Source of the DNA: Zoogloea sp.
GTDB taxonomy: Bacteria; Pseudomonadota; Gammaproteobacteria; Burkholderiales; Rhodocyclaceae
DNA: 64,000 bases
Assembly: GCF_028693495.1 (NCBI RefSeq)
Contig: NZ_JAQUVG010000004.1
Coordinates: 1 to 64,000, forward strand
Direction: 5' to 3'
The notes under the pieces were generated by a model that saw nothing but the letters and a program-made list of their open reading frames with translations, made no database searches and was not told the origin of the DNA. Position numbers and translations under genes: made by a program. Positions 1-64,000 of the stretch are shown here, one piece after another; position 1 is the stretch's first letter; every line of letters begins with the position of its first letter.

Positions 1-27
1 TGCCTTCAGGCGGAAACGCGTTGCCAT
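1..27 (-). CDS. possible start of a truncated gene (window edge)
   Basis: An ATG on the minus strand opens a frame that reads MATRFRLKA and runs off the left edge. It lies 53 bases after the stop of the LysR gene on the same strand. Only nine codons are visible and the ribosome binding site is weak, so neither the gene nor a function can be asserted. Confidence 0.22.
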
Positions 28-80
28 CTTAGGGGCACACCTGGCCCACCGCCAGTTTTTTAAGGACAGGCTCCGTTGTT

Positions 81-989
81 TCAGGGCAAGCCCTCGTCCC
101 AGTAGGGAACGGGACCGATCCGCCCGGCCAGATAGTCCGCCAGCGCCCGCACACGGGTCGGCAGATAGCGGTTGCTCGGGAAAACCGCATAGATTCCCAG
201 CTCAGGGCTCGGATAGTCCACCAGCAGCACTTCCAGCACGCCTTCCCGAATCGCCGGAGCAGCCAGAAAACTGGGCTGACGGGCAATCCCCAAGCCCCGC
301 TGGCAGGCATCCATAAGCGCATCCCCACTATTGGCGTGGAGACGGCCCTGCACCGGAACCCACTGCACCTCCCCTTCTACCCGGTAGGGCCAGGCCGACC
401 GGGCGGTACCGGTATAGCCCAGGCAGTGATGCCCCGTCAGATCCGCCGGCACCTGGGGCCGGCCGTGGAGCGCCAGATAATCAGGAGAGGCCAGGGTCAG
501 CAGGCGGGACGAACAGATGCGCCGGGCCACCTGAGTCGGATCCAGCTGGGAGGTGATCCGGATCGCCATGTCCAGGCCATTTTCGATCAGGCTCACCTGA
601 CGGTCGTTGTAATCCACGTCCAGGCTGACCTCCGGCCAGGCCCGCACGAACTCGGCCACCAGGGGCGCCAGGTGGCGTATGCCGAAGCTCACCGGCACGC
701 TCAGGCGGATCGAGCCGCGCGGGATCCGGTCTCCGCCGGACAAATCCCCTTCGGCTGCACTGACCAGATCCAGAATTTCCCGGCAGCGCTCCAGGTACAC
801 CTCCCCTTCCGCAGTCAGCCGCAGACTGCGGGTACTGCGGGCGATCAGCTTCACTCCAAGATGCGCTTCCAGACTGGCAATCATCCGCGTCACGGCGGAA
901 CGGGCCACCCCCAGATGATCCGCAACCGCGGCAAAGCTCCCTGCCTCAGCCACGCGAATGAAGACCTCCATCCCTTGCAAGCGATCCAT
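81..989 (-). CDS. LysR-family transcriptional regulator
   Basis: A 302-residue protein of standard LysR length. Residues 1-60 form the winged helix-turn-helix (MDRLQGMEVFIRVAEAGSFA, then a typical SAVTRMIASLE recognition helix region), and residues 90-295 form the periplasmic-binding-like effector domain. It is divergent from the extradiol dioxygenase gene at 1085 across 95 bases, the usual layout for a LysR protein that controls its neighbour. The effector is unknown. The start is the ATG at 989, where homology to the family begins directly. Confidence 0.9.
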   Translation of the reverse strand: MDRLQGMEVFIRVAEAGSFAAVADHLGVARSAVTRMIASLEAHLGVKLIARSTRSLRLTAEGEVYLERCREILDLVSAAEGDLSGGDRIPRGSIRLSVPVSFGIRHLAPLVAEFVRAWPEVSLDVDYNDRQVSLIENGLDMAIRITSQLDPTQVARRICSSRLLTLASPDYLALHGRPQVPADLTGHHCLGYTGTARSAWPYRVEGEVQWVPVQGRLHANSGDALMDACQRGLGIARQPSFLAAPAIREGVLEVLLVDYPSPELGIYAVFPSNRYLPTRVRALADYLAGRIGPVPYWDEGLP

Positions 990-1084
990 TGTTTCAATTT
1001 CCGCAACAAAAAGTTTTCAATTTAAGGGTTTTTCCACCCAAATGAAAAGCCTACAGTGTGGCCAATTCCAGTAAGGAAACCGGC
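990..1084. promoter_or_regulatory. divergent promoter region with TTTCAATTT direct repeat
   Basis: This spacer between the LysR gene and the dioxygenase gene is AT-richer than its surroundings. It carries two copies of TTTCAATTT at about 992-1000 and 1015-1023, 23 bases apart (about two helical turns), which could be regulator contact sites. The promoter role is inferred from the divergent layout. Confidence 0.35.
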
Positions 1085-1900
1085 ATGTCCCTCCGACACC
1101 CTGTACTCTTCCTCTCCCACGGCGCCCCCGACATCCTTCTCAAGGGGGGCGCCAGCGTTGCTCTCTGGAAACAGCTGGGCGCAGCGCTGCCGCGCCCCCG
1201 AGCCATTCTGGTCATTTCGGCCCACTGGGCAGCCCGGATGCCCCTGGTCAGCACCGCGGCCACTCCGGAAACCATCCACGATTTCGGCGGTTTCCCCCCT
1301 GCCCTCTACAGCATGCACTATCCTGCCCCCGGCGCCCCCACGCTGGCAGCCCGGGTAGCGGATCTGCTGCACTCTGCCGGTCTTCCCTGCGAGGAAAGCC
1401 CGCACCGGGGGCTGGACCATGGCGCCTGGATTCCCCTCAAGGCCATGTTCCCGGATGCAGACATCCCGGTCCTGCAACTGGCCCTCCAGCCCTTTGCGGG
1501 CCCCGGGTGGCATTTCAGGATCGGACAGGCCCTGCGCGCCCTTCGGGAAGAAGGCATCCTGATCCTCGCTTCCGGTGCCATCACCCACAACTTTGCCTGG
1601 CTGACCTGGGGCGAGGACAGCGCGCCCCTCCCACAGGCCAGGATGTTCTCCGACTGGACTGGGGCAACACTGGCCCGGGGCGACCGGGAGATCCTCCTGG
1701 ACTATCGCCACCAGGCCCCCCACGGCGCCGCCGCCCACCCCAGCGAGGAACACCTGCTGCCCCTCTTCGTCGCCCTCGGCGCCGCGGATCCGGAAGAAAC
1801 CCCCCTGCGCCTGGAACCCGAATTCATCCAGGGTGGTCTGGCAATGGACGCCTATCTCTGGCAGGACGCCAGCCCAACCCCCTTTCACCCGGAACACTGA
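1085..1900 (+). CDS. ygiD: LigB/YgiD-type extradiol ring-cleavage dioxygenase
   Basis: A 271-residue member of the DODA (4,5-DOPA extradiol dioxygenase) class III ring-cleavage family. The metal-site motifs are visible: SHGAPD near the N terminus, ISAHW around residue 50, FGGFPPALY, GLDHGAW and ITHNF. The family opens catecholic rings with a single metal ion in the cytosol, and the physiological substrate of most bacterial members is uncertain. The ORF track starts at 1058, but the ATG at 1085 follows AAGGAAAC and begins at the conserved N terminus. The next gene starts two bases after the stop, so it may be cotranscribed with the cytochrome b561 and YceI genes. Confidence 0.88.
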   Translation: MSLRHPVLFLSHGAPDILLKGGASVALWKQLGAALPRPRAILVISAHWAARMPLVSTAATPETIHDFGGFPPALYSMHYPAPGAPTLAARVADLLHSAGLPCEESPHRGLDHGAWIPLKAMFPDADIPVLQLALQPFAGPGWHFRIGQALRALREEGILILASGAITHNFAWLTWGEDSAPLPQARMFSDWTGATLARGDREILLDYRHQAPHGAAAHPSEEHLLPLFVALGAADPEETPLRLEPEFIQGGLAMDAYLWQDASPTPFHPEH

Positions 1901-1902
1901 CC

Positions 1903-2442
1903 ATGCCTGCACCCTCACCCCGCTACACCGGCCCGGCCATGGCCGCCCACTGGATCATGGCCGTCCTGATCCTGGTGGCTTTTCCCCTGGGCGTTTACAT
2001 GCAGGACCTGCCCCTGTCCCCCGACAAGCTCAAACTCTACTCGTACCACAAATGGATCGGCATGACCGTGCTGCTGCTGTTCCTGCCGCGCCTCCTGTGG
2101 CGCATCACCCATCGCCCGCCCGCACCCCTGCCGATGCCCGCCTGGCAGCACCGGATCGCCGAGAGCACCCACCACCTGCTCTACCTGCTGATGGTACTGG
2201 TGCCCTTGAGCGGCTGGCTGATGAGCTCGGCCAAAGGCTTCCAGGTGGTGTATTTTGGTGTCCTGCCCATTCCCGACCTGATGGGCAAGGATCAAGGCCT
2301 GGGTGACTTCTTCCTGCAAGCCCACAAGCTGCTCAACTTCGCCCTGCTGGCCCTGGTCGGCCTGCATGTGGCTGGCGCCCTCAAACACCAGATCCTTGAC
2401 AAGGACGGCACCCTGCGCCGCATGCTGCCCTTCGGTCAATAA
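1903..2442 (+). CDS. cytochrome b561 family membrane protein
   Basis: A 179-residue protein with four hydrophobic helices (about 11-33, 48-68, 88-108 and 140-160) and candidate haem-ligand histidines at 16, 49, 141 and 155. It belongs to the bacterial cytochrome b561 (YceJ) family, di-haem inner-membrane proteins that pass electrons across the membrane. The track ORF from 1507 is an overlong reading through the dioxygenase gene; the ATG at 1903 fits the family N terminus. The yceJ-yceI pairing known from E. coli is kept here, with two yceI copies downstream. Confidence 0.9.
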   Translation: MPAPSPRYTGPAMAAHWIMAVLILVAFPLGVYMQDLPLSPDKLKLYSYHKWIGMTVLLLFLPRLLWRITHRPPAPLPMPAWQHRIAESTHHLLYLLMVLVPLSGWLMSSAKGFQVVYFGVLPIPDLMGKDQGLGDFFLQAHKLLNFALLALVGLHVAGALKHQILDKDGTLRRMLPFGQ

Positions 2443-2460
2443 ACCCTTCAGGAGAAACCC

Positions 2461-3039
2461 ATGCCCTTCCGTACCGCTTCCCTCGCCCTGGCCGCCAGCG
2501 GTCTGCTGCTGACCGGCACCGCCCAGGCCATCGAATACAACCAGGTGGATGCCACCCGGAGCAGCCTCGCCTTCACGTCCAAGCAGATGGGCGTCCCGGT
2601 GCCCGGCAGTTTCAAGCGCTTCAATGCCAGCATCGCCTTTGATCCCGCCAGGCCGACGGCTGCCAGCACCACCCTCGAAATCGATCTGGCCAGCATCGAT
2701 GCGGGCTCCAGGGAGGCCAACGATGAAGTAGTCGGCAAGCAGTGGTTCAACGTCAAGGCCCATCCCACGGCCCGGTTCGTCTCCACCGGTGTCCGCGCCC
2801 TGGGCAACAACCGCTTCGAAGCTCTGGGCAAGATGACCGTCAAGGGCCAGACCCGGGACGTGGTCGCCCCCTTCACCTTCAAGCAGGAAGGCAGCGGCGG
2901 CGTCTTTGACGGCGGATTCGTGCTCAAGCGCATGGACTACGGCATCGGTGAAGGCCCCTGGGCCGATGTGTCAGCCGTCGCCAACGAAATCGAAATCAAA
3001 TTCCGGGTCGTCGCCAACGCCGGCCCGGCCAAGAAGTGA
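2461..3039 (+). CDS. YceI family periplasmic protein (copy 1)
   Basis: A 192-residue protein with a signal peptide ending at about residue 23 (TAQA|IEYN) and a YceI lipocalin-like beta barrel. The family typically binds a long isoprenoid or similar lipid in the periplasm. Conserved features include the DATRSSLAFTSKQMG strand, a central TVKGQTRDV turn and a C-terminal EIEIKFRV strand. It starts 18 bases after the b561 gene, with AGGAG upstream. A second, diverged YceI follows, so this is a local duplication or a paired functional unit; the ligand is unknown. Confidence 0.9.
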   Translation: MPFRTASLALAASGLLLTGTAQAIEYNQVDATRSSLAFTSKQMGVPVPGSFKRFNASIAFDPARPTAASTTLEIDLASIDAGSREANDEVVGKQWFNVKAHPTARFVSTGVRALGNNRFEALGKMTVKGQTRDVVAPFTFKQEGSGGVFDGGFVLKRMDYGIGEGPWADVSAVANEIEIKFRVVANAGPAKK

Positions 3040-3091
3040 GCTCACAGTTCACCCCCAACCCCCAGTCTCATGATCAAAACGGAGTAAACCC

Positions 3092-3658
3092 ATGAAGAAG
3101 CTCATCGCCCTCGCCCTCACCGCCGGCCTGTCCACCGCAGCCTTCGCCGCGCCGGAAACCTACAGCCTGGACAACAGCCACACCTTCCCCCGCTTCGAAT
3201 ACAACCACTTCGGCTACTCCCTGCAGCAGTCCGGCTTCGACAAGACCACCGGCGCCATCACCCTCGACCGGGCCGCCAAGACCGGCTCCGTGGATGTGAC
3301 CATCGACGCCACCTCCGTGAATACCGGTTCCAGCCTATTTAACCAGCACATTCAGGGTGAGGACTTCTTCGACACCGCCAAGTACAAGACCATCACCTAC
3401 AAATCCACCAAGGTGAATTTCGATGGCGACAAGCCGAGCACCATTGAAGGCAACCTGACGATCAAGGGCATCACCAAGCCGGTCACCCTGACCGTCACCC
3501 ACTTCCACTGCATGCCCCACCCGATGCACAAGAAGGACGCCTGCGGTGCCAACGCCACGGCCACCATCAAGCGCAGCGAGTTCAATGCAGGCAAATACGC
3601 CCCCTATGTGGGCGACGAGGTGAAGCTGTCCATCGTCGTCGAAGCCGTCAAGAGCTGA
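3092..3658 (+). CDS. YceI family periplasmic protein (copy 2)
   Basis: A 188-residue secreted protein with its signal peptide cut at about residue 19 (AFA|APE). The YceI domain includes YSLDNSHTFPRFEYNHFG and LTIKGITKPVTLTVTHFHC. It differs from copy 1 in having two cysteines near the C-terminal third (HFHC and KKDACG) that may form a disulfide. It follows copy 1 by 52 bases and is followed by a clear terminator, so it is the last gene of the b561-YceI unit. Confidence 0.9.
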   Translation: MKKLIALALTAGLSTAAFAAPETYSLDNSHTFPRFEYNHFGYSLQQSGFDKTTGAITLDRAAKTGSVDVTIDATSVNTGSSLFNQHIQGEDFFDTAKYKTITYKSTKVNFDGDKPSTIEGNLTIKGITKPVTLTVTHFHCMPHPMHKKDACGANATATIKRSEFNAGKYAPYVGDEVKLSIVVEAVKS

Positions 3659-3676
3659 CCTTCCCCGCTTCCCCCG

Positions 3677-3713
3677 ACGCCCTGCCGCCCGTCCCGGGTC
3701 GCAGGGCGTTTTT
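3677..3713 (+). terminator. rho-independent terminator after the YceI genes
   Basis: An ACGCCCTGC / GCAGGGCGT nine-base-pair stem with a loop of about 15 bases is followed at once by a run of T. It ends the ygiD-b561-YceI transcript. Confidence 0.8.
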
Positions 3714-3822
3714 GCATTTTCTTTTGGCTGCGTGTCATCCGTCCGGGCGTCTCTGGCGTTAGAACACGGTCCTCGCCGGCCGGCTCCGCACCACCGGCGA
3801 CCTTCTTTGTCCCGAGCCGCCC

Positions 3823-4947
3823 ATGCCCCCCGACGCTTCCCGAATGCCCCTGGTGGACGCCCTCAAAGCCTTCGCCTGCCTTTCCATCGTCCTCCATCAC
3901 CTGGCCTTCTATGGCCCGATGACCGACATCGCCGCGCCCCTGATGCCCGGCCTCATCGCCTGGTTCAACGACTACGGCCGGATGGCGGTCCAGGTCTTCC
4001 TGGTGGTTTCCGGCTTTCTGTTCGGCGCCAGGTACCTGGGCAAGGAGGCCCACGCCCGGCAGACGATCCAGCCCATGGCGGCCCTGCTCCAGCGTTATAC
4101 CCGGCTCGTGGTGCCCTACTCGGCGGCCCTGCTCCTGGCGATCGCCTGCAATGGCCTCGCCAGCCTGGGCATGGAACACCGCAGCCTCTCCGCGCCCCCC
4201 GCGCCTGGCCAGTTGCTGGCCCATGTGCTGCTACTGCACAACCTGCTGGATGAAGAAGCCCTGTCCGCCGGCGTCTGGTACGTGGCCATCGACTTCCAGC
4301 TGTTTACCCTGGCCACGCTGCTGATCTGGCTCCCGGGCCGCATCGCCCCCCTGCGCGCCCACGCCAGGCCCCTGGCCCTGGCCCTTCTGGGGATCATGAC
4401 CGGAGCCTCCCTGTTCGGCTTCAACCGGGATGCCTGGTGGGACGAATCCGCCTTCTACTTCTTTGGCGCCTTCGGCCTCGGCATACTGGCCTGGTGGGCT
4501 GCCGGCCAGCGCCACGCACAGCTCTGGCTCCTCGGGCTGACCCTGCTGGCGCTCTCGGCCCTGGTCCTCGACTTCCGCCTCCGCCTCGCCATCGCCCTGG
4601 GCGTGATGCTGATCCTGGGTCTCGGCCGGCACACAGGGCTGCTCCACCGGCTGCCCATCCCGAAGCCCCTGACCGGACTGAGCCGGATCTCCTATTCCGT
4701 GTTCCTGGTGCACTTCCCCCTCTGCCTGCTGGTCAATGCGGTTTTTGTCAGCCTCTTCCCGAGCAGTCCGACCCTCAATGCATTCGGGATCATGCTGGCC
4801 ATCCTGCTCAGCCTGCTGGGCGGATGGGCATTCCACAGGAGGGTGGAGTGCCGTGCCTATGGCCTGCGTACACGGCTGCTCTTTCCGGCGGGCCTGGTGG
4901 CCTCGGGCTGGCTCGGCAGCCTGATGATCAGCGGCCTGGCCGGCTGA
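3823..4947 (+). CDS. acyltransferase 3 family membrane protein
   Basis: A 374-residue polytopic protein with about ten hydrophobic segments. The N terminus carries the acyltransferase-3 signature (LVDALKAFACLSIVLHHLAF), whose histidine is the family catalytic or acyl-transfer residue. Members O-acylate lipopolysaccharide, exopolysaccharide or other glycans in the inner membrane; the acceptor cannot be predicted here because no glycan genes are adjacent. The gene converges on the HD-GYP gene with nine bases between stops. Confidence 0.85.
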   Translation: MPPDASRMPLVDALKAFACLSIVLHHLAFYGPMTDIAAPLMPGLIAWFNDYGRMAVQVFLVVSGFLFGARYLGKEAHARQTIQPMAALLQRYTRLVVPYSAALLLAIACNGLASLGMEHRSLSAPPAPGQLLAHVLLLHNLLDEEALSAGVWYVAIDFQLFTLATLLIWLPGRIAPLRAHARPLALALLGIMTGASLFGFNRDAWWDESAFYFFGAFGLGILAWWAAGQRHAQLWLLGLTLLALSALVLDFRLRLAIALGVMLILGLGRHTGLLHRLPIPKPLTGLSRISYSVFLVHFPLCLLVNAVFVSLFPSSPTLNAFGIMLAILLSLLGGWAFHRRVECRAYGLRTRLLFPAGLVASGWLGSLMISGLAG

Positions 4948-4956
4948 GCGGAACGC

Positions 4957-7857
4957 TCAAGCCAGGCCCAGCGCCGCGAGGTCCACTTCATCCACCGCCG
5001 CCGGATCCATGAAACGCTCGGCGTAAGCCCGGCAGACCCCGGAGCGCACAAAGAGCGCAAACAAATCCGGGTCGATGTGACCGTTGTCGCGCATCCGGGC
5101 CATGATCCCCACCGCCTCCGACAGGGTCTTGCCCCGCTTGTAGGGCCGATCCACCGCGGTCAGGGCCTCGAAGACATCGGCAATCGCCATCATTCGCGCC
5201 AGAGGACTCATCTGGGCCGCCCCCAGCCCCCGGGGATAACCGCCCCCGTCCATCCGCTCGTGGTGCCCTCCAGCTATCTCAGGAACGGCCCTCAGGTGAC
5301 GGGGAAAGGGCAACTCGTCCAGCATCCGGATGGTCTGGATGATGTGCTCGTTGATCTTGAAGCGCTCCTCTTCCCCCAGGGTGCCCCGGGGAATGGTCAG
5401 GTTGCGCAACTCCCCCCGGTGATACAGGAGTTCGGGCACAGGCATCCGGAACCCCCAGGGGTTGTCCGGAAGGATCCGATCCCCCTCTTCACGGGCAATC
5501 CGGTGCTCCGGCTTATCCGCCAGCACCGTCTCCAGCACCGGCAAGGACGGGGCATCGCCCTTCCGGAGGCGCTCCTCCGGTGACACCCCCAACCGGTCGT
5601 CCAGCGTCCGCAGCCAGGTACGCGCTGCGATCCGGCGCAGGCGGGCCTCGGCGGCAGGGTCCATCTGCTCGCTGCCCAGGTTGCAGGCCGCCACGAAGGC
5701 AAACTCCTCATCCAGGACACGCCACTCCTGCGCCAGGGCGGCCAGCGCCTCCTCCCGGACAGCCCCTTCCGCGATCCGGCGCCAACACGCCACTTCCGCA
5801 TCCCGCTTGAGGACTTCGAAGCGGGTCCGGATCTCGTGGATCCGGTCGTACAGGGTCTCCAGCTTGGTGGCCTTGTCCACCACGAACTCCGGTGTCGTCA
5901 CCTTGCCACAATCATGCAGCCAGGAGGCCAGATGGAGCGCCTCCCGGTCATCCTCACTCATCTGAAACCCCGTGTAAGGCCCCTCCGTGGCGGCGCACGC
6001 CGCCTCGGCCAGCAACTGGGCCAGCACCGGCACCCGGGCACAATGGCCGCCGGTATAGCGGCTCTTGGCATCAATCGCTCCTGCAATCAGGCGCACAAAA
6101 CTCTCGAAGAGCTCCTTGCGGGCCTCGATCAGGGCACGGGTCTCCAGGGACACCGCGGCCGAGCCCGACAAGGCTTCGGCAAAACGGATCTTGTCCTCCT
6201 CCGGGGGACTCTCGAACCACAGCACCAGCATCCCCAGCCGCATGCCTTCACGATCCTGCAGCGGCAACGCCAGGCAGGCCATCCGGTCGCTCTCCAGGGC
6301 ACCCAACAGCGAACGCCAGGGCGAGCCTTCCCCGGAGATCTGGACGACACCGGAACGCTGGCCAGGTGCCACCAGGCTACCCACCGCCCCCCCTGCAGGT
6401 AGCCCCTCCAGGGGCAGGCTTTCCCCATGAGCATTACGCAAGGCCATCGCCTCCAGCCCCTCCTCCCCGTCCCGGGTCAGGAAGAGGACACCGGCCCGGG
6501 CACCCAGCACGCCCACGGTTTCATCCACCACCCGGGCCAGCAGACGCCCGAAATCGGTTTCCGCCGCCATCACCGAGGCAATGTCGAGAAAACGCCGGAT
6601 CGCCCCCTTCATGGACGCAAGATCCTCGGCCAGATCGTCCACTTCCCGCACCACCGAACGGGTGGACACCGAACTGGAAAAATCGAAACGGCGGATCGCC
6701 GCAGCCGCCCCGGCCAGCTCACGGATGGGACGGGACACCAGGCGCGCCGCCAGATAGCTCAAGGGCAGCGCCAGCAGGATCACCGCCAGGGTGATCAGGA
6801 TGGAGCGGTCCCGGATCGCCCTTGCCTCCACGAGGAACTCCGCGTCGGGCACCGCCACCCCCAGATGGATGGGACCGTTACCGAGCACGGGCAGGGGCAC
6901 AACCGCCCCCCGCCACGCCCGGCCAGCCCCAGTGAAGGCGTACAGTCCCTCTCCCGACTTCACCCCTGGGCGCAGCAACCCCGCCAGCAGGCCTGCCTCC
7001 AGCGCATCCACCCGGGGGCGGGACACCCGGTCGTTCTCATCCCCGTGCAACCAGCCCCTCTCCGAATAGGCAATGACCTGCTGCGCCCCATCGAACAGCA
7101 CCAGCCGGGAGCCCGGGGTGATGCGCTGGGCATCCAGGGTCTCGTCCAGGGTCGCCAGGCGGATGTCGGCCCCTACCACCGCATGCCCTCCCGACGCCTG
7201 CCGGGCAATCGTCACCCCGGGCTTGCGGGTGGCCGCAAACAGATAAGGGGCCGTCTGGACCGCCCCCGCCTGCGCCTGCGCAAGCCGGTACCAGTCCCGC
7301 TGCCGCGGATCATAGTTCCGGGCATAGTCCGCACGCCGGTCCGTGGCGAGCACCTCCAGTGCAGCGTCCAGAAAAACGAAGCGACCATCCTCCCCCGCAA
7401 TGCTCTGGACCACATAGGCGGAATCTGCAGGCGCCCCCAGCTGGCGACGGTCCTCGTCGCTGACGAAGCGCATCAGCAGGAAGAAGTCCCCGTTGTCGTA
7501 GCCCACGTAGCACGAGCTGACGGAGGGTGACCCCGCCAGCACCTCCCGCAGCAGGGGCAGACTGGTCCAGCGCGCCTCCAGGGTGCCGGCCCGGGTCAGG
7601 GGCTGCAGGGCCAGCAGCCCCATCGCCGACCCCACCGGCTGAAGCAGGGCCTCGGTCTCCGCGGCCGTCTGGCGGACGATGCGCACCATCAGGTCGCCCG
7701 CCGCCCGCTCCAGCATGTCCGCACTGCGGGCATAGGACAGCCAGGCGATGCTGCCACCCGCGACCAGCAGCAACAGGAAAAACAAGGACGAGATATGCAG
7801 GTGCAGCGGAAAGCGCCGGCGGTGAAGCGGGGTATCCTGAAGGCTATCGGCTGCCAT
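4957..7857 (-). CDS. Cache-HAMP-GAF-HD-GYP signalling protein
   Basis: A 966-residue inner-membrane sensor. In order: TM helix about 18-40; a large periplasmic Cache-like domain about 45-320; a second TM helix (RSILITLAVILLALPLSYLA); HAMP; a GAF domain about 440-560; and a C-terminal HD-GYP domain with LHDCGK and HHERMDGGGYP. HD-GYP proteins hydrolyse cyclic di-GMP, and the HD and HH metal residues are present. About 215 residues separate the HD and GYP motifs, far more than in a standard domain, so there is a helical insertion. The track start at 7932 overlaps the upstream gene; the ATG at 7857, preceded by GCGGAGA, is preferred. It lies 23 bases after the AraC-type gene and may be cotranscribed with it. 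Confidence 0.9.
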   Translation of the reverse strand: MAADSLQDTPLHRRRFPLHLHISSLFFLLLLVAGGSIAWLSYARSADMLERAAGDLMVRIVRQTAAETEALLQPVGSAMGLLALQPLTRAGTLEARWTSLPLLREVLAGSPSVSSCYVGYDNGDFFLLMRFVSDEDRRQLGAPADSAYVVQSIAGEDGRFVFLDAALEVLATDRRADYARNYDPRQRDWYRLAQAQAGAVQTAPYLFAATRKPGVTIARQASGGHAVVGADIRLATLDETLDAQRITPGSRLVLFDGAQQVIAYSERGWLHGDENDRVSRPRVDALEAGLLAGLLRPGVKSGEGLYAFTGAGRAWRGAVVPLPVLGNGPIHLGVAVPDAEFLVEARAIRDRSILITLAVILLALPLSYLAARLVSRPIRELAGAAAAIRRFDFSSSVSTRSVVREVDDLAEDLASMKGAIRRFLDIASVMAAETDFGRLLARVVDETVGVLGARAGVLFLTRDGEEGLEAMALRNAHGESLPLEGLPAGGAVGSLVAPGQRSGVVQISGEGSPWRSLLGALESDRMACLALPLQDREGMRLGMLVLWFESPPEEDKIRFAEALSGSAAVSLETRALIEARKELFESFVRLIAGAIDAKSRYTGGHCARVPVLAQLLAEAACAATEGPYTGFQMSEDDREALHLASWLHDCGKVTTPEFVVDKATKLETLYDRIHEIRTRFEVLKRDAEVACWRRIAEGAVREEALAALAQEWRVLDEEFAFVAACNLGSEQMDPAAEARLRRIAARTWLRTLDDRLGVSPEERLRKGDAPSLPVLETVLADKPEHRIAREEGDRILPDNPWGFRMPVPELLYHRGELRNLTIPRGTLGEEERFKINEHIIQTIRMLDELPFPRHLRAVPEIAGGHHERMDGGGYPRGLGAAQMSPLARMMAIADVFEALTAVDRPYKRGKTLSEAVGIMARMRDNGHIDPDLFALFVRSGVCRAYAERFMDPAAVDEVDLAALGLA

Positions 7858-7880
7858 GACGGTCTCCGCGCAGGTGGGCG

Positions 7881-8924
7881 TTATTGCCCGCCCAGAGCCC
7901 GCCGGTACTCTCCCGGTCGGGCTCCAGTCCATTTCTTGAAAGCCCGGTGAAAGGCACTCGCTTCGGCGAACCCCAGATCCAGCGCAATATCGAGCACGGA
8001 CTTGTCCGAGTGGCTGAGCTGGCTGATGGCCAGGTCCAGACGCAGCGCATCCTTGATGGTCTGGTAAGACTGTCCCTCGTCTGTCAGATGCCGGCGCAAG
8101 GTGGACGGGGAAAAATGCAGCTGCTGCGCCAGGGTTTCGAAAGCGGGCCAGGTATCAGGCGGGATATCCCGCAACTGACGGCGGATGCGCGCCACCAGGC
8201 CATCGCTGTTGCGGTACTTGACCAGGAAATTGGCCGGCGCACTGCGCAGGAAGACCTTCATCGTGCGCTCGTTCTGGACATTGGCCATGTCCAGGTACTC
8301 CGCCGGGAAGGCGATCTCGGTTTCCATCTGGTCAAAGCGCAGATCCGGCGAAAACAACACCCGCCATTCAGCGCTGTAGTCCGGCTCGGCACAACGGAAG
8401 GTCGCATGGTGCAAGGGAATCCGCCGGCTGATCAGCCAGCAGGCGAGCCCGTGAAGAATGATCAGGAAGGTGCCGTAGGCGAAGGCCCGCCGCGGACCGG
8501 GCAGCCGCTCCGCGAGCACCACCCGGGCCATTTCCCCTTCCCGCAGCAGCACCCCTTCGAAATCGTCCAGGACCAGCCGAAAGAAACGCAGGGCCCGCCG
8601 CAGGGCCCGCTCCAGGGTGTCGCAATGAATCACGCTGTGGCACAGCAGGGTGAAGCTGCCGGCCTTCATCCGATGGCTGTCCATGCCGAAGAACTCGTCG
8701 TCCATGGTCTGGGCAATGGCATGCCACAAGGTGCCGTAATGGGTCGACGAGACCCGGGCCTGGGGCGCCTGGAGCAGCTCCGGCGAGATGCCCGCCTGGG
8801 CCAGCAGCGCATCCCCGTCGATCCCCTGCGCACGCACACCGGCAAGGGCTTCCTGGACGAAGGCCATCGCAATGGTACCCTTGTCAGTGGCGGCACCGGG
8901 GTGGAAGCGGGAGGACGGAGGCAT
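7881..8924 (-). CDS. AraC-family regulator (arabinose-binding-like N domain)
   Basis: A 347-residue protein with a long N-terminal sensing domain of the OruR/ArgR-like AraC subgroup (about 20-220) and a C-terminal double helix-turn-helix (about 245-345, LHFSPSTLRRHLTDEGQSYQ then ALDLGFAEASAFHRAFKKWTG). It is divergent from the acyl-CoA oxidation operon across 156 bases, so it is the likely regulator of that operon, responding to a carboxylic acid or acyl-CoA (inference). An internal ATG at 8867 (MAFVQEA) is a possible alternative start. Confidence 0.9.
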   Translation of the reverse strand: MPPSSRFHPGAATDKGTIAMAFVQEALAGVRAQGIDGDALLAQAGISPELLQAPQARVSSTHYGTLWHAIAQTMDDEFFGMDSHRMKAGSFTLLCHSVIHCDTLERALRRALRFFRLVLDDFEGVLLREGEMARVVLAERLPGPRRAFAYGTFLIILHGLACWLISRRIPLHHATFRCAEPDYSAEWRVLFSPDLRFDQMETEIAFPAEYLDMANVQNERTMKVFLRSAPANFLVKYRNSDGLVARIRRQLRDIPPDTWPAFETLAQQLHFSPSTLRRHLTDEGQSYQTIKDALRLDLAISQLSHSDKSVLDIALDLGFAEASAFHRAFKKWTGARPGEYRRALGGQ

Positions 8925-9021
8925 GAGGGAGAGGGCTGCAGCAGGACCAGGCAGTTATGGCAAATTCTACCACCCAGATTGAGCGATTTAGACATGGAGC
9001 CGCGCCACCGGCTTGCCTAAA

Positions 9022-9057
9022 CTTGATAGCACAGTGCGCCCACCCGGGCGCATCAAG
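9022..9057 (+). promoter_or_regulatory. hairpin in the leader of the acyl-CoA oxidation operon
   Basis: A TGCGCCC/GGGCGCA stem is nested inside an outer CTTGAT/ATCAAG pair, just upstream of the ribosome binding site of the first operon gene. It could be an operator for the divergent AraC regulator or an mRNA leader structure; the sequence alone does not decide. Confidence 0.35.
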
Positions 9058-9080
9058 GACAACAAAGAGGAGAGCACCTG

Positions 9081-9845
9081 ATGGACATCAGCAACAATGT
9101 TTTCGTGGTCACCGGAGGAGGCTCCGGCCTGGGTGCAGCAACCGCCCGCATGATCGTCGCCAAGGGCGGCAAGGTCGTTCTTGCCGACGTCAACAAGGAA
9201 GCCGGCGAAGCTTTGGCAGCCGAACTGGGTGCCAATGCCCGTTTCGTTGCCACCGACGTGACCAGTGAAGACAGCGCCCAGGCCGCCTTTGCCGCCGCCA
9301 CCGAACTGGGCACCCTGCGCGGCCTGGTCAACTGTGCCGGCGTGGCCCCCGCCGAAAAGGTGGTCGGCAGGGAAGGCCCGCACAAGCTCGAGTCCTTCGC
9401 CCGCACCATCAACATCAACCTGGTGGGCAGCTTCAACATGATCCGCCTGGCTGCGGCCATCATGAGCAAGAACGAGCCCAATGCCGGCGGTGAGCGCGGC
9501 GTGATCGTCAGCACCGCCTCGGTGGCAGCCTTCGACGGCCAGCTCGGCCAGGCCGGCTATGCCGCATCGAAGGGTGGTGTGGTCGCCATGACCCTGCCCA
9601 TCGCCCGCGAACTGAGCCGCTCCGGCATCCGCGTGATGACCATCGCCCCGGGCATCATGGAAACCCCGATGCTGCTGGGCATGCCCGCCGAAGTGCAGGA
9701 TGCCCTGGGCAAGACCGTGCCCTTCCCCGCCCGCATGGGCAAGCCGGCCGAGTTCGCCGCGCTGGTCGAGCACATCTTCGGCAACGCCTACCTGAACGGC
9801 GAAGTGATCCGCCTCGACGGCGCCATCCGCATGGCCGCCAAGTAA
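9081..9845 (+). CDS. 3-hydroxyacyl-CoA dehydrogenase, SDR type (HSD17B10-like)
   Basis: A 254-residue short-chain dehydrogenase. It has the NAD site TGGGSGLG near residue 11, NCAGVAP, the catalytic serine in [10 protein letters not shown] and YAASKGG with the active-site Tyr and Lys. The overall sequence matches type II 3-hydroxyacyl-CoA or 2-methyl-3-hydroxybutyryl-CoA dehydrogenases, which act on the third step of (branched) acyl-CoA beta-oxidation in the cytosol. GAGGAGA precedes the ATG. It is the first gene of a five-gene beta-oxidation set. Confidence 0.9.
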
Positions 9846-9855
9846 TTGATCCGGT

Positions 9856-9939
9856 AAGGAGTGAGGGGAGAGGAGCAAGGAGGCCGCGCGGGACGCGTGT
9901 CGCCCTTTACGCCCGCTCCGGCCCCTCCTCACTCCTCAC
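9856..9939 (+). repeat. GAGTGAGG-type inverted/tandem repeat in an operon spacer
   Basis: The spacer between the SDR and thiolase genes has a purine-rich arm (GTAAGGAGTGAGGGG) and a matching arm (CCCCTCCTCACTCCTCAC) about 50 bases later, forming an imperfect hairpin. The right arm is itself made of short GTGAGG-like tandem units. It has the look of a dispersed intergenic repeat rather than a simple terminator, because no T tract follows. Confidence 0.5.
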
Positions 9940-9974
9940 ACCTCACTCTTCACCGACCTTAAAGGATTTGCCGA

Positions 9975-11165
9975 ATGACCCACACCAACGACCCGATCGT
10001 CATCGTTTCCGCTGTCCGCACCCCGATGGGTGGCTTCCAGGGTGATTTCAACAGCCTCACCGCGGCCCAGCTCGGCGCCGTCGCCATCAAGGCCGCCGTC
10101 GAGCGCGCCGGCATCTCCGCCGAGACCGTCGAGGAAATCATCTTCGGCTGCGTGCTGCCCGCTGGCCAGGGCCAGGCCCCGGCCCGCCAGGCGGCCCTGG
10201 GCGGCGGCCTGCCCCTGTCCGCCGGCTGTACCACCGTCAACAAGATGTGCGGCTCCGGCATGAAGGCCACCATGCTGGCCAATGACCTGCTGCTGGCCGG
10301 CACCAACGACGTGATGATCGCCGGCGGCATGGAGTCCATGTCCAACGCCCCCTACCTGCTGCCCAAGGCCCGCGGCGGCTACCGCCTGGGCCATGGCCAG
10401 GTGATGGACCACATGTTCCTCGACGGCCTCGAGGATGCCTACGAGAAGGGTCGCCTGATGGGCACCTTCGCCGAGGACTGCGCCGGCCTCTACAACTTCA
10501 CCCGCGAGCAGCAGGACGCCTACGCCATCGCCTCCCTGACCCGCGCCCAGGCCGCCATCAAGGACGGCTCCTTCGAGTGGGAAATCACCCCCGTGACCGT
10601 CGCCGGCCGCAAGGGTGACGTGACGATCGCCAGCGACGAGCAGCCGCCCAAAGCCAACCTCGACAAGATCCCCACCCTCAAGCCGGCCTTCCGCAAGGAT
10701 GGCACCGTGACCCCGGCCAACTCCAGCTCCATCTCCGATGGCGCCGCCGCGCTGGTGCTGATGCGCGCCTCCACCGCCGCCACCAAGGGCCTCACGCCGA
10801 TCGCCAAGATCGTCGGCCACACCACCCACGCCCACCAGCCCAACCTGTTTGCCACTGCCCCGGTCGGCGCCATGCAGAAGCTGCTCGCCAAGACCGGCTG
10901 GACCACCGCCGACGTGGACCTGTGGGAAATCAACGAAGCCTTCGCCGTCGTCACCATGGCCGCCATCCATGATCTGAAGCTCGACCACGCCAAGGTGAAC
11001 ATCCACGGCGGGGCCTGCGCGCTGGGCCACCCCATCGGCGCCTCCGGCGCCCGCATCCTCGTCACCCTGCTCGGCGCCCTGAAGAAAACCGGCGGCAAGC
11101 GCGGCATCGCCAGCCTGTGCATCGGCGGCGGCGAAGCCACGGCCCTCGCCGTGGAAATGCTCTAA
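9975..11165 (+). CDS. acetyl-CoA C-acyltransferase (thiolase)
   Basis: A 396-residue type II thiolase. The nucleophilic cysteine is in NKMCGSGMKA, the histidine in NEAFAVV/GGACALGHPIGASGARI and the second cysteine in ASLCIGGGEATAL, so all catalytic elements are kept. It cleaves 3-ketoacyl-CoA to acetyl-CoA plus a shortened acyl-CoA (or condenses two acetyl-CoA). The adjacent SDR, dehydrogenase, racemase and hydratase genes argue for degradation, with propionyl-CoA release if the substrate is 2-methylacetoacetyl-CoA. Confidence 0.92.
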   Translation: MTHTNDPIVIVSAVRTPMGGFQGDFNSLTAAQLGAVAIKAAVERAGISAETVEEIIFGCVLPAGQGQAPARQAALGGGLPLSAGCTTVNKMCGSGMKATMLANDLLLAGTNDVMIAGGMESMSNAPYLLPKARGGYRLGHGQVMDHMFLDGLEDAYEKGRLMGTFAEDCAGLYNFTREQQDAYAIASLTRAQAAIKDGSFEWEITPVTVAGRKGDVTIASDEQPPKANLDKIPTLKPAFRKDGTVTPANSSSISDGAAALVLMRASTAATKGLTPIAKIVGHTTHAHQPNLFATAPVGAMQKLLAKTGWTTADVDLWEINEAFAVVTMAAIHDLKLDHAKVNIHGGACALGHPIGASGARILVTLLGALKKTGGKRGIASLCIGGGEATALAVEML

Positions 11166-11178
11166 GGAAACCCACACC

Positions 11179-12312
11179 ATGATCCTCACCCAAGAACAGG
11201 AAATGATCCGCGACTCCCTCCGCGCCTTCGCCCAGGAGCGCCTCGCGCCCTTCGCTGCGGAATGGGACCGCAACAGCACCTTCCCGGCCCAGGCCCTCAA
11301 GGAGCTCGGCGAGCTCGGCGCCCTGGGCATGTGCGTGCCCGAAGAATGGGGCGGCGCTGGCATGGACTACATGAGCCTCGTGCTGGCCCTGGAAGAGATC
11401 GCCGCCGGCGACGGTGCCACCTCCACCATCGTCAGCGTGCAAAACTCACTGCCCTGCGGCATCACCAACAAGTACGGCACCGACGCCCAGAAGGAAGAAT
11501 GGCTCAAGCCCCTCGCCCGTGGCGAAAAGCTCGGCTGCTTCTGCCTGACCGAGCCCCACACCGGCTCCGACGCGGCGGCCATCACCACCCGCGCCGACCG
11601 CGACGGTGACCACTACGTCATCAACGGCGTCAAGCACTACATCACCACCGGCAAGTACGCCGACGTGGCCATCGTCTTCGCCGTCACCGACAAGGCCGCC
11701 GGCAAGAAGGGCATCTCCTGCTTCCTGGTGCCCACCAGCACCCCCGGCTACACCGTCGCCCGCATCGAGCAGAAGATGGGGCAGCACGCCTCCGACACCT
11801 GCCAGATCGTTTTCGACAACTGCCGCGTTCCCGCCACCGCCCTCTTGGGCAAGGAAGGCGAAGGCTACAAGATCGCCCTCTCCAACCTGGAAGCCGGCCG
11901 CATCGGCATCGCCGCCCAATCCGTGGGCATGGCCCGCGCCGCCTACGAGGCCGCCGTGGCCTACGCCAAGGACCGGGTGACCTTCGGCGTGCCCATCATC
12001 GAGCACCAGGCGGTCAACTTCCGCCTCGCCGACATGGCCACCCAGCTGGACGCCGCCCGCCTGATGGTGTGGCGTGCGGCCACCCTCAAGGATGCGGGCA
12101 AGCCCTGCCTCGTCGAAGCCTCGATGGCCAAGATGTTCGCTTCCGAAATGGCCGAGAAGGTCTGCTCCGCCGCCATCCAGATCCACGGCGGCTGCGGCTA
12201 CACCGATGAGACCCCGGTGGAACGCATCTTCCGCGACGTCCGCATCACCCAGATCTACGAAGGTGCCAACGACATCCAGCGGCTGGTGATCGGCCGCAGC
12301 ATCGCCGCCTGA
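11179..12312 (+). CDS. acyl-CoA dehydrogenase (short/branched-chain type)
   Basis: A 377-residue flavoenzyme with the two ACAD signatures: CFCLTEPHTGSDAAA at about 120-135 and the C-terminal IHGGCGYTDETPVERIFRD. The catalytic glutamate is in IYEGANDIQ near residue 363. It introduces the trans-2 double bond and passes electrons to ETF. It starts 13 bases after the thiolase. Its size and motif spacing fit short or short/branched-chain enzymes, but substrate specificity is inferred from context. Confidence 0.92.
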   Translation: MILTQEQEMIRDSLRAFAQERLAPFAAEWDRNSTFPAQALKELGELGALGMCVPEEWGGAGMDYMSLVLALEEIAAGDGATSTIVSVQNSLPCGITNKYGTDAQKEEWLKPLARGEKLGCFCLTEPHTGSDAAAITTRADRDGDHYVINGVKHYITTGKYADVAIVFAVTDKAAGKKGISCFLVPTSTPGYTVARIEQKMGQHASDTCQIVFDNCRVPATALLGKEGEGYKIALSNLEAGRIGIAAQSVGMARAAYEAAVAYAKDRVTFGVPIIEHQAVNFRLADMATQLDAARLMVWRAATLKDAGKPCLVEASMAKMFASEMAEKVCSAAIQIHGGCGYTDETPVERIFRDVRITQIYEGANDIQRLVIGRSIAA

Positions 12313-12331
12313 CCCAGCGGTCAGACAACCA

Positions 12332-12382
12332 GGCAGGCCGATGACGCGACGCAGGGCTTCCCCGTCGCGCCATCGGCCTGCC
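12332..12382 (+). other. 20-bp intra-operon hairpin
   Basis: GGCAGGCCGATGACGCGACG pairs with its complement over 20 positions with one A-C mismatch and an 11-base loop. It lies between the acyl-CoA dehydrogenase and racemase genes. It may act as a terminator or attenuator or as an mRNA stability element; the tail after it (TGCCTTTAC) is only weakly T-rich. Confidence 0.6.
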
Positions 12383-12422
12383 TGCCTTTACAGCCTGGAA
12401 AACAACAACGGAAGGAAACCGC

Positions 12423-13571
12423 GTGGGACCCCTGCATGGCGTGAAAATCATTGAATTTGCCGCCCTCGGCCCCTGCCCGATGGCGGCCATGATCCTGGCC
12501 GACCTGGGCGCCGAGGTGGTGCGCATCGAGCGCAAGCTCGCCCCGGGCGCCAAGCCCGGCGCCGAACTCTTCGATCCGCAGATCGACATCCTCAATCGCA
12601 GCCGCCGGGTGGTCAGCCTCGACCTCAAGAAGCCCGAAGGCCTCGACACCGCCCGCCGCCTGGTGGCCGGTGCCGACATCCTCCTGGAGGGCTTTCGCCC
12701 CGGCGTCATGGAGCGCCTTGGCCTCGGCCCCGACGAAGGCCTCGCCGCCAACCCCCGCCTCGTCTACGGCCGCATGACCGGCTGGGGCCAACACGGCCCC
12801 CTGGCCCAGTCTGCCGGCCACGACATCAACTACCTGTCCCTCTCCGGGGCCCTCCACGCGATCGGCGAGCCCGGCCGCAAGCCCGTGGTGCCCCTCAACC
12901 TGGTGGCCGACTGCGGTGGTGGCGCCATGCTGCTGGTAGTGGGAGTGCTGGCCGCCCTCACCGAGGCCCGTCACTCCGGCCAGGGCCAAGTGGTGGACGC
13001 TGCCATGACCGACGGCTCGGCCCTGCTCATGACCATGATGTACACCCTCAAGGCCATGGGCCAGTGGCAGCAGGCACGGGGTAGCAACCTGCTGGACGGC
13101 GGCGCCCACTTCTACGATACCTACCGCTGCGCCGACGGCAGATACATTTCCATCGGCCCCATCGAACCCCAGTTCTACGCCCTGTTCCTGGAAAAGGCAG
13201 GCATCACGGATCCGGATTTCCAGGCCCAGTGGAACAGATCCCAGTGGCCCGAACTGCGGAGCCGCCTGGCCCTGCATCTGGAAACCCGTACCCGGGATGA
13301 GTGGTGCGCCCTGCTGGAAGGAACGGATGCCTGCGTCGCCCCCGTACTGGACATGGACGAAGCGCCGAAACATCCGCACAATCAGGCCCGCGGCACTTTC
13401 ATCGAGGTGGGCGGCATCGTCCAGCCCGCCCCGGCCCCCCGCTTCAGCCGCAGCACGCCAGACACGCCCCGCCCGCCGACCCCCGGCGCCAGCGGAGCCG
13501 ACGTCCTCGCCGACTGGGGCTTCAGCCCCACCGAAGTGGACGCCCTGCGCCGTGCCGGGGCCATTCAATAA
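12423..13571 (+). CDS. 2-methylacyl-CoA racemase-like (CaiB/BaiF family)
   Basis: A 382-residue family III CoA-transferase fold protein. The residues used by alpha-methylacyl-CoA racemases can be recognised: the histidine in [12 protein letters not shown], the aspartate in [11 protein letters not shown] and the glutamate in GPIEPQFY. A racemase role (R to S 2-methylacyl-CoA) is therefore favoured over CoA transfer. The start is a GTG at 12423 behind GGAAGGAAA. With the adjacent branched-chain type dehydrogenases it would let both stereoisomers enter beta-oxidation. Confidence 0.85.
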
Positions 13572-13591
13572 CAAGCGCAACAGGAGAACGC

Positions 13592-14368
13592 ATGGACTAC
13601 AAGAACATCCTCGTCGAGACCCGCGGCAAGGTCGGCCTCGTCACCCTCAACCGCCCCAAGGCCCTCAACGCCCTCAATGACGAACTGATCGATGAGCTGG
13701 GCGCCGCCCTCGATGTCTTCGAGGCCGACGAGAACATCGGCTGCGTCGTCATCACGGGCTCCGAGAAAGCCTTCGCGGCCGGCGCCGACATTGGTGCAAT
13801 GGCCACCTTCAGCTACATGGACGCCTACAAGGGCGACTACATCACCCGCAACTGGGAACGGGTCAAGACCTGTCGCAAGCCCATCATCGCCGCCGTGGCC
13901 GGCTTTGCCCTGGGCGGCGGCTGCGAACTGGCCATGAGCTGCGACATGATCTTCGCCGCCGACACCGCCAAGTTCGGCCAGCCCGAAGTCAAGCTGGGCA
14001 TCCTGCCCGGCGCCGGCGGCACCCAGCGCCTGCCCCGTGCCGTGGGCAAGGCCAAGGCCATGGACCTGTGCCTCACTGCCCGCATGATGGACGCCGCCGA
14101 AGCCGAGAAATCCGGCCTCGTGGCCCGGGTGATCCCCGCCGACCAACTCCTCGACGAAGCCCTCAAGGCCGCCGGGACCATTGCCGGCTTCTCCCTGCCC
14201 GTCGTCATGATGATCAAGGAGTCGGTCAACCGCGCCTACGAATCCAGCCTCCAGGAAGGCCTGCTCTTCGAGCGCCGCGTCTTCCACTCGGCCTTCGCCC
14301 TTGAAGACCAGAAGGAAGGCATGGCCGCCTTCGTCGAAAAGCGCAAACCGGACTTCAAGAACCGCTGA
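13592..14368 (+). CDS. enoyl-CoA hydratase
   Basis: A 258-residue crotonase-fold enzyme. The oxyanion-hole loops AAGADIGAM and [15 protein letters not shown] are present, with the two catalytic glutamates in GGCELA and [15 protein letters not shown]. It hydrates 2-enoyl-CoA to 3-hydroxyacyl-CoA, completing the set of beta-oxidation steps in this operon. The track start at 13301 is an overlong reading inside the previous gene; the ATG at 13592 follows CAGGAGAA. Confidence 0.92.
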
Positions 14369-14404
14369 CCGTCACGCTCGCGTCCCACCAGGACGATGCG
14401 CTGC

Positions 14405-14424
14405 AAGGGGGCTCCGGCCCCCTT
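14405..14424 (+). terminator. probable terminator after the acyl-CoA operon
   Basis: A perfect eight-base-pair stem, AAGGGGGC/GCCCCCTT, with a TCCG tetraloop lies 36 bases after the hydratase stop. The T tract is poor, so termination strength is uncertain. Confidence 0.5.
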
Positions 14425-14509
14425 GTCCGTTCATGACCCGGCGGATGCCCGGATCTGTCCGGGGGAGGCCCGCCTCCAGCAGACGGCCACCCCGGCGGAT
14501 CACTGGGCC

Positions 14510-16150
<1,641 letters not shown>

Positions 16151-16278
16151 GATCGGTTCCTGAAGGAAGGATTTGGTGTCGGCACAACGGGGCCAAGCCC
16201 GTCAGCCATCCAGCGGGTCCGTTATTTTCCGCCAAATCGGCCCTCAGGTCACAGCAAGCTCACGATCCCCCTTGCCGA

Positions 16279-17064
16279 TCACCGTCGGGGACGAAACTGG
16301 CGGGTGTCCCGGTAGTAGGCAGGGTCCTCGCTGTCCGGCGTCACCCCCGGCACGCCAAGCAGGGGCAGCGGCGCCAGATCGGTCTTGCCGAAGGGCTGAC
16401 TGGTGAGGCGGCGGGCCAGCCAGGCATCGGCCTCAGCCAGTTGCTCCGCCACGGACAGTTGCAGCCAGGCAGGCTCCACCACCCGGTACAAGGCCTTGGC
16501 GCACAGCCCGACGAAGGGGGTGCGGAGCTGATCCCAGCTGGCGTGGCCGAAGATGAGGAAGCGGGTGCTGTCCAGGAGGCGTTGGCGTTGGCGCCAGAAG
16601 ACCTCCTCCCAGGCATGGGCGACCAGCAGGGCGGGGAGGTCGGGGTCGGCGGAGACGACCAGCACACCGCATTCGTCGAACTGGGTGAGGGCGTCCCGCA
16701 GCGGCCCCCGGCCAGACAGGCCAGCCGCCCTCCGGCGGGCGATTTCCTGGAGGTGCAGAGCATTGCAGGCGGCCTTGGTCCGGGGCCAGCAGCACCAGGC
16801 CAGGGCGTTGAAGAAGTCGTGCCAGTCGCCGGGGCGGGTGGGCACCTCCCCGGTGGCGTCGATGTGGTCCTCGTAACCCTCCAGGTCCGCTGGCGGCAGG
16901 ACGAAACCCAGGGGATGGCCGGAGCCGCTGACGGCCTGGGGTGCAACGCTCCGCAGCAGGGCGGTCAGCGCCCCGGCGTCCGGAATCCCGGACGGACACC
17001 GGGCGAGCAAGGTGGCAAGAGGCTCGAAGAGGGGACGCTGGGCGTAGGCGGCGGGTGGCAGCAT
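16279..17064 (-). CDS. DUF3025 domain-containing protein
   Basis: A 261-residue cytosolic protein whose core, DWHDFFNALAWCCWPRTK followed by NALH, is the hallmark of the DUF3025 family found in beta- and gammaproteobacteria. No catalytic role is known to me. It sits 39 bases downstream of a small lipoprotein gene on the same strand and upstream of gpmI. No signal peptide or membrane segment is seen. Confidence 0.75.
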   Translation of the reverse strand: MLPPAAYAQRPLFEPLATLLARCPSGIPDAGALTALLRSVAPQAVSGSGHPLGFVLPPADLEGYEDHIDATGEVPTRPGDWHDFFNALAWCCWPRTKAACNALHLQEIARRRAAGLSGRGPLRDALTQFDECGVLVVSADPDLPALLVAHAWEEVFWRQRQRLLDSTRFLIFGHASWDQLRTPFVGLCAKALYRVVEPAWLQLSVAEQLAEADAWLARRLTSQPFGKTDLAPLPLLGVPGVTPDSEDPAYYRDTRQFRPRR

Positions 17065-17103
17065 GGGGGGAAACGGCCCCCAAAAGGGGGCGCCGGGCAG
17101 GGC

Positions 17104-17559
17104 TTACTCCCCGGAATCCCGAATCCGGCGGGCGGGGCTTCCCTCCTCCGCCGGCAGGAACTCCAGCAGGTCGTTCTTGCGGCTGAAGGTCCCCACCAGG
17201 GCACCGGGAGGCTCCTCGGGAGGATCGGGCCAGCGCTGGAACTGGCACGCCTCGGTACTGGCCAGATACCAGTGCCTGCCCTGCTTGAGGGCCCACAGAC
17301 GGGTGCCGGCCTCGAAGACCTCCATCTTCACGCTCCCCGCCGTACCGGGACGGATCTCGTGGCGGCGCTGGCATTCGGGCAGGCGGGCCACCACGATGGC
17401 CTGCTCCACCTCGCTGCTCCAGAACCAGCGCTGTTCCCGGATGAGGCTGATGTTCTCGTCCTTGTTGCCATTGACGATGTAGGCCGCACCTTCATATTCG
17501 CAGGCAGCCAGCAGGGGAACGGCCAGGATCAGGACAGTTTTACGGAAAATGGGGTGCAT
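17104..17559 (-). CDS. hypothetical lipoprotein
   Basis: A 151-residue protein with a lipoprotein signal: basic start, hydrophobic stretch and LLAAC lipobox near residues 16-20. The mature part is tryptophan- and arginine-rich with no family I recognise. It lies 23 bases after pyrC on the same strand and just before the DUF3025 gene, so the three may be transcribed together. Probably anchored to the outer membrane. Confidence 0.65.
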   Translation of the reverse strand: MHPIFRKTVLILAVPLLAACEYEGAAYIVNGNKDENISLIREQRWFWSSEVEQAIVVARLPECQRRHEIRPGTAGSVKMEVFEAGTRLWALKQGRHWYLASTEACQFQRWPDPPEEPPGALVGTFSRKNDLLEFLPAEEGSPARRIRDSGE

Positions 17560-17582
17560 CGTTCAACGGAGGGCAGAAGACA

Positions 17583-18614
17583 TCAGGCCAGCTTCCAGGC
17601 GATGGTCTCGCCAGCCCGCAGGGGAACCAGGGGATCGCCAGGCAGGTAATCGATGCCCGCGGGAACCTGCCAGTCTTCCTTGACCAGGGTGATGGTGTCG
17701 GGATTGCGGGGCAGGCGGTAGAAATCGGGGCCGTTGAAGCTGGCAAAGGCCTCCAGCTTGTCCAGGGCACCTGCCTGCTCGAAGGCTTCCGCATACAGCT
17801 CGATCCCCGCATGGGCGGTGTAGCAGCCGGCACAGCCGCAGGCGGCTTCCTTGGTGGTCTTGGCGTGGGGCGCCGAATCGGTGCCCAGGAAGAACTTCGG
17901 GTTGCCCGAGGTGGCCACCTTGACCAGGGCTTCCCGATGGGTTTCGCGCTTGAGCACGGGCAGACAGTAGTGGTGGGGACGGATGCCGCCGGCGAAGATG
18001 GCGTTGCGGTTGAGGAGCAGGTGGTGGGCGGTGATGGTGGCACCCACGTTCGGCCCGGCCTCCGTCACGAACTGCGCTGCCTCGGCGGTGGTGATGTGCT
18101 CGAAGACGATGCGCAGGCTTGGGTAGCGCGCGGCAAGCGGGGCCAGCACGTGATCGATGAAGACACGCTCGCGGTCAAAGATATCCACCTCAGCGTGGGT
18201 CACTTCTCCATGAACACACAGGGTCAGGCCCTTCTCGGCCATCCGTTCGAGGACAGGATGAATCCGGGCGATGTCGGTGACGCCCGCGTCCGAGTTGGTT
18301 GTCGCGCCGGCGGGATAGAGCTTGGCGGCAACGACGAAGCCGCTGGCAGCGGCCACATCGATCTCCTCGGGGCTGAGGCTGTCGGTCAGGTAAAGCGACA
18401 TCAACGGATCGAACTTGAGACCGTCCGGCACCGCCGCCAGGATGCGCGCCCGATAGGCTTCTGCCTGGGCCACCGTGGTGACCGGCGGCTTGAGGTTGGG
18501 CATGATCAGCGCCCGGCCGAAGCGTCGGGCCGTGTCAGGCACCACGGCCGCCAGGGCGGCGCCATCGCGCACGTGCAGGTGCCAGTCGTCGGGGCGGGTG
18601 AGGGTCAGGTTCAT
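17583..18614 (-). CDS. pyrC: dihydroorotase
   Basis: A 343-residue class II dihydroorotase, the third step of pyrimidine synthesis (carbamoyl aspartate to dihydroorotate). Zinc-site features are visible: [10 protein letters not shown] at the N terminus, the carbamylated lysine in [10 protein letters not shown], the histidines of CVHGEVT and VFEHITT, and the aspartate of GTDSAPH. The 726-residue track ORF reads far upstream through the gltJ region and is not the gene. The start is ATG 18614; an in-frame ATG at 18623 is possible. Confidence 0.95.
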
Positions 18615-18869
18615 GGCGGGCATTCCGTAGCGAAAGGCAGATGTCGTCATTTTACCAGCCCGGCTGGCCAAGCACGACGACAAGTACGACGGGATGACGG
18701 CCCATGGCATGAAGCTCCGGAAGGCCCGTATCCTTGCATCCGTTAACCTGATCCGGGCCGCCAGCAGGACAGGAGCCCAGCGGATGTGCATGAACTGTCG
18801 TGCGGCAGGAGCGGACATGCCTGTCCTCGCGGCGTCCGCCCGCCGATTCACCCTTCGCAAGGAACAACC

Positions 18870-19613
18870 ATGAGTTACCAATGGAACTGGGGGGTCTTCC
18901 TCACACCTGCCGCCGCCGGTGACGGCAGCACCTACCTGGGCTGGATGCTGTCCGGCCTGCAGGTGACGGTAGCCCTGTCCCTGTCGGCCTGGGTCATGGC
19001 CCTCGCCCTGGGCAGCCTGATCGGCGTGCTGCGCACCGTGCCCAACAGATGGCTCTCCGCCATCGCCGCCGGCTATGTGGAGCTCTTCCGTAACATCCCG
19101 CTGCTGGTCCAGCTCTTCATCTGGTACTTCGTGCTGCCCGAGTTGCTGCCGGTAAAGCTCGGCACCTGGTTCAAGCAGGATCTCGACCCGGTCACCCAGC
19201 AGTTCCTGTCGGCAATGGTCTGTCTCGGCTTCTTCACCAGCGCCCGGGTCTGCGAGCAGGTCCGCTCGGGTATCAACGCACTGCCCCAGGGCCAGAAAAA
19301 TGCCGGCCTCGCCCTCGGCTTCACCCTGCCCCAGACCTATCGCCACGTGCTGCTGCCCATGGCCTTCCGGCTGGTGGTGCCACCGCTGACCTCGGAGTTC
19401 CTGAACATTTTCAAGAACTCGGCGGTCTGCTCCACCATCGGTCTGCTGGAACTGGCGGCCCAGGGCCGGCAGCTGGTGGACTACACCGCCCAGCCCTACG
19501 AATCCTTCATCGCCGTCACGGTGTTCTATCTGCTGATCAACGTGGTCGTGATGAGCCTGATGCGCGTCGTCGAGAACCGGACCCGGGTGCCGGGCTACCT
19601 GGGAGGCAAGTGA
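18870..19613 (+). CDS. gltJ: glutamate/aspartate ABC transporter permease GltJ
   Basis: A 247-residue inner-membrane permease of the polar amino acid (HisM/GltJ) family. It has five or so TM helices and the conserved [15 protein letters not shown] segment and EAA-type loop ([20 protein letters not shown]). The start is the ATG at 18870 after AAGGAACAACC; the longer track ORF adds a non-family N terminus. It is followed two bases later by gltK. No gltI is adjacent; the best candidate is the binding protein at 46542. Confidence 0.9.
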
Positions 19614-19614
19614 A

Positions 19615-20304
19615 ATGTACGAATTCGACTGGTCATCCATCCCCGGCGCCCTGCCCTTCCTGTGGGAAGGCATGAAGGTGTCGCTGGAGATCACCCTCAC
19701 CGCCGTGATCTTCGGCATCGCCTGGGGGACCGCCCTGGCGATGATGCGCCTGTCGCCGCTCAAGCCCCTGTCCTGGTTTGCCGCTGGCTACGTCAACCTG
19801 TTCCGGGCCATCCCGCTGGTGATGGTGCTGCTGTGGTTCTTCCTGATCGTGCCGCAGCTGCTGCGCAGCGTCTTCGCTCTGGATCCGAACACCGACGTGC
19901 GCCTGACCTCGGCGATGATCGGCTTCGCCCTGTTCGAGTCAGCCTACTACTCGGAGATTATCCGCGCCGGCATCCAGTCGGTGCCTGCGGGTCAGGTGGC
20001 CGCGGCCTCTGCCCTCGGCATGACCTACGCCCAGAGCATGCGTCTGGTGGTGCTGCCCCAGGCCTTCCGCAACATGGTGCCCCTGCTGCTGACCCAGGCC
20101 ATCGTGCTGTTCCAGGACACCTCCCTGGTCTATGTGTCCGCGCTGGCCGATTTCTTCGGTACCGCCTACAAGGTGGGCGACCGGGACGGCCGCCTGGTGG
20201 AACTGCTGCTGTTTGCCGGCGCCGTCTATTTCGTCCTGTGCCTTGCGGCCTCCCAGCTGGTCCGCCGCTACCAGAAAAAACTCAACGCCCACGTGGCCCA
20301 TTAA
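19615..20304 (+). CDS. gltK: glutamate/aspartate ABC transporter permease GltK
   Basis: A 229-residue partner permease. It has the family motif [18 protein letters not shown] and the EAA loop ([20 protein letters not shown]) that docks on the ATPase. It starts immediately after gltJ and precedes gltL by 15 bases, so the three form a tight operon. Confidence 0.92.
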
Positions 20305-20319
20305 CCCCCAGAACGCAAC

Positions 20320-21048
20320 ATGATCTCCATCGACAAGGTTTCCAAACACTACGGCAGCTTCCAGGTCCTCACCGACTGCACCACCCAGGTCAGGAAGGGC
20401 GAAGTGATCGTCGTCTGCGGCCCCTCGGGCAGCGGCAAGTCCACTCTCATCAAGTGCGTCAATGGTCTGGAGCCTTTCCAGTCCGGCACCATCACGGTGG
20501 ACGGCATTTCGGTGGGCGACCCGAAGACCAATCTCTCCCGCTTGCGCAGCCGGGTGGGCATGGTGTTCCAGCACTTCGAGCTGTTCCCCCACATGAGCAT
20601 CACCGACAACCTGACCATCGCCCAGGTCAAGGTCCTCGGCCGCAGCAAGGAGGAGGCCACCGACAAGGGCCTCAGGCTCCTCGACCGGGTTGGTCTCAAG
20701 GCCCACGCCCACAAGTTCCCAGGCCAGCTGTCCGGCGGCCAGCAGCAGCGCGTCGCCATCGCCCGCGCCCTGGCGATGGACCCGATCTGCATGCTCTTCG
20801 ACGAACCCACTTCAGCCCTCGACCCGGAGATGATCAACGAGGTGCTGGACGTGATGGTCGAACTGGCCCAGGAAGGCATGACCATGATGTGCGTGACCCA
20901 CGAGATGGGCTTTGCCCGCAAGGTGGCCAGCCGGGTGATCTTCATGGACCAGGGCCGGATCGTCGAGGATAACGCCACAGACGCCTTCTTCGGGGCCCCC
21001 CGCTCCGAGCGGGCCCGCCAGTTCCTGGCCAAGATCCTCTCCCACTGA
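20320..21048 (+). CDS. gltL: glutamate/aspartate ABC transporter ATPase GltL
   Basis: A 242-residue ABC ATPase of the polar amino acid importer class. Walker A is GPSGSGKST (about 34-42), the signature is LSGGQQQR, Walker B is ICMLFDEPTSALDPE, and the switch histidine is in CVTHEMGF. It is the last gene of gltJKL. It powers uptake of acidic amino acids together with a periplasmic binding protein encoded elsewhere. Confidence 0.94.
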   Translation: MISIDKVSKHYGSFQVLTDCTTQVRKGEVIVVCGPSGSGKSTLIKCVNGLEPFQSGTITVDGISVGDPKTNLSRLRSRVGMVFQHFELFPHMSITDNLTIAQVKVLGRSKEEATDKGLRLLDRVGLKAHAHKFPGQLSGGQQQRVAIARALAMDPICMLFDEPTSALDPEMINEVLDVMVELAQEGMTMMCVTHEMGFARKVASRVIFMDQGRIVEDNATDAFFGAPRSERARQFLAKILSH

Positions 21049-21089
21049 GGACCCCGCACCGGTCTGGAACCCGCCCGCAACAGAGCAAA

Positions 21090-21968
21090 TCAGCCCGCCC
21101 GGAGTGCCAGCGCCCGTTCGTACAGGGCGTTTTTCGACGCGCCGGTAATGGCGGCGGCCAGCTTCGCCGCCTGCTTCACCGGCAGCTCTGCCAGCAGCAG
21201 GCCGAGCACCCGCTCGGTCTCGGGAGACAGGCCCTCCAGCGGTGGCGCTGCCGATATCAGCACCACGAATTCGCCCCTCGCCCGGTTCGGATCGGCCGCG
21301 AGCCAGGCCGGCGCATCGCCCAGCGGCATGCGGACGATCTGCTCGAACATCTTGGTCAGTTCCCGGGCCACCACGATCTGGCGGGTCGGCTCCAGCACCG
21401 CAACCAGGTCGTCGAGGGTTTCGGCGATCCGGTGGGGCGCCTCATAGAACGCCAGGGTGCCGGGCACGCTGCGCAGGCTCTCCAGGGTTGCCCGCCGGGC
21501 CGTGCTCCTGGTGGGCAGGAAGCCATGGAAGTGGAAGGCGCCATCCGCCAGACCGGAGGCAGACAGCGCCGTCACGACGGCACTGGCCCCCGGCACCGGC
21601 ACCACCGGAAAGCCGGCATCCTGAACCCGCGCCACCGCCCGGGCACCCGGATCGGACACGGCCGGGGTTCCCGCGTCGGTGATCAGGGCCACCTGTCGGC
21701 CCTCCTCCAGCATCCGGATCACCTGCCCTGCGGCCTCCTGCTCGTTGTGCTCATGAAGGGCAACCAGCCGGGTCTTGATCCCGAAGGCATCCAGCAGGCG
21801 CTGACTGTGACGGGTGTCCTCGCAGGCAACCGCGTCCACTGCCTTGAGTATCGCCAGCGCCCGCAGGCTCATGTCCTGCAGGTTACCCAGCGGCGTTGCC
21901 ACCACATACAATGACGGTGTCTTGGCAAGGGGAGACGGTGATGACGGTTCGGAAAGGGCGGAATGCAT
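21090..21968 (-). CDS. rsmI: 16S rRNA 2'-O-ribose C1402 methyltransferase
   Basis: A 292-residue tetrapyrrole-methylase-fold enzyme with the RsmI signatures LYVVATPLGNLQDMSLRAL, VACEDTRHS, LITDAGTPAVSDPG and FHGFLP. It methylates C1402 of 16S rRNA with SAM. It is divergent from yraN, an arrangement conserved widely in proteobacteria (yraL/rsmI beside yraN-diaA-yraP). About 18 N-terminal residues precede the usual start, so a downstream start is possible; the two divergent starts are very close. Confidence 0.94.
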   Translation of the reverse strand: MHSALSEPSSPSPLAKTPSLYVVATPLGNLQDMSLRALAILKAVDAVACEDTRHSQRLLDAFGIKTRLVALHEHNEQEAAGQVIRMLEEGRQVALITDAGTPAVSDPGARAVARVQDAGFPVVPVPGASAVVTALSASGLADGAFHFHGFLPTRSTARRATLESLRSVPGTLAFYEAPHRIAETLDDLVAVLEPTRQIVVARELTKMFEQIVRMPLGDAPAWLAADPNRARGEFVVLISAAPPLEGLSPETERVLGLLLAELPVKQAAKLAAAITGASKNALYERALALRAG

Positions 21969-21985
21969 GGCAGCGGAGCCGGGAA

Positions 21986-22382
21986 ATGGCGGGGGAGCCC
22001 GATTGTGGCGACGACGCCCCCCCGGCGCAAGCCGAACACCTGCGCCGGGGAGCTGCCGCCGAGGCCCTGGCCGCCGAATATCTGGTCCGCCACGGCCTGA
22101 CCCTCCTGGCCCGCAACGTCAGGTGCCGCGGCGGCGAGGTGGACCTGATTGCCGGCGACCGGGGCAGCCTGGTCTTCGTGGAGGTTCGGCTGCGCAGCAA
22201 CCGTGACTTCGGGGGTGCCGCCGCCAGCATCACCGTCGCCAAGCAGCGCCGGATCATCCTCGCCGCCCAGTACTGGCTCCTCGGCCCGGGCCGCCGCTTC
22301 GCCCAGGCGCCGTGCCGCTTCGACGCAGTGCTGCTGGACCGCCTGGAGCAGGACCGCATTGAATGGATCCGCGGGGCCTTCG

Positions 22383-22393
<11 letters not shown>
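21986..22393 (+). CDS. yraN: YraN family (UPF0102) endonuclease-like protein
   Basis: A 135-residue protein of the UPF0102 family with a restriction-endonuclease-like core: GEVDLIAGDRGSLVFVEVR holds the acidic, D and ExR metal-site residues, followed by ITVAKQRRI. Function in DNA processing is suspected for the family but not settled. I chose the ATG at 21986 because it gives the family length and follows GGAG. An upstream ATG at 21941 with AAGGGGAG is a real alternative but would overlap the rsmI start. Confidence 0.85.
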
Positions 22394-24082
<1,689 letters not shown>

Positions 24083-24086
<4 letters not shown>

Positions 24087-24517
24087 ACAGACGTGACGCC
24101 CTTTTCGCCACTGGCGCCCTGATGATGGCGAGCACGGCCAAGGCCGCAGCCGACCACGCGCACCACCATCACCACGAAGGCACCCATCCCTGGCAGGCCG
24201 TACTCGACACCGCCGGCATCTGCATCGAGAAGGGTGAAATCTGCCTGACCCACTGCATCATGCTACTTGGCGAGGGAGACAAGGCGATGGCTGCCTGTGC
24301 AACCAGCGTCCGGGAAATGCTGGCCTCCTGCCGTGCCCTGATCACCCTGGCCGGTGCGGAATCCCGTTTTGCGCCCCAGCTGGCCGCCCTGTGCGTGGAT
24401 GTGTGCAAGGCCTGTGAAGCTGAATGCAAAAAGCATGCGGACAAGCACAAGGCCTGCCGTGAGTGCATGGAAAGCTGTGCTGAATGTGCCAAGGCCTGCA
24501 AGGCCAGACTGGCCTGA
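24083..24517 (+). CDS. Csp1-like four-helix copper storage protein, Tat-exported
   Basis: A 144-residue protein with a twin-arginine type leader (MNRRDALFATGALMMAS), then a His run (HAHHHHH) and a four-helix bundle rich in CxxxC pairs (CIEKGEICLTHC, CVDVCKACEAECKKH, CRECMESCAECAKACK). This pattern matches the Csp1 copper storage proteins, which hold many Cu(I) ions in the helix core. The ATG overlaps the BON gene stop and a strong terminator follows, so it ends the yra operon. Copper storage is inferred from the family. Confidence 0.88.
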
Positions 24518-24539
24518 GCACTGCCTCCGCCGCATGCCC

Positions 24540-24564
24540 GGGGCCGTCATGACGGCCCCTTTTT
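24540..24564. terminator. terminator ending the yra operon
   Basis: A perfect inverted repeat GGGGCCGTCA/TGACGGCCCC with practically no loop is followed by five T. Its T tract abuts the stop of the convergent PPC-domain gene, which ends here on the other strand. Confidence 0.8.
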
Positions 24565-24998
24565 CATGAACGCCGGCGGACCACCAGTTCGGCGTGGCCC
24601 GTACCCGGATCCGTCGCCCGCCGGAAATCCCAGTCAGGCAGCAGGGCCAGCAGTACCTCCGCCGTGGTGCGGACGATGCAGCCGTAGCCCAGATGTCCTC
24701 CGCTGACCTGTCCCATATCGTCCGCCACGCTGCCGTGGAGATGGGCCCCGTCAGCGGAAAGGGAGCCCGCCAGGCCAAGCAGTTCCAGCTTGCCGGACAG
24801 GATCGTGGCTTCGGACGCTCCGGCGAAGCGCAGACTCACGGCCTGCAGGCTGCCCAGGCCCGATAGCACAAAGGCCGCCGACAGGCCTTCGGCAAACACG
24901 GCACACTCCAGGGCCCGACGCAGATCCTGGCCCGGGGTCAGGCGCAGGGGCCGCAGCATCAGCCCACCGTCCAGGGGCACTCCAGTCAAGGTCGCCAT
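24564..24998 (-). CDS. PPC/DUF296 domain protein
   Basis: A 144-residue stand-alone PPC (DUF296) domain, with GLGSLQAVSLRFAG, LHGSVADDMGQVSGGHLGYG and the C-terminal strand. The fold forms trimers and is fused to AT-hooks in plants; bacterial single-domain members are of unknown function and probably cytosolic. The ATG at 24998 follows GGAGGGAAG, which decides the start over the upstream GTG at 25010. It overlaps the end of the Ivy gene by 13 bases. Confidence 0.82.
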   Translation of the reverse strand: MATLTGVPLDGGLMLRPLRLTPGQDLRRALECAVFAEGLSAAFVLSGLGSLQAVSLRFAGASEATILSGKLELLGLAGSLSADGAHLHGSVADDMGQVSGGHLGYGCIVRTTAEVLLALLPDWDFRRATDPGTGHAELVVRRRS

Positions 24999-25453
24999 TC
25001 TTCCCTCCACAGCCGATCCAGTTCGGCCTGTTCCGCTCCGTCCGGATCGCCAATGAAATAGGGCGGGCGTTCACTCTGGAGCACCTTGCCCAGAAGCCGT
25101 CCGCTGGCGGGCGCAAACACCACCACCAGGTTGTTCTCGTAACAGTCATGGGCCTTGCAGGCCGCCACCAGGCGATACTCCCCGCCCCCGATCCTGACCG
25201 GACGGACAGGCACTCCAGGCCCCTCCAGCCGGGCCAGCCAGCGCTCGCGGCGTGACTCTCCCAAGGCCCGGTGATAGGCCTTGCGAAATGCCTTGTCCGC
25301 GAGCATCTGGGGAGGATAGACGTCCTTGCCGGCGAAGGACGCAGCTGCGGCCTCTGCTGGCCTGCCCGCCTGGCGGAGTTCATGCGCCGGGAAGTCAGCA
25401 GCCACGGCGCCCTTCGCAAGCAGCAGCACGAACACGGAACACAGCAGTTTCAT
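24986..25453 (-). CDS. Ivy-type lysozyme inhibitor
   Basis: A 155-residue secreted protein. The signal peptide ends at about residue 19 (VAA|DFPA), and the mature domain holds the Ivy hallmark CKAHDCYENNLVVVF (family CKPHDC loop that plugs the lysozyme active site), with the disulfide cysteines retained. Ivy proteins protect peptidoglycan from c-type lysozyme or help control lytic transglycosylases in the periplasm. The start is ATG 25453 behind GGAGG; the track start at 25531 adds unrelated residues. Confidence 0.8.
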   Translation of the reverse strand: MKLLCSVFVLLLAKGAVAADFPAHELRQAGRPAEAAAASFAGKDVYPPQMLADKAFRKAYHRALGESRRERWLARLEGPGVPVRPVRIGGGEYRLVAACKAHDCYENNLVVVFAPASGRLLGKVLQSERPPYFIGDPDGAEQAELDRLWREEWRP

Positions 25454-25616
25454 GGGAGAGCCTCCGCTGAGCTGGATTCCATGAGCCTGACATCCGGAAG
25501 ATCGAAAATCAAGACATCTCTCCGGCCTCACCCAGGACCCGGCGCCGTTCGGGCTTCCTGGTCCGGGTGACGGTCAGGCGCACGCGTGCGTCATGGCCTC
25601 GCCACCCTGCAGCCCC

Positions 25617-26063
25617 TCACGAAGCGGAGAGCCTGCGCTGGAGCCAGCGCATCAGGCGTCCCAGCAAGGGCAGCTTGGCATACAGCTCTTCCCCTGTATC
25701 CCAGTAATCCCGGTGGACCTGCACCCGGCCGTCACCCGCAAAGACCAGATGGGTGGCGCCCCGGACCCGCTGGGTTTCTCCCTCCCTCCAGCCCTTGAAG
25801 CGGAAGCGGAACTCCCAGGCCAGCCAGGCTTCCTGCCCCTGAGCCATCTGACCCGTGACACGGAAGCGGGGCTCATGGACCTGCTCATACATGTGGCGGA
25901 ACACCCCCTCGATGGCCGGCAGGCCCTGTACTTCATTGAAGGGATCCTTGAAGGCGGCATCCGGTGCATACACCTCGGCAATCCGGCCCAGGCCGTCAGG
26001 GGACAGGTTCTCGTAGAAGGACACCACCCGTGCCACCGGGGCCGGATCAGCGAAGGCGCTCAC
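25617..26063 (-). CDS. NTF2-like (SnoaL-type) protein
   Basis: A 148-residue cytosolic protein with the NTF2/SnoaL cone fold pattern: VVSFYENLSPDGLGRIAEVY, AAFKDPFNEVQG and HLVFAGDGRVQVHRDYWD. Genes of this kind recur at the end of Cfa/DUF1365/MFS lipid clusters in proteobacteria. Its start overlaps the SDR stop (ATGA), so it belongs to the eleven-gene run. It may bind a lipid intermediate (inference). Confidence 0.82.
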   Translation of the reverse strand: MSAFADPAPVARVVSFYENLSPDGLGRIAEVYAPDAAFKDPFNEVQGLPAIEGVFRHMYEQVHEPRFRVTGQMAQGQEAWLAWEFRFRFKGWREGETQRVRGATHLVFAGDGRVQVHRDYWDTGEELYAKLPLLGRLMRWLQRRLSAS

Positions 26064-26845
26064 AACCCGGTCCCCCGGCTGATCAGACGGAAATACCAGC
26101 GTGCGGGGAGCAGACGCATCAGCTTGAGGACACCCGTGAAACGCTTCGGAAAATGGATCTCGAAGCCCCCCCGGGCAAAACCCTTGACGATGCGCTGCGC
26201 AGCATCGGCCGCCGTGAGCAGGGCCGGCATCTCGAAGTCGTTCTGGGCGGTGAGCGGTGTGGCGACGAAGCCCGGGTTGATCAGGAAGACCGACACCCCC
26301 TTGGGGGCCAGATCCAGGTAGAGGGTTTCAGCAAAATTGATCAGCGCCGCCTTGCTCGGCCCATAGGCCAGGGCCCGGGGCAAGCCCCGGTAGCCGGCCA
26401 CGCTGCCCACGATGGCCAGCGCGCCGTGCCCCTGGAGCAGCAGTTGGGGGAGTACCGCCGCCGCCCCGTCCATCACGCCGAGCAGGTTGGTGTGCACCGT
26501 ATGGCGTGCGTTGTCGGTGGTGAGCTCCCAGGCCCGCAGGGGTTCATAGGTACCGGCGTTGAAGATCACCAGGTCCACCCCACCCCAGGCATCGAGGATT
26601 TCCATCAGGGCCGGAGTGAACGCCCCCGCGTCGGTGACATCCATGGGAAGCGCCAGGGCATCCCGCAGGTCGGCGCACAGGTGACGGAGGCGCTCCCCAT
26701 TGCGGGCCGACAGGGCCAGACGTGCGCCCCGGCTGTTGAGCTCCACAGCGAGGGCGGCTCCGATGCCGGTGGACGCACCCACGATCCAGACCCGGCGGTC
26801 CTGCCAGTCAGTGATCGGCGTGTTGAGGGGGGCAAACCAGGACAT
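26060..26845 (-). CDS. short-chain dehydrogenase/reductase of the lipid cluster
   Basis: A 261-residue SDR with the NAD(P) motif GASTGIGAAL, FNAGTYEP, GSVAGYRGLP and the catalytic YGPSKAAL. The C terminus (KFARGGFEIHFPKRFTGVLKL-type segment) is typical of SDRs associated with Cfa clusters, and the comparable gene in Rhodobacter sphaeroides sits in a singlet-oxygen-induced locus. The track ORF to 27109 is an overextension. It starts two bases after the DUF3833 gene. Confidence 0.85.
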   Translation of the reverse strand: MSWFAPLNTPITDWQDRRVWIVGASTGIGAALAVELNSRGARLALSARNGERLRHLCADLRDALALPMDVTDAGAFTPALMEILDAWGGVDLVIFNAGTYEPLRAWELTTDNARHTVHTNLLGVMDGAAAVLPQLLLQGHGALAIVGSVAGYRGLPRALAYGPSKAALINFAETLYLDLAPKGVSVFLINPGFVATPLTAQNDFEMPALLTAADAAQRIVKGFARGGFEIHFPKRFTGVLKLMRLLPARWYFRLISRGTGL

Positions 26846-26847
26846 GC

Positions 26848-27375
26848 CTACTCCCGTTTGGTGAAGCTCAGACTGACTTCGCCCAGCCGGAAGCCAAACT
26901 TGCTCATCACCGAGCGGTTGAGCATCACCTTGTCGTCCATCAGGAACATCCAGTCGTCGAAGTCCACGTTGTAAACCTTGCCGTCCACCGGCAGGGCCAG
27001 CACGTACTTCCAGCGTAGCGCATTGCCATGGGCTTCGCCCTGGGCCTCGCCGACCACATCGTCCGCCCGGCCGGTGTAGCGATGGGCATCGTGCTTGGTC
27101 ACGGTCCACACCCGCCGCTGGGTGGTGCCGTCGGAGTAGGTGAAACGCTCGTCCAGGGTACCGACATTGCCTTCCCAGCGGGCCGCGATCTCCACATGGA
27201 AGCGCTTGACCACCTTGCCCGAACGATCCTGGAACATCCCGTGGGCATCCAGTGTGCCGTTGAAATAGCGGGCCAGATCCAGCTCGGGTTTTTCGGCGGC
27301 ATAGTCAGTGGTGTTGACTGACGCACAGCCTCCCAGGCCAATGACACCAGCCAGCAACAGTGCGATCTTGCTCAT
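26848..27375 (-). CDS. DUF3833 lipoprotein
   Basis: A 175-residue lipoprotein with lipobox LGGC at about residues 14-17, then a DUF3833 domain (LDLARYFNGTLDAHGMFQDR, KYVLALPVDGKVYNVDFDDW). The fold resembles lipocalin-like barrels and the family nearly always travels with the chalcone-isomerase-like, Cfa and MFS genes seen here. It is likely to act at the envelope on modified fatty acids or phospholipids (inference). Confidence 0.85.
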   Translation of the reverse strand: MSKIALLLAGVIGLGGCASVNTTDYAAEKPELDLARYFNGTLDAHGMFQDRSGKVVKRFHVEIAARWEGNVGTLDERFTYSDGTTQRRVWTVTKHDAHRYTGRADDVVGEAQGEAHGNALRWKYVLALPVDGKVYNVDFDDWMFLMDDKVMLNRSVMSKFGFRLGEVSLSFTKRE

Positions 27376-27401
27376 GAAGGGTTCTCCGGGGAATCAGGGT
27401 T

Positions 27402-28640
27402 CTAGATGGATTTCCTCAGGCGCCACAGGGCCACCCCTGCCACAAGCTTGAGGATCAGCGGCAATACGGCATAAACACCAGCCAGAGCACTCAGGGCCGC
27501 CGGATCCCGGCTGCCCGGCACGTAGCCCAGGCTCCCCAGGAGGGGAAGCGCAAGACCGGCAGCGAGCGCCAGATTGGCCTTGGTCACGAAAGTCCACCAG
27601 CCGAAGCACGCCCCTGCCCTGCCCGCCTCACGGACGGCCAGCTGATCTGCCAGCAGGGCCGGCGGGAGCGCCAGATCCGCACCCAGGGCAAGGCCAGACA
27701 GGACACAGAGCACCAGATAAGGCTTCACATCCCCCGGCCCGAGGGTCCAGGCCCAGGCAAAGACCACCACCGCCAGCCCCATGCCCGCCAGCCACGCCAG
27801 GGGTTTGCCGAGACGCCGGGCCAGGCGCACCCACAGGGGAAGTCCGGCGGCCCCCGCGGTGAAGTAAGCCGCGAGAAAGAGACCGGCGAGATCCTCCCGC
27901 TGAATCACGTCGGCCACGAAGAACAGGACCGTGGACGCCGGGACTGCCGCCGCAATCCCATTGAGGGCAAAGACACCCAGCAAGGCCGCGAAGGAGCGAT
28001 CAGTCAGCGCCCGCCGCAGGGCCGGCCAGGCGGCCTCGGCCGAGGCTGGGTGCCGCTCCCCTACCGGCAGGGGTGGAAGGCAGACCAGGGCGAGCAGGAC
28101 CGCGCCGGCCGCAAAGAGCCACCCGGTCCACGCCAGCCCCTCCCTCAGCGTGTCGCCGAGCAGACCCGGCAAGGCCGCAGCCAGCACCACACCCATCAGC
28201 CCAAAGCCTTCCCGGCTGGCCACGAGGCGCGTACGGCCATCGGAATCCCCGCCCAGCTCAGCCCCCCAGGCAGAGTGGTTGATGGCAGCGACCGAGTACG
28301 CCAGGGTCACCAGCACCAGCAGGCTCGCCAGCCACACCGGCCCCGCCCCCGCCGGCGGCGCCAGCAGTCCTGTCATGCCCAGGGCCAGCAGGGGCAAAGC
28401 CACGAGCACCAGGATCTTGCGGGACAGCCAGCGATCCGATGCCCAGCCGATGAAAGGATCCGCCAGGGCATCCACGCTGCGCGTGGCCAGGAGGATGCCC
28501 CCCACCAGGCCCAGACTCAGTCCAGGCTGATCGGCATACAGCTTGGGGACATGCACATAGACCGGCAGAGCGGCAAAAGCCAGCGGCAACCCAAGCAGCC
28601 CATAACGCAGTGTCGGCGGAGCCGGTCGCTCGTCCCTCAC
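27402..28640 (-). CDS. MFS transporter (GPH-like) of the lipid cluster
   Basis: A 412-residue polytopic protein with about twelve TM helices. It has the GPH-type N-terminal motif (RSVDALADPFIGWASDRW) that in sugar:cation symporters lies in loop 2-3. Homologues are conserved inside Cfa/DUF1365/DUF3833 clusters, so a sugar substrate is doubtful; a lipid or lysophospholipid is possible, as in the related MelB-fold LplT and Mfsd2a. Its start overlaps the preceding gene by four bases. Confidence 0.85.
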   Translation of the reverse strand: MRDERPAPPTLRYGLLGLPLAFAALPVYVHVPKLYADQPGLSLGLVGGILLATRSVDALADPFIGWASDRWLSRKILVLVALPLLALGMTGLLAPPAGAGPVWLASLLVLVTLAYSVAAINHSAWGAELGGDSDGRTRLVASREGFGLMGVVLAAALPGLLGDTLREGLAWTGWLFAAGAVLLALVCLPPLPVGERHPASAEAAWPALRRALTDRSFAALLGVFALNGIAAAVPASTVLFFVADVIQREDLAGLFLAAYFTAGAAGLPLWVRLARRLGKPLAWLAGMGLAVVVFAWAWTLGPGDVKPYLVLCVLSGLALGADLALPPALLADQLAVREAGRAGACFGWWTFVTKANLALAAGLALPLLGSLGYVPGSRDPAALSALAGVYAVLPLILKLVAGVALWRLRKSI

Positions 28641-29176
28641 GCTGGCAGGCCCAGGAGACGGCTGCGCAAGGCCGGCACGCGCGTCCGGACATCCAGCCAG
28701 ATGGCAAAGAAGGCCCGGGCGAAGGCCGGATCAAGCACTTCACCGGACAGGCGGCCCTGATGGTAAAACACCGCCCCCCGGCCCGGCAGATGAACCCCCA
28801 CGATGGTTTCGCCCGCCGCCACATCGGGGAAAACCCGCTCCAGCTCGACCTTCCAGCGGCTCAGGCGGGCTTCGTCCGCGCCGCCCAGGCGGCGCATTTC
28901 GTCCAGGCTGGTAGCCACCAGGGTCGCCCGGGAAAATCCCCGGGCGTAGTTCAAGGCCAGCGCATAGGGCTGATCGTCCCGGTAATCGCTGCCAGCCACC
29001 CAGAGCGTCGCATCGTAGAGCCGCAGCCCCAGGAAACTGGTCTCTCCCTTGCCCAGGGGCTTCCAGCCGGCGGACAGCGCCCGGACGGGCTCGGGCAGGC
29101 TGGCCGACGCGGCCCCTCCAAAGGCCAGGCAGGCCACCCCCAGCAGGCAAAGCAGGGCTCTACGCAGGGTTTTCAT
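28637..29176 (-). CDS. chalcone-isomerase-like secreted protein
   Basis: A 179-residue exported protein with a signal peptide ending around ASA|SLPEP and a chalcone-isomerase-type domain (FLGLRLYDATLWVAG, ALALNYARGFSRATLVATS, GAVFYHQGRL). Bacterial members are not flavonoid enzymes; the fold binds fatty acids in the FAP relatives. The start is ATG 29176, which overlaps the end of the Cfa-like gene by 17 bases. It is a periplasmic partner in the lipid cluster (inference). Confidence 0.82.
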   Translation of the reverse strand: MKTLRRALLCLLGVACLAFGGAASASLPEPVRALSAGWKPLGKGETSFLGLRLYDATLWVAGSDYRDDQPYALALNYARGFSRATLVATSLDEMRRLGGADEARLSRWKVELERVFPDVAAGETIVGVHLPGRGAVFYHQGRLSGEVLDPAFARAFFAIWLDVRTRVPALRSRLLGLPA

Positions 29177-30389
29177 GATGCAGCTGGAACTGATGGACAT
29201 CCACGCTGCCCGCCCGGAACCCGGCCTCGCAATACGCCAGGTAGAAACGCCACAGACGGACGAAACGCTCGTCATACCCCAGGCTGCGGGTCTGGATCAG
29301 GGTTGCTTCAAACCCCTCCCGCCAGCGGACCAGGGTTTCTGCATAATCCAGCCCGAAGGCCCGATCCCCGGCCACTGCCAGACCGGCCCTGCGGGCGTGG
29401 CGCACGAATACGGCGGGGCTCGGCAGCATGCCGCCGGGAAAGACATAGCGCTGGATGAAGTCAGTGCCCTTGCGGTAGCTGGCAAACAGTTCGTTGGCGA
29501 TCGTGATGACCTGGATCACTGCCCGGCCCCCCGGCTTGAGCCGCTCCCGGATCTGACGGAAATAGCCCGGCCAGAAACGTTCGCCCACGGCCTCCAGCAT
29601 CTCGATGGAGACGATGTGGTCGTACTGGCCGCGCACGTCCCGGTAGTCGCATAGCTCGAAGTCCGCCCGGTCGGCCCAGCCCCCCTCCTCGGCCCGCTGG
29701 CGGGCCCAGGCCAGCTGCTCCCTTGACAGGGTCAGCCCCAGCACCCGGCAGCCATATTCGGTGGTCGCCACCTCGGCAAAGCCTCCCCAGCCACACCCGA
29801 TCTCGAGGATCGTCTGACCTGGCGTCGGGGCCAGCTGATCGAGGATATGGCGATACTTGCGCAGCTGAGCCGACTCCAGATCATCCCGGGGGCCCAGCTC
29901 CAGGGCGCTGGAGTAGGTCATCGTCCGGTCCAGCCAGAGGCGGTAGAAATCATTGCCCAGATCATAATGGGCTTCGATGTTGCGCTTCGAGCCGGCCCGG
30001 GTATTGGCCCGCAGCAGGTGGGTCAGGCGATGCCCCAGCAGGCGCCAGACCTTGCCATGAATGGCATTGGCCAGGGGCGCCCGGTTGCGGGCGAGGAGCG
30101 TGAGCAACGCGGGCAGGTTGTCGGTGTGCCAGTCACCCGCCATCCAGGCTTCGGCAAAACCGATGTCCCCCTTGGCCAGGATGTCGTCAAAGACCTCCTC
30201 GTCGGCCACGGACATGTGGGCAACGCAGGGACCCTGCCCGACCTTCCTCGACATTCCGTTGGGCAGGGTTACGTCCAGGCTGCCTCCCTGGATGCTGTCG
30301 AGCAGTCCCAGGACCAGCCGGGTGCCCCGGCGGAGGTGGGCGACAGTGTCGGCGGTTGCTCCGACGATGTTTTCATCGAGCCTGTTCAT
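29160..30389 (-). CDS. cfa: Cfa-like SAM-dependent lipid methyltransferase
   Basis: A 409-residue cyclopropane-fatty-acid synthase family protein with the SAM motif ILEIGCGWGGFAEVA. HYDLGNDFYRLWLD and the SIEMLEAVG glutamate are present. The bicarbonate site looks altered: the position of E. coli Cys139 (YSCAY) reads YSSAL here, and that of His266 reads VIQVITI. Such changes are expected in homologues that methylate unsaturated acyl chains without closing a ring, such as the furan-fatty-acid methylase UfaM. A true cyclopropane synthase is the alternative. It overlaps its neighbours on both sides. Confidence 0.88.
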   Translation of the reverse strand: MNRLDENIVGATADTVAHLRRGTRLVLGLLDSIQGGSLDVTLPNGMSRKVGQGPCVAHMSVADEEVFDDILAKGDIGFAEAWMAGDWHTDNLPALLTLLARNRAPLANAIHGKVWRLLGHRLTHLLRANTRAGSKRNIEAHYDLGNDFYRLWLDRTMTYSSALELGPRDDLESAQLRKYRHILDQLAPTPGQTILEIGCGWGGFAEVATTEYGCRVLGLTLSREQLAWARQRAEEGGWADRADFELCDYRDVRGQYDHIVSIEMLEAVGERFWPGYFRQIRERLKPGGRAVIQVITIANELFASYRKGTDFIQRYVFPGGMLPSPAVFVRHARRAGLAVAGDRAFGLDYAETLVRWREGFEATLIQTRSLGYDERFVRLWRFYLAYCEAGFRAGSVDVHQFQLHHENPA

Positions 30390-31159
30390 GAAGAGATCTC
30401 CTCGGCCGGGGGCAAGGGTTTGCGGAAGAAGGGAACACGCTTGAGGGCCAGGCGCAAGGCCTGCCAGTGGATGCGGAACATCACGCCGAATGTCATCAGG
30501 GGAAGACGGGCCAGCCAGCGCAGGAGGACCGCGCCCGCCAGGGGCTCCTCCCGACCGGACAGGCGGGTGGCCAGCTGGCAGTGATCCCCCTCCCAGTAAT
30601 CGATGGCAGTATTCACCACCCCCCCCTGCCGGTCAAAACGGAAGCGGTACTCGCCCCTGACCGGAAAAAAGGGCGATACGTGAAAGATCTTGCAGGCCCG
30701 CAGCTCATCTCCGGCCGTGATGGGCCGCCGGTCCGGATGGGCCACCAGGTAGTTGTGGCGCTCGCCAAAGGTGTTGCTCACCTCCGCCAGCACGGCGCGG
30801 AGACGCCCCGAGCGGTCGTGACAGAACCAGAAACTGACCGGGTTGAACAGGTAGCCGAACATCCTCGGCATGGTCTGCAGAACCACCTCACCATCCGCCT
30901 CATGGACCCCCTGCCCCGCCAGCAGATCGCGGATCCAGGGCAGCAGCGGCGAACCATCCCGGGCACCATGGTCCCGGTTGTGGAGTCCGAACACATGGGC
31001 ACGGTTGACCCCGAGCAGCGGAACCCGGAGCGTGTCCAGCTGGCTCAGTGGCACCCGCAGCGTGGCCAGGGGATAAGTGAAGCGGTTGTGTGCCGGCCGG
31101 GTCCGTTCGTGCATCACCGCACCGAAACAGACCACCGGAGTGAAGGCGCCGCCGCTCAT
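30386..31159 (-). CDS. DUF1365 domain protein
   Basis: A 257-residue DUF1365 protein with the hallmark blocks VVCFGAVMHERTRPAHNRFT, FGLHNRDHGARDGSP, MFGYLFNPVSFWFCHD and EVSNTFGERHNY. The family sits almost always between an FAD oxidoreductase gene and a Cfa gene, exactly as here, and is assumed to act on the same modified acyl chain. The start is ATG 31159 (ATGA overlap with the upstream stop); the track start at 31537 is not supported. Confidence 0.88.
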   Translation of the reverse strand: MSGGAFTPVVCFGAVMHERTRPAHNRFTYPLATLRVPLSQLDTLRVPLLGVNRAHVFGLHNRDHGARDGSPLLPWIRDLLAGQGVHEADGEVVLQTMPRMFGYLFNPVSFWFCHDRSGRLRAVLAEVSNTFGERHNYLVAHPDRRPITAGDELRACKIFHVSPFFPVRGEYRFRFDRQGGVVNTAIDYWEGDHCQLATRLSGREEPLAGAVLLRWLARLPLMTFGVMFRIHWQALRLALKRVPFFRKPLPPAEEISS

Positions 31160-32499
31160 CCCGCCTGTGCCACCGGACAGGCCTGGCCACCCTGCCAGGG
31201 GGCCCGTACGCCCATGGCATTGACTACGGCCAGCGCAGACTTGAGACCATCCTCGTGGAAGCCATAGCCGGTCCAGGCGCCTGCAAACCAGGTATTGCGT
31301 GCGCCTTGCAGGGAAGGCAGGCGGCCCTGGGCATCGATGGCCGCCTGGTCGAACACCGGATGGGCGTAACTGAAACGCCCATGCACATGTTCGGGGCGGG
31401 GCTCCACCAGGGGATTGAGGGACACCACCACGGGGGTTTCGACCGGCAGGGGCTGCAGGCGGTTGAGCAGGTAGGAAACGGACACCGGGCGCTCCCCGGG
31501 AGCGCCATGGCCGGACAGGTAGTTCCAGGCAGACCACACGCTCCTGCGCCGGGGCAGCAGGCGTGGATCAGTGTGCAGCCAGGCGTCATTGGACTGATAT
31601 TTCACGGCTCCCAGCAGGCGACGCTCCTCCGGGGCAGTGCCCTTGCCGAGGATCGCCAGGGTCTGGTCCGAGTGACAGGCAAAGACGATCTCGTCGAAGC
31701 GCTCCCGGCCATCACGGGACTCGACCCAGACGCCCCCCCCGTCCTCCCTCAGAACCCCCGTCACCGGCCTGGCAACACGGACATCACCAATCCCGTCCAG
31801 CAGCTTGCGCACATAGGTGCGGGCACCATTCCTGACCGTGTACCAGGTCGGACGGTCAAAGATCTGCAGCAGCCCGTGGTTATGGCAGAAGCGCACGAAG
31901 GTGGCCAGCGGATACGCCATCATGGTCCGGGTCGAGCAGCTCCAGATCGCGGCCGCCATCGGGATCAGGTACCAGTCCCGGAAAGCCTGGCCATAGTCGT
32001 GGACTGTCAGGTAGTCACCCAGAGCAATGTCCGGACAAGTCCCTTCCCGTGCCATCCGGGTGGTTTCGCGGTTGAAGCGGCGGATATCGCCAAGCATGCC
32101 CCAGAAGGCCGGACGGGCCAGATTGCTGCGCTGGGCAAACAGGCTGGCCAGATCGCTTCCGGCCCACTCCAGCTCCGGCGTGCTGAGGCTCACGCCAAAG
32201 GACATCTCGCTCTCGACGGACTCCACCTCCAGCAGGCTGAACAGGGCACACAGGTTGGGGTAAGTACGCCGGTTGAATACCAGGAATCCCGTATCCACTG
32301 GAAAACACTGACCGTCCACCTCCACATCCACGGTGTTGGTGTGGCCACCCACGTAGCTTCCGGCCTCATAGAGCACGACTTCATGCTCCCGGCTGAGGAG
32401 CCAGGCCGCGGCCAGGCCGGAGATTCCCCCTCCCACCACGGCGATGCGGCGGGCTTTCGAGCCCCGTGCTTTCAGTCGATCCGGGTTTCCACGATCCAT
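31156..32499 (-). CDS. FAD-dependent oxidoreductase (amine-oxidase fold, UfaD-like)
   Basis: A 447-residue flavoprotein with the N-terminal dinucleotide site VVGGGISGLAAAWLL at about residues 20-35 and a substrate cap. Conserved segments are GGHTNTVDVEVDGQCFPVDT, FNRRTYPNL and the C-terminal FAGAWTGYGFHEDG FAD contact. In Rhodobacter sphaeroides a related gene (ufaD) takes part in furan fatty acid formation, where it introduces a second double bond in a methylated acyl chain. The role here is inferred from that precedent and from the gene order FAD oxidoreductase-DUF1365-Cfa. Confidence 0.85.
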   Translation of the reverse strand: MDRGNPDRLKARGSKARRIAVVGGGISGLAAAWLLSREHEVVLYEAGSYVGGHTNTVDVEVDGQCFPVDTGFLVFNRRTYPNLCALFSLLEVESVESEMSFGVSLSTPELEWAGSDLASLFAQRSNLARPAFWGMLGDIRRFNRETTRMAREGTCPDIALGDYLTVHDYGQAFRDWYLIPMAAAIWSCSTRTMMAYPLATFVRFCHNHGLLQIFDRPTWYTVRNGARTYVRKLLDGIGDVRVARPVTGVLREDGGGVWVESRDGRERFDEIVFACHSDQTLAILGKGTAPEERRLLGAVKYQSNDAWLHTDPRLLPRRRSVWSAWNYLSGHGAPGERPVSVSYLLNRLQPLPVETPVVVSLNPLVEPRPEHVHGRFSYAHPVFDQAAIDAQGRLPSLQGARNTWFAGAWTGYGFHEDGLKSALAVVNAMGVRAPWQGGQACPVAQAG

Positions 32500-32520
32500 A
32501 TCAGGCTCCCTGTAGGCGGC

Positions 32521-33321
32521 TCAGCCGTTGCTGCCTTCGATGAAGGCGTAAGCAGAATGATTGTGGATGGATTCAAAGTTCTCCGACTCGATGGTCCAGC
32601 GGGCAATGCACGGCTCAGCCTTCAGGCGCAAGGCCACATCGCGGACCAGATCCTCCACGAACTTGGGGTTGTCGTAAGCGCGCTCGGTCACCCATTTCTC
32701 ATCCGGGCGCTTGAGCAGGCCGAAGACCTCGCAGGAAGCCTCCTCCTCGGCAATCCGGACCAGCCTCTCCAGACTCATCTGATCCCGCAGCACAGCGGTC
32801 AGGGTCAGATGGGAGCGCTGGTTGTGGGCACCATACTCGGAAATCTTCTTGGAGCAGGGGCACAGGCTGGTCACCGGAACCACCACCTGCAGGCTGACTT
32901 CGGCCTCCCGGCCAAAGGCTTTCTCGATGGTGATGGATGCGTCCATGTCGAGCAGGCTTTCCACACCGGAGACCGGCGCCTGCTTGCGGACGAAGAAGGG
33001 AAAACGCATGTGGATGCGTCCCGCCGGGGCGCCCAGATGGACCAGGGTATCGTTCATCATCACCTGCAGCTCGGTCAGATCGAGCGGGCCCCGTTCGGTC
33101 TCCAGGATTTCCACGAACCGGGACATGTGCGTGCCTTTCACCTCCGGCGGAAGGAAGACCGTCATTTCCAGGGTGGCGACGGTGGGCTGGACACGGCCCT
33201 GACCGTCGCGCAGGCTGATGGGATAACGCAAGCCACGCACGCCGACTCGCTGGATCGCCAGCTGGCGCAGATCTTCGGAAGCCTGAATGTCGGGGAGGTG
33301 GAATTTCTCGGGCGCGTTCAT
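32521..33321 (-). CDS. folE2: GTP cyclohydrolase I type IB
   Basis: A 266-residue FolE2 (COG1469). The metal-site cysteine is in SLCPCSKKISEYGAHNQRS, and HMRFPFFVRKQAPVSG and TIESENFESIHNHSAYA are conserved. It converts GTP to dihydroneopterin triphosphate for folate synthesis and, unlike FolE, works with several divalent metals. Its place in the LitR-controlled run makes sense if extra folate is needed as a chromophore (photolyase/cryptochrome) or for one-carbon supply under light stress. Confidence 0.93.
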   Translation of the reverse strand: MNAPEKFHLPDIQASEDLRQLAIQRVGVRGLRYPISLRDGQGRVQPTVATLEMTVFLPPEVKGTHMSRFVEILETERGPLDLTELQVMMNDTLVHLGAPAGRIHMRFPFFVRKQAPVSGVESLLDMDASITIEKAFGREAEVSLQVVVPVTSLCPCSKKISEYGAHNQRSHLTLTAVLRDQMSLERLVRIAEEEASCEVFGLLKRPDEKWVTERAYDNPKFVEDLVRDVALRLKAEPCIARWTIESENFESIHNHSAYAFIEGSNG

Positions 33322-33381
33322 GGGCGTCTCTCCTGTCGGAAGCGGGGCTGGGGCAATGGGAAGGGGGAGGTAATCTGCAAC

Positions 33382-33951
33382 TTACTGGGGGCGCTCGGCC
33401 AGAGCCTTCTCGACGGCATTCACCAGGGTCCGGCTGTCTGGCGCCGTTGTGCTGGGAAAACTCATGACCTTCTGACCGCTCCGGTCAATCAGGTATTTGT
33501 GAAAATTCCAGCGCGGGCGTTCCCCCGTGATGGAGGCCAGCTGCCGGTAAAACGGGTTGGCTGCGGATCCGCCCACCTCCGTCTTGGCCATCATGGGAAA
33601 CTTGACCCCATAAGTGAGGCGGCAGAAATCAGCGATCTCCTTGCTGCTGCCAGGCTCCTGGTTGCCGAAGTCGTTGGACGGAAAACCCACCACCACCAGA
33701 CCCTTGTCCTTGTACCTGGCATACATCTTTTCCAGTCCATCATACTGGCTGGTGAAGCCACAGTAACTCGCGGTATTGACCACCAGCAGCACCTTGCCCT
33801 GGTAATCGCACAGATTTTGGGTCTTGTCGTCCTGAAGACGCGGGAAGCTGTGGTTGAGCAGGCCAGGGCATGCCGCCTGCACGCTCCCAGCCCCCAGAAA
33901 CAGGAGAAGCAGGAGGGTCTGGAAGATCCCGGACGCAGAAGATGGGCTCAT
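33382..33951 (-). CDS. exported glutathione peroxidase
   Basis: A 189-residue thiol peroxidase of the glutathione peroxidase family with an N-terminal signal peptide (about 1-27, ending GSVQA). The peroxidatic cysteine is in NTASYCGFTSQYDGLE, with the second motif GFPSNDFGNQEPGS and the WNFHKYLID tryptophan/asparagine pair. It reduces hydroperoxides, including lipid peroxides, and is placed in the periplasm by its leader. It starts four bases after the small membrane-protein gene. The TTG start of the track ORF (33996) lies inside that gene and is not used. Confidence 0.88.
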   Translation of the reverse strand: MSPSSASGIFQTLLLLLFLGAGSVQAACPGLLNHSFPRLQDDKTQNLCDYQGKVLLVVNTASYCGFTSQYDGLEKMYARYKDKGLVVVGFPSNDFGNQEPGSSKEIADFCRLTYGVKFPMMAKTEVGGSAANPFYRQLASITGERPRWNFHKYLIDRSGQKVMSFPSTTAPDSRTLVNAVEKALAERPQ

Positions 33952-33955
33952 GGTG

Positions 33956-34165
33956 TCAAGCACCACTGTTCTGATGGACAAACCACAGTACGTCAATGTC
34001 TTCGTCCTGGACAGCAGGACGATCAGAATCTGCTTGGAGGACGCTCTCGACTCCCGTGAAGCTTACTGGGGAACGGGCCATCTGCTGGACACCGAAAGCG
34101 ATCCCAGCGAGAGCCAGCACCGTCATGAAGAGCGCCCTGGGTGTTTCCATCGACTGGGTATTCAT
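33956..34165 (-). CDS. small single-TM protein, first gene of the LitR-linked operon
   Basis: A 69-residue protein with one hydrophobic helix (about 12-28, LFMTVLALAGIAFGVQQM) and an acidic C-terminal tail. I recognise no family. The ATG at 34165 lies 9-10 bases after AGGA, which is itself part of the downstream palindrome TTGTCTAGGACAA, so an operator-bound regulator or the repeat could also affect translation. It is followed four bases later by glutathione peroxidase. The orientation, ribosome binding site and tight spacing support a real gene. Confidence 0.6.
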   Translation of the reverse strand: MNTQSMETPRALFMTVLALAGIAFGVQQMARSPVSFTGVESVLQADSDRPAVQDEDIDVLWFVHQNSGA

Positions 34166-34170
34166 GATGT

Positions 34171-34246
34171 TTGTCCTAGACAAGAACTGTTGATGTTTCT
34201 ACACTAGAAGCAATTCACGCTGATGTCAACTTTTTGTCCAGGACAA
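34171..34246. promoter_or_regulatory. divergent promoters with twin TTGTCCNNGACAA palindromes
   Basis: Two 13-base palindromes, TTGTCCTAGACAA (34171-34183) and TTGTCCAGGACAA (34234-34246), bracket the region. On the minus strand a TTGACA-17-TAGTGT promoter (34229 to 34201) faces the lipid operon. On the plus strand TAGACA-17-TACACT (34177-34205) faces litR, its -35 lying inside the first palindrome. The second palindrome abuts the other -35 and includes the litR ribosome binding site. This is a good candidate for operators of the MerR-type regulator encoded alongside. Confidence 0.7.
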
Positions 34247-34249
34247 TCA

Positions 34250-35185
34250 ATGAACAATCCTCTCCTTCCTGCTGGCCTTCCCATCGCTGCGGTGGAGCGT
34301 GACACGGGCCTGGCCAAGGACACCCTGCGGGTTTGGGAACGACGTTACGGATTCCCCCTGCCGGCCCGGGACACCCATGGAGAACGGGTTTATCCCCCCG
34401 AGCAAGTGGACAAGTTGCGACTGATCCGCCGGCTGACTGATCTGGGACATCGCCCAGCGAAGATCATCGGCCTCGACCTGAGCACCCTCACCCGGATGCT
34501 GGAGGACATGGGGAGTCCCAAGGATCCGGCCGATCCGGAACGAAGTGCCCAGTTTGCAGCGATCCTCAAGTTCGTCCGGCTGCACCTCCACGAAGATCTC
34601 CGCCGCAGCCTTCAGCAGCAACTGATGAAGCTCGGCCTGCAGCAGTTCGTGAGCAGTGTGGTCGCTCCCCTCAGCAGCCTGATCGGTGATGCCTGGCTGC
34701 GGGGAGAGCTGGAGATTGCGGAAGAGCACTTGTTTACCGAGCAGATCCAGAACATCCTGCGGGCAGCCATCAGCACCCAGCCGATGGCCCAGGGAGGACG
34801 GCCCGTGGTGCTGCTCACCACCTTTCCGGAAGAACAGCATGCCCTCGGGCTGCTGATGGTGGAGGCCATGATCGCCCCGGAAGGGGCCAGCTGCATCTCC
34901 CTGGGGACCCAGACACCTCTGGAGGACATCCGCGCCGCCACCGACGCCGCCAGCTTTGACATCGTTGCCGTCTCCTTCAGCGCCGCCTATCCGGCCCGCC
35001 AGGCAGTGGAGGGGCTGCGCAGCCTGCGGCAAAGCCTGCCGGAACAGGTCGCCCTCTGGGCCGGCGGGGCCGGAATCAGGGGCTGTGCCCGAAAACTGAC
35101 CGGCGTGCACCTGTTCGAATCTCTCGACGCAATCCCGGTGGCCATCGAAGCCTGGCGGCACCAGCGCGCCTCGGATCAGGCATAA
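34250..35185 (+). CDS. litR: LitR/CarH-type MerR regulator with B12-binding domain
   Basis: A 311-residue regulator. Residues 9-75 form a MerR winged helix (VERDTGLAKDTLRVWERRYGFP), 95-175 a helical B12 cap and 184-300 a cobalamin-binding Rossmann domain. Residues that contact adenosylcobalamin in CarH are conserved: Trp149 with Glu159-His160 (W-x9-EH) and lower-ligand His197 in EEQHALG. CarH/LitR proteins repress in the dark with AdoB12 and release DNA in light. The ATG at 34250 follows AGGA within the operator. The gene is divergent from an eleven-gene oxidative-stress/lipid run and overlaps gluQ tail to tail by ten bases. Confidence 0.88.
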   Translation: MNNPLLPAGLPIAAVERDTGLAKDTLRVWERRYGFPLPARDTHGERVYPPEQVDKLRLIRRLTDLGHRPAKIIGLDLSTLTRMLEDMGSPKDPADPERSAQFAAILKFVRLHLHEDLRRSLQQQLMKLGLQQFVSSVVAPLSSLIGDAWLRGELEIAEEHLFTEQIQNILRAAISTQPMAQGGRPVVLLTTFPEEQHALGLLMVEAMIAPEGASCISLGTQTPLEDIRAATDAASFDIVAVSFSAAYPARQAVEGLRSLRQSLPEQVALWAGGAGIRGCARKLTGVHLFESLDAIPVAIEAWRHQRASDQA

Positions 35186-36105
35186 GCGGGCGCGGGTACC
35201 GCACGGCAGCGGGGCACCCTGTCCAGGCACCAATGGGTCCGTGCCCAGCTCCAGACCGCTGCCAGACTATCCACCGCGAGGTCCGCCGGAGGTGCCTGCC
35301 CCAGGAAAGCCAGCGCATCCACCAGGACCTGGGCTGGAGCCGCGGCTTCGATTGCCCGGGCAAGGGTCTGCTTGGAGAGTTTTTCTCCCGCCAGATTGCA
35401 CGCCACCGGCAGATGGGCATAGGCCGGAGCCGGATACCCCAGCAGGCGCTGGAGCAGGATCTGGCGTGCGGTGGAGTCCAGCAGATCGGCGCCCCGCACC
35501 ACCTCCGTCACCCCGGCTTCGGCATCGTCCACCACCACCGCCAACTGGTAGGCAAACAGGCCGTCGGCCCGTAACAACACAAAGTCTCCCACCTCGCAGG
35601 CCACCTCCTCCCGGATCGCTCCCTGGACGCCATCCTCAAAGTGGATGGGCCCCGCAGGCACGGCCAGGCGCCAGGCCCGGGCTACCCGTCCAGCCGGGAG
35701 GCCCAAACGGCAGGTTCCCGGATAACGACGGGTGCCATCCCGGGACAGCGCGGAGTCCGCCATTTCCTTGCGGGTGCAGGCACAGCCAAAGACCTGGCCA
35801 GCCTCCCGCAGACGCTCGAAGGCGCTCCGGTAGGCCCCAGTGCGGCTGCTTTGCCAGACCACTTCCCCGTCCCACTCAAAACCGAAACGCTCGAGGGTGC
35901 GGAGGATGCCATCGGCGGCACCGGGGACGCTGCGGGGGGTATCCACATCCTCGATCCGGACCCGCCAGTCACCTCCCTGAGCCCGCGCCGACAGGCAACT
36001 GCCCAAGGCCGCCACCATCGAGCCAAAATGCAGCGGGCCCGTTGGCGACGGGGCAAAACGCCCCACCACCCGGCCAGCCCCCCGGGACGCTTGGAGAATA
36101 TTCAT
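35176..36105 (-). CDS. gluQ: glutamyl-Q tRNA(Asp) synthetase
   Basis: A 309-residue truncated glutamyl-tRNA synthetase that glutamylates the queuosine base of tRNA-Asp. Class I motifs are FAPSPTGPLHFGSM (HIGH equivalent) and EKLSKQT (KMSKS equivalent), and the zinc cysteines are FGCACTR and YPGTC. It lacks an anticodon-binding domain, as expected. The start ATG 36105 begins nine or so residues before the conserved core; the track start at 36255 lies inside the next gene. Confidence 0.93.
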   Translation of the reverse strand: MNILQASRGAGRVVGRFAPSPTGPLHFGSMVAALGSCLSARAQGGDWRVRIEDVDTPRSVPGAADGILRTLERFGFEWDGEVVWQSSRTGAYRSAFERLREAGQVFGCACTRKEMADSALSRDGTRRYPGTCRLGLPAGRVARAWRLAVPAGPIHFEDGVQGAIREEVACEVGDFVLLRADGLFAYQLAVVVDDAEAGVTEVVRGADLLDSTARQILLQRLLGYPAPAYAHLPVACNLAGEKLSKQTLARAIEAAAPAQVLVDALAFLGQAPPADLAVDSLAAVWSWARTHWCLDRVPRCRAVPAPAYA

Positions 36106-36172
36106 CAAGGGATCTCTTTTTTCATGGAAAGCGGCCACCAGACCGGACGCCCGGACAGCGGTCACAAGCCCC

Positions 36173-37045
36173 TCACCAGCAGGCCAGCCGGCGGCTGCGC
36201 TCCAGGCGTTCGACAAATTTCGGGAAATCCAGCCCGGTCCGAACCCGCAGGGCACGGGCCTGGCTCGCCACTTCCCGCCAGCGGGGCGTGAAACCCGGGG
36301 ACCGGAAGGCCAGCACGATATCGTTGCCGTCAGAAAGGGAGATCATCATCAGGCGGTCGTCAAAGACCTCGGCAATCATCGCCAGGTGATCCTCCCGGTC
36401 GGCCTTCTCCCCAGCCAGGTTGGCCACCATCAACCCCTTGCCCGTCAGGGCATCGCACACATCCTGATAAAAGCCCCTGGAACTCACCGAGTCCGCCAGG
36501 CCATGCCGATCGAAGGCATCCATCATGATCACATCGGGACGCGCCTCCCAGTCACGGCTGCGGCGCACCCCATCCGCACCGTCTCCCTCCAGCACCTGCA
36601 GCCGGTCGTCGTCCGGCGGCAGTTCGAACTCGTCGGAGAGCGCAATCACCCGGGGGTCGATCTCGACCACGGTGATCCGTGCCGACCCCACATGCCGGTG
36701 GCAGAACTTGGCCAGGGAGCCCCCGCCCAGGCCCAGCATGAGGATCTGCCGGGGCTTGGGCACGAAGAGAAGGAAGCTCATCATCGCCTGGGTGTAGTCC
36801 AGCGCCAGGGCGAAAGGATCCTTCAGGCTCATGGTGCTCTGGATCAGGGACAGGGAAAAATGCAGGCTGCGGGTGGTACCGTCGTCGATCACAAAGGGTT
36901 TGTCGTAGGATCCCGCGAGGATCTGGCGCAGGACAGCCTCCCGGTCACACTCCGGCGGCTCCAGCAGGAGAAGGGTATCGGTCTCCGGAGCAAACGGACT
37001 GGGAAGGACAAGAACTGGCACAGAACCGGCAGGAGAACGGGGCAT
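36173..37045 (-). CDS. spermidine-synthase-like SAM-fold protein
   Basis: A 290-residue protein with the spermidine synthase/methyltransferase core: LMLGLGGGSLAKFCHRH, VVEIDPRVIALSDEF and VLEGDGADGVRRS. The segment after the second strand reads PDVIMMDAFDRHG instead of the catalytic D-x-x-DP motif of SpeE, so aminopropyl transfer is doubtful. Such proteins are common in betaproteobacteria and lack a defined role. It lies upstream of gluQ on the same strand. Confidence 0.75.
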   Translation of the reverse strand: MPRSPAGSVPVLVLPSPFAPETDTLLLLEPPECDREAVLRQILAGSYDKPFVIDDGTTRSLHFSLSLIQSTMSLKDPFALALDYTQAMMSFLLFVPKPRQILMLGLGGGSLAKFCHRHVGSARITVVEIDPRVIALSDEFELPPDDDRLQVLEGDGADGVRRSRDWEARPDVIMMDAFDRHGLADSVSSRGFYQDVCDALTGKGLMVANLAGEKADREDHLAMIAEVFDDRLMMISLSDGNDIVLAFRSPGFTPRWREVASQARALRVRTGLDFPKFVERLERSRRLACW

Positions 37046-37129
37046 GGAACAAGAAAGCGCAAAGAGCGGATTTTAACGCACCCCGCCGACACTCCCCCGG
37101 GACAGCGAGCCCCTTCCCGCTCCGCCTCC

Positions 37130-37156
37130 TCAAGATTTTCTGCAAGAAGCCGTACA
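37130..37156 (+). promoter_or_regulatory. sigma-28 (FliA)-type promoter of the chemoreceptor gene
   Basis: TCAAGATT, an 11-base spacer and GCCGTACA match the flagellar sigma-28 consensus (TAAAGTTT-N11-GCCGATAA) in spacing and in most key positions. The site lies 83 bases upstream of the methyl-accepting chemotaxis protein start. Confidence 0.6.
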
Positions 37157-37238
37157 GCCGGTTCAGACTCCTGCCCATGGCCCACCGGCCCGCCGCCGGC
37201 ACTGACCGGGAAAACGCCACAAAAAGAAAGACATTGCC

Positions 37239-38849
37239 ATGACCATCAAACAACGCCTGATCCTGCTGGCGGCAACCGCCATGACCGGCATGCTGATCCT
37301 CGCCGGAACAAATTATTTCCAGACCCGGCAGGTCTTCGAGAGAACCAACTTCGCCAACATCAACGGTGTCCCCAGCCTGCTGGCCCTGAACCACATCGCC
37401 ACCAACTTTGGCCTGGCCCGGGAATACATCTATCGGCATCTGGTCGCCACCACACCGGAAGACATGGATCAGGCCAGCACACGCATCCAGGCCTCCCGGC
37501 AAGGTGTGGATGAGGGCTTCACCACTTACGACGCCCTGCTGGCCAACGACGAGGACCGCCGCCTGATCAACACCCTGCGCGCCAGCTTCAAGGAATATCG
37601 GCCGCAAATCGACGAGGTCATCCGCCTGTCCCGGGAAAACCGCAAGGAGGAAGCCCGGCAGAAACTGACCGAGCTGATCCCTCTGGCTGACAGGATCACC
37701 CAGAACATCGGCGCCCTGCTCGTCCTGAACGAAAAGCTGGGCAAGGAATCCGCCGACGATGCTGCGCGAACCATGAGCAGCGCCAGCACCCTCGCCCTGA
37801 TCCTGCTTCTGGCGACGGCGGGGGTCAGCGCCTTCAACAGCCTGCAGACCATCCGCACGATCCAGGTGCGTCTCGCCGAAGCCAATCGCTGTGCCAGCCG
37901 CATCGCCGGCGGAGATCTGACCCCGGGTCAGACGCGCCCCCGTGGAGGCGACGAAATCGGCCAGGTGCTCCAGTCCCTTGAGGCGATGCGCGCCGACCTG
38001 GCCCACACCATCGGCGACATCATGACCCACTCGGGCCGGGTGACCGACTCCGCCGACATCCTGTCCACCGCAGCCCGCCAGGTGTCGATCAGCAGCGAGC
38101 ATCAGGCCAGCGCCACGGCGGCGGCGGCCGCCGCCGTGGAGGAGCTGACCGTCAGCATCGATCACGTGAGCGGCAATGCCGGCGAGGCCACCAGCCAGGC
38201 CCGGGAAGCCGGGCACCTGGCCAGCAACAGCGCCCGTGATGTGGATGCTGCGACCCGCAGCAGCATCCAGGTTTCCGAACAGGTGGAGTCCACCGCGGGT
38301 CAGATCCAGACACTCTCGGAGCAGGTCCAGCAAATCGACAAGATCACCGTGGTGATCCGGGAGGTCGCCGATCAGACCAACCTGCTGGCCCTCAACGCCG
38401 CCATCGAGGCGGCCCGGGCGGGTGAACAGGGCCGCGGCTTCGCGGTGGTTGCCGACGAAGTGCGCAAGCTGGCCGAACGCACGACCAGCTCGGTCCAGGA
38501 AATCAGCACGGTGATCAGTACCATCCAGCAGGGCGCCACCGGCGCGGTGAGCAGCATGCAATCCAGCCGTACGCTGGTGGGTGAAGTGGTGGCAACGGCC
38601 TCCCAGGCCAGTGCCTCCATGGACAGCATTCGCCAGTCTGCCAGCACCGTACAGCAGGCCATCGGCAGCATCAGTGATGCCCTCGGCGAACAGCGGGGAG
38701 CCGCCACCGAACTGGCCCGCAGCGTGGAGTCCATCGCCCAGATGTCGGAGGAAAACTCCGCCGCGGTTCATTCCGTGGCAGGAACCGCCGAACGCCTGGT
38801 CGAGGTGGCCGGCAGCCTGCGGACCAGCGTCTCCCGCTTCCGCATCTGA
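37239..38849 (+). CDS. methyl-accepting chemotaxis protein
   Basis: A 536-residue chemoreceptor. TM1 is about 7-25, a four-helix-bundle periplasmic domain about 30-190, TM2 about 191-208, HAMP about 209-265, and the cytoplasmic signalling domain ends at residue 536. The hairpin tip [41 protein letters not shown] is complete. Glutamine/glutamate-rich methylation helices flank it. No CheW-binding pentapeptide tail for CheR is seen at the C terminus. A sigma-28-like promoter upstream places it in the motility regulon. Confidence 0.94.
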
Positions 38850-38965
38850 GCCGCCCTGCGACACTATGCCGCACCGTTTTGGTGCGGTAAATTGCCGCGC
38901 ATCAAGCCTGCGCAGCCGCTCACCCATTAATGTGCGCCCCATCATCTCTAAGGGAGCCACACTCA

Positions 38966-40957
38966 ATGAACCGGAACACCGGCCGCTGCCGCCTCATTCC
39001 TCTCACCGTCCCCCTCGCCCTGGCCTGCGCCTTTCCGGCACAGGCCGCGCCCACCCTGGCAGAAGTGGTCGTGACCGCACCGACCATGGACGCCCCTCTC
39101 ACCGTCACCACCGACCCCCGTGCGCCCCGGCAACCGGTACCCGCCCACGACGGGGCTGATTACCTGAAGAACATCGCCGGCTTCTCGGTGATCCGCAAGG
39201 GCGGCACCGACGGGGACCCGGTGTTCCGGGGTATGGCGGCCTCCCGGCTGGGGATCCTGCTGGACGGCGAGATGATCCTGGGCGGCTGCGGCAACCGGAT
39301 GGACCCCCCCACCGCCTACGTCTTCCCGGAAGCCTTCGACCGGATCACCGTGCTGAAGGGGCCTCAAACGGTAAAGTACGGGCCGGGCAACAGTGCCGGC
39401 GTGGTCCTCTTCGAGCGCAGCGCGAAAGTGCGCAAGGGCTTTGAAAGCAAGGTGGAAGCCAGCCTGCTGGGCGGCAGCTTCGGCCGCAACGACCAGGTTC
39501 TCCGCGCCGAACTCGGCAACGAGCGTTACTACGGGGAGCTCACCGGCACCCACTCCCACAGCCAGGACTACAAGGATGGATCCGGCCGCCGGGTGCATTC
39601 CTACTACGACCGCTGGAGCATCAGCGGCGCCGTCGGCCTGACCCCAGACCAGGACACCCGGATCGAACTGAGCTTCGCCAAGAGCGACGGGCAGGCTGCC
39701 TATGCCGACCGCAGCATGGACGGTACCCAGTTCGACCGGACCAACGTGGGCCTCAAGTTCGAGAAGAAGAATCTGAGCCCCCTGGTCGCCAAGGTGGAGG
39801 CACAGGTCTATCGCAACTACGTGGACCACGTGATGGACAACTACAGCCTGCGTCCGCTGAGCGGCATGCGGATGCTGAGCAATCCGGATCGGGAAACCAG
39901 GGGGGGCCGGATCGCCACCACCCTCGACCTCTCCCCCCGCAGCAGCCTGGAAACCGGTATCGACTTCCAGGAAAACGATCACACCCTGCGCCGTACCCTG
40001 ACGGCATCCCGGGTCGCCGACATGCGCTTTCAGCAATGGGGGATGTTCGGCGAACTGTCCCACGAGCTCAATGCCGCCCACCGCCTGATCGGGGGCGCCC
40101 GGATCGACTGGACTGAGGCAAAGGACGAGCGCAGTGGCCGGAGCACGTCGGGAGTGAGCGACAAGGACACCCTGAAAGCCGCCTTCCTGCGCTGGGAAAA
40201 TGCCTGGAATGCCGCGACCACCCTGTATGCGGGCGTCGGCCATAGCGAGCGGGCACCAGACTACTGGGAGCGCAGCAAATCCCCGGCGGCCACCTCCAGC
40301 ATGATGACCGGCAGTGCCAGCACCTTTCTGATCAAACCCGAAAAAACCAACCAGCTGGACACCGGGGTGATCTACGCTGCGGGCCCGGTGAAGGCCTCCC
40401 TGTCAGCCTTCTACGCCAAGCACCAGGATTTCATCCAGATCAACACGATCCGGAACGGCAGCTACCTGACCACCGGCGCCCTTAACATCGACGCCACCAC
40501 CTACGGCCTGGAAGCAGACGCCAGCTACCAGCTCACCCCCTTCTGGAAGACCTGGGGTACCCTGGCCTGGACCCACGGCGACAACGATACCAGCGGCAGG
40601 CCCCTGTCCCAGATCGCCCCGCTCGAAGGCCGCGTCGGCGCCGGCTACGACGACAAGACCTGGAGCGCCGGCGCCCTGCTCCGCCTCGTCCAGGGCCAGA
40701 AGCGGCTCGACCCGGGCAACGGGAACATCGTCGGCCAGGACATCGGCGCCTCCAGCGGCTTTGCCATCGTATCCCTCAATGCAGGCTACCGGCCCCGCAA
40801 GGGCACCCTTTTGACCGCGGGCGTGGACAACCTCTTCGACAAGACCTACGCCGAATTCATCAGCCGCAGCGGCGCAATGGTGGGCGGATTCACCCAGACC
40901 ACCCGGGTGAACGAACCAGGCCGGACCTTCTGGCTCAAGGCCAACCTGGCGTTCTGA
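38966..40957 (+). CDS. oprC: TonB-dependent copper receptor (OprC/NosA family)
   Basis: A 663-residue outer-membrane receptor. It has a signal peptide of about 28 residues (ACAFPAQA), TonB box-like EVVVTAP, plug domain (about 50-170) and a 22-strand barrel ending in the aromatic TFWLKANLAF. The plug motif GGCGNRMDPPTAYVFPE is the signature of OprC/NosA copper receptors. It imports Cu or a Cu complex, relevant to copper enzymes such as nitrous oxide reductase and cytochrome oxidase. The start is ATG 38966 after AAGGGAG. Confidence 0.9.
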   Translation: MNRNTGRCRLIPLTVPLALACAFPAQAAPTLAEVVVTAPTMDAPLTVTTDPRAPRQPVPAHDGADYLKNIAGFSVIRKGGTDGDPVFRGMAASRLGILLDGEMILGGCGNRMDPPTAYVFPEAFDRITVLKGPQTVKYGPGNSAGVVLFERSAKVRKGFESKVEASLLGGSFGRNDQVLRAELGNERYYGELTGTHSHSQDYKDGSGRRVHSYYDRWSISGAVGLTPDQDTRIELSFAKSDGQAAYADRSMDGTQFDRTNVGLKFEKKNLSPLVAKVEAQVYRNYVDHVMDNYSLRPLSGMRMLSNPDRETRGGRIATTLDLSPRSSLETGIDFQENDHTLRRTLTASRVADMRFQQWGMFGELSHELNAAHRLIGGARIDWTEAKDERSGRSTSGVSDKDTLKAAFLRWENAWNAATTLYAGVGHSERAPDYWERSKSPAATSSMMTGSASTFLIKPEKTNQLDTGVIYAAGPVKASLSAFYAKHQDFIQINTIRNGSYLTTGALNIDATTYGLEADASYQLTPFWKTWGTLAWTHGDNDTSGRPLSQIAPLEGRVGAGYDDKTWSAGALLRLVQGQKRLDPGNGNIVGQDIGASSGFAIVSLNAGYRPRKGTLLTAGVDNLFDKTYAEFISRSGAMVGGFTQTTRVNEPGRTFWLKANLAF

Positions 40958-40984
40958 GGCCGTCAATCCAGCGGCAGCCTGACC

Positions 40985-42061
40985 TCATGCGAGCAGGGCG
41001 ACCGCCTTGACCTGAACCACTACCGCCATCCCGGGTATCAGCCCCAGCTGATCCCGGGATTTCCTGGTGATGCGGGCAAGCAGGAGGCAGCCCCCCACGT
41101 CGAGGGTCACCAGGCAGTGGGCCGGATGGGCCGCCTCGGCGAAACCGCTGACCGTCCCGGCGAGACGGTTGAGAATGCTCGATGGCCCACCTCCCTCCAG
41201 CGCCAGACTCACGTCTCGCGCCGGAATCCGCACCAGCAGCATTTCACCGGGGGCACGCTGCTGGTGATTCACCCACAGGCAGCCGCCGGAAAAGGCCAGA
41301 CGGGTCAGGTGGTGAATTTCGTCGTGAGCCTCGACCCGCGTCTCCAGGAGCACCCCGGCATCTTCATCCCGGGTCAGGGACAGGTCGGTCCGGGCCAGGA
41401 TCTCCGCCACGGCGCCGCTGGCCGTCACCAGCCCCCGATCCAGCAACACCAGGTGGTCGGCCAGCCTGGCCACCTCCTCGCGGGAGTGGCTCACGTACAG
41501 CACGGGGATCTCCAGCTCCCGGTGCAGCCCCTCCAGGTAGGGCAGGATTTCCTGCTTGCGGGCCGCATCCAGGGCCGCCAGGGGCTCATCCATCAGCAAC
41601 AGGCGGGGACTCGTCAGCAGGGCGCGGGCAATCGCCACCCTTTGCCGCTCCCCACCCGACAGGCGCTCCGGTCCCCGTTCAAGAAGATGCCCGATGCCCA
41701 GTAGGCTCATGGCCACATCCCAGCCCACCCGCCGCTCGGCAGGCGGGATCCGGCGGAGTCCGAATTCCAGATTCGCCCTCACGGAGAGGTGGGGAAACAG
41801 GCTCGGCTCCTGGAAGACATAGCCCAGGGGCCGGCGATGCACCGGAAGGAAGACCCGGCGGGCATCGTCCTGCCAGCACTCTCCGTTCACCTCCACCCGC
41901 CCCTGGCCGCGGGCCAGTCCTGCCACGCAGCGCAGCAGCGTGGTCTTGCCAGAACCCGATGGGCCGAACAGCGCCGTCACACCCCGCCCGGGCAGGGTCA
42001 GGTCCGCATGAAGGTTGAAATCGGTCAGCGGCAAGTCCAGAGCCAGGCGCAGCACGCTCAT
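40985..42061 (-). CDS. modC: molybdate ABC transporter ATPase
   Basis: A 358-residue ATPase with Walker [13 protein letters not shown] (about 33-44), signature LSGGERQR, Walker [13 protein letters not shown] and a C-terminal TOBE/Mop domain (about 290-355, [23 protein letters not shown]). It energises molybdate uptake. Its ATG overlaps the modB stop. The gene converges on oprC with 27 bases between stops. Confidence 0.95.
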
Positions 42062-42747
42062 CGGGGGCCGCCCCCCCAGAAGCTGCGGGCACCGCCCACG
42101 CTGTACAACATCAGCAGCACCAGAAAGGAAAACACCAGGAGCACCCCTGCCAGGCCATGGGCGCTGGCGTAGTCCATGGCCTCCACGTGATTGTAGATCT
42201 GCATGGACACCACCCGGGTCTCACCCGGCACGTTGCCGCCGATCATCAGCACCACCCCGAACTCGCCGACCGTATGGGCAAAGCCCAGGATGGCAGCCGT
42301 GACGAAGCCCGGTCGCGCCAGCGGCAGGGTCACATGAACGAAACGATCCCAGGGAGAAGCCCTCAGGGTGGCAGCCACTTCCAGCGGCCGCTCCCCGATT
42401 GCCATGAAGGCATTCTGCAGGGGCTGAACGACGAAGGGCAGGGAATACACCACCGATGCCAGCACCAGCCCCGGAAAGGTGAAGGGCAGGCGTGCCAGGC
42501 CCATCGCCTCGACGAACTGCCCCACCGGTCCCTGCGGCCCCAGAAGCACCAGCAGGTAGAACCCCAGCACGGTGGGAGGCAGCACGATGGGCAAGGCCAC
42601 CACTGCCCCGACCACGCCCCGCAGCGGCGAGCGCGTGCGGGCCAGCCACAGGGCAATGGGCGTCCCCACCACCAGTAACAGGCCGGTGACGGTACTCGCC
42701 AGCTCCAGGGTCAGGCGGATCGCCGCCCAGTCTTCAGCGCTCAGCAT
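42058..42747 (-). CDS. modB: molybdate ABC transporter permease
   Basis: A 229-residue inner-membrane permease with about five TM helices and the EAA-type motif [25 protein letters not shown]. The pathway [16 protein letters not shown] is typical of ModB. It starts four bases after modA and overlaps modC, so modABC is one transcript. Confidence 0.95.
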
Positions 42748-42751
42748 GCCC

Positions 42752-43507
42752 TCAGATCTCGTAGCCGTAGCTGCGGATCACCGTGACCGCGCTCCGGGAT
42801 CTGAGATAGGCCGCCAGCGCTTCCACGGCGGGGACGCCCTGCCCTTTCTTCAGGATGACTGCATCCTGGCGGATCGGGGTGTAGTGGCGGGACGGCACCA
42901 GCCAGTAGGACCCCTCGATCCGCTGACCGTCCTTGTGCACCTGGGAGTAGGCCACGAAGCCCAGCTCCGCATTGCCCGAGGCTACGAACTGAAAAGCCTG
43001 GGTGATGCTCTCGCCCATCACGATCCGGGCCTGCAGGGCATCGGATAGACCGAGGGCCTTCAGGGTCTCGCTGGCCGCAAGACCGTAAGGGGCCAGACGC
43101 GGGTTGGCCATGGACAGGCGCTCGAACCGGCCGCTCCTGAGGACGGCGCCGGCGTCATCCACATAGCCCGGTTTGGGCGACCACAGGACCAGCTTGCCGA
43201 TGGCGTAGGTAAACGAGCTCCCGGGGACACCCTCCCCTTCCCTCAGGAGCCTGGCCGGGGTTTCATCGTCGGCCGCCAGCAGCAGCAGGAACGGGGCACC
43301 CGCCTTGATCTGGGCGTAAAACTTGCCGGTGGAACCGAAGATCAGCTGGACCTTGTGACCGCTGGCCTTCTCGAAATCGGCAGCAATCTTCTGCATGGGG
43401 GCGGTGAAGTTGGCCGCAACCGCAACTGAAATCTCGTCTGCACGGGCCGGGAAGACAGCCCCCATGCACGAGACCAGGATGGCAAGGCGGTGAAAGCTAG
43501 CAGTCAT
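42752..43507 (-). CDS. modA: molybdate-binding periplasmic protein
   Basis: A 251-residue binding protein with a signal peptide of about 23 residues (PARA|DEISVAVAANF). Ligand-site elements are AANFTAPMQKIAADFEKASGH, FGSTGKFYAQIKAGAPF and the late FVAYSQVHKDG. It captures molybdate or tungstate for ModBC. A degenerate Mop-domain gene fragment lies just upstream on the same strand. Confidence 0.94.
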   Translation of the reverse strand: MTASFHRLAILVSCMGAVFPARADEISVAVAANFTAPMQKIAADFEKASGHKVQLIFGSTGKFYAQIKAGAPFLLLLAADDETPARLLREGEGVPGSSFTYAIGKLVLWSPKPGYVDDAGAVLRSGRFERLSMANPRLAPYGLAASETLKALGLSDALQARIVMGESITQAFQFVASGNAELGFVAYSQVHKDGQRIEGSYWLVPSRHYTPIRQDAVILKKGQGVPAVEALAAYLRSRSAVTVIRSYGYEI

Positions 43508-43532
43508 GGGGAAACTCCGGACAAGGAGGAAT

Positions 43533-43741
43533 TCAATCGAAGACAGCGAGGATCACCGCGCTGGCCCGGGCGCCAATGACGAGCCCAAGGCCTCCGATGT
43601 TCTCGAGGGTCTCCACCGCGGTCAGGCGCGACTACCGGGAAGCAGGAGGGTCACTTCCAGGGACTCCGGCCCCGGATGGATGGCCGCAAGCTGCCCCCAG
43701 TCATGGACAACCTGTAGACAGCAATATATAACGCCAGGCAC
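43533..43741 (-). pseudogene. frameshifted Mop (molbindin/ModE C-terminal) domain remnant
   Basis: Two minus-strand frames together read like a molybdate-binding Mop domain. Frame one gives IHPGPESLEVTLLLPGSR and then a stop at 43622. The frame that continues gives RLTAVETLENIGGLGLVIGA and ends ASAVILAVFD at 43533. The joint is at about 43624-43630, and five or six residues are missing near the end compared with the usual domain. The piece sits 25 bases upstream of modA. It may be the tail of a lost ModE or a dead molbindin gene. It is not in the ORF track; the plus-strand ORF 43506-43823 is its shadow. Confidence 0.65.
43711..43734 (-). promoter_or_regulatory. ModE-box-like element upstream of modA
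   Basis: On the minus strand GCGTTATATATTGCTGTCTA followed by CAGG resembles the ModE operator of E. coli modA (CGTTATAT, spacer, CTACATAACG) in its left half and in CTACA. It lies about 205 bases before the modA start. If it still works, a ModE protein is encoded elsewhere. Confidence 0.45.
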
Positions 43742-43977
43742 TGTACGCCATCCGCTTTACCGTCACCACGCCCTCGGGCGTCCCCTTTGGCAGGGCCAAA
43801 AAAGTCAACGCAAATCGCCATAAGTCCGTAGAATCATGCAACCGTACGCAAGCCAATCAGCGTACCGGTCTCTAATCCATCTAGTTTCGATCTCGCTGAT
43901 CGACAACTAATCGTTGCGTCCGCCCCGATTGGTGCCGCTTTCCCAGCGGTCAGGCCGTCGCAGGAGCATCACTGCCC
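43742..43977 (+). promoter_or_regulatory. long AT-richer leader/promoter region of rhlE
   Basis: No gene is seen here. The stretch is AT-richer than neighbouring genes and holds an inverted repeat ACCGTACGC/GCGTACCGGT at 43841-43869 and CTAATC-type repeats before the rhlE ribosome binding site CAGGAG. Long structured leaders are common for cold-inducible helicase genes; that role is only inferred. Confidence 0.35.
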
Positions 43978-45795
43978 ATGAGTCAAGACAATTCCGCAGC
44001 CCAGGCTGCGGTCGCGATCACTTTTGCCGACCTTGCCCTCGGCGAGCCCATCCAGAAAGCCATCGCCGAAACCGGCTACACCCGCCCCACCCCGATCCAG
44101 GCCCAGGCCATTCCCCTCGTGCTGGCGGGTGGCGACCTGATGGCCGCAGCCCAGACCGGTACCGGCAAAACGGCAGGCTTCACCCTGCCGATCCTGCATA
44201 TCCTCTCTGAAGAGCACGCCCACAACCAGAAGCCTGGCCGGCCCCGCTGCCTGATCCTGACCCCCACCCGGGAACTCGCCGCCCAGGTGGAAGAGTCGGT
44301 GCAGACCTATGGAAAACATCTGCCCCTGACCTCGATGGTCATGTTCGGTGGCGTGGCCCTCAACCCCCAGATCACCAAGCTCAAGAAGAAGCTTGACATC
44401 CTCGTGGCCACCCCTGGCCGCCTGCTGGATCACTGCAACCAGGGCAATGTGGACCTCTCCGGTGTCGAAATCCTGGTGCTGGACGAAGCCGACCGCATGC
44501 TGGACATGGGCTTCATCCGCGACATCAAGAAAATCCTCGCCCTGCTGCCCAAGGCCCGGCAGAACCTGCTGTTCTCGGCGACCTTCTCCGACGAGATCAA
44601 GACCCTGGCCGACGGCCTGCTGCACAACCCGGGCTACGTGGAAGTGGCCAAGCGCAATACCGCATCCGAGCTGGTCCAGCAGTCGGTCCATCTCTGTCCG
44701 CAGAAACAGAAACGCGAACTGCTGGCCTTCCTGATCCAGAAACACCAATGGTTCCAGGTCCTGGTGTTCACCCGCACCAAGCATGGCGCCAACAAGCTCT
44801 CGGAGTACCTGGGCAAGCAGGGGATTCCCTCCGCGGCCATCCATGGCAACAAGAGCCAGTCGGCGCGCACCCGCGCCCTCGCCGACTTCAAGGATGCCAA
44901 GCTGCAGGTACTGGTGGCCACCGATATCGCCGCGCGCGGTCTGGATATCGATCAGCTGCCCCAGGTGGTCAACTTCGAATTGCCGAATGTCTCCGAAGAC
45001 TACGTACACCGCATTGGCCGTACCGGCCGGGCCGGCGCCACAGGTGCTGCAGTATCCCTGGTAGACAAGGATGAACTCCCCCTGTTGAAGGACATCGAGC
45101 GCCTGATGAAGCGGCTCATCGACAAGGTGGATGTCCCTGATTTCGTGCCCTCCGCAACCCCTCCCGAATCCGACGAGCGCCCTCCGCGGGAAGCCCGTGG
45201 CTCCCATGACGGCCAGCGCGGCCGCCACGGCGAGCGCCGCAACAAGGGCCAGGGTGACCATCAGAAACAGGATGCCAAACCCGCCCAGAGGCAGGGTGGT
45301 CCGCGTAACGAAGCGGGCCAGGCTCAGCAGCCCGGTCAGGGGCGCAGGCCCCAAGGCGGCGACCGGCCCCAGGGTGGCCAGGGCCCGCAGCAGCCCCGTC
45401 CGCCGCGCGGAGAGGGCCCTCGCCAGGAGGGTGCCCGCCGCGACGGACAACGTCCGGGACGTCCGGGCGGCGGACAACGTCAGGAACTCCCTCCCCGGGG
45501 TAACCGCCAAGCCGAATCCCGTCCGGTGGACGACGATTTCGGCAACCGGGTGGACTACAAGCCCAAGACCCGTTCCGAATACCGGGACCCGGAGGCCGCC
45601 TTCAACCGCGTCCGCTATGGCGAAGGCCGGGACCGGGGCAACGTGGCACCCCGGGGCAATCCGAACCGGGGCGCCCCAGCCCTGCTCGAAGAAAGCACCC
45701 GTTCCGCAGTCACACTGACGGGTCGCAAACCCGGCGATGCGAAGCCTCCAGTCCCAGCAGCAGGCACCCCTCGCCGGGGCGACAGCAACCGTTGA
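43978..45795 (+). CDS. rhlE: DEAD-box RNA helicase RhlE-like
   Basis: A 605-residue helicase. The Q motif is at about 36, motif [10 protein letters not shown], Ia PTRELAAQ, Ib [27 protein letters not shown] and [13 protein letters not shown]. Motif VI is [10 protein letters not shown]. The last 200 residues are a disordered Arg/Gly/Gln-rich tail ([20 protein letters not shown]) expected to bind RNA and favour ribosome or degradosome interactions. It may help cold growth and ribosome maturation. Its stop overlaps the putative start of the cytochrome gene. Confidence 0.94.
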
Positions 45796-46265
45796 TCAAT
45801 CTTGGGCTGCAGGGCTTCAGCCGGAATGCCCTGTTGAAAATCGGTGTCTGGATTGGCCAGGGGCGGTCAGCACACTGTCTTTTCCTGCTCCTTGGCCTGA
45901 GCCTGACGCAGCTCCTCCAGGCGGAAGAATCTGCCACCGGGGAGCACGTCTATCAGGAGGTGTGCAGCACCTGCCATGGCCAGAACGTGCCCAGGGCACC
46001 CCAGTTGAACAACCGGAAACACTGGGCGCCCCTGCTGCGGGAAGGTCAGGCAGTGCTCACCTCCCACGGGTGGGTTGGCGTCAGGGGGATGCCGGCCCGG
46101 GGCGGGAAGCCCGATCTGAGCCTGGTCGCCTTTTCCAGAGCCGTGGCCTACATGGCCCGCTCCGCGGGGGGGCACTGGCCGGATCCGGATGCCGCCATGC
46201 TCGCGCAGATCGAGAAGGAAGTCGCAAAACGGGAAGCGGCTCGCCGAAAACGGATGGCGCGCTGA
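45792..46265 (+). CDS. c-type cytochrome (cytochrome c5-like)
   Basis: A frame of up to 157 residues with one haem site CSTCH, then [12 protein letters not shown] and a likely methionine ligand in [11 protein letters not shown] hydrophobic stretch ([16 protein letters not shown]) before AEES serves as the export signal. The start is unclear: no ATG precedes the signal region, and the TTG at 45792 overlaps the rhlE stop, with further TTG options inside. A periplasmic electron carrier is likely. A terminator follows. Confidence 0.82.
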
Positions 46266-46274
46266 ATCCCACAC

Positions 46275-46299
46275 ACGGCACCCAGGCGGTGCCGTTTTT
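46275..46299 (+). terminator. terminator after the cytochrome gene
   Basis: ACGGCACC/GGTGCCGT, an eight-base-pair stem with a five-base loop, is followed by a T run ten bases after the cytochrome stop. Confidence 0.8.
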
Positions 46300-46541
46300 C
46301 ATGGGCGATCGCAGCGGTGGCGTACTCCAGGGCCCAGAAAAGAGGCTCCAGCCCGGTGAGGTCGAGGACCTTGCGCTTGCAGACAGCACGACTGCGGTCC
46401 CCTCACCACACCCCAGGAGGATGGGCGCCAGGCACTCGCGCCCCCTGGCTTCCCCGCCCGGCGCCGAAGAAAGGCACAATGCTAGGACAGGGTCCGTGCA
46501 ACGCACCCCACGACGATTTGACCTTCTCCGGAGGAAAGCCC

Positions 46542-47444
46542 ATGCCCATGCGTCCCCAATTGTTTATCGCAGCATTGACCGCCGCCGGCCTGCTCACCGT
46601 TCAGCCCACCTGCGCCCAGGAATCCCCGACCCTGGCCAAGATCAAGTCCTCCGGGACCATCTCGCTGGGCCACCGGGAATCCTCCATCCCCTTCTCCTAC
46701 TACGACGACAAGCAACAGGTCATTGGCTACAGCCAGGAGCTCATGCTCAAGGTGGTGGACGCGGTCAAGGCCGAACTCAAGCTCCCCACCCTTGCCGTCA
46801 GGCTCACCCCCGTCACCTCCCAGAACCGGGTTCCCCTGATCCAGAACGGCACCGTCGACATCGAGTGTGGCTCCACCACCCACAACGCCGAGCGGGCCCG
46901 CCAGGCAGCTTTCTCCAACACCCTCTTTATCATCGGGACACGCCTGATGACCCGCAAGGATTCCGGCATCAAGGACTTCTCCGACCTGGCCGGCAAAAAC
47001 GTCGTCACCACTGCCGGTACCACTTCCGAACGGCTGATCCGCAAGATGAACGAGGACAAGAATCTCGGCATGCGCATCATCTCCGCCAAGGACCACGGGG
47101 AGTCCTTCCTGACCCTGGAAACCGGACGGGCCGTTGCCTTCATGATGGATGACGCGCTCCTTTACGGCGAACTGGCCAAGGCCAAACGCCCGGCAGACTG
47201 GGCCATCACCGGCACCCCCCAGAGCTACGAAGCCTACGGCTGCATGATGCGCAAGGATGACCCCGGCTTCAAGAAACTGGTGGACTCCGCCCTCGCCAGA
47301 GCCATGACCTCCGGCGAGGCCGAAGCCATCTACAAAAAGTGGTTCACCCAGCCCATCCCCCCCAAGGGCCTCAACCTCAACTTTCCTCTCTCTGAAGCCA
47401 TGCAGAAGCTCTACAAGGCTCCCAACGACAAACCCCTGGATTGA
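46542..47444 (+). CDS. gltI: amino acid ABC transporter binding protein (GltI-like)
   Basis: A 300-residue periplasmic binding protein with a signal peptide ending near residue 25 (PTCA|QESP). The family-3 solute-binding core matches glutamate/aspartate binders: ISLGHRESSIPFSYYDD, IGYSQEL, DIECGSTTHNAERARQ and TTAGTTSERLIRKMNE. The start is ATG 46542 after GGAGGAAAGCC. It is probably the missing partner of gltJKL located 26 kb away, and it sits directly before an asparaginase gene, suggesting uptake and use of Asp/Asn/Glu. Confidence 0.88.
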   Translation: MPMRPQLFIAALTAAGLLTVQPTCAQESPTLAKIKSSGTISLGHRESSIPFSYYDDKQQVIGYSQELMLKVVDAVKAELKLPTLAVRLTPVTSQNRVPLIQNGTVDIECGSTTHNAERARQAAFSNTLFIIGTRLMTRKDSGIKDFSDLAGKNVVTTAGTTSERLIRKMNEDKNLGMRIISAKDHGESFLTLETGRAVAFMMDDALLYGELAKAKRPADWAITGTPQSYEAYGCMMRKDDPGFKKLVDSALARAMTSGEAEAIYKKWFTQPIPPKGLNLNFPLSEAMQKLYKAPNDKPLD

Positions 47445-47462
47445 CCCTGGCACACCTCCTCC

Positions 47463-48392
47463 ATGCTCCAGATCCTGGCCACCGGCGGAACGATCGCCGG
47501 GGAAACTGACCTTGCCAGCGGCAGTCGTCGTTACCAGGCGGGCGTGCGCACGGTAGAGCGCCTCCTGGACAACGTGCCGGAGCTGACCCGGGTGGCGTCG
47601 ATACGCGCCGAACAGGTCATGGCCCTCGACAGCAAGGACATGCACCCCTCCGACTGGATCCGCCTGCGCGGGGCGATCCGCCGGGCCGAGGCAGATCCGG
47701 CAATCAGCGGCATCGTGGTCCTCCACGGTACCGACACGCTGGAGGAAACCGCCTGGTATCTCCACCTCACCACCTCAGGACGCACTCCCCTGGTCCTTAC
47801 CGGTGCCATGCATCCGGCAGATCACCCGGAGGCGGACGGCCCCGCCAACCTGCTCGCGGCCGCTCAGCTGGCTGCGGCCACGGCGGCGCAAGGCAAAGGG
47901 GTACTGATTGTCCTGCATGGTCAAATTCACGGGGCCCGCATGCTGAGCAAGGTCCGGACGACGGGCCTGGACGCTTTCGGGTCTTCCGGAGCCTGGCAAC
48001 AGGCCCGGCCGGCCGGGCAGTTCGCCCATCTGGATACGCCGGCACTCCCCCCGGTGGCCATTCTGCCCGGCTACGCCGGGGCCCCTCCGGAACTGATCGA
48101 AAGCTGTCTGGCAACCGGGCATCGCGGCCTGGTACTGGCCCTCACCGGCCACGGCAGCGTACCCGCGACCTGGCTGCCGGCCTTGCGTCAAGCCCGCCAT
48201 CAGGGCGTTGCAATCCTGCGGGCCAGCCGCTGCACCGGGCCGGTCATCCGCAACGCGAACGCGGACGATGACGGCGAAGGCTGGCTGACAGCGGGAGACC
48301 TGCCTCCGCCCAAGGCCCGGATCGCGCTGATGCTCGCCCTGGCCGCCGGCTGGTCCCACGACCGGATGGCCCTCGAGCTCCCCACCCTGTAA
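47463..48392 (+). CDS. asparaginase
   Basis: A 309-residue asparaginase/glutaminase family protein with both threonine motifs: ILATGGTIAG at residues 4-13 and GIVVLHGTDTLEETAWYL at about 80-97. No signal peptide precedes the core, so it acts in the cytosol, hydrolysing asparagine to aspartate and ammonia. It starts 18 bases after gltI and is likely cotranscribed. It converges on the KefC-type gene with three bases between stops. Confidence 0.9.
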   Translation: MLQILATGGTIAGETDLASGSRRYQAGVRTVERLLDNVPELTRVASIRAEQVMALDSKDMHPSDWIRLRGAIRRAEADPAISGIVVLHGTDTLEETAWYLHLTTSGRTPLVLTGAMHPADHPEADGPANLLAAAQLAAATAAQGKGVLIVLHGQIHGARMLSKVRTTGLDAFGSSGAWQQARPAGQFAHLDTPALPPVAILPGYAGAPPELIESCLATGHRGLVLALTGHGSVPATWLPALRQARHQGVAILRASRCTGPVIRNANADDDGEGWLTAGDLPPPKARIALMLALAAGWSHDRMALELPTL

Positions 48393-48395
48393 GGC

Positions 48396-50174
48396 TCAGG
48401 CGCCACGCCCCTTGCGGGTGAACGCCAGCCGGGCTTCCTCCAGTACCTGGGCCAGCTCGTCCCGGGCCTCGGTGGACGACTGGATCATCTGTCCCTCATC
48501 GTGAATGATCGCCTGCTGACGGGCCAGCACCTCGTCATCATGGTGGGCAAAGCGGCGGACCAGCTGTTCGGCCAGGGCAGGAGGCTCGTTGAGGAACTCC
48601 AGGGTCCAGCGGGACATCTCCAGACTGGCCGGCAGGGTCTCCCGGATCTGCCGCTCTATGCCCAGGTCCATCAGACGGCTGGCATGGAACCGGTTGCGCG
48701 CCCGGGCAACCACACGCACATGGGGAAAGTGCCGGCGCACCAGCTCCGCGGTCCTGAGGGAGGCCTCCACCTCATCGATGGCCAGCACCAGCACCTTGGC
48801 CTGCTCCAGCTGGGCCGCATGCAGCAGATCCAGCTGGGAGGCATCTCCATAGAACACCTTCAGGCCAAAGCGGCGCACCGTATCCACCTGCCCCGCATCT
48901 GCATCCAGAGCAGTGAAGCGGATGCCCCTGGCCAGCAGGAGACGACCGATCACCTGGCCGACCCGGCCAAAGCCGGCAATCACCACCTCACTCCCCTCCG
49001 CGGGCATCGCATCGAAGGCCCGCGGTGGCTGCCGGGCTTCCTGACGCCGGCTCAGCCAATCCCCCACCATCAACAGGAGCGGGGCTGCCGCCATCGACAG
49101 GGCCACCACCAGGGTCAGACGATCCGCCTGGACCTCCCCCAGCACCCGGAAGGACTGGGCCGTATCGAACAGCACGAAAGCGAACTCACCGCCCTGGGCC
49201 AGCACCAGGGACAACATGCGGGCATCGGTGGCGCCCCCCCGGAAAATACGCCGCAAAAGATAAAGCACCACAAACTTGACCAGGATCAGCCCCGCCGTCA
49301 GCCCAAGTATCTGCAGCGGCTGCTTGATCAGCAGGCCCAGATTGGTCGCCATGCCGACGGCCATGAAGAACAGCCCCAGCAGCAGCCCCTGGAACGGCGC
49401 GATGGCGGCCTCCAGTTCGTGGCGGAATTCCGAATCGGCCAGTAGCACCCCCGCCACGAAGGCTCCCAGGGACATGGACAGGCCGCCGGCCTGCATCAGC
49501 AGGGCCAGCCCCAGCACCGTCACCAGGGCGGCCGAAGTGAACATCTCGCGGCTGTTGACCCGCGCCACGTGACGGAACAGGGCATCCAGCAACGGGCGCC
49601 CCAGCAGCACCACAGCCAGCAGTACGGCCAGCCCCACCCCCGGGTGGGTCAGGGCGGTGGACTTGCCGGTGCCGAACAAGGGGATCAGGGCCAGCAACGG
49701 AATGACCGAAAGATCCTGAAACAGCAAAATCGCAAAGGCATCCCGTCCATGACGGGTGGAGAGTTCCTTCCGCTCGGCCAGGGTCGGCAGGACAAAGGCG
49801 GTCGATGAGAGCGCCAGGATGATGCCCACCACCGTGGCGGCAGGCCAGGACAGCCCCAGATAGCGCCCCGCCACGGCCAGGGCTGCCGAAACCCCCACCA
49901 GCTGCACAGCGCCCAGCCCGAACACGGCCCGCCTCAGGGCCCAGAGGCGGGACGGCTTCAACTCGAGACCAATCACGAACAACAGCAGGATCACCCCCAG
50001 CTCCGCCGTATGCATCAGGTTGTCCGGGTCACGGACCAGACTCAGGCCTGACGGGCCGATAAGCATGCCCACGGCCAGATAGCCCAGTACGGTTCCCAAC
50101 CCTGCCCGCTTGAAAAACGGCACGAGCAGGACGGAGGCCAGCAACAGTGCGGCAAAGGTGGCGAGGGACTGCAT
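48396..50174 (-). CDS. CPA2 cation/proton antiporter with RCK domain (KefB/KefC-like)
   Basis: A 592-residue membrane protein with about twelve TM helices of the Na+/H+ exchanger fold (LGTVLGYLAVGMLIGPSGL and LSSTAFVLPTLAER) followed by a TrkA-N domain (EVVIAGFGRVGQVIGRLL) and a coiled C-terminal tail. It is expected to release K+ in exchange for protons under electrophile or pH stress. The track start at 50315 is in AT-rich DNA; ATG 50174 matches the family N terminus. Confidence 0.9.
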   Translation of the reverse strand: MQSLATFAALLLASVLLVPFFKRAGLGTVLGYLAVGMLIGPSGLSLVRDPDNLMHTAELGVILLLFVIGLELKPSRLWALRRAVFGLGAVQLVGVSAALAVAGRYLGLSWPAATVVGIILALSSTAFVLPTLAERKELSTRHGRDAFAILLFQDLSVIPLLALIPLFGTGKSTALTHPGVGLAVLLAVVLLGRPLLDALFRHVARVNSREMFTSAALVTVLGLALLMQAGGLSMSLGAFVAGVLLADSEFRHELEAAIAPFQGLLLGLFFMAVGMATNLGLLIKQPLQILGLTAGLILVKFVVLYLLRRIFRGGATDARMLSLVLAQGGEFAFVLFDTAQSFRVLGEVQADRLTLVVALSMAAAPLLLMVGDWLSRRQEARQPPRAFDAMPAEGSEVVIAGFGRVGQVIGRLLLARGIRFTALDADAGQVDTVRRFGLKVFYGDASQLDLLHAAQLEQAKVLVLAIDEVEASLRTAELVRRHFPHVRVVARARNRFHASRLMDLGIERQIRETLPASLEMSRWTLEFLNEPPALAEQLVRRFAHHDDEVLARQQAIIHDEGQMIQSSTEARDELAQVLEEARLAFTRKGRGA

Positions 50175-50334
50175 GGGAGCGGGCGAGCCAGGAGAAAAGG
50201 GCTTGAAGTCTCTCACAAAGGCATCAAACCCACCCCCCTGGGAAGGATCTGGAAACACTCTTGCTGGAAACAGCAAAAACAGAACTTTGGAACAGCCGCC
50301 GCCCACAACACCCACGATGTCGATTTTTTTTACA

Positions 50335-50431
50335 AAAAATACGCATCCGAAAAATCCGCAGGAACACCTTAAAAATCATAAAAATCCGCTAGTTAAAGTA
50401 AATAATTCGCAGCTTTCACAAAAAAATACGC
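50335..50431 (+). repeat. phased A-rich direct repeats (AAAAATMCGC) upstream of the PEP-CTERM gene
   Basis: AAAAATACGC or AAAAATCCGC occurs at 50335, 50350, 50380 and 50422, with a weaker copy AATAATTCGC at 50401. The steps are 15, 30, 21 and 21 bases. The tract is strikingly AT-rich in a GC-rich genome and lies 130-230 bases before a sigma-54-type promoter, the usual distance of an enhancer site. The region 50175-50632 contains no gene. Confidence 0.65.
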
Positions 50432-50562
50432 CATTTTTCGACGGTTTTTTTATCGCGCCCCTTTACAACACCCGGATTTCAAAAAGATTAAAGCATCAGC
50501 CAAGACCTCCAACGCCACCAAAACCCGCGCCGATACGTGATCTATGACAAATTCAACTTTAA

Positions 50563-50578
50563 TGGCACAAATCATGCA
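50563..50578 (+). promoter_or_regulatory. sigma-54-type promoter of the PEP-CTERM gene
   Basis: TGGCACAAATCATGCA fits the -24/-12 consensus TGGCACG-N4-TTGCA with intact GG and GC at the correct spacing and two mismatches. It lies 55 bases upstream of the ATG. PEP-CTERM genes of Zoogloea-type bacteria are known to depend on RpoN with the PrsK/PrsR system. Confidence 0.7.
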
Positions 50579-50632
50579 TTTGAGCAGATGGAGACGTATC
50601 ACCCCTAGCCCCTGAACTTGATGAGGTGTCCC

Positions 50633-51856
50633 ATGAAAACCAAAACACACACACTGGCCGCGTCCGTCCTCGCGCTTGCAGCCACAGGCCTGTGCAGCCT
50701 TGCAACGGCAGCACCGGCCCCCTTCCTGGCCCTGCCGACACCGGAAAACAATCCCAACGCGATCTACAGCCTGTATCCGGACGGACAAGGGGCGCTGCGC
50801 GAGGCCATCCTGCTGAATGGCATTCCCATTGCGTTCAAGTACGACGACTTCTGGTCCTACTCGGCCAAGGTGCTGGATGCCATTCAGGGACAAACTGCGC
50901 AGACAGATTTCCTGCCAACCGCGATCTATGGGGTGTATGACTTCTCGGTAGGCACCGGAAACATTGCCGTCAACATCACATCCAACGCCGGCGGCGCCAC
51001 CAACGTGAACCCCAACGGCAGCGGTGTGACCATGCAGGATCCCGCCGACCTGAACAGCAGCAGCTCTATCTATGGCTGGACCTGCAACTGGGGCGGACTC
51101 ACCCAAAGCTGCACGAATTTCCCGACGGACCCCCTCTATTCCAAGCCTGCCGCGGGTGTAAACGGGACGACCACCGTCGGTGAATTGCTGACCTACCTGC
51201 AGAGCCTCAACCCGCTGGCCAGCGTCCCCGTGCTGTACGCCGACTACAATCAGACCGGCGTCGGTGACTCCCTGTGGTTTGGTGCCAAGGTGCAGATCTT
51301 CGACGCCACCGGCACCACGCTGAAGGCAGAATGGCAACTGGACCGCGTGGCCAACAACACCTGGGACCAGGCGGCCCCCACCTTCAACTATGGCAATATT
51401 GCCTTCTATGGTGATCAAGCGTCCTGTGAGGCCAACCCCTACGACCTGTTCGAGCAGAGAGGATGCGCAGGATGGACCGCCAATGGTGACGAATACCTCA
51501 ATATCGATCACAACACCGGCTCAGGTAAGCCCGACATGCTGGCCTACGCGCCGGACATGGATCTGAAGAAATTCCTGGCCAGCGACCTGTTCGTGGTCAC
51601 GGGCAATCTGGGGTGCATCCAGAACGCCGACAACTCCTGGCTGGTGGCACCGTTGCGGAAAGACGGCCAGATCACCGACCCGGCCAACAAGAACGATCTG
51701 GGCTGCAACACGAACGGCGGGGAAGAGTTCGGGATTGTGGGCGCCCTGGCTCCGGAAGACCGGAAGATCCCCGAGCCATCCACCCTGCTGCTGACCAGCC
51801 TCGGCCTGCTCGGTTTCCTGCGGCTACGCCGGACAAGCCGCCTGCCAAGCGCCTGA
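50633..51856 (+). CDS. PEP-CTERM sorted extracellular protein
   Basis: A 407-residue exported protein with a signal peptide (about 1-27, ATAAPAP), a long Asn/Gly/Thr-rich extracellular domain with several cysteines, and a C-terminal sorting signal: IPEPSTLLL, hydrophobic helix LTSLGLLGFL, then RLRRTSR. PEP-CTERM proteins are processed by an exosortase and accompany exopolysaccharide, biofilm or floc formation. The domain itself matches no family I know. The ATG at 50633 follows GATGAGG. Base composition is lower in GC than in neighbouring genes. Confidence 0.88.
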   Translation: MKTKTHTLAASVLALAATGLCSLATAAPAPFLALPTPENNPNAIYSLYPDGQGALREAILLNGIPIAFKYDDFWSYSAKVLDAIQGQTAQTDFLPTAIYGVYDFSVGTGNIAVNITSNAGGATNVNPNGSGVTMQDPADLNSSSSIYGWTCNWGGLTQSCTNFPTDPLYSKPAAGVNGTTTVGELLTYLQSLNPLASVPVLYADYNQTGVGDSLWFGAKVQIFDATGTTLKAEWQLDRVANNTWDQAAPTFNYGNIAFYGDQASCEANPYDLFEQRGCAGWTANGDEYLNIDHNTGSGKPDMLAYAPDMDLKKFLASDLFVVTGNLGCIQNADNSWLVAPLRKDGQITDPANKNDLGCNTNGGEEFGIVGALAPEDRKIPEPSTLLLTSLGLLGFLRLRRTSRLPSA

Positions 51857-51864
51857 GCGGGGGG

Positions 51865-52806
51865 TCACAACCCCGGATCTTCCCCACCCCCTGCCAGGGC
51901 CGCATCGACCACCTTGCGGCTCAGATGGGGGGCGAAGAGTTCCATGAAGGCATAGACGTATCCCCGCAGCCAGGCATTTCGGCGCACCCCGATCCGCGTG
52001 GTGCTGGACTCGAAAAGGTGCGCTGCATCCACCATGCCCAGAGCCCGGTCGGCAAGCGGATCGTAGGCCATACGGGCCAGGATTCCGACACCCAGCCCCA
52101 TCGCCACGTAGGTCTTGATGATGTCCGAATCGATGGCGGTCAACACCACGTTGGGCTTGAGCCCCCGCCCGACGAAGGCCTTGTTGATCTGGTTACGCCC
52201 GGTAAAGGCAAAATCATAGGTAATGATGGGATGGCGGGCGATGGCCTCCAACGTGAGGGGCTGCTCAGCCAGGATGGGATGACGCTGGGGGGCGATCACG
52301 CAGCGGTTCCACTGGTAACACGGCAGCATGATCAGTTCGTGCTCGTCGGCGATCGCCTCGGTCGCGATCGCGATGTCTGCCTCCCCTGACAGCACATAAT
52401 CGCAGACCTGACGTGGATTGCCCTGGTGAAGGGAAAGGCGCACGTTGGGGTAGCGGCTCATGAAGGCCTGAACCACCCTGGGCAAGGCGTAGCGGGCCTG
52501 GGTATGGGTGGTGGCGATGGAAAGACTGCCCGTGGCCTCGTTGCTGAACTCGGCCCCCACCTGGCGCAGGTTTTCCACATCCAGCAACATCCGCTCGGCA
52601 ATCCCGAGCACCTGCCGTCCCGGCGCCGTAATGGCCACCAGGCGCTTGCCGTGGCGGACGAAGATTTCGACGCCCAGCTCCTCCTCCAGCAAGCGGATCT
52701 GCTTGGAAACGCCCGGCTGGGACGTGAACAAGGCCTCCGCTGCCTCGGATATATTGAGACGGCGGCGAGCGACTTCGTACACATAACGGAGTTGCTGAAT
52801 ATTCAC
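51865..52806 (-). CDS. cysB: LysR-type regulator CysB
   Basis: A 313-residue LysR protein of the CysB subgroup: MNIQQLRYVYEVARRRLNIS, FTSQPGVSKQIRLLEEELG and the effector-domain blocks TTHTQARYALP and HPIITYDFAFTGR. CysB senses N-acetylserine or O-acetylserine and activates sulfate assimilation. It is divergent from the cys operon across 105 bases, as expected for its regulator. Confidence 0.93.
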   Translation of the reverse strand: MNIQQLRYVYEVARRRLNISEAAEALFTSQPGVSKQIRLLEEELGVEIFVRHGKRLVAITAPGRQVLGIAERMLLDVENLRQVGAEFSNEATGSLSIATTHTQARYALPRVVQAFMSRYPNVRLSLHQGNPRQVCDYVLSGEADIAIATEAIADEHELIMLPCYQWNRCVIAPQRHPILAEQPLTLEAIARHPIITYDFAFTGRNQINKAFVGRGLKPNVVLTAIDSDIIKTYVAMGLGVGILARMAYDPLADRALGMVDAAHLFESSTTRIGVRRNAWLRGYVYAFMELFAPHLSRKVVDAALAGGGEDPGL

Positions 52807-52911
52807 AAGCCACCTCTTTATAACAATTTCTTCTTAGAGTTTAACCCAGGCGAGCTTCTTCAATCTATCTGCTCGGTTTACGATGCGCAGCACACGTCAT
52901 CAGGATCCTCC
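52807..52911. promoter_or_regulatory. cysB / cys operon divergent promoter region
   Basis: The region next to cysB is AT-rich (CTTTATAACAATTTCTTCTTA), the usual composition of CysB-binding sites, and contains the promoters for both directions. No exact operator can be fixed by eye. Confidence 0.4.
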
Positions 52912-53691
52912 ATGGACATCGCGTATACCGTTGCAGGCTTTTCCGTCGGCGCCATCGTCGGCCTCACTGGCGTTGGAGGCGGATCGCTGATGACACCCTT
53001 GCTGGTACTGATGTTTGGCATCAGCCCTTCCGTCGCGGTGGGAACAGATCTGCTCTACGCCGCAATCACCAAAGCCGGGGGCACCCTGGCCCACGGCCTC
53101 AAGGGCACCGTCGACTGGGCCGTGACCCGCCGCCTCGCCTCGGGTAGTATCCCGGCCGCGGCATTGACCCTTGTGGTACTCGGACAATTCGCCCCTGGGG
53201 GAATCGACGGGGCAACCGGCCTGATCAAGTTTTCACTCGGCATTGCACTGCTGCTGACAGCGGTGGCAATCATCTTCCGCAGGCAGATTCAGGACTTTGC
53301 CCTGAAACGCAGCGGTGGAGTGGAAAACCCCCGACGTACCGCGTTGCTGACCGTTGCCACGGGAGCCATCCTGGGCGTGCTGGTGACGATATCGTCAGTG
53401 GGTGCTGGCGCCCTGGGGGTGAGTGCCTTGTTCTTCCTGTACCCCCGTCTGCCCACCCTGCGTATCGTTGGCAGTGACATTGCCCACGCGGTGCCCCTGA
53501 CCCTGGTGGCTGGCATTGGCCACTGGTTCCTCGGCAGCGTGGATTGGTCCCTGCTGGGCAGCCTGCTCATCGGCTCCCTTCCCGGGATCTGGCTGGGCAG
53601 CCATATTTCCACCCGGGTCCCCGACCGGGTGCTGCGTCCGATTCTGGCAACCATGCTGGTGTTGGTAGGCAGCAAGCTGATCGCGGCCTGA
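52912..53691 (+). CDS. TauE/SafE family sulfite or sulfate transporter
   Basis: A 259-residue membrane protein with about eight TM helices and the family start VGAIVGLTGVGGGSLMTPLLVL plus GTDLLYAAITKAGGTLAH. TauE/SafE proteins move sulfite, sulfoacetate or related anions. As first gene of the assimilatory operon, and with no CysTWA importer nearby, it may bring sulfate in or vent surplus sulfite (inference). The start is ATG 52912 after AGGATCC; the track ORF from 52426 reads through cysB. Confidence 0.88.
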   Translation: MDIAYTVAGFSVGAIVGLTGVGGGSLMTPLLVLMFGISPSVAVGTDLLYAAITKAGGTLAHGLKGTVDWAVTRRLASGSIPAAALTLVVLGQFAPGGIDGATGLIKFSLGIALLLTAVAIIFRRQIQDFALKRSGGVENPRRTALLTVATGAILGVLVTISSVGAGALGVSALFFLYPRLPTLRIVGSDIAHAVPLTLVAGIGHWFLGSVDWSLLGSLLIGSLPGIWLGSHISTRVPDRVLRPILATMLVLVGSKLIAA

Positions 53692-53721
53692 CCGGCCCCT
53701 GAGAACTACCAGGAAAGACCC

Positions 53722-55404
53722 ATGTACCGTTACGACTCCTACGACCAGAAAATTGTCGACGAACGCGTCGCCCAGTTCCGGGACCAGACCCGCCGCTACC
53801 TGGCCGGTGAGCTGACCGACGACGAATTCCGCCCACTGCGCCTGCAAAATGGCCTGTACATCCAGCGCCATGCACCCATGCTGCGGGTCGCCGTGCCTTA
53901 CGGCCTGCTGTCCACCCGTCAGGTACGGAAACTGGCCCACATTGCCCGTAGCTACGACAAGGGCTACACCCACATCACCACGCGCCAGAATTTCCAGTTC
54001 AACTGGCCATCCCTGGAGGCAGTTCCGGAGATCCTGGCTGAACTGGCCAGCGTGGAGATGCATGCCATTCAGACTTCCGGTGCGTGCATCCGCAATATCA
54101 CCTCCGATCCCTTCGCCGGGGTTGCGGGGGATGAATACATCGATCCCCGGCCCTGGTGCGAGGTGCTCCGGCAGTGGAGCACCTTCCACCCGGAATTCGC
54201 CTTCCTGCCCCGCAAGTTCAAGATTGCCGTGAATGGCGCCCGTCAGGATCGCGCCGTCATCCAGTGCCACGACATCGGTCTGGAACTGAAGCGCAACGAG
54301 GCCGGCGAAATCGGCTTCCGGGTGCTGGTGGGCGGCGGCATGGGCCGCACCCCGATCATCGGCGAGGAGATTTCCGACTTCGTGCCCTGGCAGCACATCA
54401 TCACCTACAACGAAGCCATCCTGCGGGTCTACAACCGCCACGGACGACGGGACAACCTGTACAAAGCGCGGATCAAGATCCTGGTCAAGGCACTCGGCAT
54501 CGCCGAGTTCAAGCGGCAGGTGGAGGCGGAATGGGCCTTTACCCGCGGCGGCCCCAGCACCCTGACCGAGGCAGAAGTCACACGGGTGGGAGCCCACTTC
54601 ACCACACCCGCTTACGCCTCCCTGCCTTCAGAGGATGCCGGCTACGCCCAACAGCGGGCAGCCAACGCCGCCTTTGCCGCCTGGACCAAACGCAACGTAC
54701 TGGCCCACAAGGTGCCGGGCTATGCCATCGTGGTGGTGTCCCTCAAGGATCCCAAGCGCGCCCCCGGCGACGTGACCGACAGCCAGCTGGAACGGGTGGC
54801 CGACCTGGCCGACGCCTACAGCTTTGGCGAAATCCGTGCCACCCATGAGCAGAACCTGGTGCTGGCCGACGTGAAGCAGTCGGACCTCTTCGCGGTCTGG
54901 GAACAGCTCCGCAGCGCCAACCTGGCCACCCCCACCTTTGGCCTGCTGACCGACATCATCTGCTGCCCCGGCGGCGATTTCTGCTCCCTGGCCAACGCCA
55001 AGTCCATCCCCATCGCCAACGCCATCCAGGCCCGCTTCGAGGATCTGGACTACCTCTACGACATCGGGGACATCGAGCTCAACATCTCCGGCTGCATGAA
55101 CTCCTGCGGCCACCACCATGTAGGCCACATCGGCATCCTGGGTGTGGATAAGAACGGAGAGGAGTGGTATCAGGTCAGCCTCGGCGGCAGCCAGGGCAAC
55201 CAGACCAGCATCGGCAAGGTCATCGGTCGCTCATTCGCGGCCCACGAAATGCCTGACGTCATCAGCAAGATCATCACCGTCTACCAGGCTGAACGCCAGG
55301 AAGGCGAGCGCTTCATCGAAACTGTCCGCCGGACTGGCCTGGATCCCTTCAAGCTCGGCGTATACGGAGAAGCTGCAGTCAAGGAAAGGAAGCAGAATGC
55401 CTAA
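53722..55404 (+). CDS. cysI: assimilatory sulfite reductase hemoprotein
   Basis: A 560-residue sirohaem protein. The [4Fe-4S]-sirohaem cysteines are in CCPGGDFC and CMNSC near residues 413-460. Two ferredoxin-like nitrite/sulfite reductase repeats are visible (HIARSYDKGYTHITTRQNFQ). It reduces sulfite to sulfide. No flavoprotein cysJ is next to it, so electrons probably come from another donor, possibly linked to the DUF934 protein that follows. Confidence 0.94.
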   Translation: MYRYDSYDQKIVDERVAQFRDQTRRYLAGELTDDEFRPLRLQNGLYIQRHAPMLRVAVPYGLLSTRQVRKLAHIARSYDKGYTHITTRQNFQFNWPSLEAVPEILAELASVEMHAIQTSGACIRNITSDPFAGVAGDEYIDPRPWCEVLRQWSTFHPEFAFLPRKFKIAVNGARQDRAVIQCHDIGLELKRNEAGEIGFRVLVGGGMGRTPIIGEEISDFVPWQHIITYNEAILRVYNRHGRRDNLYKARIKILVKALGIAEFKRQVEAEWAFTRGGPSTLTEAEVTRVGAHFTTPAYASLPSEDAGYAQQRAANAAFAAWTKRNVLAHKVPGYAIVVVSLKDPKRAPGDVTDSQLERVADLADAYSFGEIRATHEQNLVLADVKQSDLFAVWEQLRSANLATPTFGLLTDIICCPGGDFCSLANAKSIPIANAIQARFEDLDYLYDIGDIELNISGCMNSCGHHHVGHIGILGVDKNGEEWYQVSLGGSQGNQTSIGKVIGRSFAAHEMPDVISKIITVYQAERQEGERFIETVRRTGLDPFKLGVYGEAAVKERKQNA

Positions 55405-55921
55405 GCTCATCAAGAACGGCCAGCTGGTCGACGACAACGCCCAGGTCCTCATCCTGGACGAGACCCAGGCACCCGAGGAGCTTTCGCTGCCGGAAGGTCC
55501 GGTGTTCGTTCCCTTCGCCGTCTGGCAAGCCCACAAGGGTCAGCTCTCGGGCCGCCCTGGCCTGGGCGTATGGCTGGACAGCCATGAGGATGTGGCCGAG
55601 CTGGCAGAGGATCTGGGCGAGATCTCCGGTGTCGCCCTCAACTTCCCCAAGTTCACCGATGGCCGGTCTTACTCCGCAGCAGCCCTGCTGCGCACGCGCT
55701 ACGGCTTCAAGGGCGAAATCCGCGCCATCGGCGATGTGCTGCGTGATCAGTTCTTCTTTATGCAGCGCTGCGGTTTCGACACCATTCAACCCAAGGCTGG
55801 CAAGTATTCGGACGCGCAGCTGGAAGCGGCACTGGCGAGCCTGCAGGATTTTTCCACCCCCTACCAGGCCGCGGTGGACCAGCCCGCCCCCCTGTTCCGG
55901 CGCGCCCAGCGCGCGGCCTGA
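55397..55921 (+). CDS. DUF934 protein of the sulfite reductase operon
   Basis: A 174-residue cytosolic protein of the DUF934 family, conserved directly after cysI in many proteobacteria. Segments GVWLDSHEDVAELAEDLG, FPKFTDGRSYS, LLRTRYGFKGEIRAIGDVLRDQ and MQRCGFDTI are typical. It may act as a partner or electron-transfer adaptor of CysI. Its ATG overlaps the cysI stop by eight bases. The track ORF from 55142 extends it wrongly into cysI. Confidence 0.88.
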   Translation: MPKLIKNGQLVDDNAQVLILDETQAPEELSLPEGPVFVPFAVWQAHKGQLSGRPGLGVWLDSHEDVAELAEDLGEISGVALNFPKFTDGRSYSAAALLRTRYGFKGEIRAIGDVLRDQFFFMQRCGFDTIQPKAGKYSDAQLEAALASLQDFSTPYQAAVDQPAPLFRRAQRAA

Positions 55922-55937
55922 CAAGGAGCGCTGATCC

Positions 55938-56663
55938 ATGCATCCCAGCCAGAATCCCAAGCTAGACGACCCGACGCTGATTGCCAGCCTGGAAGCCAAA
56001 GTCGCCCAGCTCAAGGCCGATCTTGCCGCCTGGGCCGCCGAGCTGCCGGCCATCACCATGGCCAACAGCCTCGGCGCCGAGGACATGGTCCTCACCGACG
56101 TGATCTGCACCAGCCGCCTGCCCATCGAGGTCTTCTCCCTCGACACCGGCCGCCTGCCCCTGGAAACCTATGACCTGATGGCCAGGGTCCAGCAGCACTA
56201 CGGCCTCAAGCTCAAGTTCTACTACCCCAAGCATGAGGCCATAGAGCGCTTTACCCGGGAAAACGGCATCAACGCGTTCTACGACAGCGTCGAGCTCCGC
56301 AAGGCGTGCTGCCACGCCCGCAAGGTGGAACCCCTGGGACGGGCACTGCAGGGCAAGCAGGCCTGGATCACCGGTTTGCGTGCCCAGCAATCCACCACCC
56401 GCACAGACCTGCCCAAGCGCGAGCTCGACCAGGGCAACGGCCTCGTCAAGTTCAACCCCCTGGCGGACTGGACGGAAAAGGAAGTCTGGGCCTACATCCG
56501 TCTTCACCAGATACCCTACAACGCCCTGCACGACAAGTTTTACCCCAGCATCGGCTGCGCCCCCTGCACCCGTCCGGTTTCCATCGGCGAGGACGTACGC
56601 GCCGGACGCTGGTGGTGGGAAAATCCCGAGACCAAGGAATGCGGCCTGCACGTCAAGAAGTGA
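55938..56663 (+). CDS. cysH: APS/PAPS reductase
   Basis: A 241-residue reductase of the PP-loop fold with the [4Fe-4S] cysteine set CCHARKVEPL and GCAPC and the catalytic C-terminal KECGLH cysteine. The iron-sulfur cysteines mark the APS-reducing type. This fits the absence of a CysC (APS kinase) domain in CysN and of cysC in the operon. It converts APS to sulfite with thioredoxin. Confidence 0.94.
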   Translation: MHPSQNPKLDDPTLIASLEAKVAQLKADLAAWAAELPAITMANSLGAEDMVLTDVICTSRLPIEVFSLDTGRLPLETYDLMARVQQHYGLKLKFYYPKHEAIERFTRENGINAFYDSVELRKACCHARKVEPLGRALQGKQAWITGLRAQQSTTRTDLPKRELDQGNGLVKFNPLADWTEKEVWAYIRLHQIPYNALHDKFYPSIGCAPCTRPVSIGEDVRAGRWWWENPETKECGLHVKK

Positions 56664-56696
56664 CGGGCGCCCAGAACAACGAAAACGAGTAAAGCA

Positions 56697-57632
56697 ATGT
56701 CGACGCTCACCAAGCAAACCCTGAGCCACCTGGACTGGCTCGAATCGGAAGCCATCCACATCATGCGTGAAGTGGCCGGCCAGTGCAGCAATCCAGTGCT
56801 GCTGTTCTCCGGCGGCAAGGATTCCATCTGCATGCTGCGGATCGCTGAAAAAGCCTTCCGCCCAGGCAAGTTTCCGTTTCCCCTGATGCACATCGACACC
56901 GGTCACAACTACAAGGAAGTGGTCGAGTTCCGTGACAAGCGCGCAACGGAGCTGGGTGAACGCCTGATCGTCCGCTCGGTGGAAGATTCCATGAAGCGCG
57001 GCACCGTGGTGCTCAAGCATGAGAACGAGTCCCGCAACAAGCACCAGTCGGTGACCCTGCTGGAAGCCATCGAGGAATTCGGTTTCGATGCCTGTATCGG
57101 CGGCGCCCGCCGGGACGAAGAAAAAGCCCGCGCCAAGGAGCGGATCATGAGCTTCCGCGACGAGTTCGGCCAATGGGACCCGAAGAACCAGCGCCCTGAG
57201 CTGTGGAACCTCTACAACGCCCGCAGCCACAAGGGTGAAAACATCCGCGCCTTCCCGATCAGCAACTGGACCGAGATGGACGTGTGGCAGTACATCGAGC
57301 GTGAAGGCCTTGAGCTGCCCTCCATCTACTTCGCCCACACCCGTCCGGTGGTCATGCGGCAAGGCGCCATCGTGCCAGTCAATGTGCCCTTGATGAGCGG
57401 CGAGCTGACCAACCTGCCGAAGGCCGGCGAGGAGATCATCGACCTGCAGGTCCGTTTCCGGACCGTGGGCGACATCTCATGCACCGCGCCCGTCGAGTCG
57501 GACGCCGACACCGTGGAGAAGATCGTCATAGAGACAGCGACCACCACCATCACCGAGCGCGGCGCGACTCGTCTGGATGACCAGACCAGCGACGCCTCCA
57601 TGGAACAACGCAAGAAAGAAGGTTACTTCTGA
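56697..57632 (+). CDS. cysD: sulfate adenylyltransferase small subunit
   Basis: A 311-residue PP-loop ATPase with LLFSGGKDSICML at about 36-48 and CIGGARRDEEKARAKER. With CysN it forms ATP sulfurylase, making APS from sulfate and ATP. The last base of its stop is the first base of the cysN ATG. Confidence 0.96.
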   Translation: MSTLTKQTLSHLDWLESEAIHIMREVAGQCSNPVLLFSGGKDSICMLRIAEKAFRPGKFPFPLMHIDTGHNYKEVVEFRDKRATELGERLIVRSVEDSMKRGTVVLKHENESRNKHQSVTLLEAIEEFGFDACIGGARRDEEKARAKERIMSFRDEFGQWDPKNQRPELWNLYNARSHKGENIRAFPISNWTEMDVWQYIEREGLELPSIYFAHTRPVVMRQGAIVPVNVPLMSGELTNLPKAGEEIIDLQVRFRTVGDISCTAPVESDADTVEKIVIETATTTITERGATRLDDQTSDASMEQRKKEGYF

Positions 57633-58903
57633 TGACCGCCCAAGTTGAAGACCACGGCCTGCTGCGCTTCCTCACCTGCGGCTCCGTGGATGACGGCAAG
57701 AGCACCCTGATCGGCCGCCTGCTGTTCGACACCAAGACCATCCTGGCCGACACCCTGACGGCCATTGAACGCACCTCCAGCAAGCGCGGCCTGACCGCCG
57801 TGGATCTGTCCCTGCTCACGGATGGCCTGCAGGCGGAGCGCGAGCAGGGCATCACCATTGACGTGGCCTATCGCTATTTCTCGACCGGCACCCGCAAGTA
57901 CATCATCGCCGACGCACCGGGCCACGAGCAGTACACCCGCAACATGGTCACTGCGGCCTCCACCGCCAACCTCGCCATCATCCTGATTGACGCACGCAAG
58001 GGCGTGCTCACCCAGACCCGCCGCCACAGCTATCTGGCCAAGCTGGTGGGCATTCCCCACGTGGTGGTCGCTGTCAACAAGATGGACCTCGTCGATTACG
58101 ATCAGGCCACCTACGAACGGATCGTGGCCGAATACCAGGCTTTTGCCGAGCAGATCGGCCTCGACGACGTACGCTTCATTCCCTTGTCGGCCCTCGTCGG
58201 CGACATGATTGTGGATCGGGGCGAGCGCCTGGACTGGTACCAGGGCCCAACCCTGATCGACATCCTCGAAGCAGCCCCCGCCGCCCACACCGAGAAGGCT
58301 GAAAGCTTCCGCTTTCCGGTTCAGTATGTGTGCCGCCCACAGGCCTCCGACAACCCCGAACTGCATGATTACCGCGGCTTCATGGGGCGAGTCGAGTCCG
58401 GCGAGATCAAGGTGGGGGACAGCGTCACCGTGCTGCCCAACGGGCGCACCAGCAAGATCAAGGACATCCAGCTCTACGGACAGTCCATCGGCAAGGCCAT
58501 CCACGAACAGTCTGTGACGGTGCTTCTGGAAGACGAAATCGACATCTCCCGGGGTGACATGATCGTCAACAGCGATGAGGTGCCCGTGCAGTCCAAGCAG
58601 GTAGACGCCATGGTCTGCTGGCTGTCCGAAACCCCGCTATCGCCGGCCCGGACCTACTGGCTGCGCCACACAACCCGGGAAGTGAAGGCCAAAGTGGCAA
58701 GCATTTCCCACCGGGTGGACATCAATTCCCTGGCCAATGAGAGCGCTGCCACCCTGGCGATGAACGACATCGCCAGAGTCACCCTCAAGCTGGCCCAACC
58801 TATTTTTGCCGACAACTACGAGGCTTCACGCGCCACTGGCGCCTTCATCCTGATCGACGAATCCACCAACAACACGGTGGGCGCTGGCATGATCGCCAGC
58901 TGA
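57632..58903 (+). CDS. cysN: sulfate adenylyltransferase large subunit (GTPase)
   Basis: A 423-residue translation-factor-like GTPase with G1 GSVDDGKST, G3 DAPGHEQY and G4 NKMDLVD, followed by two beta-barrel domains. It lacks the C-terminal APS kinase domain of CysNC fusions. GTP hydrolysis drives APS synthesis by CysD. It is the last gene of the operon. Confidence 0.96.
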   Translation: MTAQVEDHGLLRFLTCGSVDDGKSTLIGRLLFDTKTILADTLTAIERTSSKRGLTAVDLSLLTDGLQAEREQGITIDVAYRYFSTGTRKYIIADAPGHEQYTRNMVTAASTANLAIILIDARKGVLTQTRRHSYLAKLVGIPHVVVAVNKMDLVDYDQATYERIVAEYQAFAEQIGLDDVRFIPLSALVGDMIVDRGERLDWYQGPTLIDILEAAPAAHTEKAESFRFPVQYVCRPQASDNPELHDYRGFMGRVESGEIKVGDSVTVLPNGRTSKIKDIQLYGQSIGKAIHEQSVTVLLEDEIDISRGDMIVNSDEVPVQSKQVDAMVCWLSETPLSPARTYWLRHTTREVKAKVASISHRVDINSLANESAATLAMNDIARVTLKLAQPIFADNYEASRATGAFILIDESTNNTVGAGMIAS

Positions 58904-58911
58904 AAAGGGCC

Positions 58912-58950
58912 TGCAGCAAGGCACGGTCAAGGTCATCGAGCCTTGCTGCG
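58912..58950 (+). terminator. hairpin after cysN
   Basis: GCAGCAAGGC pairs perfectly with GCCTTGCTGC across a 17-base loop, nine bases after the cysN stop. There is no T tract, so it may terminate weakly or protect the 3' end. Confidence 0.45.
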
Positions 58951-59029
58951 GATCACCCTGACACCGGGCATTTCAAACACATTCGTGAGGCTGCTCGAGC
59001 CGTTCAAGCGCTCACGACCCTCCGCTCAA

Positions 59030-59416
59030 TCGGGATAAGAGCAGTCAGATTATCTGACCACCCCCTCCCGCCCCCCCATGCGGGTCCGTACCGGGCGCTT
59101 GGAATGGTTGAGGCAGTCCGCAGGCAAATCCTAGGGCACACCCCTGGTTACGCCAGTTCCAGTTGGGCAAGGTTGATTGCCTGGCTCCCGGAGCATTGAG
59201 GGTGGATACATGCGAGCTTTGGGTTAATGAACATCTGAGACTCCCCGCTCTCGACAACTCGGGTGCTCCACCTCCCATTCCTTCAGCCCTTCACCCCAAG
59301 ATGGCCACCCACCACTGTGGCCTCTGCATGAGTTCTCTATCCACTTCACTTCGTCGCTGTGACCAACCTGCAGCCGGCCTTACACCCGGAGGAAGGCGCC
59401 CATACTGGGCGCGCAC
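59030..59416 (-). mobile_element. ORF-less, decayed class C group II intron
   Basis: Read on the minus strand, the element starts GTGCGCGCCCAGTATGGGCG, followed by CTCCGGGTGTAAGGCC and an internal CTGAAGGAATGG. These match the 5' end and domain I motifs of class C group II introns (for example GUGUG-CCCGGCAUGGG and CUGAAGGAAGC). Near the 3' end CGCCCGGTACGGACCCGCAT resembles domain V. GGTCAGATAATCTGACTGCT followed by CTTATCCCGATT resembles domain VI with its branch region. Domain V has several mismatches. No reverse transcriptase is encoded in about 387 bases. It sits just past the rplQ terminator hairpin, the known target type of class C introns. Confidence 0.6.
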
Positions 59417-59421
59417 CAAAG

Positions 59422-59449
59422 CAAGAAGCCGGCTTACGCCGGCTTCTTG
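59422..59449 (-). terminator. terminator of the ribosomal/rpoA operon
   Basis: CAAGAAGCCGGC/GCCGGCTTCTTG, a 12-base-pair stem with a four-base loop, follows rplQ. On the minus strand its expected T tract is cut short after GCTTTG, where the group II intron sequence begins. Confidence 0.8.
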
Positions 59450-59473
59450 AAATACATTTTCAGTACCACTCGA

Positions 59474-59875
59474 TCAGGCAGCGACCTGCTCGGTATCCTG
59501 GGCAGCTACTTCACCTTCGGGGCGATCCAGAAGTTCAACGAACGCCATCGGAGCATTGTCGCCATCACGGAAACCGCACTTCAGGATGCGCAGGTATCCA
59601 CCGTTGCGGGTGGAGAAACGCTGACCCAGCTCGTCAAAAATCTTGACGACCATCTCGCGATCGCGGAGACGGTCAAAGGCAAGACGACGATTCGCCAGGC
59701 TCGGCTTCTTGCCGAGGGTGATCAAGGGCTCAACCACTTTGCGAAGCTCCTTGGCTTTGGGCAGCGTGGTCTTGATGACCTCGTGCCTCAGCAGGGAGTT
59801 CGCCATGTTGCGCAACATCGCCTGACGGTGCGCGCTGGTGCGGTTGAGCTTGCGAAGACCATTACGGTGACGCAT
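59474..59875 (-). CDS. rplQ: 50S ribosomal protein L17
   Basis: A 133-residue L17 with the standard start [20 protein letters not shown] and [17 protein letters not shown]. It is the last gene of the alpha operon in its usual place after rpoA. Confidence 0.97.
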
Positions 59876-59901
59876 TTGTTATTACCTCTTCTTCGTTACG
59901 C

Positions 59902-60888
59902 TCAACCGAGCTTTTCCAGCCCGGCCGGCGGCCAGTTTTCAAGTTTCATGCCCAGCGTGAGACCACGCGAGGCGAGGACTTCCTTGATCTCGTTCAGCGA
60001 CTTCCGGCCCAGATTCGGGGTCTTGAGCAATTCGGTCTCGGTGCGCTGGATCAGATCACCGATGTAATAGATGTTCTCGGCCTTGAGACAATTCGCAGAA
60101 CGAACAGTCAGCTCGAGATCATCAACCGGACGCAGCAGGATCGGATCAATTGCCGGGGCCTTGGGCGCTTCAACCGCCGTAGGCGTACCTTCCAGATCGG
60201 CAAACACGGACAACTGGTCCATCAGAACCCGTGCCGCAAAACGGACTGCTTCCTCAGGATCCACTGCACCGTTGGTCTCGATGTCGAGAACCAGCCTGTC
60301 CAGATCAGTACGCTGCTCCACACGGGCGCTCTCAACAGCATAGCTGACGCGACGAACCGGACTGAACGAAGCATCCAGTACAACGCGGCCAATGGTCTTG
60401 GTTTCGCCAGCAGCAGGACGCTGGTTGCCAGGAACGTAACCACGTCCCTGCTCAACCTTCACCTGCAGGTCAAGCTTACCGCCAGGCGCGAGGTGAGCAA
60501 TCACATGGTCCGGATTGATCACTTCAACGTCGTGAGGCACCTCGATGTCGGCTGCAGTGACCACACCCTCACCGGACTTGGCAAGGGACAGCGTGACTTC
60601 GTTGCGACCATGCACCTTGAGGACGACGCCCTTCAGGTTCAGCAGCAGGTCGACAACGTCTTCCCGCACACCATCCAGCGTCGAGTACTCATGCAGTACG
60701 CCCTCGATCGACACCTCGGTCGGCGCGTAGCCCGGCAGCGACGACAGCAGAATCCGGCGGAGTGCATTGCCAAGGGTATGACCGAAGCCGCGTTCAAACG
60801 GCTCCATGGTCACACGGGCATGCACCGGCGAAACGTTCTGCACCTCGATGATGCGCGGTTTCAGCAGAGCATTACTTTGCATCGACAA
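59902..60888 (-). CDS. rpoA: RNA polymerase alpha subunit
   Basis: A 328-residue alpha subunit. The N-terminal dimerisation domain ([23 protein letters not shown]) spans about 1-235, and the C-terminal domain that contacts UP elements and activators follows the linker ([33 protein letters not shown]). It lies between rpsD and rplQ as in other proteobacteria. Confidence 0.98.
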
Positions 60889-60924
60889 TCCTTCTATAGA
60901 GCCGCGCCAGAGGCGCGACCGCCA

Positions 60925-61554
60925 TTAACGCGAATACAGTTCGACGACCAGACCTTCATTCAGGGTCGGGGGCAGTTCCGCGCGCTGCGGATAAGCCTTG
61001 AACGTACCCTTGCCGGACTTGATATCCACCGCCAGCCACTCGGGGAAGCCCCGGGCCTCGGCAGCCTCAAGGGCAGCCTTGACACGCAGCTGGTTGCGAG
61101 CGGTATCGGTCAGGGTGATCTCATCACCCGGACGAACGGTATAGGAAGGGATGTTCACGCGCTTGCCGTTAACCAGTACGCCGTTGTGACGGACAACCTG
61201 GCGAGCTTCGGCACGGGAAGCACCAAAACCCATACGGTAAGCAACTGCATCCAGACGGCCTTCGAGGAGCTGGAGCAGGTTTTCACCCGTCTGGCCCTTG
61301 CGGCGATCAGCTTCAGCGTAAGTCTTGCGGAACTGACGCTCGAGAACACCATAGACACGACGGATCTTCTGCTTTTCACGCAGCTGAACGCCATAACCGG
61401 ACAAACGCTGGCCAGACTTCTGGCCGTGCTGACCAGGAGCGTAAGACCGGCGCTCAATCGCGCACTTGTCAGTAAAGCATTTTTCGCCCTTCAGAAAGAG
61501 CTTCTCACCCTCGCGGCGGCACTGACGGCACTTGGGGTCAAGATTACGAGCCAC
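60925..61554 (-). CDS. rpsD: 30S ribosomal protein S4
   Basis: A 209-residue S4 with an S4 RNA-binding domain (about 97-160). The N terminus keeps a four-cysteine zinc motif (CRQC and CFTDKC), the zinc-binding form of S4. It starts assembly of the 30S body and in E. coli also represses this operon by binding its mRNA. Confidence 0.98.
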
Positions 61555-61568
61555 TGTTCAACTCCTTG

Positions 61569-61958
61569 TCAGATACGACGCTTCTTCGGCGGACGGCAGC
61601 CGTTGTGCGGAATCGGGGTGATATCGGTGATCGTGGTGATCTTGATACCCAGCGCGTTCAGCGCCCGAACACTGGACTCACGACCAGGACCAGGGCCCTT
61701 GACGCGAACTTCCAGATTCTTGATGCCGCACTCGACGGCCACCTTGCCAGCCGCTTCAGCAGCGACCTGGGCAGCAAACGGGGTGCTCTTGCGGGAGCCC
61801 TTGAAGCCGGCGCCACCGGAGGTAGCCCACGACAGCGCGTTGCCCTGGCGATCGGTGATCGTGATGATCGTGTTATTGAAGGAAGCATGAACGTGAGCGA
61901 TGCCCTCGGCCACGTTCTTCTTGATCTTCTTGCGAACCTTCGCAGCAGTCTTTGCCAT
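61569..61958 (-). CDS. rpsK: 30S ribosomal protein S11
   Basis: A 129-residue S11, with [20 protein letters not shown] in the core and the basic tail [15 protein letters not shown]. It forms part of the 30S platform. Thirteen bases separate it from rpsM. Confidence 0.98.
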
Positions 61959-61971
61959 GTTTTATCCCTGA

Positions 61972-62334
61972 TTACTTCTTGCCGGCGATCGCCTTGCGCG
62001 GCCCCTTGCGGGTGCGGGCGTTCGTACGAGTACGCTGGCCACGAAGGGGCAAACCACGGCGATGGCGGACCCCGCGATAGCACCCCAGATCCATGAGGCG
62101 CTTGATACTCATCGTCACTTCACGACGCAGATCACCTTCAACGGTGAACTTCGCGACTTCGTCGCGCAGTCGTTCCATGTCGGATTCGGTCAGATCCTTG
62201 ATCTTTGTAGAGCGGGCCACAGTGGCCGCATCACAGATCTGTTGCGCACGAGTGCGTCCGATACCGAAAATCGCAGTAAGAGCGATTTCCGTGTGCTTAT
62301 GATTGGGAATGTTTACCCCTGCAATGCGGGCCAT
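61972..62334 (-). CDS. rpsM: 30S ribosomal protein S13
   Basis: A 120-residue S13 ([20 protein letters not shown], then [12 protein letters not shown] and [20 protein letters not shown]). It contacts the 50S subunit and P-site tRNA. The basic tail is complete. Confidence 0.98.
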
Positions 62335-62387
62335 GCGTTCACCCCAGAATGCTAAACATTAAATTATAAAGAATGCGGGTGACCGCA

Positions 62388-62501
62388 TCAACCCTGGCGC
62401 TGCTTATGACGCGGATCGGTACAGATCACACGCACAACACCCTTGCGACGGACAATTTTGCAGTTCCTGCAAAGCCGCTTGACCGATGCTTGAACTCTCA
62501 T
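62388..62501 (-). CDS. rpmJ: 50S ribosomal protein L36
   Basis: This 37-codon gene is too short for the ORF track. It reads [20 protein letters not shown], continues [17 protein letters not shown] and keeps the zinc ligands C, C, C and H of the C+ form. TAGGAGCAAGAA precedes the ATG. It sits between the 35-codon ORF and rpsM, its normal location. Confidence 0.97.
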
Positions 62502-62517
62502 TTCTTGCTCCTAACAA

Positions 62518-62625
62518 CTATTCTGTTATTTCGCTCGGAAAACGATCCGGGCTCCACTCAAATTCCACGGCGTCACAACCTTCAAGCTTGTTACCAGGAA
62601 GATTCTCGGTGACCTGAACCAGCAT
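62518..62625 (-). CDS. unannotated 35-codon acidic ORF between secY and rpmJ
   Basis: ATG 62625 (with a GTG one codon before) opens MLVQVTENLPGNKLEGCDAV and ends in WSPDRFPSEITE at TAG 62518. GAAGGAAGG stands at ribosome-binding distance. It lies 28 bases after the secY stop and 16 before rpmJ, the slot where many betaproteobacteria have infA (IF-1, about 72 codons). It is too short for IF-1, and beyond a weak ENLP match it does not resemble it. The product would be a small acidic protein; a decayed gene is the alternative. Confidence 0.45.
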   Translation of the reverse strand: MLVQVTENLPGNKLEGCDAVEFEWSPDRFPSEITE

Positions 62626-62653
62626 CACGACGCCACCTTCCTTCGACAGGAGC

Positions 62654-63979
62654 TTATTTGAGCGGAACCCGCGAGCCCTTGAAGTTAGCCTTCTTCAACA
62701 GGCTTTCGTACTGGTGGGACATGATGTAGGCCTGAACCTGGGACATGAAGTCCATCGTCACCACCACGATGATCAACAAGGATGTCCCGCCGAAATAGAA
62801 CGGCACGTTCCATTTCAGGATCAGAAACTCAGGAAGCAGGCAGACCAGGGTGATATACACCGCACCCGCCAGCGTAAGGCGCATCAAAATCTTGTCGATG
62901 TAACGCGCCGTCTGCTCGCCAGGCCGTATGCCCGGCACGAAAGCACCACTCTTCTTCAGATTGTCAGCGGTCTCCTTGGCATTGAAGACAAGGGCCGTAT
63001 AGAAGAAGCAGAAGAAAACAATCGCTGCAGCATAGAGAATCACGTAAATCGGCTGCCCCGGCGCGAGCGTCGATCCAAGATCCTTGAGCCAGGTCATGCT
63101 CTCCGATGAACCAAACCACTGGGCCAGGGTCGCCGGAAAAAGAATGATGCTGGACGCAAAAATCGGAGGAATCACTCCAGCCATGTTGAGCTTCAGCGGC
63201 AAATGAGAACTCTGTCCGCCAAAGATCTTGTTGCCGACCTGACGCTTCGCATAGTTGACCAGGATCTTGCGCTGACCACGTTCGACAAAAACCACTACAG
63301 CCGTAACCGCCACCACCAGAATGCAGATTACCAGTGAAGTGAAGGGGTGCATTGCGCCCGTCCTCACCAGCTCGAACAAGCCACCGAGTGAACTCGGAAG
63401 ACCCGCAGCAATACCTGCAAAGATGATGATCGAGATCCCGTTGCCGAGTCCCCGTTCAGTAATCTGCTCACCCAGCCACATCAAAAACATTGTGCCGGTG
63501 ACCAGAGTAGAAACAGTGACAAAGCGGAACATCAGCCCCGGATCAAGCACCAGACCTTGCTGCGACTCCAGTGCCACAGCGATCCCGAGGCCCTGGAAAA
63601 GGGCCAGAGCGAGCGTGCCATAACGGGTGTACTGCGTGATCTTGCGACGTCCGGCCTCGCCCTCCTTCTTCAATGCTTCTAGTTGCGGTGAAGCAACTGT
63701 CAGCAACTGCATGATGATCGATGCCGAAATGTACGGCATGATCCCCAACGCGAAGATGGTGAAACGAGACAGCGCACCACCCGAGAAAAGGTTGAACACC
63801 CCGAGGATGCCGCCCTTCTGGCTCTTGAACAGATCCGCAAGGGCTACAGGGTCGATACCCGGCACCGGGATGTGAGCACCAATTCGATAAACAATCAGTG
63901 CTCCCAGCAGGAACATCAAGCGACGCTTGAGATCCCCAAACTTCCCAGGTGCCGCCAGCGCGGACGGTTGATTGGCCAC
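62654..63979 (-). CDS. secY: preprotein translocase subunit SecY
   Basis: A 441-residue channel protein with ten TM helices, starting [20 protein letters not shown]. Family blocks are [25 protein letters not shown] and the cytosolic loop before TM10 ([20 protein letters not shown]). The start is a GTG at 63979 preceded by TAAGG, decided by the homologous N terminus. It forms the Sec translocon with SecE and SecG. Confidence 0.97.
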
Positions 63980-63987
63980 GCTGAACC

Positions 63988-64000
63988 TTACTCGGCAGAG
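63988..64000 (-). CDS. rplO: probable 3' end of rplO (L15), cut by the window edge
   Basis: Upstream of secY on the minus strand, the last bases read Ser-Ala-Glu-stop (TAA at 63988-63990). In this operon rplO precedes secY, so this is probably its end. Only three codons are visible; identification rests on gene order. Confidence 0.4.

Follow-up and report, generated by a model that had tools for sequence, protein, structure and literature searches.

Behind the rplQ terminator of Zoogloea sp.: a probably dead ORF-less class C group II intron with internal deletions

The window analyzed here, a stretch of 64,000 nt from a Zoogloea sp. contig, raises the question of what lies directly behind the terminator of its ribosomal-protein/rpoA operon. 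An earlier note had proposed a compact ORF-less class C group II intron of about 387 bases at positions 59030-59416, either decayed or non-autonomous. We put the probability at about 93% that the element is an ORF-less class C (IIC) group II intron that has lost internal segments and is dead. The features of the locus are the following:

59474-59875, minus strand: rplQ (L17), the last gene of the ribosomal-protein/rpoA operon
59422-59449, minus strand: intrinsic terminator hairpin of rplQ (12 bp, loop GTAA), the insertion target
59029-59416, minus strand: whole intron remnant (termini, alignment with the G227 relative, domain V-VI model)
59344-59416, minus strand: retained 5' end, the start of domain I (82-84% identity to RT-bearing and ORF-less class C introns)
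59338-59345, minus strand: junction of the 229-nt domain I deletion (pairwise alignment with the G227 relative)
59286-59365, minus strand: sub-threshold match to RF01998, group-II-D1D4-1, in the domain III region (17.6 bits, E 0.89)
59102-59294, minus strand: domain IV of the ORF-less type (domain IV model R2; signature GTCTCAGATGTTC-N8-RAAGCTCGC at 59212-59241)
59068-59100, minus strand: domain V, with 4 nt lost and the canonical helix no longer formed (alignment, model R1, fold test)
59029-59067, minus strand: domain VI hairpin, foldable, and the 3' end CCCGAT (model R1, fold test)

The element spans minus-strand positions 59416 to 59029 and reads GTGCG...CCCGAT over 388 nt. The proposed GUGCG start was correct; the end lies one base further than had been given. 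Both termini match those of intact class C introns (GTGCG start, CCGAT end) and follow the pattern of the class (5' GUGYG, 3' AY). For the 3' part, a covariance model of domains V-VI (R1) was built from 30 relatives, with the window copy excluded. It gave a single match in the 64 kb, at 59113-59029 (44.5 bits, E 5.6e-9), so that the resemblance to domains V and VI was borne out by the very search that had been suggested for it. The closest relative was an intact 628-nt ORF-less copy in a genome of another genus (G227; locus L215, minus strand), which itself lies behind a terminator and shows 83.2% identity over 381 aligned bases. The score of this alignment (419) stands 22 SD above that of shuffles of the core (229 +/- 8). 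By sequence, the window element is a copy of a class C group II intron. As had been noticed before, no reverse transcriptase (RT) is encoded within its 388 nt; this feature of the class is absent by definition in ORF-less members.

Bacterial class C introns insert directly behind intrinsic terminator hairpins (PMC8919778; PMC4424553). The window copy starts 6 nt after the end of the terminator stem at 59422, which agrees with the placement claimed earlier, and the relatives lie at sites of the same kind. The terminator tail in the window, CTTTG, is short, and the insertion had been held to truncate the T tract of the operon terminator. An intron-free relative (L111), however, carries a stem and tail that hardly differ from these (AAGAAGCCGGG...GGCTTCTTGCTTTTGG), and truncation by the intron is therefore not supported. 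In three congeners (G010, G023, and G017), rplQ, its terminator, and the convergent end of cysN have the same arrangement with no insert between them. The insertion is therefore probably restricted to this Zoogloea species or its near kin. The exact empty site would read CTTTG joined to TGAGCGGAG, a junction that stays putative because the empty-site genomes belong to other species with diverged intergenic DNA.

The comparison with the G227 relative showed what the window copy has lost. It lacks 229 nt, from G227 positions ~72-74 to 301-303, a deletion that takes out nearly all of domain I and ends at short imperfect repeats (by eye, GCGACG..GTGA). The core of the Rfam family RF02001 (G227 positions 82-253) is wholly absent, and the region of RF01998 (G227 positions 271-354) has lost its first ~30 nt. 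In the intact relatives RF02001 scores 95-110 bits, and three of the four also match RF01998. Since the domain I core, which holds the exon-binding region, is deleted, the window copy is classed as a remnant and not as a working intron. The domain I motifs reported earlier are thus present in the first ~73 nt of the intron, and the remainder of the domain is missing; natural compactness gives way to a ~628-nt type that has undergone the deletion. A placement of the 5' end inside domain I by MAFFT was discarded and replaced by pairwise alignment with long gaps.

Further damage was found downstream. Domain IV lacks 12 nt relative to the G227 copy, with several conserved pairs broken, and the catalytic helix of domain V has been destroyed by the loss of 4 nt: the intact helix folds at z = -3.0 and that of the window copy at z = +0.4, in line with the mismatches that had been pointed out. 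In the Rfam scan of the window, no family passed at gathering scores; at relaxed limits RF01998 was weakly matched (17.6 bits, E 0.89) and RF00029 gave no match, a near-blank result that is due to the bad damage of the element. The fold of the whole 388-nt stretch was no better than that of shuffles (z = +0.4) and is uninformative. Of the 74 columns invariant in nine relatives, the window copy keeps 61 (82%), the same share as its overall identity, which argues for neutral decay. These columns give no sign of selection on the window copy, which appears to drift neutrally.

The genome contains other internally deleted class C copies that keep both ends, of 276 nt (contig C133), 152 nt (C27), and ~129 nt (C169). 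Such copies would be in keeping with the idea that the 388-nt form is a functional minimal non-autonomous element, MITE-like and moving in trans despite missing most of domain I. However, every short copy carries a different deletion, and a second copy with the deletion seen in the window was found neither in this genome nor in any of the 150 relatives (0/150). Besides, domain V of the window copy is unfolded and its invariant columns decay like the remaining sequence, and we regard a functional short form as very improbable.

The loci noted for internally deleted class C introns that keep both ends are L120:1086-1361, L028:3178-3329, L121:848-976, and L038:1502-1948, and the deletion differs from one to the next. 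In the C133 copy the deletion junction falls at a GCGGAC repeat. Template jumping or slippage of the RT could be the source of internally deleted copies.

The parent type of the window copy was sought among its relatives. The check for matching ends that the earlier note had asked for came out positive, and an intact RT-bearing class C intron of the same genome is among the relatives that have them. The interior of the window copy matches a domain IV covariance model of ORF-less introns (R2; 77.7 bits, E 1e-20) and contains the 13-nt signature GTCTCAGATGTTC exactly. The signature is exact in all ORF-less copies of ~630-655 nt examined except that on a Rhizobium plasmid, which has one mismatch; the exact form occurs in G006 (8 copies) and in six other genomes of the family. 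It is absent from the other 79 RT-bearing loci, the match in L154 being that of its ORF-less neighbour, and no match was found in the viral contigs searched. Of 399 genomes of the family, 8, spread over five genera, have the longer pattern with N8-RAAGCTCGC after the signature. As the window copy carries both this pattern and the R2 match, its sequence assigns it to an ORF-less lineage of ~630-655 nt.

The domain IV fold itself is strongly supported by covariation: 95% of cells are paired, 29 pairs have changed on both sides, and none of 500 shuffles scored as high. One idea was that only the ORF-less lineage has this structured domain IV; it was abandoned, as the RT-bearing introns tested, with few exceptions, also match the model where their ORF begins. 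The fold is therefore probably the usual structured part of domain IV, where the RT binds in other group II introns. It overlaps the first RT codons in almost every RT-bearing class C intron tested (L135-L210). No Rfam family of its own was found for it in the four loci scanned.

The same genome carries, on contig C146, a class C intron that does encode an RT; its ends are the same, and it lies directly behind a terminator. Its domains V-VI are intact (105 bits), and its uninterrupted protein of 456 aa was identified as far as the group II RT/maturase level (TIGR04416, 417 bits). With such an intron at hand, one may propose that the window element is the remnant of an RT-bearing class C intron whose ORF was lost after insertion here. 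Both ends are common to RT-bearing relatives, and the domain IV model also matches the structured start of their domain IV. The stretch TGGCGTAAC, too, looks like the WRN codons at the RT C-terminus; it was dropped as an RT remnant, as the ORF-less G227 copy aligns through it. The absence of the signature from RT-bearing introns and the lengthwise alignment of the interior to the G227 copy strongly disfavour such an ORF loss, and comparison at the DNA level with the C-terminal region of the RT gave nothing significant. Chance resemblance of intergenic DNA, or a 3' regulatory region of rplQ, would fit the lack of an Rfam family at gathering score and the uninformative whole-stretch fold, but is refuted by the E-values of the two models (6e-9 for domains V-VI, 1e-20 for domain IV), the 22-SD alignment, and the match of both ends.

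The preferred reading of the element gains its context from the lineage elsewhere. In the Zoogloea genome G006, eight near-full ORF-less copies of 644-653 nt, with 93-100% identity to the query copy, occupy different places behind terminators or stand directly head to tail, and two of the arrays end in an RT-bearing copy. The G227 copy and the G006 family (653 nt) share with the window copy their ends, domain III-IV sequence, and kind of site, but unlike it have domains I and V intact. The 5' halves of the G006 copies are 94-98.5% identical to the RT-bearing introns of the same genome and 90-95% identical to the ORF-less copies of other genomes. This pattern suggests exchange with helpers, and a faster change of domain IV could contribute to it. 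Head-to-tail ORF-less arrays behind one terminator are seen in L131 (G006:C4:50000-54200; 554-3702), L128, and L129; their copies are nearly identical, and in L131 and L129 an RT-bearing copy follows.

Similar ORF-less elements are found on plasmids of Cupriavidus campinensis and Rhizobium sp. CIAT894. A related intron without RT lies on an E. coli plasmid (NZ_CP122941.1, L231:2501-2953) beside holin/lysis and tail-fibre genes, in phage-like surroundings; 101 Escherichia plasmid records match the query, and among the matches listed several have a piece of the same size.

We propose that the lineage, which has no RT but retains its ribozyme along with the structured portion of domain IV, would reverse-splice into DNA immediately after intrinsic terminator hairpins and be copied by an RT that an RT-bearing class C intron supplies in trans. 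Once inserted behind rplQ, the window copy would have lost 4 nt of domain V and, between short imperfect repeats, the 229 nt of domain I, and would then have drifted without constraint; the order of these steps is inferred. The choice offered earlier between a decayed and a non-autonomous element therefore falls to both, for the ORF-less lineage has multiplied elsewhere and the window copy is most probably dead; neither splicing nor movement is expected of it.

Mobilization of the lineage in trans is a well-motivated proposal, but has a counterpoint. G033, G227, G428, and G328 carry one intact ORF-less copy each, and in none of these four genomes was a group II RT detected: the TIGR04416 search gave no match in G033, G428, and G328, and in G227 nothing beyond a weak RT match within a frame of 1242 codons. 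The solitary intact introns are at G033:C1:1102329-1102958, L215, L216, and L219, and two of the host genomes are single contigs.

The window copy thus represents a known kind of element, the remnant of an ORF-less class C intron. It resembles class C introns in its GTGCG start, CCGAT end, domain V/VI type, terminator site, and RT-bearing kin in the same genome, and differs from them in lacking an RT and most of domain I and in its broken domain V. HYERs, the hydrolytic endonucleolytic ribozymes, lack an RT. They come from group II-C introns (cited in PMC11127173), and this class C origin is common to them and the ORF-less lineage. ORF-less bacterial group II introns are rare and have lost retromobility according to a review (PMC4424553). 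Like those reviewed, the present lineage has no intron-encoded protein and has related RT-bearing introns in the same genome; unlike them, it numbers eight near-full copies, 93-100% identical, in a single genome and also occurs singly in genomes where no group II RT was detected.

The window copy is a fossil, and its value is that of a pointer to a recognizable ORF-less class C lineage, which is of more interest than the copy itself. The lineage occurs in the family of the host and on plasmids of Cupriavidus and Rhizobium. Tentatively, and at somewhat less than even odds, it may be persistent and horizontally spread and parasitize RT-bearing class C introns, much as SINEs ride on LINEs. With a helper at hand it would multiply behind terminators; without one it would survive alone, possibly with a DNA-cleaving activity. 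The near-identical copies at several terminators in one genome would offer a natural system for testing mobilization in trans.
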